From the NCBI RefSeq assembly GCF_026210795.1, contig NC_089433.1, forward strand, positions 4,923,001-4,987,000: DNA of 64,000 bases, read 5' to 3'. The translations under genes were made by a program, and so were the position numbers. Under the pieces are notes generated by a model. That model was not told where the DNA came from. It ran no database searches and saw nothing but the letters and a program-made list of their open reading frames with translations. This document shows positions 1 through 64,000 of this stretch, piece after piece (the first letter of the stretch is position 1; every line of letters starts with the position of its first letter). The DNA is from Rhizophagus irregularis (taxonomy: Eukaryota; Glomeromycota; Glomeromycetes; Glomerales; Glomeraceae).

Positions 1-572
1 AAAGTCACAAAAATTCTTTTAACGTTAAATTTTTATTGTTTGTTTTTTTTGTTGTTTTTTTAAAAAAAAAGTTTCCCTTATTTAATTATAGACTTTCAAC
101 AGAATTAGATTGTTTTATATAGTTGCGATAGTAAATTTCAAGATGTTATTATACTGTATAAAGTTTTTGTATATAAAAGAAATATTTATTGGAATCAAGT
201 TTATGCTTATAAGTCAGGGAGTTTGTTTATGCTTTTATATTGAAAAAAAGAAATAAATACAAGAAATGAGTCATCATTTGTTTCGTTATCAAGTTTTTGG
301 CCAATAATGAATCGGTCACATGACTTAAACGTTACTTACGTGTATTGTATACAATTGATTATCTAATGTGAATCTTTTTTTTTTTCTCTCGACTTTTTGT
401 CAAAAAAATAAAAATGAATCAAACTAAATTAAACAAACATAGATTATCATCTGTCTCTGGTAATTTCTTTTTTTTTAAAAAAAAAATATAAGAAATTTGA
501 AGGAATATTCGATTAATTTATAAATATTATCCTATTTTATTATAAGAATATAATCATAGTGAAAGACGACAT
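1..572. other. AT-rich upstream region
   Basis: I see no gene here. The sequence is A/T homopolymer-rich and runs into the likely promoter and 5' leader of the zinc-finger gene that starts at 573. Confidence 0.5.
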
Positions 573-1600
573 ATGAATTTAGATGATATTTTGAATTATT
601 CCAATTTCTCTAACTCTTCTAAAAGGTCGTAAGTAAGATTCTAGTTTAAATATATTAATATTAAATAAATACATATTTTCTTTTTAAAAAAAATTTTGCA
701 TTTTGCTTTTTTTTAAAACAAAAAATTAATATTTTCTTTTATTTTTCTATTCTTAGAAGTAATATGACGAAATTATTTTCTTCCGATGGGAATGAAATCA
801 ATAATAGTAATTATTTCTTTAATAGTTGGCCTGAATCATCTAATAATAATGAAGAGGATAATAATAGTGAAGAAGATGATGATACTAGCAATACTGATAA
901 TAGTGATAATAGTGATAATAGTAATGATAGTAATGATAAGGATAGTATTTGTATAAAGAGTTTTAGTAGTGATGAAGATTCCAGTCTTGATGATAATAAT
1001 TCAAGTGGTGATTATTCAGATTATTCCTCAAATAATAGTGATAAAATAGATGATAAAACGAATGATAATTATCATTATCATTTAGAATCAACCAAAAATT
1101 CCAATAATGAAAGAAAAAAAAGATCTCTCAAAGGTGATACAAAATCCACGAGTTCGAAAAATGAAAAACCTTACAAATGTTATGTATTAGGATGTGAAAA
1201 GAGTTTTAAAAGTTTTGGTAATTTATCAAATCATGAAAGAATTCATATCGATAAAAAACGACTTTATGAACGTAATAAATCAGAACGTGAAAGCGAGAAG
1301 AAATATAAACGTTCGAACAATTCGAAAGAACGTAAAAGTGAGAAGAACTTTACACGTTCGAATAATTCAACAAAGCGAAAAATTGGGGAAAAAACTTATG
1401 AATGTAATGAACCAGGTTGTGAAAGGAAATATACGAGTATAAGTAGTTTAAAAGTTCATAGAAGAATTCATACAAATGAAAAACCATATAAATGTGCGGA
1501 ATTAGGATGTAATGGGGTATTTAGAAGTTTATATTTTTTACGATTACATAGCAAAAAGTTGAATCATAATGGTTATAGTTATACAAAATATAATAATTAA
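573..1600 (+). CDS. C2H2 zinc-finger protein, two exons
   Basis: Probable nuclear DNA-binding protein. The reading frame from 764 extends upstream through an intron (629-756, donor GTAAGT, acceptor TTCTTAG) to an ATG at 573. Exons 573-628 and 757-1600 join in phase with no stop and give 299 residues. The first ~125 residues are acidic and rich in Asp, Asn and Ser, like an activation or disordered domain. Three fingers follow in the spliced numbering: C160/C165/H178/H182, C235/C240/H253/H257 and C265/C270/H283/H289, the last with a wider H-x5-H. The C-x4-C spacing and the TNEKPYKC linker are typical of TFIIIA/Zap-like fungal fingers. Fingers 1 and 2 are separated by a ~50-residue Lys/Arg/Ser linker with internal repetition. 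The target is unknown. If the intron model is wrong, the start is the ATG at 764 (278 residues). Confidence 0.85.
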
Positions 1601-1815
1601 GATATATTCTATATGTTTATTTCAAAAAGAATAAAAATAATTTTATTTGATATCTATATCTTTTAAGAAATGCATATTCCTTATGTGAAATACACCTTGA
1701 GATAGTCTATTTTATAGTATTGGAATAATTAAATTAATCAACGAAAAGAAAGACTGATTTTATTTTATATTATCGAACCTGATTTTCGTTCCATCATCTG
1801 CATCGAACCACCCTA

Positions 1816-2110
1816 GCGTCGCCTCCAAAAAATGGTAGCCGGTTCTAATTTGCCGGGTTACATATATTATTGAGAGGTGATAAATAATACGTGACATTTA
1901 GTACTTTACGTATAAAAAATTTTCTAAGTCCTCAGAATAATTATAAAATTAAAGAACGTTAGGGTGTGACATTATGTGACGAATTCCTAACCCTAATCCC
2001 TTACCCTAATCCTAATCCTAATCCCCTTACCCTAATCCCAACCCTAATCCTAACCCCTAACACTAAAGAACCGGCAAAATAATCCGGCTACCATTTTTTG
2101 GAGGCGACGC
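1816..2110. mobile_element. MITE with ~40-bp TIRs, TA duplication and telomere-like core
   Basis: The ends are near-perfect inverted repeats starting GCGTCGCCTCCAAAAAATGG, and both are bounded by TA (1814-1815 and 2111-2112), as in Tc1/mariner insertions. The core at about 1980-2065 is a degenerate run of CCCTAA-like telomere units. An 11-bp direct repeat (CATCTGCATCG) lies outside both ends. There is no coding capacity, so any transposase would have to act in trans. Confidence 0.75.
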
Positions 2111-2130
2111 TATGGTCGTCATCTGCATCG

Positions 2131-3055
2131 GTTCAAATCACATGACCCAAAAAAGAAACGTATTCATACATGCTGCCAGTTTTTAAAAACCGGATTTTTT
2201 TCAAAATTTTTTCTTTGTTCTCTTCAGCTTTAAGCTCAGAATTTTTTCCCTTCCTTCCGGCTCTTTTAAGGTTGGGGTTTTTTTTAATAATTTTAATAAT
2301 TTTTTTTCCTTTCACGGTTTTTTAAAACTGTTTTAATTTATTTTTTTTCTTTTGCCTTTTTTCATTTTTCATTTTTGTTCTTTCCCCTTTGGTTTGGATC
2401 AGTTATCGGATTAACGCTGTGGTGCTATGGTGAACGCCTTTATTTTCATTTGCACGAATATACAGTATATAGGCAAAAAATAAATTTTGGACTCAAGATC
2501 AAAAGTCCACTCTCCGAATAGCTCGTTAGGTATTTAATTAAAAAAAAACAGTGTATAGAGTATATTTATGAATAATGGTCGTTGTTAATAATTTATATTA
2601 ATATTAATAAAAATTCGTATGTATTTATCCAATTAAGCTGACATAACTTTGAATGTTTAATGTATTTTTTCATCTTATAATGGCAGAATGTTCAAACTTT
2701 ACTGTGAGTTTGAATTTGTTTATTACATAATAATCTATGAAAATAATATCGGGATTCTAACTAACTAATTAAAATTGTGATATTCTTGATCACGATTTTG
2801 ATGACTCATTTTCTTTGAAAAATTACATTCAATTTTTACTCGAAGTATTGTGATCAAAGTAATCATGTGTTTTACACGTACTATCTGAGCTTAACATTGA
2901 TTACTTGCAACTGATTGTTTTTCGTGTTTTCGCGTTTTCACATGTATTACGGGAGATCTGAAAGTATATGAGTCATTGCAAATGAGTCATGAGTCATGAG
3001 TGTTTGTATACCAAAAAATATGTATAAAAGGCCCTACTATTTATACTTTATTGGT
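2131..3055. other. AT-rich intergenic region
   Basis: I see no gene. A T-rich block at 2190-2390 has an open frame on the minus strand only because it lacks stop triplets. ATGAGTCATGAG repeats lie near 2985-3000, and a related ATGAGTCATGA segment occurs near 30760. Confidence 0.45.
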
Positions 3056-3855
3056 TAGTCTTCTCTTTTTTTAGGCTTCCTCTTTTTTTCAAACTTTTTT
3101 ACTTTTCTTTTTTCTCTTTCTTTTTTCGGTCTTTTTTTAGGGCGTGGGTGTGTTAGAGTAATATATTTTGTTAAGTCATTCATTTTGTTAACTTAAGTTC
3201 TCCCTCTTTTTTATGTCACCTCTTTTTTTCAAACTTTTCTTTTTTTCTAGGTCTTTTTTTTCGGTCTTCTCAATAAAATTACGTGATATGATTTATTTTC
3301 AGAAAAATACATGTGCAAAACGTATTATTTGATTTGTCTTCTCTCTTTTTTCAGTCTTCATACTTTTTATTAGGTCTTCTCTTTTTTTTCAGACCTTTTC
3401 TTTCTTTCAAGTTTTGCCTTCTCTTTTTTAGGACTCCGATTTTTTTCAGTCTTTTTCTTTCTTCCAAGTTTTGTCCTTTCTTTTTTTGGGTTTATTTTTC
3501 TCAGACTTCTCTTTTTCATCCTTTTTTTTTTATTTCGTCATCCTTTTTTTTTCATTTCGTCGTCCTTTTTTTCATTTCGTCATCCTTTTTTTTCGGTTTG
3601 TCATCCTTTTTTTTATTCGTCATCCTTTTTTTTTCGTTTTGTCATCCTTTTTTTTCATTTTGTCATCTTTTTTTTGTTTTGTCGTCCCTTTTTTTTGTTT
3701 CGTCATCTTTTTTTTTTCATTTCATCATCCTTTTTTTTTGTTTCATCGTCTTTTTTTCACTTCATCATCTTTTTTCTTTCGTTTTGTCATCTATTTTTTG
3801 TCATCTTTTTTTAGGTCTATCTTCTCTCTGTCTAGGTCTTCTCTTTATTGGGTCT
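3056..3855. repeat. Polypyrimidine tract with degenerate TTCGTCATCC tandem repeat
   Basis: This ~800-bp stretch is almost all C and T on the plus strand. Between about 3530 and 3790 it is built from 20-25-bp units of the type TTCGTCATCCTTTTTTTT. The apparent Phe/Ser/Leu-rich reading frames are a consequence of this composition. A related block in the opposite orientation lies at about 30620-30740. Confidence 0.8.
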
Positions 3856-4455
3856 TCTTTTGGCCAAAGGTATGTTGAACTGTTTTTCGTAAAGCTATCT
3901 GGTGAAGGTGAACAAGTGGATGCAATGATCAAGGAAGTTACGGCAACCTTGTGAGCTGGCAGGTTTATCTATGATAACTCTGTTATCTGACGGACCTGGC
4001 TGAGATACGAATAAGATCTTCTCAGTGTTGAGGTCTACTATTCCACAATGAGGAATAGTTATGTGTCTTCCTCAACTTTGACTCATGCAATTGATTTGTT
4101 CTCATTGAGGACTTTGGATTCAGAGAACTGGAAGCGCTTCGTGGCCACAGTTTTACTGTGAACGTCCTTCTCTGTTTTCAGAATTTCTGGATGATAACAA
4201 ATCTCTTGTGTGTCCAGGAGAGATGTCAGTGAAAGGACACAATAACCTAAAGCTGTGTTTTTGTAAGTTCTTTCAAACAGATACTTGTAGCTATACCTTT
4301 TATTGTGCAGTTTTCAGGAACGGACGGTGAAAATATCGACACTAATATATAGGAAGAAGATCCGAACTGCTTTGTTATGTTACTTGATACTTTAGAAGGA
4401 TACTGCCTCACATCACTACCAGATGGTGGAATGAAATTCTTAAGTTGAGTACTTA
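3856..4455. other. GC-elevated unknown island
   Basis: This block has visibly higher GC content than its AT-rich surroundings. Short frames are open on both strands, including about 70 codons at 4247-4459 on the minus strand, but I recognise no family. It could be a degraded transposon or a gene relic. Confidence 0.3.
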
Positions 4456-4974
4456 GCAAAAGCTAATCATCCTTTTTAATTTATAGATGTCCTGCAAGAA
4501 ATTTGTAATAACAACATTTAGTTAAAATGAAGTGTTGGAGGAAAAAATATGTTTTTTGTAATAATAATAATTTCTAATTTTTTTTTTTATTTCAAATTAA
4601 TTTCAAAATGTAATTTCATCATTTTGGTCAAATAAATCATCTTTTGTTATTTATATGGAAAGCTACTTAAATATTAATTTAGAAAAAATTTAAAAATTTT
4701 ACAATTTGGTTTTTTATAAAATCATGTATAATAAAATTTATTGGCATTTTTTATTTTTTTATTATTATTATAAAATAGAATATAATACAAAATAAAAAAT
4801 TTTTTATAAGTAAGAAAATACAAATTGGTTTTTTAAAATTAATAATACTAAAAAATTACTAGTGTTAAATAGTATTCTATTATATTTTGTATGATTAGAA
4901 CTTTATACCAACTGAATATGTAATTTTTTTAAATTTACAAATTACATATTTATCATTTTTTACTATTAATTGGT
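4456..4974. other. AT-rich spacer
   Basis: Very AT-rich with no coding signal. I see nothing specific. Confidence 0.5.
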
Positions 4975-5420
4975 CCTTCAATGACCATCATGATCGGATG
5001 ATCCTCTAATAATGTGAGAATGATAATAATATTTTTCATAGTAAGAACTATCATGATCCTCCAATAATGTGAGGACAATGATGTCCTCCATGGTAAGGAC
5101 CATCATGGTCCTCTAATAATGCGAGGACAATAATGTCCTCCATGGTGAGGATCATCATGGTCCTCCAATAATGTGCGTACAATAATGTCCTCCATGTTGA
5201 GGACTATCATGTTCCTCCAATAATGCGCGGACAATAATGTCCTCCATTGGTGAGGACCATCATGGTCCTCCAATAATGTGCGGACAATAATGTCCTCCAT
5301 GGTGAGGACCACCATGGTCCTACAAAGTGAGGATAGTAATGTCCTCCATAATAATGAGGACTAACATGGTCTATTGTCCTCAATATGAGAATGATAATGT
5401 CCTTGATGGTGAGGTTCAGT
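4975..5420. repeat. 52-bp minisatellite made of two palindromic half-units
   Basis: CATCATGG-type landmarks recur at 5101, 5153, 5205, 5258 and 5310, giving a 52-bp period (one 53). Each unit holds two similar ~26-bp halves, GTCCTCCATGGTGAGGAC and GTCCTCCAATAATGTGCGGAC, and each half is self-complementary. Units decay towards both edges. The open frame on the minus strand is a product of the repeat. Confidence 0.9.
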
Positions 5421-6287
5421 ATGGTCCGTTATTATGGACAATAATATCTTTACTTTTAGACCAATCAGAACCCGTGGGCTGTATATGCCCATGGGTAGTT
5501 TATAAGCTAGGATCTGGTGCGCAAACACATTCTTTGTAACGCTTTATTTTTAGCAACACATTTTGTAACACTTTGTCACCATTTATATATACAGTATATG
5601 TGAACAGTAATAGTACATTGGTACATCATCTATTTCATCAATTCAATGATTTAACGTGTAAAAATGCTCTTATATATTTTAGTTTTATTTTCTTTTTATG
5701 AAAATATTGCTCACATATAATACGTTTGATAAATTTGAGAAAATAAAATTTTATTTGTCCCAGGAAATCAGAGATCGACACATATTTACGTCTTCAAGGC
5801 ATGATGTAATTTCACCTGAAATAAAGAGCAACATGACCGTTCTTCGGCAATATCTGTAGTTCGGTCTTAAAAATCTTGGATATCAACCGCGGCAGTGCCC
5901 TATTTCAAAGACTAATTGATATTCTTGTAATGACATGTATTTTTAATATTGATTTATGATTCAATCTTTTTGAAATAAATACAGTAGATTGATACGAATT
6001 TATATTAAAATATTTACAACTAAATTTATTATGAAATCAATATAGATTAAAATAAATAAATTAATTAATAATTAGTTTAACTAGTTATAGTATCATAAAA
6101 TATCATATAAATAAAATCAACCGACTTGCTCACAGACTTAGGATATTAGCTAAATTTGGATGCATATTTTTTTTTTTAAATGGATGAGAATGAAAAAGGA
6201 TTTGGCAACTAGGAACGAATAAATAAACGCAATATTCTTGATGAAATGATGGCTTTACTATTCCGGTTACTGAATAAATTTTGAAGA
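5421..6287. other. Intergenic region
   Basis: No supported gene. A moderately GC-rich patch at 5760-5910 and a segment at 5460-5540 look like old repeat debris. The remainder is AT-rich. Confidence 0.4.
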
Positions 6288-7193
6288 TTATACATTGGAT
6301 GGAAGTTTAGGCAATTTGAGCTTTTCTTGTGTTAAAGGCGGCTGCAAAGTGGGTAATACGTAAAGATTTTGTTGATAAAAAAGAGGTCGGGGAAGATCCA
6401 CGGTAGAATCAGAAGGATTATTAAAGATATAAGAGATGGTAGGCAATGATGGACGATTTTGTGGGCTAAAAGTAAAAGGATAATTATAAGTGGTAAAAGT
6501 TCTTGTAGAGGTAGGAATGTTTGTAATATTAGAAGGAGATGACAAAATCACGTCATTATCTGTTCCCTTTTTACATCTTTGTTTTGAATACCAATGATTT
6601 TTTAACATATTCTCAGATCGGTAAAGACCAAATTGATTTTTTAAATCTTGACGCAGGTTTTTCCAACAAATTGTACCATCTTCTGTTCTATTGAGCGAAA
6701 TCCAATTATCAATATATTGTTTTTCATAATCATATAAATTATGTTGACATACTATAAATAAAGTAAATTAAATTTACTCTATTTTTTTTTATTAGAAAAA
6801 AAAAACTGACGAAATTATATGTTCTTACCTTCAGGATCGAGGTAATTGCGCCAATAATGACAAAGTTGACGAGCATTATATGTAAATATTTTGGTTAATT
6901 TTGCGAATGGATCGCGTGTTCCAACACGTTTCAATTCAACCATATGATTTAAAAACATTTTCTTCTATAAAATTTATTGAATATACAATACCGTAAATTA
7001 GTGTCACCAGTTCTTGTCTATTACAAGTAACACTCACAAAGGTGTTTAAGAATACGAATAATTATTATATTTATTATATAATTAGTATATGAATTTAACA
7101 AAAAAAAATAATATTTAAAAGATCACTTGCAAAAAATAAGCTACCAAAAAAAAAAATTCTACTTACTTCTTCTTCAGATAAAACCACTTTCAT
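6288..7193 (-). CDS. Myb/SANT-like DNA-binding protein, three exons
   Basis: Only the last exon has a long open frame. Assembling the minus strand gives exons 7193-7167, 6964-6829 and 6751-6288, with donors GTAAGT and GTAAG and acceptors TATAG. The phases match and the product has 208 residues. Residues ~1-55 form a first Myb-like repeat ending NARQLCHYWRNYLDP, which resembles the Q-C-R-E-R-W-x-N-x-L-x-P recognition helix of Myb proteins. Residues ~58-112 form a second repeat ending RSENMLKNHWYSKQR, the usual K-N-H-W-x-S motif. The remaining ~95 residues are Ser/Thr/Pro-rich and probably disordered. The likely role is nuclear sequence-specific DNA binding; the targets are unknown. The family assignment rests on motif memory. 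Confidence 0.85.
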
Positions 7194-8435
7194 TTTTTAA
7201 GTTGCGAATAATGTATTATTAACGTAAATTTAATATTTATATTTGGATATTAGATAAAGACGGTTTTAAAATTTATGAGTCATAGATAAATATTATGATC
7301 ACACAACATCACACGGCAACAAATATTAAATTATCTGTTTATGTCATAAGGTATTAATAAGAATTCAAAAATTATTAAGTGGTCTAAAAATAGAAGATTT
7401 TAATGATTATGTCACACAAAGTTAACAATCAAAAATCCGTAACACTAAACATTGCTTCAATAATTGTTTATTACAATAAGAATTTTATTTGTAAAATCAG
7501 AAGCATAATCAATATTTATTAATTTCTGTCTTACGCAATTAAACCTTTTCATAACATCATCTGTTTGTGTGAATGTATCAAATTTGCAGCAGCATAAATA
7601 ATTTAACAAATTAGATGAGATTATTTACATTTTATAACTTGATAAGTTGCGGATAAATATTTTGGCATTAATCATTATGTAGCTTATTAATTATGGTCTC
7701 AAGTAAAAGTAGTCGTTTTGCAAGTGAAAATTGTAAAACCTTGATTACTTTATAAGATAATAACTGAACATATTTTTATTTACGAACAATTGTCTAAATA
7801 ATATGTTAATTTAAATGTTATTTAACTTTTTCTTAACTTCTGGCACCCAGTTTCTATAACCTTTTGGTACCCACATCAGTTCCTGTATTATTTATTTTAT
7901 AATTATCAAGATAAAGACGTCCACAATTATTAAGCAATAACAGGTGCGGCAACAACAAGTATATTATTCATCTACAATTACTTTCACTCCAAAATCTATT
8001 ACAACTTGAACACCGTTTAACACATCCTTGTTCTAGAACAACTCCTACATTTTTCATTAAATGATAAAATAACACCCACCTACAATACGGACCACCAGCA
8101 GCTGCGGGTCTAGCGGTTGTAGACGGGAAAAAGCATGATTTGGTTTCGACACTTTGCATCTAATGACTTATAATTCCATATTCATAGAGTGTGCTACTTA
8201 AGTATACTTATTCAATAGAATAAATTATTCATTGCCATTTTTTAAAAATGAATGTCATCGTTCCTGTAACATTTAAATACTTTAACCGCAGTAAAGCATG
8301 TGACTTTACGTTACTCAAATAGCCGCAGGCGCAGACCATTCTACCTTCCTTTTTTGAATATTGTGTGACTATATGTATTCATTTAAATAACCATTTAAAA
8401 CCGAAAAAAAAATAAAAAAAAATACAAATAAAATA
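7194..8435. other. Intergenic region
   Basis: AT-rich, with no gene I can support. A 63-codon minus-strand frame at 7968-8159 lies in a slightly GC-richer patch and has several Cys residues but no recognised motif or splice partners. The end of the region serves as upstream DNA for the F-box gene. Confidence 0.4.
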
Positions 8436-9803
8436 ATGTCCAAATTAAACGGAGATATTCTTTATTTGATATTTAAAGAGTTACATAATGACAAAAATAC
8501 TCTTTATTCTTGTCTTTTAATTAATAAAACTTGGTGTGAGATAATTATTCCAACTCTATGGAAAAATCCTTGGAAACATTTAAATTACCAAAAGGTGAAA
8601 GTTTTATTGGATGTTATAATTTCTCATTTTTCAGATGAAAAAAGAAATATTTTAAAGAGTCAAAACATTTATTTTCCAACCAATTCATATAAAAGACCAT
8701 TATTTAATTATATTAGTTTTTGTAAACATTTAAATTTAAATGTTATTAGAAAAATAATTGTAAATTTGGGAGTTGATTGTATTTTAAATGAAATTATTTG
8801 TCTTTTTATAAATGAAAATACAAAATTTACACACCTTTATATACCTCGAAATTTTGTTCATTATATACACCTTATTCCTGGAGCTGAGCATTGTTTCTCA
8901 AATATCGAATTCCTTAGTTGTTATGCGAATATAGATTATTATTTATTGAATGGATTAAAAACGATGTGTAAATCAATTAAAGAATTGGAAATTATTCATG
9001 AGGAGTGTAATAATTATGATATTTCTGAATTAATTAGAACTCAAGAATCTATACTTAATTTTAGTTTTATATCTAATAATATGATAAATGATATGTCATT
9101 TTGCCAATTCCTTGAAAAATCTTTGATTAAACATGCAAATACTATACAACATTTTAAGATGACTAAACCTCCTGCTACGCAAATTCTATCATATTTCACT
9201 AATTTAAAAAGTTTAGAATTGAGCAATCGTTATTATTATTCTGACCAATTATTAAAAAATTTATCTTTACCATTCTTACAAATTTTATATGTCAATTATA
9301 TTCCAGTTATATTATTAGTACCCTTGATTGAAAATACAGATGGTTATCTTAATGAAATAGCTATTTATGATATTAAATATAATGATATTGATTGTAAAAG
9401 AATTATTCAGGCTATTTATACTAAATGTCCAAACCTTAAATATCTTAAGCTTAATTTAAGTAATTATGCTATTTTTGAATTAGAAAAGTTATTAATTAAT
9501 TGTCAATATTTAACTGGATTGTTTATTATTAAGAGTGGTATTTTTAATTGGGATACTTGTTTTGAAATATTATCTAAATCATCGCCAATTGGTTTGTGCA
9601 AGTTTAAATTTGGTTATTTTTGTAATAATATTGAATCAAAATCTTTTAAATCATTTTTTGATAATTGGAAAGGTAGATATCCTATGTTATTACAATTTAG
9701 TCAATTAAATTTAAAAAATTATAATAGCTTAATAGAAAAATACAAGAAAAGAGGAATTATTAAAAAATTTGAAAATGATAAATTTGGAGATTTTGAATGG
9801 TAG
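8436..9803 (+). CDS. F-box protein, Rhizophagus expanded family
   Basis: Probable substrate adaptor of an SCF-type ubiquitin ligase. The protein has 455 residues in one exon. The F-box is N-terminal (residues ~1-45): MSKLNGDILYLIFKELHND, then SCLLINKTWCEIIIPTLWKNPW. The rest contains irregular Leu/Asn-rich repeats resembling LRRs, with segments such as FTNLKSLEL and CPNLKYLKL. The C-terminus ends FGDFEW, which the paralogue at 16863-18275 shares as EDFEWL. The length is usual for this family. The substrate cannot be inferred. Relics of the same family lie at 15.9, 26.2, 46.5 and 62.4 kb, so the locus belongs to an actively duplicating family. Confidence 0.9.
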   Translation: MSKLNGDILYLIFKELHNDKNTLYSCLLINKTWCEIIIPTLWKNPWKHLNYQKVKVLLDVIISHFSDEKRNILKSQNIYFPTNSYKRPLFNYISFCKHLNLNVIRKIIVNLGVDCILNEIICLFINENTKFTHLYIPRNFVHYIHLIPGAEHCFSNIEFLSCYANIDYYLLNGLKTMCKSIKELEIIHEECNNYDISELIRTQESILNFSFISNNMINDMSFCQFLEKSLIKHANTIQHFKMTKPPATQILSYFTNLKSLELSNRYYYSDQLLKNLSLPFLQILYVNYIPVILLVPLIENTDGYLNEIAIYDIKYNDIDCKRIIQAIYTKCPNLKYLKLNLSNYAIFELEKLLINCQYLTGLFIIKSGIFNWDTCFEILSKSSPIGLCKFKFGYFCNNIESKSFKSFFDNWKGRYPMLLQFSQLNLKNYNSLIEKYKKRGIIKKFENDKFGDFEW

Positions 9804-10932
9804 AATTTTAAATATATATTATCAGAAAATGTTGTATAAAAATGATAGTTATTTTATATATTTCTTATTAAAATTTTAACCTTTTATTTTATTTTACTAT
9901 AAGCATAATAAACTTATTTGTTTAAATTTTCTTTATATAAGGTACTGTATATAAAGTATATAAACTGATCCAATACATATGTTCAATTAACAATAACATA
10001 AATGGGAAAATTTCGGGTTGCTATGATAGTAATCGCTATTGTGTCATATATTTTCACATCTCAAACTACTTGAAAAGCAAATAATTCTTATTTCTTGAAA
10101 AGTGCTCCTTTTGAAAAGAAAATTGGCATACAATAATTTTGTAATCTCTCGATTTATAAATTTTGATTAGAATAATTTTTCATTATTTTACATAAAAATT
10201 ATATTATGCTAGGTTATATAATTTAATATTTTGTTTAATAATTATACATTTTTAAAAAGTTCAATTTTGCATATATTACTTCTTTTTTTTTTGTAAAAAT
10301 TCGATTTAATTTTAAAATAAAAATAATTCATTTTTAAGGTTAAATCTACCTTGTGTAGTGTGATTTTCATTCAAGATAAAAATTTTTAGTAATTCCTTTT
10401 TTTATCCAAATATTAAATACATGTATTCTCTTTTAGAGTTATTTAAACACTAGAGATAGATTAGTAAATATTCTACAAATTTCTTAGTTTGTAATTTAAA
10501 TAAATTTTTTTTTTAACTTTTTCAATTATTTAATGTAAATCAAAATAATAAGTAGAGGATCTGAGATATTTGAAATAAGGATATTGAGGTTCGAATATTT
10601 GGGATTCGGAATTCGAGAAATAGGATTTCAGGAAATTGAAGTTCGGGAAATATATAAGGATTCGGGAAATTGTATGTTTCAGAAAAGGTCAGTTCGGGAA
10701 ATTAGTATTCAGGCAATTGACTTCGGGAAAAGATATATTCATGAAAATGGCATTCAGGAAATGGCCCGAAAATGCTTTATAATTATAGGCTTGGTACACA
10801 TGCACTTGTGTATTTTCAAGTTTTAATTTTTTTACATACTACCATAACAATAAGAAAACAGAAATGTCAGTTAAACTAATCTTCCTCTTATTCCATTAGA
10901 AACAAATATGAATATTAAATGATAATACCTAA
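9804..10932. other. Intergenic region with TTCGGGAAAT-type repeats
   Basis: No gene seen. From about 10560 to 10760 the sequence repeats motifs such as ATTCGGGAAAT and GGATTTCAGGAAATTGAAG. A related copy is at 15360-15450, and complementary fragments (GAATCCCGAATCC) occur at 14785-14815 and 63765. The 80-codon frame here is repeat-derived. Confidence 0.5.
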
Positions 10933-11078
10933 TACTTTACAGAAACTTCAAGATCGTAGCGATGGCTTAATGCGCAGTAACTGCATATATGTAATTTCTT
11001 TACGATTACATAATGTGGTCACTATGTATTTATAACGCAGTTACTGCGCATTAAGCCATCGCTACGTTCTGTAAAGTA
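10933..11078. mobile_element. 146-bp palindromic MITE
   Basis: Perfect 30-bp inverted arms begin CGTAGCGATGGCTTAATGCG (10955-10984 and 11037-11066). Outside them is a second 12-bp inverted match, TACTTTACAGAA (10933-10944 and 11067-11078). The left arm has a 10-bp insertion relative to the right. There is no coding content; transcribed, it would fold into a hairpin. Confidence 0.75.
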
Positions 11079-11373
11079 GCTAGTATGGATCTCGATTCAA
11101 TTAATTTAGTTGGTAATATTTTAAATAGATTATAAGAGGAGATAAATATTAATGTTAATTTAAAAAGTAGTAAGCGCAATAAAGGAAAGTGGAATTTGAT
11201 TTTTAATACATAAAAATAAATAATAATTTTCGAACTTGTTAACGTCAAGCCGTATCTACAACGTAACACAATATAGCGCAACTTGAGATACGTCACTAAT
11301 CAAATCATTATATATGTAAAATAAAGAATTATGTAAAAAAAAAAAAATAATAATATATTATCTCTTTCTATCT

Positions 11374-12735
11374 TTATAAACATTTATCTAATAAAGATTG
11401 AGTAGGAAATTTTAATATAGGAAAATCCTTATCATTTACAAAAAAACCTATATTACCACCAAGAGAAGATTTAACATGTGGATGAGCCTTTCTTTTACAA
11501 CTACCTAATCTAAAAGAATCTTCAAGAGATCCAGCCAATTCAAAACCAATTTTCTTATTTAAAATTCGACCTTTGAGTATTTTTACACCAAAACCTAATT
11601 GTGTTTTTAATGTAGCAGTAATAATAGCAAAAGCTTTGGCACTAGCACTTGGAATATGTGCATTAACTATAGGTTCGAACCCGGATTGCTCAAAATTTGG
11701 TAGGCCTTTAAATGATGCCTTAGCACTAAAATTTGGTAAACTAAAATTACCACCAAATCCAAGAGTTGCTTTTGCATCCGCAAGAGCATCAGCTGCAGCA
11801 ACAAGATCAATTTCAGGGCCAAGTTCTAATAAACCTGGTATCTTAAAATCACCTGTTTTAAAATTTATAATAGGAGAATTTTCAGATGCTTTTTTACGTC
11901 TTTCAGGACTTATTTCTTTTGAAGCTTCAAGAGCAAAATCAAGGTTCATGAAAAAATTTCCACTAAGAGTAATTGAAGCTTCTTTCAATTTAGGAGGAAA
12001 AATTTTACCTCTAATTCTCAATGCAAGAGTAGCTTCACCTTTCGTAAAACAATTAGCGCAAAGCAATTTAATATCATTATTATTTATAAGTGATATATCT
12101 GGTTTTGAAGATTTATCACTTTTTGAGTCAAATAAGATATTTAAACTTATTTTATTACTAATATTAATTGTTGGAAATGAAATACCGAATCTTTCTTCTA
12201 GACTGCGATGAGTATTATTCTTTGTTTGTTTCCCTTCGACCCAATTAAAATTGATATCGTAATCTTCTGAATTGTGTGGAAAATCGCAATTCATAATAAC
12301 AAAAGTTGCAACTAATTTAGATTCATCTATAACTCTATCAGTAGCCGTAAAAAATTGGGTAGACCTTTTACCAAAACATTTCCATTTATGAGAAATTAAT
12401 AACATAATTCTTTCAGGCCATTTCTTAACATCCTTAACCGCTTTTTTGTCCTTTAAGCTGAAAGCAATTTTTCTTTTACCATTTGCCTCTGTTTTACAAA
12501 TAACACTTTCTACACCACTTTGATCAGGATTAAATGATGGTAAATTGGTTTTTAAATTAAATTCTGCCTTATGATATCCTTCTGAAGAATCACTAACTTG
12601 TTGACTATAGACAGCACTAAGTAACTTTGTTGTTTTAAAATTTTTGTTACCCATAATAACATCAAAATCTTTTGATGCGGTAACAATTCCAAAAAAGAAA
12701 AGGAGTAAAAGCGAATTTAAAATGAACTTGATCAT
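11374..12735 (-). CDS. Secreted protein, DUF7029/DUF7223-like
   Basis: A single-exon gene for 453 residues with a clear signal peptide (residues ~1-20, ending VTAS), so the protein is probably secreted or attached to the cell wall. The N-terminal third shows the pattern SGVESVICKTEANGKRKIAF followed by a W and two Cys. The central part has CANCFTKGEATLALRIRG followed by alternating hydrophobic beta-like strands. Together these resemble a pair of domains found in large fungal secreted proteins (DUF7029 then DUF7223), but that naming is from memory. The function of these families is not established. A low-complexity Ala-rich segment (AAADALADAKATLGFGG) sits at about residues 315-335. The antisense strand also has a long open frame, which I regard as a shadow. 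Confidence 0.75.
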   Translation of the reverse strand: MIKFILNSLLLLFFFGIVTASKDFDVIMGNKNFKTTKLLSAVYSQQVSDSSEGYHKAEFNLKTNLPSFNPDQSGVESVICKTEANGKRKIAFSLKDKKAVKDVKKWPERIMLLISHKWKCFGKRSTQFFTATDRVIDESKLVATFVIMNCDFPHNSEDYDINFNWVEGKQTKNNTHRSLEERFGISFPTINISNKISLNILFDSKSDKSSKPDISLINNNDIKLLCANCFTKGEATLALRIRGKIFPPKLKEASITLSGNFFMNLDFALEASKEISPERRKKASENSPIINFKTGDFKIPGLLELGPEIDLVAAADALADAKATLGFGGNFSLPNFSAKASFKGLPNFEQSGFEPIVNAHIPSASAKAFAIITATLKTQLGFGVKILKGRILNKKIGFELAGSLEDSFRLGSCKRKAHPHVKSSLGGNIGFFVNDKDFPILKFPTQSLLDKCL

Positions 12736-13000
12736 TTTTATTGAAAAAATTAGAAAAAATTACGAAATGTTTGTATTATATGTAAATAATAGATATAATG
12801 ATATTAGAATATATTTGCGTCAAAAGGAATGTTATTGAGTAATGTTTTTTTTTTCGTCGGATAAAGAAATTTTTTCAGGATTTATATTAATTATTTAAGG
12901 TTAACACAAGAAATCAGAATATCAGAAATTTCTTTTTGATAATCATTATAATAACGTAAAAAGAACAAACATTATTAATAATCTTTCATTCATTGAAGGT

Positions 13001-13760
13001 TATTCGGTACTAAACGAAATTTGCAAATCCGTACGGTACGGTTGATCAAATTCCAAAAATTTCGTACCGTACAGTATATACTATATTATAGAGCCAGTAC
13101 GGTTGATTTTTTTTTATATGACGTCTAATTATCCAAATAACCATTATATTAAATGGACATTAAATGTTAATTAAATGGACGCTGGTATCCAAATAACGGT
13201 ACATTTAATCATATTCCCCGTAAAAAAGTCGATCCGTTTTTTATACTCCATCTTTTTTCCGTAAAAGGCTCATATTTCCGCTTATATCATGGAATTTATC
13301 AAATTATTTATATTTTCCGTGAATGAATCCGTGAAAGGCTCATTTTTACGGAGTTTTACAGTTATAAGAATTGATCATTTGGACACCAATATCTAATTCA
13401 TGTGATTATTTGGACAATGTCCATTTTACATGCGGTTATTTGGACATCAATTTTATTTAATATTTGAGCATCAGGACATCAATGTCCATTTAATATAGTG
13501 GTTATTTTCTCTTTTCACATTTACTGAATAAAGAAATGCGTTTACGCTTGTTGTAAAAAAAATAATAATAATATAGTGGAGTGGTTATTTGAATATCACA
13601 CATAAAAAAAAGAAAAAAAATTTTATTAACTGTACCATACTTTACTGGCTAAGTATATATAGGTATATAGGGCAAGTACGGTACGGTACGAATTCTTTGG
13701 AATTTTTGGAAATTGATCAATCGTACCGTACAGGTTTTCAAAATCGTACCGTATTGAATA
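13001..13760. mobile_element. ~760-bp inverted-repeat element with GTACGGTACG termini
   Basis: The first ~80 bp (13001-13080) and the last ~90 bp (13670-13760) are inverted copies. Both have GTACGGTACG and GATCAAATTCCAAAAAT-like blocks. A second, inner inverted pair (ATATTAAATGGACAT and its complement) lies around 13147 and 13482-13498. It is non-coding, and no clear target duplication was found. Confidence 0.6.
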
Positions 13761-15256
13761 TCTATTATGAACACCATTTGTCCATTTCTTTCAAATTCTA
13801 ACGTTATAAAATTTAAATGTACTTTTTTTCTTAATTAAAAACAATAAAATTCATTCTAATAGATTCCGTAAAATATATTTCTATATATGTACTGCGTGGT
13901 TAATAAAGATCATTGAAAAAAAGCGGGGATAGACTAATCGGATATTTACTAAAATATATAAGATTTAATAAATATTTAATAAGCGATTAGAAAAATTTAA
14001 CTAGCTAATAAAGGAAAAGACTCGGAAAAATCAAAAGATTGAAAAAAAAGTGACAGCAAATTAATAGGCAGTAAGTAGTAGTTATTAAGTACATTTGAAA
14101 ATTGGAAACCTTAAAAACGAACATTTTCGTCATAAAAAAATAATTATAACCTTATGGTGCGATTCCAAGATTGGGAATAATTTGAAACCATAAGAAATTT
14201 CTTTTAACTTTATCGGATTAAAATTTAATAAATCAAACGGAAATTCCTTAAAAATTTTTTTTTTCTTTTTGTACGAACGAACGAAATTTCTATTTCTTTG
14301 CGTATTCTGAGATCCGATTGAATGGACTTTATTATTTCTTTGCTAATTAATGTTATTTTATTTTAAATTTTGTAATCAAATAATTTTTTGGCAGTCAACC
14401 ACTTTTATGTACCATATTGTCAAGCCAAAATGGAATCATTTATTAATTATGGAAATTGGAGCTTCAGGTATTCGGGGACAATGGCATCAGATGTAATTGA
14501 TTGTCTTATATGTTCCAAATTCTTTTATTTACTTTTTTTATTCTTTTAATTTTTATAATTTAATATAAACAAATAAGAACTTTTTTTTTAAAAAAAAAGA
14601 ATTATATTTAGAAAAGCTTTGAAAATCCTTTTAATTTTTATAATTAATATGAACGAATAAGAATTTTTTTTTTAAAAAAAAAATTATATTTAGAAAAAAG
14701 CTTTGAAGATCAATTTATTTTAATTAATCACGAAATCATTTACCTGATTGGCGAACTGGACCCATTCCTAAAACATACAATTTCCCTGAATCCCGAATCC
14801 CGAATCCACAATATCCCGAATTCCAATATTCCACATGAGTTGCTATTTTTAAACTTTTTGCTAAATAATAATATTTGTTGAATTGCTAAATAAAAAATTA
14901 TTTTAAATTAGTAAATTTTGTGAAAAATGTCAAAAAATCACCGCGCGTGACACCAGCATTAGCAGATATTCATGACATTTTTAATTCTGACTAAAATTCT
15001 ACCAGTAGCAATACTCTTTTAGAATATCTTATAGATAGTGTATTGTTAGTAATTTTCCTATGTATATTGCGAAATTAACAAATGCCTAGTAATAGAAAAC
15101 TTCAATTCCAATAAATGTTATGGCACTTTTAAAATTTTTTAATAATATCGTCTTCATCTGATCTCTTTGAATAGATATATTGAATTATTACGCAATATTT
15201 TATAAACTAATATGTAATAAAATTTAAAAAATACAGTTTATTACTATATATATATT
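13761..15256. other. Intergenic region
   Basis: AT-rich and without a supported gene. Two near-identical ~75-bp segments (14510-14590 and 14620-14700, with ATTATATTTAGAAAA) form a local duplication. Confidence 0.4.
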
Positions 15257-15357
15257 CCCTATAAAAAATTTTTCTGAAAAATGATCACGTGTCTGAGTTT
15301 CTTCGGAATAAAAACTAGAAAAATGATGAATTTTTTCCAGAATTTTTTTTTATAGGG
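15257..15357. mobile_element. 101-bp CCCTATAAAA MITE
   Basis: It starts CCCTATAAAAAATTTTTCTG and ends with the complementary TTTTTTTTTATAGGG. It is flanked on both sides by ATT, consistent with a 3-bp target duplication. A truncated copy lies at 26278-26353. Confidence 0.7.
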
Positions 15358-15470
15358 ATTTCAGAAAATTGCTCATTCAGGATATTAGGATTCAGATTTC
15401 TGGGATTCGGGAAATAGGATTTCAGAGAATTGAAGTTTGGAAAATAAGGATTATACCATTGTACGACCAC

Positions 15471-15859
15471 CCCTATGAAAAAAAATTTCTTTAAAATATA
15501 CTTAAAATGTACTTATATATTTTAAAATATATCTAAAATGTACTTAAAATTTTTAAATGTACTTATAATATACTTAAAATTGCAATTTTAAGTATATTTA
15601 AAGTATAAAATTTTATACTTAAATTACATTTAAAATATACTTAATTGCAATTTAAATATAATTTAAGTATAATTTAAGTGCAAAATTTTATACTTTAAAT
15701 ATACTTAAAATTGCAATTTTAAGTATATTTTAAGTATATTTTAAAATGTTAAGTATATTTTAGGTATATTTTAAAATATATAAGTATATTTTAAGTATAT
15801 TTTAAAAAAATACATAAGTATATTTTAAGTACATTTTAAAGAATTTTTTTTTTATAGGG
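15471..15859. mobile_element. Self-complementary CCCTAT MITE rich in TTAAGTATATTTT
   Basis: Nearly the whole element is palindromic: repeated AAAATATACTTAA units in one half, the complement in the other, pivoting on AATTGCAATT. The ends are CCCTATGAAAAAAAATTTC and TTTTTTTATAGGG. It is flanked by CAC on both sides (3-bp duplication). A second copy is at 50388-50681. Confidence 0.8.
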
Positions 15860-15899
15860 CACCCTACCATTTCAAGATGTGATTTAGTTTCTAAAATTT

Positions 15900-16100
15900 T
15901 ATATTCTATCATTTCATTACAATATTTACACCAAATATATCCCATCCATACGCATCCTTCTCCAATACTTATATTAACATTTATTATTGGACTAATAATT
16001 ATATATTCCAATTCTTTGATTGATCTATAAATTCGGCTAAATCACAATCTGGCACTTATACTCGCATTACATCTAAATGATCTAATGAATTCACTTTATG
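15900..16100 (-). pseudogene. F-box protein relic
   Basis: The minus strand encodes SIKELEYIIISPI, matching the SVKELELIINKN segment of the F-box protein at 16863-18275. It is followed on its 5' side by degenerate matches to the upstream CYTNI region. Stops and divergence show it is a remnant. It lies next to the palindromic MITE. Confidence 0.5.
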
Positions 16101-16328
16101 TGATTGCTACATCATGTATATACTCTTTATAGTCTTATAAAGGATGAATTGGTATAATTAATGAATCATTAAACATATTTTCAAATATACCGGATAGAGA
16201 AATTTTGAAGATTCTGTCGGATATCTTTTTTTTAATTGTTAATTATAAAATAAGTTTCCAAATAACTATTAAAAGTGGAAAGCGAAGATGTTACTGCTGT
16301 AATAATAATCCATTAAAAAGCATAAAAC

Positions 16329-16749
16329 TAGGGATGCCAACATTCAGTTTCGGTTTTAAAATTGTGGTTTACAACAAAAACTGAACCAACCACAAAACCG
16401 ACCGACAAAACTGAACCGCAAAACCGATCACAAAACTGAATAAAGATAATGTCAAAGATTATTTTATTTATCATGTCTTTTAAGTTTACATAATTTTTCT
16501 TCGTAATAATAATACCGATTATCTGAATTTTCTGGCGATGCGAAAATCACATGATCAACGCGTAAAGTGATTGAACTATAAAAATCAAAAAATTTTTGAA
16601 TATATTAAACATAAAACATGTATCAGCTTTTTATCGGGTTTTTATATATATAGAACCAACGGTTAACCTGTCAGCCTTGGACTGGACTGAAACAGAACCG
16701 ATAACTGAACCGGTAATAATCAGTTGTAACTGAACTTTTGGCATCCCTA
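16329..16749. mobile_element. hAT-type MITE with 8-bp target duplication
   Basis: The termini are TAGGGATGCCAA at the left and its complement at the right, each followed by an inverted TTCAGTT block. CATAAAAC is repeated exactly on both sides (16321-16328 and 16750-16757), the 8-bp duplication characteristic of hAT elements. The 421-bp interior has AACCGA/AACTGA subterminal repeats and no coding frame. Confidence 0.9.
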
Positions 16750-16862
16750 CATAAAACAATAAATATAATAACCGAAAAAATCTATAACAATTACATAAAA
16801 AAACCAATTCAAAAAAACTTTGTATTTTGTGATATTTAATATATCAAACACATAAATTTAAT

Positions 16863-18275
16863 TCACAGCCATTCAAAATCTTCATTATACAAATGATTAG
16901 AAAATTTTTTAATTATCCCTTCTGCTTTGTAAGTTTCTATTAAATTTTTATTTTCTTCACTAATAGGTCGACGTTTCTCATCTATAAGCTGTAATTTCAT
17001 AGGACGATCAGGACATTTAACTTTCCAATCATCAAAAAATAGTTTTAAGCATCCAATGTGAGTTGAATAATTAAATTTAAACTTGAACAAATTAATTGGT
17101 GAAGATCTTGTTAATATTTCAAAACATCTATACCAATCAAAACCAAAAATTCCAATAATAAACAATCCATCTAAATATTGACAATTAATTAATAATTTTT
17201 CTAATTCTAAAATATTATTATTTTTAAATTCTAACTTAAGATATTTAAGTTTTGGACATTTTGTGTAAATAGTCTGTACTAATATTTTACTATTAGGATC
17301 ATCATAACTTATTCTATTAATAGCTATTTCTGAAAGATATCCACTTGTACTTTCAATAATACCTTCCAAAAATATTACTGGATAATCATTATTAACCTTT
17401 AAAATTTGTAAAAAAGGCAAAGATAAATTTTTTAAGCAATACCATGTTACACCGAAATAACCATCTAATTCTAAACTTTTTAAATTAATAAAACATGATA
17501 AAAAATATGTGCCAGGTTGGTTAGTTATCTTAAAATGTTGTATGGTATTTGCATGTTTAATCAACGATGTTTCAAGAGCTGTATGAAATGATACATTATC
17601 TGTAGAACGGAAGATTATATAATGAACATTAAATAAGGATTTTTGAGTTTCAATTAATCTAGTGACTCCATAATTGTTATCATTCTTATTAATAATTAGT
17701 TCCAATTCTTTAACTGATTTACAAATTTCTATCAATCCAGCTAAACCACTATCATTTATATTCGTATAACATCTAATGAATTCAATATTTGAAAAGCAAT
17801 GCTTAGCTTCAGGAATTAGATGTAATTGATAATCAAATTTTTGGGGTATATAAAGGTGTGTAAATTTTGTATTTACATTAATAAAAAGACGAATAATTTC
17901 ATTATAAATAATCAACATTTCAGAACGCTTAACTAACTCTTTGATTGCATTTAAATTTAAATGCTTAAAAAAATTAATATAATTAAATGATGGCTTTTTG
18001 TATGAATTAATTGTAAAATCAATGCCTTGGCTCTTTATATTCTTCATTGATTCATCTGATAAATGTGAAATTATTACATCTAGTAAAAATTTTCCTTTTG
18101 AATAATTTAAATATTTCCAAGGATTTCTCCACAGAATTGGAATAGCAACCTCACACCAAGTTTTATTAACTAAAAGGCAAGAATGAAGAGTATATTTATC
18201 ATTATGCAACTCTTTAAATATTAAATAAAGAACATCTCTGTTTAATTTGGACATTTTATCATTATTATTTGACAA
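16863..18275 (-). CDS. F-box protein, Rhizophagus expanded family
   Basis: A second full-length F-box protein, 470 residues in one exon. It begins MSNNNDKMSKLNRDVLYLIF; translation could also start at the internal Met8, which aligns with the start of the paralogue at 8436. The F-box occupies residues ~8-55, including SCLLVNKTWCEVAIPILWRNPW. Leu-rich repeat-like segments follow, including FINLKSLEL, CPKLKYLKL and LINCQYLDGL, and the C-terminus ends NEDFEWL. Similarity to the 8436 gene runs the full length, so they are paralogues. The expected role is substrate recognition in an SCF ubiquitin ligase. A hAT-type MITE sits about 115 bp beyond its 3' end. Confidence 0.9.
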   Translation of the reverse strand: MSNNNDKMSKLNRDVLYLIFKELHNDKYTLHSCLLVNKTWCEVAIPILWRNPWKYLNYSKGKFLLDVIISHLSDESMKNIKSQGIDFTINSYKKPSFNYINFFKHLNLNAIKELVKRSEMLIIYNEIIRLFINVNTKFTHLYIPQKFDYQLHLIPEAKHCFSNIEFIRCYTNINDSGLAGLIEICKSVKELELIINKNDNNYGVTRLIETQKSLFNVHYIIFRSTDNVSFHTALETSLIKHANTIQHFKITNQPGTYFLSCFINLKSLELDGYFGVTWYCLKNLSLPFLQILKVNNDYPVIFLEGIIESTSGYLSEIAINRISYDDPNSKILVQTIYTKCPKLKYLKLEFKNNNILELEKLLINCQYLDGLFIIGIFGFDWYRCFEILTRSSPINLFKFKFNYSTHIGCLKLFFDDWKVKCPDRPMKLQLIDEKRRPISEENKNLIETYKAEGIIKKFSNHLYNEDFEWL

Positions 18276-20060
18276 AAGAGTAAAAAGTTGTGCAAATAAA
18301 TATTTAAAGTTACTTTTATGACGTTTTTGTTTGTGATATGTTGTACATGTACAACTAATTATGTATTATTACGTAATTTCAAATATATATGGAAAGATCT
18401 TCCATATATCTCCGAATAATTTTTTTTTTCATATCAAGATTTGTCTATTTTTATTTACATGTATAATTCTTAAAGAAAATCTACTACAAAAGGTTTTTGT
18501 GATCTTTTTTATTAATAAATGAAACCCAGTATCTTAGATTAGAAATTATTCATTTCCTTTATTAAGAGCAGTAACGACATTATTGCTTCATAAACGTAAT
18601 AGTAATCTTATAATATCCAAGTACTTTTAGATAATATTAAGTTTTAGGAGATGAGATAATTATTATTCCACAATGAACAAGCAGAATAATTATGATAATA
18701 TCTTTTTGTTGTTGTATTTCTTTAATAACACATTTATTTTTTTTTCTTTTGCAGGCAGGATCTCATTGTCAGTGATCAGGACATCAGGTGTCAAGCAACA
18801 AAGAATTGTCTTAAAAGCAGCGTTTCACGTAAATTGATTTATTCGTATATAAATTTAAAATTTGGTATTTGCTTAATTTTAATAATTTCATGATTATTAA
18901 TAATAACACACAAATGTCGCCGAATTTTTGATTGTCGATCATCATGATCGCATGAAGCTTGTGGAGTTATAAGAATAGGATATATGTGGTGATGAAATCA
19001 ATTTTCTTTCACATAAAAATTATAAAATTTTATAATGCGGTCACCATTAAGAAATTTATTTGATATCTTAGTTTATTCTTTATAAATTTTCATAATAGAA
19101 TAAATTTTAGCTATTGCATTCATATTTTACTAAGATGTATTAATGGGATCATAATTTAGTGAGTTCTAACAAATGATCATATAGTACCTATACTAACAAT
19201 ATAAAAAATATTTATATGTTTCTGTCAACTGGCATCCTTACAATTTTTATGTAGAAGTTTTATTTTTAAATTCCAATAATATTAATTACCGTATTAAAGT
19301 ATTAACTGTCGCAATTTAAATATTAAAATGTTACAATTTCACATTCTTAAAATAAGTCAATTTTGGTCCGTCTAGTAAATATGAATATAATACAATTTTT
19401 TCCATTTTTAGGCGTAAGATGTGACTTCTATCCCAATTATTAAAAGATCCTATGATTTGTGTTATAGGAGAGGACGGATTATGAGTAAATATATGGATCC
19501 TTTGCTTTAATCTGAAGTAAAGTAATATGAAAAGAATCATGATCATATCTTTAAGTTATTTGCTTTGTTTTCAGGTTCCTTCAGTCTTAAACTTATCCAT
19601 TAATTTTAATTTTGTTAATATGCTTCACATTACTGGAAATTATAAATTATGAATAATTTGAATAAATATTTTGTTAAATGTTTATGAAATTTAAATATTC
19701 TTGTTATATATACATAAACCATCAAGTGAATTTATTAGATGTTATGGAATAAGCCAAGATCCATCATCCATCTACTAAAAATTTTGTTATAGTCATGCCA
19801 TATCAGATGTGCTAAAGAGAGAAGTTTACGAAATTATTTAGATAATAAGAGGCTAGATATTCTTATTATCTGAGTTTAAGACATAAAATCGTTATTTTTG
19901 AGAGTATTGCAAAAGAATTCACGGAAAAAGAATAATTAATTCATCAAAGATTTACATAATGGAAATATATTATGATTTTTTAGATAAAGTTACTAGCAGT
20001 AGGGAAAACATCAAAGTTCGTGGTACCATACTATTATTGGAAAAAAAACCATCATTACCT
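18276..20060. other. Intergenic region
   Basis: AT-rich. Short frames such as that at 19331-19546 have no recognisable motif. I see no gene, RNA or clear repeat. Confidence 0.4.
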
Positions 20061-20064
20061 TAAA

Positions 20065-20192
20065 TTATAATCTCGCCTTCTTACAATTATTTAAAAGCTT
20101 TTGTGTAAAGTTGTGAAGATCCGAAGAAGCTTTTTGATCAGTATTTATTGTTTGTATAGCCTTACAGAATGTTTGATGTGATATCTCTTTAT
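20065..20192 (-). other. Possible orphan terminal exon
   Basis: On the minus strand a strong acceptor (TTTCTTTGTTTTTTAG) is followed by about 41 codons of ordinary-looking protein (KEISHQTFCKAIQTINTDQK and onward, ending NNCKKARL) and a stop. I found no convincing upstream exon, so this may be a fragment of a lost gene. The family is not recognised. Confidence 0.25.
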
Positions 20193-20891
20193 CTAAAAAA
20201 CAAAGAAAAAAAACAACGTTAGTATGGTTGGTAAAAAACACCACCATACTCCATAAAAAAAAGCCTCTGGGAAATAGAAGGTACCATGTTACCCAAGTGG
20301 TCCCTACTGTCATGGTCCTTCGGGATACCACTGGTGGTTTACGACACCACCAAACAGGTAAAATCGACTTTTTTTATTCTGTTAAGCATGTTTCATTAAA
20401 ACTATGGCTAAGAGCAGGGAGCGCATGCTTACCTTAAATAGGTAATGGTTATTTTCACAAATCTATTTTTTTTTTGGCATTCATTTTTTGTGAAAAAAGT
20501 GGAAGATTATAAATTAGATCGGAAGTATTATAAACGAACTGAGGGAAAATTTCACTCTTTTTATATTATTTCTCATCATGTGATGAGTCTGAAAATATTC
20601 TAACAAATAATCTTTTTTTTTTGATTTCATATTCAAATAAGATACTTTAGGGGAAAAGATTATGTAACGCGAGTATAATTTTGAACTCAGCATGTTGATC
20701 GATAAGGTTAAAATATATATTAAAGATACAGTTATTGGTTTAATATTGTCTAGTCTCAATTAGTGCTTCGATCCGGATGAAAACCGTTATCCGGATTACA
20801 CAAAAAAAAAATCCAGATTCTATCTGGATTGATCCGAATTAATATCTGGGTCAGATAATCCGGATGGAAACCGGAATCCGGATTGGATTTA

Positions 20892-21415
20892 CACAGTGAA
20901 ATTCGATAAACCGGATCTATCGGTTCCACTAAAAATATCCGGTTTATCGGGATATCCGGTTTAGCGAAAAAATTTCGATATATTGAAAATCTATTATATT
21001 GAATTTTTAAAAAATTTTCATGCTAATAAAACTAATATACACTATAATTTGATTTTTTTCATCTAGTTTTAAGTTATAGAGGTCATGAAAATGAATATAA
21101 AATATTTTAATTGAATATATAAGTAATACTTAACTTCAGCCGGAATTAAGATTTTTATAATTCCGGCCAAATTTAAGATTTACCGCATCACGTTACTTAA
21201 ATTTTATTGGTTCCCAGTCACGTGATCTGGTTTATCGAATCATTTTTACTATAGCTGGTTAGAAAATTGATCCGTTATAGCGAATATCGAGCTTTTACTA
21301 GTAAACTCTGGTATATCGAGCTTATTTTAATATACGTGATTTGGTTCCAGTAAAAAAGTCCGGTTTAGGCCCAAATCCGGTTTATCGAATATCCGGTTTA
21401 TCGAATTTCACTGTG
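20892..21415. mobile_element. Nested pogo-like MITE
   Basis: The 524-bp element has termini CACAGTGAAATTCGATAAAC and complement, flanked by TA on both sides. CAGTGAAATTCG-type ends with TA duplication resemble pogo/Tigger elements of the Tc1/mariner superfamily. Repeated TTTATCGAATATCCGG blocks are subterminal. It has no coding frame. Confidence 0.8.
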
Positions 21416-22082
21416 TACATATAAAATTTTTTTTGACTGCGGACTAGTTGATGATCCATATAATAAACATCGAATAGCATTTCAACATATTTATTATCAA
21501 AAAAATTTAACAAATATTTTATGAAATTTGGATTAAATTAATATTAATATCAATTTAATTTTTAGAATTTATAGTTATACTTTGTAACTTTTACAACTTA
21601 ATTAAACTTTATGTATTACTGTAATAATGTAAAACCTAGACATCGTCAGGAAATGGGCGTTTTTACTAATAAAACTGCAAAACAAACTCTTTTTATACGA
21701 GAGAGATACCTCGTCAAGGTTTTAATAAAATACAGTATGTGGCTTTGTTAAATAAACATTATGGCTTTTATTTAATAAGAATCTGGGCTTTTTTTATGAA
21801 CTTTATGGCTTTTATTTAATAAGAATCTGGGCTTTTTTAATAAACTTTATGGAGAAGAATAGTAAATAATTAATTTTTTTATTTTGTATTTTTTTTTCAA
21901 ATACTCTAACAATTTAGCAAAAATTTTTATTTTTTCAAATTTTTTTTTATCTTCATATTTGAATTGAAAAAGGTGTATTCTTTACATTTTTAAAGTTAAT
22001 AAAATAAAGAACATTTAAATATATTTTACATTTAAAAAAAAACTATTTTACAGTTCTTTTCTAATTAGTCAGAACTGTTTTC

Positions 22083-22345
22083 GCGCAATAACTCGCTATC
22101 CAGTGATCGTAAAAAAATGATTAATGGATCATTAGAATCCACTCATAGAGAGCTTTCGAATGGTACCAAAATAACCTTTCTAGCATCAATAGATGGCGAG
22201 TTATTCATGTAAATATTTTAAAATTATCTCATCATCTATCGAAGCTAGAAAGCTCATTTTAGTATCATTCGAAAGCTCTTGATGCGACGATTCCAATGAG
22301 CCATTAATCATCTTTCTACGATTACTGGATGGCGATATATTGCGT
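22083..22345. mobile_element. Nested fully palindromic MITE
   Basis: The arms are about 130 bp each and complementary over nearly their whole length. The left starts GCGCAATAACTCGCTATCC and the right is its diverged complement; GAGCTTTCGAATG-like blocks match inside. It lies within the right part of the 20761-22506 element. Confidence 0.7.
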
Positions 22346-23062
22346 GAATATAGTAAATATATATGAAAACTCATCCGGATTCTGGTTCAAACCGGATATT
22401 TTCCATCCGGATCAAAATCCGGGTCAAAATCTGGATATCCGGATAAAAAAAAAATCCGGATTCATCCGGATTCATCCGGATGAGACAGAAACGGATCGAA
22501 GCACTAGTCTCAATACATTGAGTCAAAAAATATTGATACGTAATAGTCGTAATACGTAACAGTCGTAATAATTTTTTTAGATTATCGTGACGAACTCTGC
22601 ATGATCCATATGATTAATATAATAGTGACATTAATAAATAACTAATATGACTCATGTCGAGTCTGGATTAAACAAAATTATCAGCTAAAAAATTCAAAAA
22701 ATAAATGATATTACATTGCATCAATTTTTATATTTAAAAAAAAAATTTCGAAAACAATGAAAAAATATATATTTAATAATATAATAACAAAGATTATCAT
22801 TCATATAATTATACATATGTGAATTAAGTTTATCTAAAAAATATTGCCGAACGTTCGACGCGTTACTAATCACGTGCCTTAGTGTGATCGTCAAATTAGA
22901 ATAGACTTATGCACAAATAAATACGAGAGAAAAAATTAAAAGAAAGAAACAAAACTAATCCTCAAAAAAGCCGACCTCCCACCGCTTCCATCCAATACAC
23001 TTTCAAAAGACTTCTGAAATACCAATATCATATAAAATAATTATGATAAATAATAAAATAAG

Positions 23063-25215
23063 TAGAGTTCGGAATCGGTAGCAAAAATTCTGGTGATCGG
23101 CATATTAACATATTAAAACTGATTAATTAATTCTATTAAGCCAGCCTCAATTAAGTGAACCGGTTTTAACCCTTTTTTTACAACCGGTTCCGAACTCTTT
23201 ACGTAAGTGCCGCAATTTTCCGCAAAAATTGACCGCAAGCCCAGTAATTCGTGGCTTATGCTGAAGATCCGCTGATTAATGCAGCAAGCCACAAAAAAAA
23301 TTTAATCAAAAATTTTAGTTGAAAATTCATTTTGCACAATTAAAATATATTTTTACAATAACATCCGAAATACCAATATCATATAAATTAATTAAATCCA
23401 AATACAAAGGAATATATTATAGTTTTCGAATATACAAAAAAAAAAAATTTTAATAATTGGATAAATAAAAATTATGAACATTTCAATTGGCAAGATAAAT
23501 TATCTGTATTGGATAATATTATTTGTGATCTTAAAGAAATTCATCAAAAAAAATATATTCATCAAGATTTTCGGAGTTCGGAACCGATCGCAAAAATTCG
23601 GGTGATCGGCATATTAAGCCAGTCTCAATTAAGAAACCGGTTTTAAACCTTTTTTTACAACCGGTTCCGTACTCTTTACATAAGTGCCGTAAATTTCCGC
23701 AAAAATTGACCGCAAGCCCAGTAAATTCGTGGCTTATGCCGAAGATCCGCTGATTAATGCAGCAAGCCACAAAAAAATTTAATCAAAAATTTTAGTTGAA
23801 AATTCATTTTGCACAATTAAAATATATTTTTACAATAACATCTGAAATACCAATATCATATAAATTAATTAAATCCAAATACAAAGGAATATATTATAGT
23901 TTTCAAATATACAAAAAAAGGAAATTTTAATAATTGGATAAATAAAAATTATGAACATTTCAATTGGCAAGATAAATTATCTGTATTGGATAATATTATT
24001 TGTGATCTTAAAGAAATTCATCAAAAAAAATATATTCATCAAGATTTTCAGAGTTCGGAACCGATCGCAAAAATTCGGGTGATCGGCATATTAAGCCAGC
24101 CTCAATTAAGAAACCGGTTTTAAACCTTTTGCTTTACATAAGTGTCGCAAAAATTGACCGCAAGCCCAGTAAATTCGTGGCTTATGCCGAAGATCCGCTG
24201 ATTAATGCAGCAAGCCACAAAAAAAATTTAATCAAAAATTTTAGTTGAAAATTCATTTTGCACAATTAAAATATATTTTTACAATAACATCCGAAATACC
24301 AATATCATATAAATTAATTAAATCCAAATACAAAGGAATATATTATAGTTTTCAAATATACAAAAAAAGGAAATTTTAATAATTGGATAAATAAAAATTA
24401 TGAACATTTCAATTGGCAAGATAAATTATCTGTATTGGATAATATTATTTGTGATCTTAAAGAAATTCATCAAAAAAAATATATTCATCAAGATTTTCAG
24501 AGTTCGGAACCGATCGCAAAAATTCGAGTGATCGGCATATTAAGCCAGCCTCAATTAAGAAACCGGTTTTAAACCTTTTTTTACAACCGCTTTACATAAG
24601 TGTCGCAAAAATTGACCGCAAGCCCAGTAAATTCGTGGCTTATGCCGAAGATCCGCTGATTAATGCAGCAAGCCACAAAAAAATTTAATCAAAAATTTTT
24701 AGTTGAAAATTCATTTTGCACAATTAAAATATATTTTTACAATAATATCCGAAATACCAATATCATATAAATTAATTAAATCCAAATACAAAGGAATATA
24801 TTATAGTTTTCAAATATGTAAAAAAAGGAAATTTTAATAATTGGATAAATAAAAATTATGAACATTTCAATTGGCAAGATAAATTATCTGTATTGGATAA
24901 TATTATTTGTGATCTTAAAGAAATTCATCAAAAAAAATATATTCATCAAGATTTTCAGAGTTCGGAACCGATCGCAAAAATTCGGGTGATCGGCATATTA
25001 AGCCAGCCTCAATTAAGAAACCGGTTTTAAACCTTTTTTTACAACCGGTTCCGTACTCTTTACGTAAGTGCCGTAATTTTCCGCAAAAATTGACCACAAA
25101 GCCCAGTAAATTCGTGGCTTATGCCGAAAATCCGCTGATTAATGCAGCAAGCCACAAAAAAATTTAATCAAAAATTTTTAGTTGAAAATTCATTTTGCAC
25201 AATTAAAATACTTTT
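23063..25215. repeat. Five-unit tandem array (449-509 bp) carrying a protein-kinase fragment
   Basis: The landmark GAGTTCGGA recurs at 23065, 23574, 24051, 24500 and 24959. Each unit contains a ~140-bp inverted-repeat segment (GAGTTCGGAACCG to CGGTTCCGAACTC in the fullest copies) and a GC-richer block ending GCAGCAAGCCAC. The four complete units also have an AT-rich block encoding NWINKNYEHFNWQDKLSVLD, which continues to KEIHQKKYIHQDF. That is the alpha-E helix and start of the HxD catalytic loop of a TKL-type kinase of this lineage. The fragment is flanked by stops and is not a functional kinase. Confidence 0.85.
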
Positions 25216-26140
25216 TATAATAACGATCAATCATCTTTCTTAAAAATCATGTAAACTCTAGTTCAAATTTAATTATTAGTTCACATCTTCAAAATTTTGC
25301 AAACAGCCAATTAATTAATTTACAAACTGCTACTAATTTTAAATGCTTTATTTACATTGTTGGTAATTTTTCCATCGATCGTTATAGTCAACATTGAAGA
25401 ATAAAATTCCCAGAGAAATATTAAAGATTAATAATTACAAAAAAGTAGCAACACTTACGGCTAGATTTTTTTGTGGCTTACTGCATTATGATACTTGCGT
25501 AGTTGACCGTAAAATCCGACCGCAGGCGCATGCGTGATATCGAACAGGAAATCTTGCAGCATAGCCACCGATATTACTGCACTTGCGACAAGCAAATAGA
25601 AACATGGCCACAGCACTTGCGATCAGCAAAATTAGGCTGTGCAGCATGAATGTGATGAATGTGTCGAATTTTTATCGGGTTAACTTAATTGATTTAGAAC
25701 TGACTTAATATAACTTGACCAATTTAAAATACAACTAATTAATCCCGTAGTATATCCAATGATGTTTTTGAGTTTTATTAATTAAAAGGTATGAATAAAG
25801 AGATTATTGTATCATCTTTGTAACCTAATATCTTGCATATTTTATTGAATGTACGATGGTGATTATCGTTATATTGACTACCAAGCCGTGTTTTATGATT
25901 ACATAGCCTGAAGTGGCTCAGACTCGGATAGTATCAGTTTATATTTAATTTAATACCTGATATTGCGTGATTTACATACCACCAATAATATCTTAATCCT
26001 TGTGGCTTTTATGGCTTTCTATTGCTGTCCGTCCAGTCCGGTATGTGGCAAAACAAAACAATCTAAGCAATATCCCGTTTCCGGTTCTGTTTCCGTTTCC
26101 TAGTTATAGACTGTAAAAAGTATATAAACATCATTTGAAC
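25216..26140. other. Intergenic region with a dispersed repeat
   Basis: No gene seen. The stretch 25750-26045 (GAGTTTTATTAATT, AATAAAGAGATTAT, CTTGTGGCTTTTATGGCTT, GTCCGTCC) recurs in shorter form at 62015-62135 and is a dispersed repeat. Confidence 0.45.
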
Positions 26141-26214
26141 GCACTTTTCAACCATAAAATTCGTTATTAATTTAATCTTGAATAGTCATCCTATTAAAAA
26201 GGCTTTCAAGAATG

Positions 26215-26277
26215 ATTATTTTCAATGAAATCATTCATCTTTTTCTAAATGAAAAAACAAAATTTACACACTTAACT
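26215..26277 (+). pseudogene. F-box relic cut by a MITE
   Basis: The sequence reads IIFNEIIHLFLNEKTKFTHL, matching IIYNEIIRLFINVNTKFTHL of the F-box protein at 16863-18275. The match stops exactly where a CCCTATAAAA element begins at 26278. The rest of the gene is missing or too degraded to follow. Confidence 0.65.
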
Positions 26278-26353
26278 CCCTATAAAAAAAATTCTGGAAA
26301 AAACTATCATTTTTCTAGTTTTTATTCTGAAGAAACTCAGACATGTGATCGTT
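26278..26353. mobile_element. Truncated CCCTATAAAA MITE
   Basis: About 76 bp match the complement of the element at 15257-15357 (CCCTATAAAAAAAATTCTGG and onward to GAAACTCAGACATGTGATC). The other terminus is absent, replaced by a T-rich run. Confidence 0.6.
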
Positions 26354-26373
26354 TATTTTTTTTTTTTCGGAAA

Positions 26374-26660
26374 AGGATATCCAAAACTTAATAAAGATAT
26401 CCTTTTCTTGATATTTGAAGAATTACATTATTTTCCGAAAAAGAATATCCCAAACTTAACAAAGATATTCTTTTCTTGATATTTGAGGAATTAAAGATTA
26501 TTCTGAAGAAACTTAGACATGTGATGAAGAAAAATGGCCAAACTTAATAAAGATATCCTTTTCTTGATATTTGAGGAATTATAAGATTATTTTTCGAAAA
26601 AGAATATCCAAACTTAACAAGGATATTCTTTTCTTGATATTTGAGGAATTTCAGGATTAT
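26374..26660 (+). repeat. Four tandem copies of an F-box gene start
   Basis: A ~45-bp segment encoding KLNKDILFLIFEEL, the conserved start of the F-box family, appears at about 26384, 26451, 26534 and 26610. In the third copy it directly follows an ATG (MAKLNKDIL). Spacers are short; one contains a piece of the adjacent MITE (GAAGAAACTTAGACATGTGAT). None continues into a gene. Confidence 0.75.
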
Positions 26661-26804
26661 AGAAAATTTCTAATTTTAACTGGAGAGGAAATTATTTTTT
26701 TAAAAAATAAATAAAAGGGATAGTAATAAAAAAATTTTTTTATGTAATACTAATTTTGGAGGTTTGACTGTACTTAGAGATTCGGAGGGGCGATGGGTCG
26801 GATT

Positions 26805-27240
26805 GGGTCGCGTTTAACTCACCGACAGGTTATTCACCGACAAACGTTTTACCGATATATATATAAAATTAAATATAAAAGTTTTAAATATTTTTACGTA
26901 TATATTTATATGAAATAGAATTTTTAGTAGCACGTATTTCCTTGTTAGATTTAATAAAATACAAAAAAACTACTATAGATTTCCTTAGGGGAATAGCACA
27001 TACTTTTCACAATAGTTTATTTTTTAATAAATGTATTAATGTTTTGTTGTGATTAAAAGTTTTTACATATATATATATATATGTTTGTTTGTAACGCGCA
27101 TTTCTTTTATTTTTTTAATGAAATTTATAAAAAAAAAATAAAAAAATGACTATGTTATTCTATCTACTAACCCGTCTAAGATGAAAGTATCAATACTTAT
27201 TAGATCTAAACTAAATATCTAAAAAAAGTTTTTATATTTA
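26805..27240. mobile_element. GGGTC/CACCGACA-family repeat, left copy of an inverted pair
   Basis: It begins GGGTCGCGTTTAACTCACCG, followed by repeated TTCACCGACA motifs, and continues through a stretch whose inverted copy is at 32640-33085. Shared blocks include TTCCTTAGGGGAATAGCACA, AACAAAACATTAATACATTT (as complement) and CCCGTCTAAGATG. It is non-coding. Confidence 0.7.
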
Positions 27241-28330
27241 TTTTTATGTCGAAAGAGTGTTTTTTCTTAGTTTAGTTACACTTAGCAAAATGTTAGTCCC
27301 ATAATAGGTATATTATTGTATGTATAAGCCTAAGTTTATAGACAAGGATATATGTCGTACGAAAGTTTTTTGTACAACTGTTTATAAATAAATAATAATA
27401 AAACGAAAACTATAAATAGCAAATGAGTCTTGCTGATCGTAAAATTTCTAGTTCAGGTCAACACTACTTCCGGCTGCATTAGAGTTCAAAAATATTAAAT
27501 TATTGGTTTGATATTCGATTATAAAAAAAAAAATCGATCAAATTGAAGAAATAAATTTAAACAAATCTTGTTTATAATTGAGTTCCAACATTTATCTAAT
27601 TGTTCGAATCTTCGGAAAATCCGAAGTTTGTCCGGACATACGATCATTTGCTTGTCATTGTTTGCACTTAAATGGTTTCATTAATTATCAAAATTAGTAC
27701 AAGGACTAAATTAAATTATTATTATTTATATTTATAAGTTAAAAAAATGAAACCGGTATTTACATTTTATGACATTTTCGATCAGAAATCTTATTATTCT
27801 TTGTTTATTTCCCAAATTAGAAATTAAATTTCATATTATTGTTATTTCGATAGAATTCTCTAAAAGCAAAAAGAATTATCTATTTTGTTAAGCGATAAAG
27901 ACGATCATTAATAACTTTATATTTTTTGACTTTTATATCATCAAGCAATTTCTTTATAGAATGTTAAAAAAAGAAAAAAAGAACAAACATGTATTTTTCA
28001 CGTGATTCGAGAAAATATATCGCATTATTCTAAAATAAGACATTATAGATTAAGCTGTAAAGAAAACATTGCGTGGAAAAAAACAAATATTATTTTTTTT
28101 TCAATAACCATAAGGAAAAACTTTAATATTTTCTCATTCTTTATTATCATATAAACGGTAAAATATTACGAATTAAAATTTATTTTATATTTCAATTTTT
28201 TTTTTATTAAAAAAAAACAAAAAATCTTATATAAATTAACACAATATTCTTGTAAAATAATAGTTGAGACCATTTTTTTTTAAAAAAAAAAATTTTAAAA
28301 AAATTAAAAAAATTAAAAATTTTTAAAAAA
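27241..28330. other. AT-rich upstream region
   Basis: No gene or clear repeat seen. It includes the upstream sequence of the six-exon gene starting at 28331. Confidence 0.4.
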
Positions 28331-29264
28331 ATGAAAATTTCCATTATTATTTCTAAGATTGTTTTTATTCTTTATTTTATTACATGTATTGGTGCAGGTA
28401 TATATATTATATGTATTGATACATTTTTAATAATTTTTAAATAATTTTGTTTAATACGACCCTTTAATAAATATTTATTTTGTTAAAAAATATAGAAATT
28501 TGGCATCTGAAAACTTTATTTGACATTGGAGATTATAATGATTACGGTGTACATCGAGAAATCTTTACCATGATTTATACAAATTTCTTGTAAATAAATA
28601 ATTTTATATATTATTTATTTTTAATTTAATGAATTTAATATTCTAATGTAATTAATATAATTAATATATAATTGATGTAATTTTTTTTATAGTTATTTTA
28701 TTGGAAATTTATTATTAATAATATTTAGTAAGTAATTAATTTTGAATTAATTTTAGACAAATTGAATACTAACTGCATTTTTTTTTTAGCAATACAATAT
28801 ATGAATGATGATGATGAAAGTTTCGGGATATATATTGCGTAAGTATAATTGAATTTTTCTATTATCATATTTATTTAACTTGTTAAATAATCTGATAATT
28901 TTCTTGTAAACCAGCTCTTATTTATATACCCAGTTTGTGATATTAATGGGTAAGTTTTAATTTAAAATAATAATTTTACCTTAAAATTGATCTTTATTAA
29001 TAACATTTTATTTTAATAGTTGGATGTAGATTCGTGATTACATATTCATATCTCGGTCAAATCCCTTTTAATTGTGATTTTGATCATTATTTACCAGATA
29101 ATATTAAAATTGCATGTAAAGCAAGATATTTAAGTTGTACCTTAGGTTTCTCTTCTTATATACTTCCATTTATTCCTTTATTAATTAATGGTTCATATCG
29201 CTCATTTAAAATTTTATGCTCTTTAATTTTTAATTATATACAAAAAAATTTATTTATTTTATAA
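28331..29264 (+). CDS. Small multi-pass membrane protein, six exons
   Basis: Only the last exon forms an obvious frame. The full model is exons 28331-28397, 28496-28589, 28693-28727, 28790-28838, 28915-28949 and 29020-29264. All five introns are GT-AG (donors GTATAT, GTAAAT, GTAAGT, GTAAGT, GTAAGT; acceptors all NAG), and the phases fit throughout. The product has 174 residues. It starts MKISIIISKIVFILYFITCI, a signal anchor or first membrane segment. Further hydrophobic stretches are NFFYFIGNLLLIIF, ASYLYTQFVILMVG and LGFSSYILPFIPLL, so three or four membrane passes are likely. I do not recognise the family. It lies between the two inverted CACCGACA repeats. The unbroken phase across five introns argues that it is a real gene. 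Confidence 0.75.
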
Positions 29265-29466
29265 TATTAGTTTTTTTCACATGCTTTAAGATTTTTTTAT
29301 ATGCCTCTACTAGTGAAAAAATTTGTCTTTATAAGTTTGTATACGTAAATTTCTAATAAATTATGAGTTCGGAATTTTGTTCCATCATTTTGACTTAACC
29401 ATACATATTCAACAAATTAAAAACATGTAAATTTATGAGATAAAAACAAAATCAATCATAGTAATA

Positions 29467-29650
29467 ATGTTAATCAACTTACACTTTATCTTTTTTATTA
29501 CAGCAGAAAATCATTGTTTGAATATTAAAAAATTTCTTCAACGTGCTAATCCTAAGAATATTATTATAGAAAATCTTTGCATTGTTGCTGACTTAGCCAA
29601 GTCTTTTAAAAAAACTTGTTGTCACCTGATCACCACGTTGAGGTGCAGCA
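29467..29650 (+). other. Possible exon fragment ahead of the purine satellite
   Basis: After a good acceptor (TCTTTTTTATTACAG) the frame encodes NIKKFLQRANPKNIIIENLC and then VADLAKSFKK, which looks like ordinary protein. It runs directly into the purine-rich satellite, so the 3' part is lost. The family is not recognised. Confidence 0.25.
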
Positions 29651-29653
29651 ACA

Positions 29654-30545
29654 TTGATCAGGGGGGGGAAGGGGAAAACGAAAGGGAAGGGGAAAAGGGA
29701 AAACGATAGGGGAAAAGGGAAAACGATAGGGGAAAAGGAAAACGATAGGGGAAAGGGGAAAACGATAGGGGGAAGGGGGAAAACGATAGGGAAAGAGGAA
29801 AACGATAGGGGAAAAAGGAAAACGATAGGGAAGGGGAAACGAAAGGGCAGGGAAAAGGGAAAACGAAAGGGAAAAGGGAAAACGATAGGGAAAGGGGAAA
29901 ACGAAAGGGAAAGGGGAAAACGATAGGGAAGGGGAAACGAAAGGGCAGGGAAAAGGGAAAACGAAAGGGAAAAGGGAAAACGATAGGGGAAAGGGAAAAC
30001 GATAGGGAAAGGGGAAAACGATAGGGAAAGGGGAAAACGAAAGGGAAAGGGGAAAACGATAGAGAAGGGGAAACGAAAGGGCAGGGAAAAGGTAAAACGA
30101 AAGGGGAAAAGGGAAAACGATAGGGGAAAGGGAAAACGATAGGGAAAGGGGAAACGAAGGGAAGGGAAAGGGGAAAACGATAGGGGAAAGGGAAAACGAT
30201 AGGGGAAAAGGGAAAACGATAGGGAAGGGGAAACGATAGGGAAGGGGAAACGAAAGGGCAGGGAAAAGGGAAAACGAAAGGGGAAAAGGGAAAACGATAG
30301 GGAAAGGGGAAAACGATAGGGGAAAAGGGAAAACGATAGGGAAAGAGGAAAATGATAGGGGAAAAAGGAAAACGATAGGGGAAAAGGAAAAACGATAGGG
30401 AAGGGGAAACGAAAGGGAAAAGGAAAACGAGAGGGAAAGGGGAAAACGATAGGGGAAAAAGGAAAACGATAGGGGAAAAGGAAAAACGATAGGGGATAGG
30501 GAAAAGGAAAACGAGAGGGAAAAGTAAAGCGAGAGGGGAGGAGGA
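29654..30545. repeat. ~890-bp polypurine satellite (GGGGAAAACGATAG)n
   Basis: The repeating unit is GGGAAAACGATAGGGGAAAA and variants (GAAAGGG, GAAACG), about 14-20 bp long. The plus strand is almost wholly purine. Because the unit has no stop triplet, all three minus-strand frames stay open for more than 300 codons (FPFPYRFPFS-type repeats). I do not regard these as genes. Confidence 0.9.
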
Positions 30546-31161
30546 AAGAGCAACGAAATACACACCACCCACACACAAACCCACACACAAACCTACAACA
30601 ACCCACATACCTAAAGGAAGACGTAAAGAAAAGGAGCCTAAGAATAAAAAAAGAAAAAAAGACCGAGAAAACCCAAGACAGACCTAAAAAAAAGAAAATA
30701 AAGAAGACAAAGAAAAAAAAGATAAAGAAAACTGATATATTTATATTATTTAATTATATACTCATGAGTCATGACAATACCACATCAGGATCATAAGATG
30801 AGTAATTTATTTTGCGTAATCAATATGAGTAATTATTATTAAGTCCGAAGTGTATTGTACATAGTCACGTGCCGGACGGATAGACGGACATTTTAGTATA
30901 GCAAAAAAAGCCAAAAATTATCAGTGTTACAATGTAGGGGTGAACGTAGGTGGAAGGAAGAAATATTTCATGGGTTAATTATTAAATCGTCTAGTGCAAA
31001 TTTGGAGGGAAAATTAATAAGAATACGGTTCAAGGGTTTTATGAGAGAAATATCACGAAGAAAGATGGTTACATTAGCACATTAGATGATATTGGTTTAT
31101 GGATAGATAGAATAACTCGCGAAAATTTAGATAGTAATGCGGAGTAGTGAGAAGGAACTGC
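30546..31161. other. Intergenic region
   Basis: Starts with an A-rich purine block (30600-30735) that is the inverted counterpart of the 3056-3150 tract. A slightly GC-richer stretch follows at 30840-31160 with no gene I recognise. Confidence 0.4.
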
Positions 31162-31170
31162 GTCTAGGGG

Positions 31171-31816
31171 AACAGGGCGGACATCCCCATATTATCACGA
31201 TATTGCCGATCATTTTGCCGATCACTTGACCAATATTATCACATAAAAAAATACCGTTGAATTAGTTTTTTCACAAATTCTACATAATGATGTAAAAAAT
31301 TTCGATTTTATTTACTTTATTTTATTTATTGTTAATAAATTAGTTCTTAAAATAATTCATAAAGATTTTGTCAAATATCAGACATATATTAATTTTACAA
31401 TAATTGTAAGCATTTATTTAATGATAACTTTTGGGTTATCAAAAATTATCCAGGTTTATTTTAGCCATTGATTCTTGAATACCTAAATAATATACTGTAA
31501 AAGTTTCAAGTTTCGCCCGAAGATCTGTGGCTTCGCCCGAAGCTTCAAAGTCACGTTAGCAGATGATCGGCATATATATAGCATATATATTAATTATTGA
31601 AAATTTGACGTAAAATCTAACTTTGGAAACACACCTTATTTTGCCACAATACTTTTATATTAATTTATTGATAAATTAAACTATTAAATAAAATAATTTA
31701 ACATAAATTGTCAGGACATTTATTGCTTGGAATAAAGCTTCAAATTTAACGTGATATCACTTATATCATGATCGGCAAGTGATCGACATTGTGATATAAT
31801 GCATGTCCGCCCTGTT
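31171..31816. mobile_element. MITE with 14-bp TIRs and 9-bp target duplication
   Basis: Perfect termini AACAGGGCGGACAT and complement, flanked by exact GTCTAGGGG at 31162-31170 and 31817-31825. A 9-bp duplication is typical of Mutator-like elements; an 8-bp reading with slightly longer ends is also possible. The interior is AT-rich with GCCGATCA motifs and has no frame. Confidence 0.85.
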
Positions 31817-32119
31817 GTCTAGGGGCGGGTAGGCATACTTTCTTGCTTCATTCCTCCCTTGAGACACCACTATCCCATTTTATATAGAAAACCAACTCCT
31901 TTATCATTTATAACTCAAGAATACGATAAAGCCTTACTTTGATTTTTTAAACGTGTGTGCGCGTGTTTGTTAACTGTTTTTATTTCACATGATGAATTTT
32001 CAGCTGGGGCCCCCGGCCGAAATATTATTTTATTAATAAAGAACGAAGGATAAAAAATAAATACAATGATTCGAGACTCTGCTCGTGATACATGACGTTT
32101 ACTATGCTAATATATATGA

Positions 32120-32308
32120 TTATTTTTTCGAATCAGGTTCTTCATATTCTTCGGAATCTTTGTCCAAGCCTTGCTTCTTATTAAGTTCGATAGCAAGCGG
32201 CAGTTCACTCGCCTGGGAAATTTCGCCCGGACTATAAAGCAGAAAATGCCAATCTCTGGCGGTGATCACAATACCATGCAGGTAATCGAAATACCATTTA
32301 AAAAACAT
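32120..32308 (-). pseudogene. Truncated Crinkler-associated C-terminal domain
   Basis: A 62-codon frame reads HGIVITARDWHFLLYSPGEI and then KDSEEYE. From memory this resembles the GIVTTGTDWYFL...KDSEE segment near the C-terminus of a large Rhizophagus family (Crinkler-like and kinase-associated proteins). A stop lies six codons upstream of the Met and there is no partner exon nearby. I therefore treat it as a fragment. Confidence 0.45.
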
Positions 32309-32639
32309 GTCAAAGATACTTTATACGAATTGTTTTGAAGAAAATTTTGGGATCTACACTATTTTCCAATTATTTTTATTACAAAAAATATTCTGTCATG
32401 AATTTAAAAAAAAAAATACAATGTAATTATTATGGTACTATATTTATTGCTTTTATGTATGAGAAAGAAAATTTTGTAGGACATCTACTAAATAGAACTT
32501 TAAAATTGCAACATTTTTCGAAGTTTTAACTTTGAAACATACCCAAAATTTGTGCTTCCCAAGGAAGGAATGGTCCGTCTAAAACCTACGCTTAAAAGCT
32601 ATGTGATTGGATGATCTACAATCACACGTAATTTTACTG

Positions 32640-33085
32640 CGCCATTCGTCCGGATAATAAACTTTTTTGGATATTTTAGTTTAGATCTAATAAATATTGA
32701 TACTTCCATCTTAAACGGGTTAGTAGGTAGAATAACATATAATTATTTTTTTATATGTTATTATAAATTTTATTAAAATAATAAAAGAAATGCGCGTTAC
32801 TAACAAATATATATATATATATATAAACTTTTTAGTTTTTGATCATCACAACAAAACATTAATACATTTATTAAAAAAAAAATAAACTATTGTGAAAAGT
32901 ATGTGCTATTCCCCTAAGGAAATCAATAGTAATTTTTTGTATTTATTAAATCTAACAAAGAAATACGTGTTACTAACAAAAAAAATTCCCTATTTCATAT
33001 AAAGATATATGTAAAATATTTATAAAATTTTTACATTTAATTTCATATATATGTCGGTGAAACATTTTTGTCGGTGAAATGCATA
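32640..33085. mobile_element. GGGTC/CACCGACA-family repeat, right copy of an inverted pair
   Basis: The inverted counterpart of 26805-27240, with matching blocks over more than 400 bp. It ends outward in GTCGGTGAAACATTTTTGTC, that is, two CACCGACA motifs on the other strand. A short CCCTAACCCTAA run follows at about 33102. Confidence 0.7.
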
Positions 33086-33365
33086 TGCGCTAATCTATAC
33101 CCTAACCCTAAATTTTTGAGATAACCCCAAATTTTGTAAACCAATCATAATGATAGTCAAATCACCTGACATTATGGTAACACCAATGACACAAAATTTT
33201 TTATATATTGTTTCGATTTTTCTCTTATAGCAGTAAAGAAATATGATATTGAGACTCGTACTGAATTTTAATTACCGTACTTATCACATTTTTGTAGATC
33301 CGTTGTACAATTTTTTATATCATGTTAATTTTTTTTAACGCGTCAAAAAAACTGTTACTTTCTAA

Positions 33366-35635
33366 ATGTCAAATTCTAATCAGCAAAGACCTTATGAAGA
33401 AGAAAATTACCCTATTTCACCTGAAATAATATACTATGGTGACCGAAAATTTGTTTATATTGTCATTCAAGAAGGTATCTACCCACCGGCTGTGAATTAT
33501 ACTGAAGCGCCTAATTATTTTCCTATACCTGATAATTATACTATTAAAACTACCTGGGGTCGGGCTAATAACAGCCGTACTATTCAATGTTCTATTTACT
33601 ATGTAGAAGAAAAACCTCATTACTTAATTTGTTTTGGAGATAATTTACAATATCAAGTTTTTTCAGCTCAATCACCATTTGATGCTTCTGTTGAACTACA
33701 CAAAGTAAGTTATTATATGTTTATTATTTAGAAAATTTTAAAAAAAATCATAAAAGAAGGTATTCTAATATATACATACTTTATTAGATTATAACACCGG
33801 ATAGGAGAACTGCTGTTTCTGGAGTTCATCTTTTTGGACTTCAATTAAAATGCATTAATAGAAATCGCAAAGGTAGACCACGTGAATTGAAACTTCATAA
33901 AGAATCAAGCAAAACTACACAAATTAAACGTGCAAAAGGTCTTGCAAAAAAAGAACAGGTGCACTTTGAAAATACAATTAAAGATTTTTACAATCCCAAA
34001 GATCGTGTAGTTTTAAAGGCTATAGATTTTACTGTAGAAAATAAAGAATACCATGTAACATTTGGTGATGAGAATTATGTTAAAAAAAAACAAAAATTGC
34101 AATCAATTGCATATGTACAAGACATAGAAAATATACCTCGTGATGCATATCGTCATCTTGCAGCTGTAGAATCAATATTACCACGAGAATATGCTATTTC
34201 TTAAACCCGTCAAGAGATTAATGCATATATGGAAGAATTAATACCCATTAATTTCATTGATTTAAATTCTACCATTATGCAAGAAGGATTTTTGGAAGAA
34301 CCTGATATAACTGATCCATTAATTATTGAACAAGTTATTAATGCAACTGGAAAAGGTGCTTACCGAAGTGTTAAAAAAATTCTTGAGTATATAATACCAT
34401 CATATGTTGAAAAGGGAATATTAGATCCTGCAATACCAACTATTCATCTTCGAATATCTGGTGATGGGCGGAACGTAGGACGAAAGGTGAAGCATGTGAT
34501 GATTACCATAGCACTATTGGATGATTCAATAAACATTTGTAAGCCCAATTACCATTATACAACTATCTTATTTCCGGGAAGTGAAAATTATCCAACTCTA
34601 AAAGTTGCAGCAAATGCTCTTACTCAGGAATTGCAAGAACTGAGTAATGTAGGAATAGTTATCAATAATACTCTTTGGAATTTTGAGTTTTTTTTTAGCT
34701 CAGATTGGAAATTTCTCGCTACCTGTTTAGGTTTTAATGCTGCAAATTCCAATAATTTTTGCCCATGGTGTGAAATAACAAAAAATCAACGTGGAAATGG
34801 GCAAAATGACTGGACAATTAGTAAATCAATGAGTAGTTTAAATGAAAATTCAACAGCATACCCTGGTCATAAATTACCTCCACTTTTCAATATGATTTCA
34901 CTTAAAAATCATGTTCCAGATAAACTTCATATAATGTTACGTATTACTGACCGTTTATGGGAGTTAGTTTTACAAGAAATCAAAAATGAGGGATTATTTA
35001 ATGACATAACTCGGAATATTATAATTAAGGAGATGGAAAATTTAAAAATCAGGTTTGAGTTTTGGAATATTCATGGTACTAATAATTGGAATTACACTTC
35101 CTTAATGGGTGATGATAAGCTTTGTGTTCTTCGAAACTTTAATTTGACAAAACTTTTTGATCCAGAACGAGCCGCATTAATTAAAAGTTTGTGGGATGGA
35201 TTTGCTGAATTATATGATCTTTTAGGAGAAAAAACAACAGATCCACAATATTTTCGTTTAAAAGCAAAAGTATGGTGTGAATTATTTTTGAAAAAAACGG
35301 TAATAGATTCCAAAACTAATACTATTTTAGAACAAGGACTTTATCGATCATCAGATATAACCCCTTATATACATGTTTTAGTATCACATGTTTGGGAATT
35401 TATGCTTATCCATAAAAGGTGGGGATTAAACGCATTTTCGTGTAGTGCTGTTGAAAAAAAGAATCACGATCATGTCTGTTATTTTTTTAAGAAAACTCTC
35501 AAGAATGGCGGAAAATTTCAAAATAAAACATCAGCAATTTGTGAAATTTTGGAACATGAAAACCGACTTTTATTTTATACTCAAAATAACATCTCTCTTT
35601 CCTATCCAAAACCTCAATATATTCACATTTTATAA
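33366..35635 (+). pseudogene. Cassette copy 1, gene A: transposase-like protein with a premature stop
   Basis: Two exons, 33366-33704 and 33788-35635 (donor GTAAGT, acceptor ATTAG). The joined frame has 728 codons before the final stop but is broken at codon 252 by TAA at 34202-34204. The homologous position in copy 2 is Gln, so a single CAA-to-TAA change is likely. The conserved core has GDGRNVGRK (Asp339), SSDWKF (Asp419), CPWC (Cys438/441), PPLF, DKLHIMLRITDRL and SAVEKKNHDH (Glu669). Asp, Asp and Glu at these positions could be a DDE-type active site with a CxxC zinc site, an inference from conservation between the two copies. The gene is convergent with gene B (35738-36382). It is not a named family I can recall. 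Confidence 0.75.
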
Positions 35636-35737
35636 TTTCTTTTAATACATTTTATATACATTGAAAAAATTGTCTTTAATTAAAAGAAAAAATTCTAAAC
35701 ATATGTATATAATTTTTTTTTCTATTACAATAAAATT

Positions 35738-36382
35738 TTAGATTTGTCTCACCCAAAAATGTATGTATATAAATCCTGCTTCACAATAATTCTCTTTTGC
35801 ATCTTTTTCACCTTTAATTTTCCATTCAATAATAACTTCTCCAGGATTATATCTAGATTTGCGTCTATGAGTGGCTATACTTTCAGTAGCACAACGAGTT
35901 GCAATAGCCAGTGGATTATTTTTCAAATGCTCAGGTGGATCATTAAATAAAACAACATAAGTTTGTTGTTCTTCATCATAAAATTTTCGACCCCACAATG
36001 GATTATTCAAGATTTCACTTAATATTTGATATCCAGCAGATCCTCGGAAAATACACTTGTAGACATTTCTATTGCTATGATGATGGATATACCCTTTGAA
36101 AATATCAAAAAACTGATGTTCAGTACATGCAAGCGACACTAATTGACGACCTCCCTTTTTAAATCCATGTGGAAGTTTGCGGTGAATTAAATAAACCAGA
36201 ATACTTTTGAATTTTTCATTATTTGTTTCTGGTAATTTATCCAAATCACTATGTGAAATATTATATCTTTTCACAATACTCAAATGCCGTGAAAGTCCAC
36301 CTTGTTTCTTATATCTTTTTTGACAAGTAGGACAGATAAATTCTGATGCAGAAGTAGTAAAAGACGTTGTAAGTGTTGACAT
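35738..36382 (-). CDS. Cassette copy 1, gene B: zinc-finger partner protein
   Basis: A 214-residue protein starting at the Met at 36382 (MSTLTTSF); an in-frame Met 21 codons upstream is less likely because a good acceptor (TTTTTTTCAG) lies between them, suggesting an upstream exon or leader intron. Residues 15-33 resemble a C2H2 finger (FICPTCQKRYKKQGGLSRHL), but the second His is not at the usual spacing; the next His is residue 44. The rest contains VYKCIFRGSAGYQILSEIL, VVLFNDPPEHL and VIIEWKIKG, which align with gene B of copy 2. It is convergent with gene A, with 102 bp between the stops. The role is unknown; it could guide, bind or regulate the gene A product. Confidence 0.7.
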   Translation of the reverse strand: MSTLTTSFTTSASEFICPTCQKRYKKQGGLSRHLSIVKRYNISHSDLDKLPETNNEKFKSILVYLIHRKLPHGFKKGGRQLVSLACTEHQFFDIFKGYIHHHSNRNVYKCIFRGSAGYQILSEILNNPLWGRKFYDEEQQTYVVLFNDPPEHLKNNPLAIATRCATESIATHRRKSRYNPGEVIIEWKIKGEKDAKENYCEAGFIYIHFWVRQI

Positions 36383-37840
36383 ATTAGTAATTGAATCTGA
36401 AAAAAATATAAAATATTTTAATAAAAATAAAAAATAGTTTTGCAAAAACTAATTTTATTTACAACTAATAACTGGTAACATTCGAAATTGCGAGATGCCA
36501 ATTGCCTTCTACTAGTCTTCCACTACTCAAACTCATCGGTTTTAGACTGCGCTCATCGGTTAGACGCGTTTTTTAATATGTTATTTTTTTTTTAAGGGTG
36601 CGTTCGCTAAATTTGATCATGAGAATTTTTTTTTTTACTAATTGTAGCTGTGTAACGTTGATCAAAATTACTATATAAAATTAGGCCCAATTTTGATAGT
36701 TAGCCGATATGGATTGTCAGTGAAGGTGAGTTAAACGCGACCCGTGCCCGGGTGCCGTGCCACAAGTTGACGATGTGCCTCAAATCAACGATCGGCTCCC
36801 ACCTTTATAATGCCTTAAGAATTTTCTAGAATTACTTTTCACATAGTAATCATCAATGATTATCGTCAATTTGGAGCATATTGAGATTTCGGGCAAAACA
36901 TTAACATGCAATACTTAAAAAAAGCTCAATGTAATGTGAACAATTGATACGACAGAGTATACCCAACCTGCCAGAAGCATTTGGACGGCACTTTTTCAAA
37001 TAATGGTGGTATTTTATAATTCTGTGATTGACAAATAACAAATCCCTAAATTAAAAAATTTTCATCTATTGAAGTTAGAAACATGAAAATATCGTCATTC
37101 GATGTCACATCATAAGTTCATTCAACGTCTTTGTTAATTCTGCGTCCAATTAGTAAAACATCATTAAAATGTATTGAATTTCAAAAATCAATTTTTAACA
37201 TGCAAAGCGTAAAAGCGTTACATCGTAGAAAGACGGTCCAAAGCTCATTAATAGATTTGTCATAATGAATGCAAAATACATTATATTGAAGTGTATACTA
37301 ATATATATTTTTATTATTTGATTTTCTTTTTCTTAATATGAGTTTTTCTAACATTGCGCAAAATTTTCAAAATGTTACACAGATAAATCCATCCAATAAA
37401 GTCAAGCAAAGTATGGTCACGTGGTTTTCAGGTAGCACACCATACGGTTTAATTTAAGTATCGCTAATAGTATATTTAATTATGTACAAAGGCTAAATGT
37501 AATTAATCATTTCGATCATGCTTCTTGAACAAAAAAAACTAAACAATAGTAAAAATGTATGTAGTGTATGCGTTTTTGGTTAAAAACAAGTATACATATA
37601 TGAATTTGTGGAATTTGTGGCTTACATATAGTATGGAAATTTGATCGTACACTACATATACATAACCCCGATGGTACGTGATTTGCCTAATGTGTAGTTT
37701 AAAATGAAAGTCTAAAAATGGTGTCAAAATAATATCATTTTTGCCACTTTTTATTGTATTTTCTATTTTTTTTTCTATTGTTAATAACCTTTTTTTTTTT
37801 TTTAAGAAAAGAATTTAAAGTATTTTTTTTTTAATTATTT
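36383..37840. other. Intergenic region
   Basis: AT-rich; no gene seen. At 36726-36743 the complement of GGGTCGCGTTTAACTCAC appears, identical to the left terminus at 26805 but inverted. A GC-richer patch lies at 36735-36790. Confidence 0.45.
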
Positions 37841-38115
37841 TTAAAATGAAAAATTTGCGGGAATTTTCTTAAAAAAATTAAATTGAAGTAATCATTGTTT
37901 AAAAGAATAAAAATTCACGGAAATTTTTCTTAAAAAAATAAAATTTTTAATTATTTATTTTTTAACAATTATAAAAAAAAATTCGCGAGGGTTTTTCTTA
38001 ATTACTGTATTTTTTTTTAAAACAATCATTATTTAAAAAGAAAAGTTCACAAAATTTTTTAAAAAATAAAAAATTCTTAAATAATTATTGATTAAAAAAA
38101 ATTTTGCAAAAAAAT
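37841..38115. repeat. ~63-bp degenerate tandem repeat
   Basis: About five units of the form AAAATTTGCGGGAATTTTTCTTAAAAAAAT recur near 37850, 37915, 37980, 38040 and 38095. They differ mainly in A/T run length. Non-coding. Confidence 0.6.
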
Positions 38116-38471
38116 TTTTCTGCTATATTATCTACATTCTATCGGTACAAGTCCTTGTATATAAACGTTCGCTTGTATCTTCTTTCTTAATATAATTCAA
38201 AATTGATTCCAATATAAGAGTTCTTATTCGATGAAAATAGTGTTTCTTAGGAGTCTGACGACCTAAAAAAAAAAATAAAGAAATGAAACGTTAGTACGTT
38301 TTTTTAACGCAATTAAACAACACTTTCCTCTCTAATATACCGTTCAGGTTCCGTCCAAGTTTCCGGAAGTCTGGAGACCACAAAAAGAAAAATAAATCCG
38401 ACGCTCCTAATAAAATTTTATTATTTATAATAAAATAAAATTGTTTATAGAAAAATGAATATTTTTTTTTT

Positions 38472-38894
38472 GGGTATTGCTAAATATCACCAGTGGTGAT
38501 CGTCACCACATGTAAAATATTTTTTGAATTTTCAAAAATTTTTGACTGAGATATTATTCTAATTATAATATAAATATCATTAATTTATGGGTAGAACAAG
38601 TTTGCCTTAGATTATAAAGGCTGTTGTTTAGATAGTTTTTGAGAAAAATAGGAAAGTTTGATTTTATAAGCAAAATACAATTTTTTGTTTTAAAAAAGAT
38701 TTTTTTTAGTCAAATTTTCAAAATTTTAGTGTTATTAGTATCTACTCAGGTTTGTTTTACACATTTATTATTTAAATTGAAATTTTTGAAAAAAAAATTT
38801 ACGATGTGTTTTTTAACTCTGGCCAAAATTATAATTTTCGGCCAGAATTAAGTGGTGTGATGACGATCACCACCGGTGATATTTAGCAATACCC
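38472..38894. mobile_element. 423-bp MITE with ~37-bp TIRs
   Basis: Left end GGGTATTGCTAAATATCACC followed by GTGGTGATCGTCACCAC; the right end is the complement with one or two changes. It lies within T-rich runs on both sides, so a target duplication cannot be read. The open frame inside is Phe/Leu-rich and probably not a gene. Confidence 0.8.
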
Positions 38895-41800
38895 TTTTTT
38901 TTTTAAAATGAAAAATAATAATAATAAAATAATAAAATAAGTTATATAACGGATTACAAAACCATAAAACCATAAAAAAAAAATTTTTTTTTAAAAAATA
39001 AGAACTTTGAACGTTAAGAAAAAAAAATTTAAAAAGGTATATACCGTTTAAAAAAAAAAACCGTTAACAGTTAAAAAGAAAATTTTCTTAAAAAAACTGA
39101 CGTAAAAAAAAATTTTAGTAGTGTACGCAAATCAAAATCCACCCACGAAAATACCACAAATCCGCTATGAATTCACTACAAAAATACCATTTTTCAACCA
39201 CAGATTCATTACCAAAATACCACAAATCCACCACAAATCCGTCATATACCTACTACAAAAGTACCATGAAAATACTACGCCACAAATCAACCTAATCGAT
39301 CACGAAAATACAACAAATCTACCACGAATCTACCACAAATCTATCACAGAGAAAAATTGCCAACAATTACTTCTTTATTATTAAATAATTGAATTCTTTA
39401 ACAATAATTTATTGTATTTTTATTTAATTTTTGATAAAAAGTAATAATAAATAACAATACTTTATTTTTCCAACAATATTTATTAAAAATGATTTTTTTT
39501 TTTTGCATAATAAAACAGGGTAAATTTTTGGTACGAAATCTAAACTAAATCTAAACAATAATATGGATTAAAAGATGAATTGCAAAAAAATTAACGACGA
39601 ATTTTTTTAATTAGCAACATCCTATTTGCAATTTGGGTATCTATCCAAAAACCAATAATTAAAGTCAATTTTCATTTGATAAATTCAAAAATTCAAAGTA
39701 TTTAGAATCGTTTAAATGAAATAATATATTTTAAAGCTTATAAATGAATAATATATTTTAAACCTTATTTATTCAAGATTTTTTGCATTTTAAAAAAAAT
39801 TGTGAATTAACTAAAATATTATCTTACGACTCAATATCACTCAAAAATTTTCTTTTAATTTACCAAATTCATTTTTTTTTTCCAAAGATGATAGTGATCT
39901 GCTGCGTAACAATCACCTGCAGCGGGGACCCGCCGAAAATCTGCAGGTTCCCACCTGAAACTACTGAAACTAACGCACTTTGACGTAAAAAATGCTTGTA
40001 ACGATTCAGGGGGTCGGGTTCCAGATTAACTTTAATAAATGTACTACATTTACTATATAACAAGAAAATTATTTTATTATTCGTCTTTTAAAGTTGGGAT
40101 AATTTGATCTGAAATATTCCATAAACTCTTTTTTGGTAATTAAAAAGATAGACATCATTATAATATTGAAATGCATTATAATATTGAAATGAAATGTGTG
40201 ATAAAATATAAAAATAATATTTTAATAGAAAAATATAAAGTTAGAAAGAAATAATTTAGAATACAAATAATTTTAGGTTATAAAAGAAATATTTTTTTTC
40301 AATAAAAGACTTTTTTAGGTAAAATGTATTTGATTAAAGTTTAATTATTGAATTTAATCTGTTCGATCATTATTGGTTCTCCTCTAATAAAAAAAATATT
40401 TATTCCATATTTTTATTCCATATTTCCGCAAATGTATCAATATTCACGGAATAACGGAATTTTATAACCTTGAAACATGGAAATTATCCAAGTTACTTAG
40501 ATTTTTACTATAAATGTATTAACACTCAGAGTTTTTTACGGAAATTGCGGATAAAATTTTTTACAGGGTCGAACCAATGCTCGAGCACTGTCTGTTTAAG
40601 CTCCATCAAAATTGAGTGGATTAATAATTTATAATTCGGGTAAATGACATATGTTCACATGATTTTTAGCCAATAAAATATAGCTCACGTGATTAGTCAA
40701 AGGTTGATCATCGATCAAAGCAATTTTGAAGTCAACTTTTTGATTTTAAACTTTATCTTTTAATATCAAGGATTTTAATCTCGTAATGATTATGTTTCAA
40801 ATATAATATCACAAAATACTTATTATTCCAATTATTCCAATAGATTCAGATAAATAATTCTGCAATAAAATTCGAGCGAAGAATATCTTCAACGGACATG
40901 AAATAATAAGCTCGTTAATTATGTGATACACAAAATATACAAACATGATGCAAAACATTATTTGTATTTTGATTTCATAATGTATTATTATATGAATTTT
41001 TTTAAAAAAAATATTAAGTTAACCTGTAATCGAGCGTGGGACCATTTTTTTCTTTATTGGATAATTTAAACTAATAAAAAAAATACATGAAGTTGCGACA
41101 ATGGTAAACAAACGAAAAGGAATCATTTGAAAAAAAAATTTATTATATGGGATCAGACGACAATTTTTTAATGCAAATATGAGACGAGACTGGTCTGATT
41201 GTTAATTTTAATGGTATCACTTATTAATAATTAATACTTCATAACTTAAAAATTGATTTTTGTGTAATTTTAAAGAAAAATAAGAATTAGAATATTTTAT
41301 ATTTTATTTTATTTTATATCTTGAAAAATAAGAATTATTATATCACCATTATAAATACTTTCGATTGTTAACATATACAGTACATACATTAATGAGAGAT
41401 GATGAAATATTATTTCAGATTTAAAAACAACAATATAATTTGTGTTAATTTTACGTAGTTATTATTAGCCAACCATTTTTAAATTCATAAAATTTAGTGT
41501 AATAAATAATAAATAATTTAAATAATTAAATAATTCTAATAATTTTGGATATTTTGAAGGTAGAAAGAATTTTTCAAATAAAGAAATTTAGTCTTTCTTT
41601 TTTAGAATTTCTTTTTTATATAAATATATACATTAAAGTTAACTTTTCGGTAATCAATGTCGTACCAATCAAAGTCAAAGGAAATTATATATTTTCAAAA
41701 GGGAAATTTGTGATCAAATTAATTTAATTGGTAACACCACGCACTTAATTTCAATTTCTATATGAGGAAACTATCATCCATTGAAGATATGAACTACAAA

Positions 41801-42499
41801 TGTACAATGAACCAATTTTTTTCCGTTATTGAATAAGTGTACGACAAAATTTGTAACACGTAATCATCTAAAAAGGAAATCGTGTGACAACAAGTTGAAG
41901 ATCTTTCAATAATGCACGACAGAGAATTACAAATTTAGTAATAAAAAAGAAATTATGAAGGGGTTCCATGTTAATCATATTAATATCAGGACTTCAAAAA
42001 AATTTTATTCGTTATAGAATCTTATCATTTAATTGTGTAACAAATTGAGGTATTTTATTCCAGTATACTTTTTTCTTGGCTATATTGTGTAATAATTAGG
42101 TATATCAATATCATCGAATAGTTAAATTAATTTATGTTTATTTTGGCGCTTAAATTAATGTTTTTTCTTACACAACATAATATTATTTATTATAGTTCAC
42201 ATAATATTTTATTTTAATATTCTTTACGTAAATAAAGAAAATTACTATATTCAGACTTGAAAAAGGTTCAATGTAAAAAATTTATATTGTATTAAAACAA
42301 AAAAAATATAAAAATGTTAGTTTCCTGACGGACTTTTTACTTCTCTGTTCTCAACATTCACCGTAAAAAAAAACAATAATTTTTCAATTGCCTTTAATCA
42401 AAAAAGGGCAATTCCCTCATTCTTTTTATTATAACTTCATTATTTTCCCCCCTATACTACATATACCACCGTATCCTTTTTTTTCGCGGCCAAATAACA
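38895..42499. other. Long gene-poor region
   Basis: No gene supported over 3.6 kb. At 39121-39350 degenerate CCACAAATC/AAAATACCA units form a short repeat that keeps a frame open by chance. At 40410-40568 there is a fragment related to the element at 62199-62302 (TTCCGCAAATGTAT and GCGGATAAAATTTTTTACAG). A GC-richer patch at 39900-40020 is unidentified. The last ~80 bp before 42500 are pyrimidine-rich and probably promoter-proximal. Confidence 0.4.
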
Positions 42500-43234
42500 A
42501 TGGCACTCCTTAACAAATCGTTCATTATTATTACCATTTTGGTCGCCTGTATGTTGGCGGATGTATTTGCTGTAAAAGTAGATACTAACAATAAAGATGT
42601 CTGCAAGAAATCCGACTTAGATATAGCAAAAGGGGATCAAAATAAAGATGGTTCATGCTCGCAGACATTTATGGGAGAAATTCCAGATATTGATACCATG
42701 ATCTCAACTTTAATCCGTTTCCCTGAAAATAATGAAGTTATCCGTGAAAACGAGCCATTCACAATTAAAGCCGCAATAATCAATTTAGATACTGGATTTT
42801 TCAGTGACCCCGCAACAACTTATTATAAATTTCCACAAACCCTTGATAATAGTGGAAGAGTTCAAGGACATTCTCACGTAACAGTTCAAAAACTCAACGG
42901 AAGAGGTGTTCCCGATCCAAAAGTTTTTGCTTTCTTCAAAGGTTTGAATGAAAAAGCAAAGAATGGTATTTTATCAGCAGACGTAGAAAAAGGTTTACCA
43001 GCTGGAGATTACCGTCTTTGCACCATAACTTCTGCATTCAGTCATCAACCTGTTCTTATGCCTGTTGCTCAAAGAGGTAATTATTTTAAACAAATATGAA
43101 TTTTATTTACTGTATAAATTTGATAGAAATTATGAAAACTAATATATTTGATTTTTTTTTTTTTAATCATAGGCGCACAAGACGATTGTGTAAGATTTAA
43201 AGTTATTAAAAAGAAGAAAAACAGAAAAATGTAA
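42500..43234 (+). CDS. Secreted protein of the fungal 'S17-like' extracellular family, two exons
   Basis: Exons 42500-43076 and 43173-43234 (donor GTAATT, acceptor ATCATAG) give 212 residues. The second exon completes the conserved motif LMPVAQRGAQDDCVRF. A signal peptide covers residues ~1-24 (ends ADVFA). Family hallmarks are MGEIPDIDTMISTLIRFPEN, INLDTGFFSDPATTYYKFPQ, GHSHVTVQ, FAFFKGLN and LPAGDYRLCT. From memory these match a widespread fungal secreted family that databases often mislabel as ribosomal protein S17. Its biochemical role is not established. A basic tail (KKKKNRKM) follows the last Cys. The protein is extracellular or cell-wall associated, probably with disulphides among its few Cys. 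Confidence 0.9.
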
Positions 43235-45110
43235 AAAAACTTATTAATTAACTGAAAATTACATCCCAAAGGAAAAATTTCGTCACTTTTTAATAATTCA
43301 CGTGAATTGATTTATGTGAATGTATATTATTTTAAAGTCTCATAATTTTCACTTTTAGATAGAGTACATACTTTATAGACTTACATAGTGAATTTTTTTT
43401 TTTTTAATATAATAACTTTGAAATCTTAATTTTATCACCTAATAAATCAATGTTTGCATGTGCTTACTGCATGATTTTAATTACGCCAGTCAAATGGGGT
43501 TATATGTCGTGTTTAATAAACCGGCATAACGCCGGATCAGCAACATGCAAGTTTTTTCAAATTATGCACGCCGAGATATAAACAAAAGATGGTTTTTTTA
43601 TTGTAAACAATGATTTATAAATCCAATGGAAAATTCGATTCAATATTAAATGTATACGTTTTATATCCCTCATCCAATGATTGAATGATTGAGTTATAGT
43701 TCGGTTATTAAAAATACTGCGGTGACCAATAGGAATTAATGCTATTAATTTTGATTTCAATATTGGATTTTCTAATAAAAATATCGGTTATTAAAATCCC
43801 CGTATAATTCCTAATCGATTGAACAATAAGGACAATAAGTCTAATTATTATTTAATAAAAAACTGAAAGCTTCATTTGTTCATATAAAAGTAATACAAAG
43901 ATATAAAGATATTTATTAAATGTATAACAAAATAATACATTTTCATGAACGAAAATTCGTTATAATTACGAAAACAAATTTTTAACGGAAATAATACGAA
44001 TAATACGAATAAATACGAATAATACGATAAATATTATTTTTTTTAAAAAAAAAAATTCTTCAAGAAATTTTAATATGACCATAAAAAATGAGCACATGAA
44101 TTTCATGAATTTTTTTAACGTAAACAACTTTATTAAACAGTAATTATATAATCACTATTTACAAAGTATTTTTGTTTTTTTTTTTTAACAAATTTTACGG
44201 AAATTTTACATAATGGTTAACAATGATCAACAAAAGTAGTGTTACCATATGACATTAAGATTATTTATATCCAAAAAAATCGTTCGTCTTTCATAAATTT
44301 TTATTTGTTTATTGTGTATTTATTTGTGGTTCACATTTTTGTAAAATCCTATTTTTAGAAAAAAAAATATTATATATTATATATTGATTTTTCTTAAAAT
44401 TTACGCTTTTTAGAATTTTTTTTTTTAATATTCTGAAAGGAAACAAAACGTAATAAAATAAATATGGGGGAATACATTGCAACCCCTTTATTATATGAAT
44501 CATAAATCGTTAAATTATTTCTTTTTAAGGTTAATAATATATTTATTATTAAATAGAATTTTTTTTAGTACTTTGCATTATTTAGTATTATTTATTATGT
44601 TGTAAATCTTGGCAATATTTATTTATCGTAGTTCTTATAAAAACTTTTTGTACATTGCATTATTTAGTATTGTCTATTTATTAAATTGTAAAAACACTCA
44701 GGATCTTGGCAATTCTTATAAAAACTTTTCAGTACATTGCATGATTTATTATTTTCTATTATGTTGTAAAAACATTCAGGGTCTTGGCAATATTTATTTG
44801 CCATAGTTTTTATAAAAACTAAATTGCAATTGGTAATATATGAAGGACAAAATATCTTATTGTTAAAGAAAATTTAATACATTAAGATGTCGGTTGATGG
44901 TGATCTTATTGGCCGAAATAATATCTATGAGTTAAGTTATCATAGAAATATTTTAAGAAAAGTCATTAAAGTTCAAACTGCGTAGTTTAGTGTAACATCA
45001 CATGATGAACCAGATTTTTTACTGCGTCAAAGTGGAATTTTGTGTGTGATAAAAGTGGTTCATGTATTATGTGCAAAATTTTATGCAATTTTGATCATTT
45101 TTTCATTCAA
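43235..45110. other. Intergenic region
   Basis: No gene. From 44545 to 44815 there are two or three ~120-bp related segments (TCTTGGCAAT, ACATTGCATTATTTAGTATT, TATGTTGTAAAAACA), a degenerate tandem repeat. Confidence 0.45.
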
Positions 45111-46090
45111 ATTAATTTTACAGATGACCTTCTAAAAATAATTACATATCACATGCATATTCAGGGTCGATGATATACTATTAAAATAAATTATGTGAAT
45201 TTTAGCAAATTTGATAAATTTTATGCAATTTTGTGGAGATCAAATTAATCATTTTTCGTTCAAATTAATTTACAGGCGATCTTTTAAAAATAATTATATT
45301 CAGGGTCAATGATATACTGTACATAATTAAAATAAATTATGTGAATTTTAATAAATTTGATAAATTTCATGCAATTTTTGTGGAGATAATCATTTTTCGT
45401 TCAAATTGTTGGTAAATCTTATAAAGATCAAGCAATATGGCTACATAATATACATGTCCAAAGGTGATGAACTTTGGTTTTTATGAATATCATGCCGAAA
45501 TGATCCAGAATTTCTCTAGGGGCCAAAGCGGCTAGGGTCACTATCCCTTAGTTGTATTAAGTTACAGACGATCTTTTAAAAATAATTACATATCACGTCT
45601 TTAATCATATTCAGGGTCGATGATATACTGTACAGTACATACATAATTAATAAATTATTTGAATTTTAGCAAATTTGATTAATTCTATGCAATTTGTGGT
45701 GATCAAATTAATCTTAATCATGTTTTAATATGTACAGTATATCATCAGGTCTGACTCATTTTACCGACAATCATTTTACTAACAATTATCTGATGGATGT
45801 TTCACCGACATGATCATTTTACCGACAGCCATTTCACTGACAGTTTTGAAACCCTAATCCACTTACCCTAACCTTATCCTAACCCTAATCCTAACCCTAA
45901 TTTCTTAATCCTAATTTCTTAATCCTAACGATTGTCGGCGAAACATTTGTCTACGAAATGACCCTGTCGGTCAAACGTCTGTTGGTGAGATAATCGTCGG
46001 TGAAATGATCGTCGGTGAAATGAATGTGACCCATATCATCGACCCTGAATATGAGTGACTAAAAATGTGACATGTAATTATTTTTTGGAA
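45111..46090. repeat. ~150-bp repeat in three direct copies plus an inverted remnant
   Basis: Units at about 45120-45265, 45275-45410 and 45562-45710 share TTCAGGGTCGATGATATACT, AAATTATGTGAATTTTAGCA and GTGGAGATCAAATTAATCAT. At 46033-46090 the complement of the TTCAGGGTCGATGATATACT block occurs; a MITE (45747-46032) has inserted just inside it. Confidence 0.75.
45747..46032. mobile_element. 286-bp GGGTC/CACCGACA MITE with 8-bp duplication and telomere-like core
   Basis: The ends are AGGTCTGACTCATTTTACCG (left) and the complement of GGGTCACATTCATTTCACCG (right), flanked by ATATCATC at 45739-45746 and 46033-46040. Subterminal ACCGAC motifs recur four or more times on each side. The core (about 45848-45930) is a degenerate CCCTAA array. 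The uninterrupted target sequence survives in the neighbouring repeat units. Confidence 0.85.
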
Positions 46091-46489
46091 GGTAACATAC
46101 ATACAACACATATAACACAAGTATTGGTAATTATTATATAGTGTCATAATTACTACCAGTATTGTATTGTGTTGTAATTATTAACAATTATACAAACATG
46201 TATTATGGTATATCAATCATTTCCTTTTTTGGTGGTAAAAACTTATTTTTTGTAATTTTTTTATTTTCCAAAAAAGGATTTTTTTTTTTTTGAAAAATCA
46301 TTATGTAATAAAGTGTTGTAATATTACGACTTCAAAAGTAGTAATAGGCAATCATTTGTTATCATGTGGTAGTTGTGGTACGTAAATCAAGTTTTGTACG
46401 ACATGACAAATATCAGGACATGATTTTCTTTCCCAAATATTTTTTTTTTTTGAAAATGTATAAACTAGCTATAGACGTTCTAAGAAACT

Positions 46490-47430
46490 TTTTATTCATG
46501 TCTTTCAATTTAACAAGACTTGGTGTAAAATAATTGTTCCAATTTTTATATAAAAAGGAACAAAAAGTTGGAATTATTGTTATCAAATATAATTATTTCA
46601 CATTTATTAATAAAATGAAAAAAAAAATAATTTAAAAAAGTAAAGAAATCGATTTTTTTTAAAAGAAAAATGAACCTTTATATAATTATGTAAACATATA
46701 AAAATTTAGAAAAAAATTCAAAGGATTGCTGTGATATATATTATTTATAAAAAAAATCAAAAAATTCAATTACTCAAGATATAATATTTAAATTTTTTTT
46801 TATTAATGAAAATACTTTAGAAAATGATTGTGCTGATTTAACAAAGTTTTATTAAAAATAATGGTGAACTAATTGAAATAATTATTGATGAAAAAATTTT
46901 ATAATGAGATTGAGAATAGAAGAATTAATTATATTAATTATTCAAGCTATTTGTGACCCATTGTTATAATTATATCTTTTCAAGAATAATAATGAGTTGA
47001 TGGTTTCTTGATCATCAAAGGATGCTAGTTTTCGCCTGATATATTTTCTAATGTAACATACCGTATATATGAAAAATTGCATAATTACTCCTAATTCGTC
47101 GTGGAGCACTTCGTCCATAAGGCGTTGGAAAGTTGCGGGCGCGTTACATAGCCTGAAGGGCATAACGGTAAATTGAAAGGTTCTTAAATTATTATTTAGA
47201 AGTAGTAATATTTTTAATATTTTGGAATTAGTAATGTGATTAAATAATTGTAAATAATTAAATGAATAATATATTTATAATGATAAGTAATTGGAATAAT
47301 TTATTTGGAACGTTAACCAAATCATCACCAACTCATTTATCATTATTGTGCAACTCCCGAATTAGGGTCTTTAAAATTATTTTGATAATTGGAAAGGTAG
47401 ACATCATATGATATTACGGTTCAAATCAAA
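46490..47430 (+). pseudogene. F-box pseudogene interrupted by a retroelement fragment
   Basis: The start encodes a degraded FNLTRLGVK and VPIF, corresponding to LVNKTWCEVAIPILW of the intact F-box genes. The end (about 47180-47430) retains LKYLKL, LINCQ-like, SSPTHL and FDNWKGRHHMILRF segments. Many stops and deletions are present, and a Ty3/Gypsy fragment lies between the halves. Confidence 0.6.
46942..47190 (-). mobile_element. Ty3/Gypsy reverse-transcriptase fragment
   Basis: The minus strand encodes MPFRLCNAPATFQRLMDEVL, the canonical MPFGLCNAPATFQRLM block of Ty3/Gypsy reverse transcriptases. A short degraded downstream part follows. The YLDD active-site block is not recognisable and no LTR was seen, so this is a small dead fragment, found inside an F-box pseudogene. 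Confidence 0.8.
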
Positions 47431-48282
47431 GTAAAATACAAGACCCACGGTAATATTATTACAAATAAAGTTGTAACTCGTGTTGCAACTAATGAATCAT
47501 ATAGTTTATAATTTTATGGTCGTTAGTATAAATCAATAGATTTGTAATTTACAATTACTGTACTCGAAGATTTTTTGATTATTTACCAGGATTCAAGTCA
47601 GGACTAAATATTGCCGTAGTTTTATTTGGGCGATTATTTATTGTTTTTCCATTTTACCAAGCGTAATACTTTTTTTTGGTAAATGAACCTATATATATCG
47701 CAACGTTTTCTACTTTTTCAGCCGGCGTTCCTAATCATGCGATCCAGACTCGAATCAACACAAATTTAATTATGGCAATAGAATTACAATTAAAATTTAG
47801 ATTTTAACATTTAAATACAATAATAATAAAATAACCTGCGAGACCCTAGTGGTACTATAACAATACTGTAGTGAATTACGAAAATAAAATTGACGATAAA
47901 TAAATATTTATTAAAAGAAAATTTTATTTACATTTTTAATGAGGAATACAATACATATACGAATTCTTATACAGAGATAATATATAGAATATTAATATAT
48001 AATATATAATAAAAATCGAAAATAGCGAGAATATTATACAAATTTTAATATACTGATCATTTAATATATTGAGAAATTTTAAATATCAAATCCAAGTTCT
48101 ATAGAACATAACCTGTATAATAAAAATAATAATTAGTTTATATATTTATTATTTTCGATTGTAGATATTATTTACTAACCATCATTATTAGATTTTCTAA
48201 AATTAATAATATCAGATTCATGTGATTTGGGGTGATTTGGTTGAATAATCTAGAAGACAAATTTACATCACGAAAGAGGATT
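47431..48282. other. Intergenic region
   Basis: AT-rich; no gene seen. The part next to 48283 is the 3' flank of the kinase gene. Confidence 0.4.
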
Positions 48283-49491
48283 TTAAATCAATAACAGCAA
48301 TACAGCTAATAAAATATTCTTACCTAGTAAACTCATAATAGATTCTGCAGATTTTATCATTTCGCTTAAAAGACTATTTTTGTGTAAATTATTTGTTGTT
48401 ATAGGTCCAATATCTGATGATCTCATAATTTTAGTTTTACTACATGGCTCTTTAACCGAAATATTCTCAATATTTTTTTGTAATTCAACAGCAGTTGGTC
48501 TTTCACTTGGATCAAAATGCCAACATTTTTGCATTAAATCAATATAACCTTTAGGTGCATTTGTATCAATTGGAGGACGAAGTTCATGACATACTATTTC
48601 AATAATAAGTTCTGTATCATGATTTCTATCCCAAAAAGGTCTTCTACCTGTCATTAATTCCCACATAATCATACCAATACTATATATATCTGAAGCTTTA
48701 GTATATTTTTTTATTCTTAATACCTCAGGAGCAACATATGGCAAGTTACCATATATCTCATCATCATCTTCTTCAACTAACGATGATTTACTTAGTCCCA
48801 AATCACCTGTTATTGATTGTAACCAATCATCATCTCTTATATCTATAAAAATGTTACCACTATGATAATCTTTGTGAAGTATTTCTGCATCATGCATAGC
48901 TTTAAGTCCAATTATAATATCACTTAAGATATTTAATTTTATTCCCCAGTCCATGTTGAAAAAATTATTGGTTATATAATGTGACAAATTTCCGGATTCG
49001 TAGTATTTTGTGATTATCAAAAAATTCTCGGTCTCAGGACATTGGGTAATTCCATAATATGTGTTGATTTTGTTATAATCATTAGAATTCAAATAGCTTG
49101 GATATTCACAACTCAAAACAAAATCGTTAAATATCTTGAGCTAAAAAGAAAATAAAAATCATTAATTTGCCTATTATTTATTTATTTAAAATTCAGTTAT
49201 AATAAGTTATTTTACCTCATTCAAATGTTTAGAAATTACATTTTTAGAGTTAGCAAGTTCCTTGAGAGCAACTGTCATCTCGCTCTTACATTGTTTTGAA
49301 TCATACCTTGGACCATTAATCCAAATTGCTTTATAAATTTTACTGAATCCTCCTTCAGCAATAAAATTCACATCTCTGAATTCGCTATAGGGAACATATT
49401 CCATTCTCCCTTCTTTTCTAGTTAAAGTATGTTTTATAAAATCATCAATAACTTTATTTCCGCTTTGAATAATTGGTTTTGATTGGTTCAT
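48283..49491 (-). CDS. TKL-like protein kinase with hydrophobic C-terminal tail, two exons
   Basis: Exons 49491-49216 and 49140-48283 (donor GTAAAA, acceptor TTTTTAG) join in phase to give 377 residues. Kinase landmarks in spliced numbering are the Gly-loop IAEGGFSKIYKA (about 44-55), the ATP-anchoring Lys77 in VALKEL, the catalytic loop HKDYHSGN (181-188, Asp183), DLG instead of DFG (205-207), APE (229-231) and the GMIMWELMTGRRPF helix. All residues needed for catalysis appear present, so an active Ser/Thr or dual-specificity kinase is expected. The fold fits the hugely expanded Rhizophagus TKL-type kinases. The last ~16 residues (SLLGKNILLAVLLLLI) look like a C-terminal membrane anchor, unusual for the family. 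The substrate is unknown. Confidence 0.88.
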
Positions 49492-50387
49492 AATTCTTTT
49501 TTTCTTTTTTTTTTTTCGTTAAAAAGAATTAATTTTATCCCTCCCAAAAATTATCCTTATATATACAAAATATATTGAATAAAAACACGTAGTTAGGAAA
49601 TAAAACAATGATTTCTTTAAACGTTAATTTAACTGCGGTAGATCGGTAACTAGATTTGGAACTAAAAAAAAGAAAATTACTACAGTAGATCACTAACAAA
49701 ATTAAAATTATATTTTATTTTTTTGGCTAAATTTTTTTTTTTACGTTACAATGCTTTTTTCTTTGTTGCATAATTTGCGATATTTGTAAAAAAATTCAAT
49801 GTTGTAATTCATTTAATTTAAACCGAGTCCTTATAATGGTATTTTAATAATTGTTTATTGAAAAAGAAAATTCTCAAGTCCGTGTAACATCGTCACATCG
49901 TGTTTAGAATTCCGGAAAATATAAACATATTCCCAATAATAGTTTTAAAGTTTGATTCTGGACACCTTTTTAAAATCATTGAAAGAGAATGGTTGGCGTT
50001 TATTACAGGAATTTCAACTTTGAATTTTTAACAATTAAGGAAATTTTAAGTTCATATAATTAAAGTTTGTGAAACATGATAAATAAACATTACGATAATT
50101 TTTCTTATTTTTAGAAATTGGGTGACGTGTGTTTCAGTAATTTAACGTGACGCGAACAACCAGTAAAATTGAAATATAAAAATTTTTTTTTTTGAAAAAA
50201 AAAAACCAGCTGAAAGATAAACCCATGTGATTTGCCTATACAAAAAAAAAGAAGCTATTTTGAAGATTGACACTTGTAATACCGTTTACTTTAATAATTA
50301 ATACGATAAATAAAAACGCCCGTTACATAGACAATATTTTAAAAGGTCAATTCCCCATAAAATATAACAAAATAATATTAACTAATA
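49492..50387. other. Intergenic region
   Basis: AT-rich upstream region of the kinase gene; no other gene or RNA recognised. Confidence 0.4.
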
Positions 50388-50681
50388 CCCTATAAAAAAA
50401 AATTTCTTTAAAATGTACTTAAAATATACTTAATATACTTAAAATTGCCATTTTAAGTATATTTAAAGTGTAAAATTTTGCACTTAAATTATACTTAAAT
50501 TATATTTAAATTGCAATTAAGTAATATACTTTTAATTGCAATTTTAAATATATTTTAAGTATATTTAAAAATTTTAAGTACATTTTAGATATATTTTAAA
50601 ATATATAAGTACATTTTAAGTATATTTTAAAATATATAAGTACATTTTAAGTATATTTTAAAGGAATTTTTTTTCATTGGG
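50388..50681. mobile_element. Self-complementary CCCTATAAAA MITE, second copy
   Basis: A diverged, shorter copy of 15471-15859: CCCTATAAAAAAAAATTTCT at the left, then AAAATATACTTAA units, an AATTGCAATT centre and complementary units, ending CATTGGG. It is flanked by ATA on both sides (3-bp duplication). Confidence 0.8.
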
Positions 50682-51765
50682 ATATAAATTAAATAAAATT
50701 AAAATTATTACCTGTTACAATCGCAATTATCCTTAAGTCTTATTAATTCTTATTAAAATTCCTTTAATTAATTCCTTTTTTGATTTTTTCATACAATTAT
50801 GTAATCTGCAGATCATAACTTTTTAAAAAAATCTTTTTTATAATAAGTGATTAAATTAGCATACGTTTAATGTTATATTCGATAAGCCAATTTATATAAT
50901 ATAAATTTATATAAATTTAATTCAGAAAATAAGAATTCGAATATATCTAAATAATTATATGAATAGATTATTTGTTATGTAATGAAATAATGTAATTTTA
51001 ATTATTATTATTATGCAGTTACCATTCGGTACAAGCGTTAGATTTGATTGATGATGTAATTTTTTAACTAAAATCAATCAAAAATTGTAACATACCACTA
51101 GAAGATCACATTATAACCTTTTTCCGATCGATTCGATCGATTAGAGCATTTTTTCTGATGATATCATTTCTATTATAAAGGTCCCATAATTCTTAGCGAT
51201 CCCTTTCAAAGGCTATTATGCACATCTTCAAAAATTATTAATTAGTCGATCAAATAATTATATGTGAACTTAAAACAGAAAATTTTTGACAATTTTTTCC
51301 TTTTTTCTTTGAAAAAACCATAATTTTTTTAGGAATTCTATTTTTACCTCTGGTTCGTGTACTAGATTAATACAATATTTTGTAATTTTGATATTCTAAC
51401 AAACAAGCCACTGCTACCGGAGTGTTACCAGCAAATAAAAAAGAAAAATATTTTTTTCTGGAAAATCCGGTCATAGAAAATCATTACGTAAGAAAGCGAG
51501 TTGCACTACCGGCTTAAATTCCTTAATAAGATAATTGATATTTCTTGATTCAGTATTAGTGTCGTTTCACCCGTGTGTGTTTTTCGTCATTTTTTTGATT
51601 GACAAATATTTTCGGGCATGTGAATGAACTATTTTTACCATCATTTCAAGTAATCGACCGGTAATAAAATTTTTTCATTCGCCTCATTTTTTTTTTCGCA
51701 AAAAAAAAAATATTTGTTCACGTTTTATTAGTAAGCTATGAGAATTAAATTAAGGGGGGGGGATG
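50682..51765. other. Intergenic region
   Basis: AT-rich; no gene. A run of nine G residues at 51754-51762 stands out just before a TATA-like box. Confidence 0.4.
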
Positions 51766-51774
51766 TATAAATAG
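51766..51774 (+). promoter_or_regulatory. TATA-box candidate
   Basis: TATAAATAG matches the eukaryotic TATA consensus and lies about 230 bp upstream of the ATG at 52004, next to a G9 run. In such AT-rich DNA the match could be chance. Confidence 0.3.
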
Positions 51775-52003
51775 TATTATATAATATTAAAAATAGTTTC
51801 GAATTGGTGGTAACCTTTATTGGAAATTTTGACCCTTGAAATAGTAATAAAATGCCTTTCATGATTTCCGCTTAATCAAATATAAATATCTGTTGGAGTC
51901 TTTAGACACCCTCAAAGAAATTCAGAAACTTTTAAAAACTTTTTAAAAAATAAATTTTTTTTTAATCCTTGATTTTATTAACGTAATCCTCAAATTTTAA
52001 AAA

Positions 52004-52474
52004 ATGGGCGAATCATCAATACAAGTTAAAACTTCATTCCCACCAAATGATTTTAATTCTGAATCACCAAAACAAAATCAAACTCTTCAATCTCCGTTAT
52101 CTTATTCACCTCGAGAAGATAATTGTTTATCACCTACTTCTAATAAAAGATTATCTTACTCACCTCAAGAAGATAATTGTTTATCACCTACTTCTATTAA
52201 AAGATTATCTTACTCACCTCGAGAAGATAATGGTTCATCACCTACTTCTAATAAAAGACCAACTATCTCAACAATTTTTTCATTTTATCGGTCTTCTCCA
52301 AGAGTCAAACCTCATCGTTCTGAAACTTATCAAGGGAAAGATGAATATACTAACGGATGTTTTGGTTACTTGCGAACATCAGGATCAAAATTAAAATACA
52401 AAGTAACTAATGTTTGGAAATTTGTTAAAATTAATTGCAAGAAGAGATTTTCTAAAAATAAAAATTATTTGTGA
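52004..52474 (+). CDS. Ser/Pro-rich protein with three 18-residue repeats
   Basis: A 156-residue single-exon gene. Residues 32-49, 50-67 and 68-85 are near-perfect 18-residue repeats of the type LSYSPREDNCLSPTSNKR, encoded by an in-frame 54-bp minisatellite (52097-52258). Each unit has two Ser-Pro sites that could be targets of proline-directed kinases. The C-terminal third is basic, with single GCF and WKFVKINCKKRF segments, and no signal peptide or domain is recognised. The protein is probably disordered and possibly nuclear or a kinase substrate; both are inferences. The repeats keep codon phase, so the frame is under some constraint. A TATA-like site lies 230 bp upstream. Confidence 0.6.
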   Translation: MGESSIQVKTSFPPNDFNSESPKQNQTLQSPLSYSPREDNCLSPTSNKRLSYSPQEDNCLSPTSIKRLSYSPREDNGSSPTSNKRPTISTIFSFYRSSPRVKPHRSETYQGKDEYTNGCFGYLRTSGSKLKYKVTNVWKFVKINCKKRFSKNKNYL

Positions 52475-52945
52475 AGTGTGAACATTAGTGGACTTAATTA
52501 TAAAAAAAAATTTTTTGAACCATTTCATTTGGACAATTTTCATACTTTTTTTTTTTCTTTTTACATTACTGCAATTTTGATCATTTGTATATTTTGAATC
52601 ATCTCTCATTTGAACATTTTATCTTCTTTTCACTTTTTAACACTATATGAAAAAATTATAAGATTTAAGTTGATATTTAATAATTTATATGTATAAGTAG
52701 TTACGTCATTTTTTATCAACGTCCGGTCAGTAGCGTCACATTGTCGTATGACACCATAAATGACATTTTTTTAGACTTTTAGACTTTACATAAACTTTTG
52801 GCGTAATTACTTTTAAATTTTTAAGCTTTATTTAATAAACCTACTTTTAAATTTAATATATTAAAAATAAATCATATAAACTTTTATTTTTTATTTTTAT
52901 TTTTATTTGAAAACTGCTTTTAACTGTTAAGTTTCGAAATTTAAC

Positions 52946-53098
52946 ATGTCGCCATATACTACTACTAAAATTTTAGAAGATTTAGACAAATCCAATCTTT
53001 CAGAAAATGGATTGCGTGAAGAACTAAATATACCTAATACTAATAAAGAAGTTAATAATAATATAGAATTTAATCCTATTAAGGCCATTCCAAACTAA
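52946..53098 (+). CDS. Small protein whose 3' end is replaced by a MITE
   Basis: ATG at 52946 opens a 50-codon frame (MSPYTTTKILEDLDKSNLSE and onward, Asn/Glu-rich). The last four codons and the stop (53096-53098) lie inside the MITE 53083-53365. Beyond the element the same frame continues from 53367: removing the element and one TAA copy leaves an uninterrupted frame to a stop at 53403-53405, a 57-residue product. So the insertion truncates or re-ends a small open frame. I recognise no domain, and the short length means it may not have been a functional gene. It lies ~470 bp downstream of the Ser/Pro repeat gene on the same strand. Confidence 0.45.
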   Translation: MSPYTTTKILEDLDKSNLSENGLREELNIPNTNKEVNNNIEFNPIKAIPN

Positions 53099-53365
53099 TA
53101 ATTAGTTTAACGTCCTTTCTGGTTGAAAAATTTGAGGGAGAGAGGGAGGGAATAATTTAAACAAACATGATATTTAAACAAATTAAAATTTTTGGAAGTT
53201 TTTGGTAAAATCGGAAATATTCGGTACACCCAATTTCAGAAAAGAGAGGGGGTGCTTTAAACATATGTGAACATATGTGAACATATGTGTTTAAATTATT
53301 TTAAAATTTTCAAAAATAGAGGGGGAGGGGGAGGACGTTAAACTAAAAATTAATTTGGAATGGCC
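53083..53365. mobile_element. Harbinger-like MITE with TAA duplication
   Basis: The 283-bp element has ~33-bp inverted ends starting GGCCATTCCAAACTAATAAT (left). TAA flanks both sides (53080-53082 and 53366-53368). A 3-bp TAA/TTA duplication and GGCC-starting ends fit the PIF/Harbinger superfamily. Inner sequences are G-rich (GAGGGAGAGAGGGAGGG and GAGGGGGAGGGGGAGG) in the same orientation. Confidence 0.85.
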
Positions 53366-53514
53366 TAACATAGTTGATGTTTTAAATACTAGATTTATAG
53401 AGTAAATTGTTTACATGCTATCATTATGATTTTATATCCTTCGTTTATATACTAGTAATAGTAAAATTGCTTTTAATTATATATAAATAATAAAAAAAAA
53501 AAATTTTTAATTTT

Positions 53515-53705
53515 AATCAGATGGAAAATTCCTCCCGTGATGAATAAGTGGGGACAAATAGGATTTTTGATAACAAAAAATTTCCAAGTCCCCAGATTAA
53601 TTAACAAAATGAACACCGTTGGGATGTGATACGTTGTAATAAATAAACCTAACCCACTAACCTAACCCTAATAAATATTGGGGGAGGGAATTTCCCTCCG
53701 GTTAA
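53515..53705. mobile_element. Diverged relative of the 1816-2110 element
   Basis: The interior aligns with 1905-2065: AAAAAATTTCCAAGTCCCCAG against AAAAATTTTCTAAGTCCTCAG, then GGGATGTGATACGT against GGGTGTGACATTAT, then a CCCTAA-like run. The ends carry GGAAAATTCCTCCC and its approximate complement. No clear target duplication. Confidence 0.6.
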
Positions 53706-54363
53706 ATGTAGTTATTTCATAAAAAATACGCTAATTTATTTAATGTTTTAATTATTTAATTATTTTTTTTGATTACGTCATACGTCAAAACTGTATGAAG
53801 TTACGTCCATGATGTTACGTCACTTGAGACCACAAAAGTTTATACCACTATTTAATAATAAAATTATGAATAATGTTTTTAAGCAAGAAAAATTTATTTT
53901 TAAAATTTCAAAAAAAAAAAATTTTTTTTTTAAGATCGTAAACTTCTGACATGCGTCAGATGTCGATACTCGATAATACGTTAGAGAATGATTAATGTTG
54001 GCCAACTTTCTTAAGGCATTATAAATTTGGAATAAATTATGAGATTTATATTTTTAATTTTTTTTTTTGGATTTTCTATTTTCTTATGTTAATTTTTTTT
54101 ATAATGTTAATAAATCATTCCTAATGAAATCCTTTTATTGTATCGGTGTTTGGAAATGACACTATTTTTCGGATTAGGAGTCATATGTTGGCATTTGTCA
54201 TTTCACAAATGACACCGAGAATGTAATTTGACCGTCATTTGCATCATCATATGGGCCAATTTGACTCCTCCTCAATTTTGTCACACAGATCAACAATGTG
54301 ATTATTGCATGTACTATACGATATTTATTCAGTAATCGTTGTACAGTAGTTTTTCGCGTCCTG
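53706..54363. other. Intergenic region
   Basis: AT-rich. At 54170-54280 there is a weak inverted repeat (GGAGTCATATG ... CATATG ... GACTCC) with internal ATTTGTCATTT motifs, perhaps a MITE remnant. This is the upstream flank of cassette copy 2. Confidence 0.4.
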
Positions 54364-55139
54364 ATGGAAAACCCGTTGTCTATTTGCTGTAAGCTTTGTT
54401 TTAAAGCTTTTACAACTTATCAAAAATTATTCGTTCATGAAAGAAATAAACATTCGCACAATAAAACAATACCCCATTTCTATTCTCTTCCTCGTCCTAC
54501 TTCGGAACAAATGTCTCAATACATAAACTCCTTTATAATTCTTATTAAAAAAAACTAGGTTTTTCTCGACATGCCATTGGGAAAAAACGCTTTTCAATCG
54601 AAACATTTCCAGAAAACATATTTGTATATCTATTTAAAGATGAAGAAAAGTTCAAATACAGTCCTGCTAAACATAAATATCAATGTTATTTTGGGGGGTT
54701 AACAGGAGAAAACAGACTTAAGCAAATACTTCACTATGATCAGTGGAGTTTCCGACAAAATCCTCTAACTAATACTAAAGGTTATGTCTTACTTGAAGAT
54801 TATGAAAATACGTATCAAGTTAAATTTATATGGAGCCAGACGGTATTATTAGAGAATAATAGAAAGTTCACATTAGGAAGAATGACATGTAATTTTATTA
54901 CAGACTCTGGAGAATTTCAAGAAAAGTAATGAGTTTATTATTATTTTTTTTTTAAAATTTACATTTATTCATAATTTTTTTATTATAGTAACATAAACCA
55001 AACACCTACACCAAATTCACAATTTTCAATATTTCAAGAAGATACATCATCTTTATCCAACAATTTAAAACAGCCTGTTAAGAAGAAATTCCGTTACATT
55101 TTACCTCGGCCACTTCAAGATATGAATCAGAGTAAGTAA
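54364..55139 (+). pseudogene. Cassette copy 2, gene B: zinc-finger partner protein, frameshifted
   Basis: The frame starts at ATG 54364 and has a complete C2H2 finger (C9, C12, H25, H30 in CCKLCFKAFTTYQKLFVHER). It ends at TAG 54556-54558, just after a run of eight A. The homologous protein continues in the next frame from 54555 with GFSRHAIGKKRF, HKYQCYFGGLTGENRLKQIL and YQVKFIW. A GT-AG intron follows (54926-54988) and then a last exon to the stop at 55137-55139. A one-base length change in the A-run therefore separates the halves; it could be a real mutation, an assembly error or ribosomal slippage. It aligns with 35738-36382 over most of its length. Only 9 bp separate its stop from that of gene A on the other strand. 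Confidence 0.7.
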
Positions 55140-55148
55140 ATTCCACTT

Positions 55149-57783
55149 TTAGTCTTTGTTTTCTTTGTCCCCTGCATCAATATGTCGCATCAGAATTTCT
55201 TGCGGCGTATTATTTATTAAATAATATAACTGACGATTTTCAAACTCCATAATATCATATACTACAGGTTTTCCTCTGGTTCCACCACCCATAGTTGTTC
55301 CACAAAAAAATAGTCTAACCTAAAATTTATAGATAAAAATAGAGATAACGTAATTAGTCAAACAAAATGATTTAAAAAAAAAAATAAAAGTGATATACCT
55401 GATTATGGTTTTTTTTTTCAATGCTTGAAGTAGAAAAAACCCGCAATCCCATATTTTTTTCCTTTAGATTTCGCAAAAATTCTGGAATGTGCTGGGAAAA
55501 AACATGCATATAAGGGGTAACATCCTCTTTTCTATATAAACCCGGTATTTGTGATGCTGAGTTCATTTGCCCCTGACTTGGCCGACAAAACAATTTAATC
55601 CATTGCTTTGCTTTATTTTCGAAATTATCAATTTCTGAATATGTTAGATTAGGACTTCTCAAAACTAAGTATAAATCATAAAAATCACGCCATAGTTTTT
55701 GAATTTCTTCACCACGTTTTCCTGAAATAAAATTAACAATAGGGAAATGTTGCAAAACCTTTTTCTTGTCAGGTCCCATTAATGAGGTCCAGTCCCACTT
55801 GCCACTATTTGATCTTGATTTAAAAAATTCAAAATGAACTTTAATTGACTTCATGGTTTGTTCTATTTGATTTTTAATTTCTCGTTCAAATTCCCTTTTT
55901 TTGAATAAATCATTAAAAAAACATTCCATTAACACATCTGAAATACGTAATAATAGATGTAATTCGTTTGGAATGTAATTTTCTTGCTTAATAGCAGGAA
56001 ATAAAGGTGGTTTTTTTTGACCTGTTAATTTAAAATAATGTTTATAATTAATTTAACATAAATTATTTTAATAAGTTTACACTTACACTTTGTATTTTTA
56101 TTAATTGGCCAACATAAATCTACATTCCAACGATTACTTGCTTCACAATCACAATATAGGCAAAAATATCTTGCATTTGGTGCATTTAATCCCATTATAT
56201 TATACATAAATTTCCAGTCACCAGAAAAATATAATTCAATTGGCCAATGCACACCATCAACAGATATTCCATTTTCTTGAAGATCTTGGAGCTGATACTT
56301 AAATAGATTTCCAACTTTAGCTAATGTTTCATATTTTTCTTTACCTATAAAAAGGCAAATACTAATTTCTCATTATTTAATAAATGTTCTAAAAAATTAC
56401 AAAATTAATACTACCTATACTGATGATCTGGTTTTAATACTTCATCTTTTTCATTTAATAAACAAATAGTTAACATCACATGATTCTGTTTGCGGCCCAC
56501 ATTTCTACCGTCTCCACCAAGTTTCAAATTAATTGTATCTCCTGGTTGAAGAATTGGAGGATTTGATTCATTCCAAATAGGAATAAATATTTGAAGAAGA
56601 TTTCTAATAGATCGATAAACACCATTACCAATTTCTTGTTCACCAACCATGATTCCATCAGGATTGCTTTGATGTTCATCATCATCATCAAGTTGATTAA
56701 CCTCTTTATTAAGATTAATTGTTCCGATTGGTATTTGTTCATTGATTAATTTTGTAATTTCTATTCTTCTTTGTGCAACTTGATATTCACGTGTCAATCG
56801 TGCTTCTACAGCAGCAAGCCTTCGGTAACCATCACGTCCTAATAAAGCTTCATCACAGGCACGCACATAGGCATCTAATTTTATATGATCTAATAATAGA
56901 TTGTATTTTATATTAATAATATGATCTTCATATTCCAATTCCATATTACGTAAGTGAATTGGCTCCCCGGACTCTGAAACCATCCGATGTTGTAAAATAA
57001 GCTGTTTGATTTTCTTGTGAGCATCTCTCCCAAATGATGCATATCGTTTATTTTGTTGTGATACTGATACTTCACTAAGGGGTCGCTTTCTTTTGTCAAT
57101 ATTAGTAGTTTTTGCTATAGTTAATTCTTCAGTTCGTGCTTGATGTAATATTTCAATATCTAATCCAAAAACATGTATCCCAGAAAGTCTAGAATTTTCT
57201 CGGCTAATTCTCTATAAAAATAGATGTTACATTTTTAATATTTTTAGAAATTATAGTTAGACATAATAATTAATACATTAAATAATTTCTAATTTCTAAA
57301 AATTTACCTTTAAAAAAGCATTTATTGCCCCACTTGCTGATCGTTCACTAGATATTGAATATTCTGCCCGTCCTTCTTTCCATGTTATAGTGTATAAAAC
57401 CTTGTTCACATTAATGAATGATTTTGTTATATAACAGATAACAAATTACGCTTATTAGTTTAAGATCATCACTCACTTTATTTACCGGGATGTATTTCGT
57501 TTCACAACGTATTGCTTTGTTTGCAGCTTCCGTTTCTATGATGTATCCATCTGGAATTTGATATTGAACGATGCTCCTACTACTTTTTTGCGTGTATTTA
57601 ATATTTTGTGGATAGTATCCAAGTGCTATTACCTTATACCTTGAATGAACATTTCCGATAGAGTATAAGGCATCTATGTAAGGATTATTAGGATAATCAT
57701 GACAAAAAACTCTGGCGACCTATATAAATTATAAGAAATTTAGCAAAAATCTAACAATAATTATATTATTGCTAACTCACCAT
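55149..57783 (-). CDS. Cassette copy 2, gene A: intact transposase-like protein, seven exons
   Basis: Exons 57783-57781, 57719-57477, 57400-57308, 57211-56415, 56361-56087, 56021-55399 and 55319-55149; all introns are GT-AG and the joined frame of 735 codons is open (734 residues). Exon 1 is just the start codon. Conserved with copy 1 are GDGRNVGRK (Asp347), SGDWKF (Asp427), CLYC (Cys446/449), PPLF, NELHLLLRISDVL, WTSLMG and SSIEKKNHNQ (Glu672). The Asp-Asp spacing (80) and Asp-Cys spacing (19) are identical in both copies, and an intron falls after codon 113 in both. The N-terminal ~110 residues are beta-rich and poorly conserved. I infer a DDE-type transposase or a domesticated derivative, probably nuclear; the superfamily is not identified. 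Confidence 0.8.
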
Positions 57784-58259
57784 GGTGCAATTCTTTTATA
57801 AAATGTGACTAAACTTCGTTTTAAGTGCAACTATTTATAAAGGTTCGTATAAGACTACTTTTTATAATATTTCTTAATTTTGTTAATTTCGAAATGAAAC
57901 TGATCTAAAACTGATCTGAACTTGCGATTTCAATAGCGAAAAGGTTATGTCCTGTGCGGTTATTGGATTTCTTTTTTTTTCACGCGTTTTTGGTACTTTT
58001 TTGGTGGGAGTTTTTTTTATCACACATTTTTGGGTGGTACACCAGTGGTACAACTCACGATCTTGGGTGGTACAACTCGTCAACATCACATAAACTTATT
58101 TAGTGAGATGAGCACGATCAGCCCATATGTTTGTCATTTGTCATTAAATACAGAAATATTATTGGACAATCTAACATTTACCTCCCAGTACAGGGACGGT
58201 GATTTATGGCATTTTACAATATATCACAAAAGTCACAAAATTTTGTGATAAACACAAAT
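57784..58259. other. Upstream flank of cassette copy 2
   Basis: No gene. Two copies of GGGTGGTACA lie at 58032-58080, one in a short repeated block GGTACAACTC. I looked for a terminal repeat matching 54100-54360 and did not find one. Confidence 0.4.
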
Positions 58260-58381
58260 TTTAACACTTCCTCCAGAAGATTCTTTAACCACCTTTGGGA
58301 ATCTTATGATACCCTTCATTACCATTTTTTACATTCATCAATAATCACACGGATTTGTTGTTCATTCCACTGTGCGGCCAT
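58260..58381 (-). pseudogene. Myb/SANT-like DNA-binding domain fragment
   Basis: From ATG at 58381 the minus strand reads MAAQWNEQQIRVIIDECKK, then after a +1 shift NGNEGYHKIPKGG, a stop and RIFWRKC. This resembles the N-terminal Myb/SANT-like domain (WT..Q...LI.E....N..YH...GG...FW) found in Harbinger accessory proteins and related fungal proteins. It is broken by a frameshift and a stop. Confidence 0.5.
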
Positions 58382-58808
58382 TTTTATGTTTAAGAAAAGT
58401 TTTATGATAAGCAATGAAGTGAAGTAACAGAGCAAGCGAAAAAAAGGACCCGCTTATATAGGACACTGCGATTCTCCATTAAAATAAACGTAAATCATAA
58501 GATCAATGATAACATAAAAATAATAATAGTGATACAGGTTGGTATGGACCTTCTGATCAAAATCTGATTAGTGGACCGCCTCGTGATTTATGTTACAGGG
58601 ATTTTTCTGCTAATATGTAGTTGGTAATAAATCATGTGATACGATTTGTTGTTTGACCACGCGAAATCGCGAATCGTGCATTTGACATATTCTCCGTAAA
58701 CTCGATATCTTTGAAACAATGATTAATAGTAAGTGATATAAATACTGATAGTGTAAAAAATATTTAATAAATCAATCTGCAACCTTTTTCTCTTGATAAA
58801 ATTTAAAA
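58382..58808. other. Intergenic region
   Basis: Moderately AT-rich; no gene recognised. Probably contains the promoter of the gene at 58809. Confidence 0.4.
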
Positions 58809-59265
58809 ATGCCATTCGTAGATACTTTCTCTTATTTGAACGCAACAATATACGGAGTGAATATAAACGCAAACTTAGACATGAGGATAGAGAATATTCA
58901 AGCTTCCTCGGGAGTAGCCAAAGTATATTTCACAGACTCGGCGGTAAATTTTGATCTATTTTTTTATAAACTATAATTTATATTAAACAGTACTATAAAT
59001 TCCAAGTTCAATTTTGTTATTCTATCGATAGCTCCCGCTCAATACGAGTAACCCGATACCGCCCCCACCTCAATTAACGATAGTTGATTCTCGCGGAAAT
59101 AATCTGAAACCAATAGTCATTAATGGGATAACATGTTTTGGTATCATAGAATCCCGCGGATATACATTCAGATTGAACGGTCAGGTCTTCTTCACGTTAG
59201 GAACGCATATCCAACAATGCACAATTGTTGCCCCTAGCATGACTCATTTCACTATTCAATTTTAA
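58809..59265 (+). CDS. Small two-exon protein of unknown family
   Basis: Exons 58809-58943 and 59032-59265, intron 58944-59031 (donor GTAAAT, acceptor ATCGATAG), phase 0, 122 residues. The codon composition is richer in G/C (GCG, CCG, CGC, TCG, ACG) than any neighbouring gene, and the junction is clean, which supports a real gene despite its small size. It starts MPFVDTFSYLNATIYGVNIN without a signal peptide. A Pro-rich hinge (NPIPPPPQL) follows the junction, then TIVDSRGNN, ITCFGIIESRGYTFRLNG and TLGTHIQQCTIVAPSM. Alternating hydrophobic residues suggest a small beta-sandwich. I do not recognise the family and propose no function. The unusual composition could reflect transfer or strong expression. 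Confidence 0.7.
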
Positions 59266-60419
59266 ATTTTAAATTTTATTTTTTAAATATATTTGCTTTA
59301 ATGAAAAGTATTTGTAAACAAATTATAAAACATAAATGATTCCGGTGAAGTTTTGATTTCATCGCATAATACACGTACAGTGTGTATAAACAATTAGAAA
59401 AATGCCAAATGACATTTATTTTTTCATTTTAAGTAATTTATCGAACAACTTGCATAATCCGATTTTAATAAGAATCAGAAATATTGGTTGACAATGAACG
59501 AGAAATTATTTTTATAAAAAGAATTTTAATTTGGAAAAGGGATTGATTTATTTTTATTTATAGTTAGTTATTCTTAATATCACGTCAGAGAGCTGATACT
59601 TGAAATATTTAAATATTTTTTTTTCCCACCACGTAAATAAATCGACAAGCGGAGCTGATTGTGAATTAACAATGGTATGAACTGACAAAGGTAACTCATA
59701 AACAATAGCAATATTTTTTTAAATTTCAACGAACTAATAAATAGCTTTCAGTTTCTAATTTAAATATATTTTTCTTTTAAGTATAATATACTTTTATCAA
59801 TAAATACAGAATGTTGTATGATAGACTAATGTAAAAAAGATTTTCTAAATAAGTTAACATGAATCACCGTGATATTGATTATCATCTGACTTCATTCAAA
59901 TTAATATAAGAATAATAATAAAAAAAATTTTATTAGTGGAGGCCATTTAATTTAAAAATAAAGTCATTTTTTTTATTCGTCTAATAATGTGAAAATAATT
60001 ACCGTATCCTTCCGTCTTCCGATTAAGCACCACCCGATTTAAGCACCAACCCGACCTTCATATTAGGATTCTTTTTTTTTTAAATTGCACTGCATTTCTT
60101 TATTGATCTTTTACGTATTACGTAGATACATAAGAAATACTTAGAGGCACATGACCAAAAAGTCCTGTGACCGCAAAGTAATCTATCTAATAAGAACCAA
60201 GAGCGTTCTAACCCTATGTATCAAAGCGTGCAAAAATAATTCCCAGATCAAAAACTAAGCTCCCGTAATATAAATAATCATCCCATGAACTAAAAATTAA
60301 AATAAAATAACGAAACTAAAAAAAAACAAAAAAAAACGAAAAAAAAATCAAGATCTACCTACTACTATACGATTTATTACGCACCCTTTACTTGCTTAAG
60401 TTCCCCGTCCTCTATTCTC
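59266..60419. other. Intergenic region
   Basis: No gene supported. AT-rich to about 60000; then a slightly GC-richer stretch with AAGCACCACCCGAT/AAGCACCAACCCGA repeats at 60026-60055. Confidence 0.4.
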
Positions 60420-61100
60420 TAGCGTTTCTTGAACTTCTTCTCTGGAGGACTGTTCTTTACTCTTTTGTCCCCTGTATCCTTACCGTCCGTCGCTTTATTT
60501 TCGTTTTTTAGACGCTTTGTAAAATTTTCGTATAATGATTCAACGTCTCGCTTTGTTCCGCTAAACTAATAATTCTGCGTCCTAAATTATTGTACTAATC
60601 TCCCGCTTTGACAATCTTTGAATTCTTCATCCGTCTTAAGTCCATTCGCATCTTTCATCTCTTCAATCGCTTCTGTTCTTATGTACGCCCATTCCATATC
60701 GTTAGAAGTTGCTGAAAAATATCACCCAATTCATCAATCTTTTTACTAATTTCCACTAGATCATTGTTGTCTGATTCCTTGAAAGTACGTACTTTATTTT
60801 TCGTCCACCCGGTATTTATTTATGACTTCAACTACTCCATCCGTTGGAATATTATCTTTCTTCAGATTCTTTTTTTTTGAGGTTTCAACTTTGTTTTCTT
60901 CTTTCTCTTCTTCCAAATCATCTCCTACTATCCATTTCTTAATCAAATTCACTACTTCCTCTTCATCTATCGGTTTATCTACCGATTTCTTTTTAATTCT
61001 CTCATCCGCGAATTTGTCTAACTCAACATATCGTCTATTTGGCCTATTAAGATTCTTTTATTTTTCTTCTTGGTTTTTCTAATGATGGTGATAATGGTGG
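60420..61100 (-). pseudogene. Degraded charged protein gene
   Basis: The minus strand has an open stretch at 61057-60794 (88 codons, no start) reading RPNRRYVELDKFADERIKKK, then EEEVVNLIKKWIVGDDLEEE and DGVVEVINKYRVDEK. Downstream, in other frames, KVRTFKESDNNDLVEISKKI, EWAYIRTEAIEEMKDANGLK and NSPPEKKFKKR follow. The sequence looks like a real highly charged, coiled-coil-like protein broken by frameshifts and stops. The open frame on the plus strand is its antisense shadow. The family is unknown; a retroelement or transposon accessory protein is possible. Confidence 0.45.
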
Positions 61101-61436
61101 CCATGTTTAAGTTTGTGTGCCATGCTATTTAATTATTGTTAAGGTTGGTTGCCGTAAGTAACGATTATTATATATCGAATTACAACCTTTAGTGGATGTA
61201 ATATTATAAACGTAAGCTGTAAATTGGCTGTAAATACTACATCATTGTGGTTAGCTAAAAGATGGAAATTCTGATTTAAAGTGTTGACAAATTCTTTAAT
61301 GCAAGCTTTATGCTTTTATCATATGAGTCATTCTTCTTAATCGTGCATATTACAATAGTCTGATATGATATACTACACCCTTCAATTTGTATTTACATGA
61401 AGAGCGAATAATATTATTTTAAATCAACATCCTGAA

Positions 61437-61880
61437 CTAATAACCTTTGACATTTTCCAAGAAAATTGTTTTTATTTCAGGTGACACCTCTGGTTTGATG
61501 AAAATCCATTCCCCATAAAGCCAACGTTCTGAGGCAAGAAAATTTTTACCATTTGGATAAACTTGGGCAGACTCTCTAATTATTAAAATTTCTTTTATAT
61601 AAAATTTAGCCATTTTAGAAGTCACTGCAATACCATCGTTTTGAAGTTCTATAAGCCACAAATTTAAACTAGCTTCAAGATATTGTGCTTTTCTTCCTGC
61701 GCAAATGCGTCGACTTCCCCCTTTTTGCAGACTTGAGTTTATCTTCCTGATTTTTCTAACGCGAAATCATTGAATGATTAATAGAAAAAATAACGTGCAG
61801 TTGCTCTTTGATCATGATTTTTTGCATATTGCAAAACCCTAAGCTTTTCAATGGCAGAATATGATGAGCTTTGAATTTTT
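61437..61880 (-). pseudogene. pogo/Tigger-type transposase DNA-binding region, degraded
   Basis: Read on the minus strand in two frames: first QSSSYSAIEKLRVLQYAKNH and INHSMISR, the helix-turn-helix of CENP-B/pogo transposases; then GRKAQYLEASLNLWLIELQN, GIAVTSKMAKFYIKEI and FLASERWLYGEWI, the HTH_Tnp_Tc5 (CENP-B type) domain. A frameshift and a stop separate them near 61756. No DDE catalytic part is present, so it cannot transpose. It stops at 61437 after VKGY. Confidence 0.75.
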
Positions 61881-61989
61881 GGCATCGCGTGTGAAAAAAA
61901 ATGTATTTAAAATAGGGGTAATTATATAGATTTATGTAATACAAAATTTTTCGAAGCACAAAAAATTTTTTTCCTATGTATGGAAGGAT

Positions 61990-62140
61990 ACGGGTGAATC
62001 TAATTGCGATTTCTCTGATGTATTTGAGTTTTATTAATTGTAAGATATAAATAAAGAGATTATCTTTATCATCTATGAATACCCTGATAAATATTGTAGT
62101 CTTGTGGCTTGTGGCTTATGTGGCTTAGGTCCGTCCGGCA
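61990..62140. repeat. Dispersed repeat shared with 25750-26045
   Basis: GTATTTGAGTTTTATTAATT, AATAAAGAGATTATC, CTTGTGGCTT and GTCCGTCC occur in the same order as at 25750-26045. It ends in a short CGTAACGTCGTAACG repeat. Non-coding. Confidence 0.55.
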
Positions 62141-62198
62141 CGTAACGTCGTAACGTCGTAACGATGTACAACAATTTGGGTTTATAAGTTATAACAAT

Positions 62199-62302
62199 CC
62201 CTATAAAAAATTTTTTCCATGTTTTTTTTTCTTGTTACTTCCGTAAATGTATTGAATCCACGGAGTTTTTACAGAAACTATGGATAAAATTTTTTTACAG
62301 GG
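62199..62302. mobile_element. 104-bp CCCTATAAAA-type MITE
   Basis: Inverted ends CCCTATAAAAAATTTTTT and the complement of CCCTGTAAAAAAATTTT. The interior (TTCCGTAAATGTATTGAATC ... GGATAAAATTTTT) resembles 40430-40568. Flanks are AAT and AAG, so the 3-bp duplication is not exact. Confidence 0.5.
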
Positions 62303-62382
62303 AAGCAGGGAATATTTAACGTACTTTCAGCCATGAAGATAATAAAAAGAAAGAATAAGAAGAATAATAAAAGAATTAAAAT

Positions 62383-62643
62383 GATGACCAAATTAAATAT
62401 AGATGTTCTATAAAAATATTCTTCATTCTGCCTTTAGTAAATAAAACATTGAATGAGATTATTTTTCCAATTCTATGGAAAAATCCTTGGGAATATCTAA
62501 TATACCGAAAGAGGAAATTTCGAGATTTAATCATTTTGTCTTTATCAAGTAAATCAAGAAATAAATTAAAAAATCAATATTCGGGTAACCTTAGATATAG
62601 AAATGCTCTTCCAGTTCCTACTTATACTAATTCTAACAAATAA
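62383..62643 (+). pseudogene. F-box protein pseudogene
   Basis: Begins MMTKLNIDVL, then a stop and loss of most of the YLIFKELHND region, then LLVNKTLNEIIFPILWKNPW and EYLIYRKRKFRDLIILSLSS, matching the start of the intact F-box proteins. It ends after about 60 further codons. The rest of the gene is absent. Confidence 0.7.
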
Positions 62644-62668
62644 TCCATAAACAAAAACGGGTTGAATG

Positions 62669-63007
62669 CAGTGTTGGCCAGTGACTCAAATGACCTCAAA
62701 TGACTCAAATGACTGGTCACGTGTCATTTGGGTCATTTCAACTTTAAATGACAAATGACCTAGTCATTTAAAAATTACATCATAATTCTGGCCAGAACTA
62801 TTCATATAATTTCACTATTTCATGGATAAAATTTTCACATGATATTAGAAGTTCATAATTCTGGCCGGCATCATTAACTTGGCCTGAATTATAAAGCATT
62901 AATTTTAAATGACTCAAATGACAAATGACCTAAATGACTAGGTCATTCGAAGGTCATTCGGAGGTCATCTCAAAATGGGCAAATGACCTAGTCATTTGCC
63001 ATCACTG
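62669..63007. mobile_element. hAT-type MITE with 8-bp duplication and AAATGAC subterminal repeats
   Basis: The ends are CAGTGTTGGC and the complement of CAGTGATGGC, flanked by exact GTTGAATG at 62661-62668 and 63008-63015. More than ten AAATGAC or GTCATTT motifs cluster near both ends, as expected for transposase-binding repeats. The interior has TTCTGGCC motifs and no frame. Confidence 0.9.
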
Positions 63008-63015
63008 GTTGAATG

Positions 63016-64000
63016 GGCATGAATGATGAAACAGATTTCCAATTATACTGTAACACCATAAAGCATTGTGCAAGTCAAGACTGGAGTAAAATATTCGATT
63101 GGAAGGTTTTGCAAAAAAAAAAATTCTACTGTATTTTAATTAAATTTTATTAGCGTTACATTTAATATTAAAAACATGATTACTATATGATAGAACGAAT
63201 CGTAATATTCAAGTATTTATTTTACAACCTATGCAAATTTATTAACATTATTTCCACATGTATTTCGTCTTCAATTTTTTTTGGCTTGAAAATAAACAAC
63301 GTAAAAAACAGTTTCGATTTTAAATATAAGTTTGTGATCAACGATATGTATCGAAAAATTCAAAGACTTAATAAACAATCTATTGGAGACTTGAATGCTG
63401 ACTTTGAAAATTTGAAACTTGCTCTTTAAAAAAAAAAAAATTAAAATAAAATAAAAAATTCCGAGTTTTTCTCGCTATGAAAATCTTGCTACTACACGTG
63501 ATCGTACCTGATGAAATTTTCAATTATGTAAATAAAAAATTTATTTTTACTGTTTATTTACGTACGTCAAATTTTTTTAAATGAAATCAGAATATTTTCT
63601 ATTTAGAAAAAATTAAAAAAATTTTCTTCTCCTTAAAATAAACTTTCTAAGACGGTAATTAGTAATTACCCTTTTATTACTTTTATTAGGAAAAAAGAGA
63701 AATAAGTACTACGAAGAAAGATAAATTAATATATTTCCTTATTCTGTTCCATCTATTAAAAAACACCTGAATCCCGAATCTACACAATTTTTTTTGTCTT
63801 TGTTTTTAACATACTACTGAACCAAATTTTATTAACATTTATTATTTATATTTACGTAGTTGTTATATATATTTAATAAAGTTCTTTTGTATACAATACG
63901 CGATAATAATACATTCCAAAATTGTTTTCATTACATTAAACATGGCAGGGAGCTTTAAATATTAACGAATGGTATTGAGATGAGATTTAATTTATTAAAT
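63016..64000. other. Intergenic region with a possible small exon
   Basis: AT-rich. At 63330-63429 a frame ends VINDMYRKIQRLNKQSIGDL then DFENLKLAL and stop, which looks protein-like, but I found no convincing start or upstream exon. Nothing else recognised up to the window edge. Confidence 0.3.

Follow-up and report, generated by a model that had tools for sequence, protein, structure and literature searches.

What kind of unit do two convergent genes at 33366–36382 of a 64,000-nt stretch of Rhizophagus irregularis DNA (the window; GCF_026210795.1, NC_089433.1, positions 4,923,001–4,987,000 of the forward strand) belong to? The first-pass annotation had described them as a tail-to-tail cassette of a transposase-like gene A and a C2H2-like gene B, and had proposed either a new type of DNA transposon or a domesticated system. 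Coordinates and strands bear out the arrangement. Gene A lies on the plus strand, with exon 1 at 33366–33704 (open frame with a GT donor; the joined frame was checked), an 83-bp GT..AG intron at 33705–33787 and exon 2, which encodes a RAG1-like transposase core, at 33788–35635. Gene B, encoding an N-terminal C2H2-like finger and a conserved domain, lies on the minus strand at 35738–36382. The gene pair is thus real, but the unit is larger than the cassette, since it includes the terminal repeats on both sides and spans 33082–36711 (plus strand, 3,630 bp; copy 1). This complete transposon is 99.56% identical over 3,636 bp to a copy on another contig (L002 on C10), and the similarity breaks off sharply on both sides, where the ends could be read. 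As an in-frame TAA occupies codon 252 of gene A (34202–34204, plus strand), where the relative L005 has Gln, copy 1 is broken.

The second pair, said to be inverted and strongly diverged, was confirmed as another complete transposon (copy 2; 54248–58129, 3,882 bp, with gene A on the minus strand), 99.4% identical over 3,889 bp to the C17 copy L041. Its gene A is intron-rich and 38–43% identical to that of copy 1 over the three exon regions compared. These minus-strand exon regions lie at 56414–57211 (GDGR), 56082–56345 (GDWKF and CLYC, with the exon start probably ~20 bp further upstream) and 55396–56022 (HxxxxH and EKKNH), followed by a probable last one at 55152–55319. Gene B of copy 2 (54364–54929, plus strand) has at least two exons with provisional splice sites; the first contains a CxxC-x12-H-x4-H finger and the second has relatives. 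We read both copies as very probably belonging to a two-gene cut-and-paste DNA transposon, in which a RAG1/Transib-type DDE transposase, its catalysis presumed from residues and fold, would act with an accessory gene B and a 1-nt stagger.

The terminal inverted repeats of copy 1 are short and imperfect, CATATGCGCTAATC on the left (33082–33095, plus strand) and CATATCGGCTAACT on the right (36698–36711, minus strand), matching at 10 of 14 positions, and the repeats of the element, roughly 14 bp long, follow the pattern CATATssGCTgATC. The left-end pattern, allowing up to 3 mismatches, occurs 18 times genome-wide, compared to 0 in the reversed control. Flanking inverted repeats and target duplications, which the first-pass annotation had recommended looking for, are both present, and both ends were located in 29 of the 43 elements looked at. 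The remaining 14 (L007, L011–L014, L023, L024, L026, L027, L030, L033–L035 and L040) were excluded from the duplication count because one or both ends were missed by the motif or lay outside the fetched piece; L027 was completed later. CATAT..ATATG ends were found in 28/29 tabulated copies (the exception being L042, with a mutated left end), a fraction that is not unbiased, as copies were partly located through that motif. Internal repeats were also considered as protein-binding sites and rejected, the families shown being AT-rich or two-copy and chance-like.

There are at least 94 matches in the genome, and several copies are >99% identical to each other. That the pair is a domesticated host system, as its synteny across diverged copies might suggest, is hardly credible for an element with numerous copies, many of them with stops in the matching stretches, with copies on separate contigs that are 99.56% identical, and with terminal repeats and target duplications kept (both ends in 29/43 elements, the single-base duplication in 27 of those). 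The transposon half of the original proposal is the one that stands, on its ends, target duplications, empty sites and many copies.

Insertion of the element duplicates exactly one base of the target. Copy 1 is flanked by G at 33081 and 36712, and copy 2 by T (on the plus strand) at 54247 and 58130. The same base was present on both sides of 27/29 copies, and of the single copy checked afterwards (1/1), whereas none of 200,000 permutations reached 27 matches, the largest value being 20. The duplicated base varies between copies (A, T, G, C). At the L015 site, the filled target reads TTGCTCTA-element-ATAGCATC and the empty one TTGCTCTATAGCATC in 3/3 fetched paralogues, which are 97–99% identical over 300 bp; the L028 insertion likewise shows one duplicated base when set against three aligned empty paralogues (82, 74 and 74% identity). 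Chance matches do arise in AT-rich flanks, and a longer duplication might then be hidden by wrongly set ends. Such an artefact is very improbable, considering that exact longer matches were found in 2/29 (2 bp), 2/29 (3 bp), 0/29 (4 bp) and 1/29 (5 bp) copies, that no alternative pair of offsets exceeded 16/29, and that the empty sites of two insertions show the one-base difference directly. A literature search for 1-bp target duplications in a DNA transposon superfamily returned no relevant report, although other wordings may exist.

Three residues of gene A, Asp339, Asp419 and Glu669, had been put forward as catalytic, and D, D and E do stand at those positions of copy 1, within GDGR (34463–34465), FSSDWKF (34703–34705) and EKKNH (35453–35455), all on the plus strand. 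The Asp-Asp spacing of 80 holds in both copies, with the value for copy 2 depending on a splice site chosen by eye. These residues are likely to be catalytic, within an RNase H-like fold. Asp419 is the counterpart of RAG1 D708 and the CPWC zinc pair (34760–34771, plus strand) that of C727/C730; Asp339 and Glu669 are the proposed counterparts of D600 and E962. Among eight RAG1 marker residues, D, D, C, C and the first H are invariant in 11/11 gene A members, and the remaining H, H and E in the 10/11 that reach them, with an H-x4-H spacing. Programs aligned gene A with RAG1 only between the second D and H795, CxxC included; the first D and the E lie outside this segment and were matched by eye, and the part of the HMMER alignment that spans the H..H pair scored below zero.

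Comparison of gene A with mouse RAG1 by hhalign gave a score of 33.4 (P 0.0019, probability only 14.5%), where 60 shuffles reached at most 24.0 and the reversed control 19.9; the EnSpm profile of this genome gave 35.8 (P 0.002), with the shuffle control referring to RAG1 only. As the same thin profiles left the accepted relatives RAG1 and EnSpm (P 0.5) and RAG1 and Plavaka (P 0.64) unlinked, little can be proved or excluded by hhalign in this case. A search of PDB sequences with the gene A profile (hmmsearch) recovered RAG1 (E=0.15) behind a lysozyme chain with no relation to it, and constitutes a lead only. Pfam scans of gene A returned only weak hits under the cut-offs, with no transposase model among them, in agreement with the earlier failure to place gene A in hAT, Mutator or KDZ, although HMMER filters lose weak matches. 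Pattern matches in viral and prokaryote contigs (46 and 57, respectively) yielded 0 confirmed relatives.

Structure prediction, suggested earlier for gene A, placed RAG1 and HzTransib on top, with a model of low confidence (mean pLDDT 50.3, from an alignment of window rows only). Foldseek searches of the PDB with this model retrieved RAG1 (6dbu, E=3.0e-4; 6dbt, 7.7e-4), HzTransib (6pqr, 1.1e-3) and mouse RAG1 (6v0v, 1.2e-2) in the first four rows, and the first unrelated row appeared at 0.13. With VIA-align, rows 1–30 were all RAG1 or BbRAGL, at Z 9.0–7.5, values that according to the program's own note may, near 8, mean a common arrangement; the rmsd to RAG1 was large (about 17 Å), and the P element transposase, at Z 6.2 and an rmsd of 5.1 over 136 residues, was level with HzTransib (6.2–5.7). 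Given the poor model, the match in fold is carried by part of the chain.

Transib elements end in the heptamer CACWATG, and Chapaev and Chapaev3 elements duplicate 4 and 3 bp of the target, respectively. The element described here has CATATNN ends instead of the CAC heptamer, and carries two genes where Transib has one, without a significant sequence match to it. Chapaev and Chapaev3, set apart by description only, differ in duplications of a size found here in 0/29 (4 bp) and 2/29 (3 bp) copies. The distance of 19 from the second D to C and the C-C and H-H distances match those in RAG1, and the fold is RAG1-core-like in the low-confidence model, whereas the D-D distance is 108 in the Transib and RAG1 core and 80 here.

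Transposases of the RAG1/Transib/EnSpm kind have been grouped by their motifs into the CMCT clade, and the target duplications given for relatives measure 2 to 5 bp (PMC12730594), with 5 bp described as the norm for Transib and RAGL (PMC7204232). RAGL transposons (ProtoRAG, TransibSU) also combine a RAG1-like transposase with a partner gene, usually tail-to-tail, between inverted repeats, just as both genes of copy 1 lie convergently within the terminal repeats, but their ends and duplication differ, and RAG2L has kelch repeats and a PHD finger. EnSpm/CACTA shares a weak profile similarity over PG..EL..D..CxxC of gene A, and differs in its CAC..GTG ends and 3-bp duplication (PMC12730594). Plavaka has CMCT motifs, and the CATCA..TGATG ends of PlavakaB start similarly to CATAT, but Plavaka ends (TGT..ACA or CATCA..TGATG) and 2–3 bp duplications are different; ESTA, with CMCT motifs and also recognised via RAG1, duplicates TA and not a single variable base (both as described in PMC12730594). 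Neither Transposase_21 (EnSpm) nor PF18759 (Plavaka) appeared in an hmmscan of 11 gene A members at E≤10, in which HMMER filters drop weak matches; across this genome, these models match at least 155 and at least 123 sites, respectively. Plavaka was also tried as the nearest relative and rejected (hhalign P 0.28, based on frames, the longest in five 3.8-kb pieces, that were partial and in some cases may lack the domain).

The claim of a new type divides: the transposase is of the RAG1/Transib/EnSpm (CMCT) kind, and the element departs from Transib, RAGL, EnSpm, Plavaka and ESTA in the marks tested. It is possible, though doubtful, that the element belongs, in aberrant form, to a CMCT lineage that already has a name (Transib, Chapaev, ESTA, EnSpm or a deposited "CMC" family), given that the fold and motifs of gene A are common to the whole clade, that hhalign finds it about equally close to EnSpm and RAG1, and that Transib and new CMC families have been reported in R. 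irregularis (PMC11075540). Such membership is hard to reconcile with a 1-bp duplication (5 in Transib and RAGL, 3 in EnSpm, 2–3 in Plavaka, TA in ESTA), with CATAT ends in place of CAC..GTG, CATCA or TGT, and with 11 gene A members lacking Pfam matches to Plavaka or Transposase_21. In our literature searches PMC11075540 was the only relevant match for Transib in arbuscular mycorrhizal fungi; no RAG1-like transposon report was found for Rhizophagus and no EnSpm and Chapaev report for Glomeromycotina, and Rhizophagus does not figure in the main text of PMC12730594. On balance we lean towards a recently active lineage apart from all named RAG1/CMCT ones (Chapaev being compared by description only), which would be the first of the clade with a 1-bp duplication, and so a 1-nt-stagger transpososome, and with a dedicated C2H2 partner, paired independently of RAG1-RAG2.

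The two genes travel together, as had been proposed from two copies: 117/129 gene A clusters have a gene B neighbour within 15 kb (99/129 within 3 kb), far more than the 4.7 that random placement would give for 15 kb. Gene A homologues without gene B, named earlier as evidence against this linkage, do exist, but amount to 12/129; 38/157 gene B clusters lack any gene A match within 15 kb. These counts omit rows overlapping the first-search loci, several small fragments, the 11 last short hits and unlisted rows. In a smaller locus set, 77/81 gene A clusters had B within 12 kb, 63 of them convergent. The tail-to-tail order, seen in 101 of the 117 pairs, is usual and not obligatory, and one B-then-A tandem element is bounded by its own ends. 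Divergent orders are less certain to sit within one element, as the C27 pair (L063/L064) gave a doubtful right-hand motif and no left end, and L065, from another pair, gave no end motif.

Scanned at E≤1, 6/6 gene B members were matched by a C2H2 model (best 7.7e-5, with the window copy under the curated cut-off), and no kelch or PHD family of the kind that RAG2L carries was among the Pfam hits of these six at that threshold; the predicted structure, with a mean pLDDT of 39, gave no usable fold. TnpA, the second protein of En/Spm, binds the ends of that element, and gene B most likely encodes an accessory DNA-binding protein in the place of TnpA or of the RAG2L of RAG-like transposons. Less probably, gene B could be a passenger that evades silencing or regulates the element, outside the transposition machinery, as the A/B order differs between subfamilies and related fungal transposons are described as carrying TET/JBP dioxygenase passenger genes (PMC12730594). 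However, B accompanies A even where the gene A proteins share no more than about 40% identity, all six members scanned match the C2H2 model, and one would expect more frequent loss of a passenger.

With gene B as an accessory factor, the gene A product would bind the terminal repeats, excise the element and link its ends to opposite strands of the target, one nucleotide apart, leaving one base duplicated, while the gene B product may recognise the ends or help assembly. We infer that this 1-nt stagger at the target causes the single-base duplication. A duplication under the 2–5 bp of relatives (PMC12730594) raises the question of how one fold sets different cut distances. The gene A product of this arbuscular mycorrhizal soil fungus resembles the enzyme that shuffles human antibody genes, and as this RAG1-type transposase has a partner that does not look like RAG2, repeated recruitment of helpers by such enzymes becomes testable. 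Two thirds of the transposable elements of R. irregularis are said to be unclassified (PMC11075540), and the element gives a name to part of these repeats.

The transposase-like gene A and the C2H2-like gene B lie tail-to-tail where the first-pass annotation had placed them, and very probably constitute a genuine DNA transposon of two genes that has moved recently, with a RAG1-like transposase and a single-base target duplication. As judged from the sharp end of homology, copy 1 extends from 33082 to 36711 and copy 2, 99.4% identical to a copy on contig C17, from 54248 to 58129. Gene A of copy 1 consists of two exons and one 83-bp intron, and its spliced frame does carry D, D and E at the proposed positions Asp339, Asp419 and Glu669. 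This frame contains one premature stop at codon 252, so copy 1 as read should not yield a complete gene A protein. Copy 2 was confirmed as a diverged relative with many introns (38–43% identity over the exon regions compared).

A search of the 147-Mb genome (32 contigs) with gene A as query revealed at least 94 matches. Complete copies from separate contigs reach 99.56% identity, and their similarity breaks off sharply at identical points. The element ends are short inverted repeats, with left and right agreeing at 9 to 14 of 14 positions among 11 representatives. With up to 3 mismatches, the left-end sequence was detected 18 times in the genome, compared to 0 for a reversed control.

Inverted repeats and target duplications, which the first-pass annotation had proposed to look for around the pair, were both found in copies of the element. 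Duplications were scored in 29 elements with both ends located, from 43 inspected. The base preceding the left CATAT equals the base following the right ATATG in 27 of them, a count not reached in 200,000 trials of random pairing (maximum 20); two bases match in 2 of 29. The exceptions to the single-base match were L009 and a copy on contig C30 (L042/L043), the latter with a mutated left end. One element completed later (L027 + L062) also has a matching flank base. As this base differs between elements, the duplicated base is derived from the target. At the empty site of element L015, the flanks, joined through a single A, align over 300 bp to further copies of the target repeat, the nearest 99% identical and six further ones 97% over equal length; all three fetched paralogues read TTGCTCTATAGCATC, and the filled site reads TTGCTCTA[element]ATAGCATC. 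The empty site of L028 agrees, with three of four fetched paralogues aligned (82, 74 and 74% identity) and a junction without gap. Three copies of the repeat that received L015 (C29:435092, C14:924259, C3:416220) have a Transposase_21 (EnSpm) match at a distance of about 1 kb, and because of this proximity the insertion is probably a case of one transposon having jumped into another.

Gene A is a RAG1-type transposase. None of the Pfam transposase models matched it, and a search of PDB sequences with the 11-member profile placed zebrafish RAG1 (E=0.15) under an unrelated chain. The alignment pairs FSSDWKF with the D708 region and CPWC with CTLC; in the same search PYIHVLVSH was paired with NYLHKTLAH at a score below zero. 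With hhalign, gene A scored 33.4 against mouse RAG1 (probability 14.5%), compared to at most 24.0 for 60 shuffled sequences and 19.9 for the reversed one. Proposed counterparts of RAG1 D600, D708, C727, C730, H795, H937, H942 and E962, those of D600 and E962 paired by eye, are invariant, five in 11/11 members and three in the 10 covering them. In line with the RNase H-like fold suggested by the first-pass annotation, the strand/helix order of such a core is seen in a poor model (mean pLDDT 50.3, alignment from window rows only), where the two Asp directly follow the first and fourth long strands. When this model was searched with Foldseek, the four top rows were all RAG1 or HzTransib, with E from 3.0e-4 to 1.2e-2, and the fifth was unrelated (E 0.13). 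VIA-align gave 30 RAG1 or BbRAGL rows (Z 9.0 to 7.5), followed by the P element and HzTransib (Z near 6); as the rmsd to RAG1 is about 17 Å, this match backs the topology and not the details.

Known lineages were compared on their own marks. Plavaka differs in Pfam model, ends and duplication length, and EnSpm in Pfam model, ends and its 3 bp duplication. By hhalign, gene A scored 18.0 against a local Plavaka profile and 35.8 against a local EnSpm profile; RAG1 itself showed no link to either, and profiles this thin accordingly discriminate poorly. The element lacks the TA duplication of ESTA, as well as the 5 bp duplication and heptamer of Transib and RAGL, as described in PMC7204232 and PMC4411706. 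It shares transposase motifs and ends with the CMCT clade (PMC12730594) and differs in duplication length. Since it lacks these marks of Transib, RAGL, EnSpm, Plavaka and ESTA, we call it RAG1/CMCT-type without a named lineage; the published R. irregularis "Transib" families, known here by description only, may include it. Transib, CMC and Plavaka families are described from this species (PMC11075540), 20 Transib-like proteins, known here without sequences, are counted in fungi (PMC9435367), and recent expansions include CMC, hAT, MULE and others, with uncharacterised repeats making up over 24% of the genome (PMC8647823).

Linkage was assessed in clusters built by joining genome matches to each gene, leaving out overlaps with earlier gene A loci, small fragments, the last 11 short hits and unlisted rows. 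The proposal that both genes travel together was borne out: gene B lies within 15 kb of 117 of 129 gene A clusters, compared to 4.7 for random placement, a limit at which a few pairs may span adjoining elements. No B was detected beside the other 12 gene A clusters, and gene A was likewise undetected beside 38 of 157 gene B clusters. The pairs are convergent in 101 cases, with B upstream on the same strand in 10 and on the other strand in 6; within 3 kb, gene B accompanies 99/129 clusters (92 convergent). One 5.6-kb element, C32:130837-136396 (L062 + L027), carries B then A on one strand, with its own ends and matching flank base. At E<=1, each of the six gene B members scanned is matched by the Pfam C2H2 model, with 7.7e-5 as the best value and the window copy falling below the curated cut-off, and a gene B profile found zinc fingers in the PDB over the same stretch. 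The conserved second part gave no convincing match in Pfam or the PDB profile search, and the predicted structure was unusable (pLDDT 39).

As a transposon the element is ordinary; its target duplication and partner gene are unusual. The ends, duplication, copies and A-B linkage are observed directly. In the most likely mechanism, which is inferred, the gene A protein would bind the terminal repeats, excise the element and reinsert it with a 1-nt stagger, the gene B protein probably assisting as a DNA-binding partner.

In the copy 1 subfamily the left end continues, just internal to the terminal repeat, into CCCTAACCCTAA (window 33100-33111; also L002, L004, L005 and L008), two common telomere-repeat units, possibly by chance. 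A left-end sequence with 2 mismatches at C16:1846377-1846403, with none of the listed gene A matches nearby, is perhaps a non-autonomous or decayed copy. Finally, a Plavaka match (C8:899739-900335) and an EnSpm match (C29:436404-436895) lie between A and B in two copy-2-type elements, and may explain the long A-B distances there.
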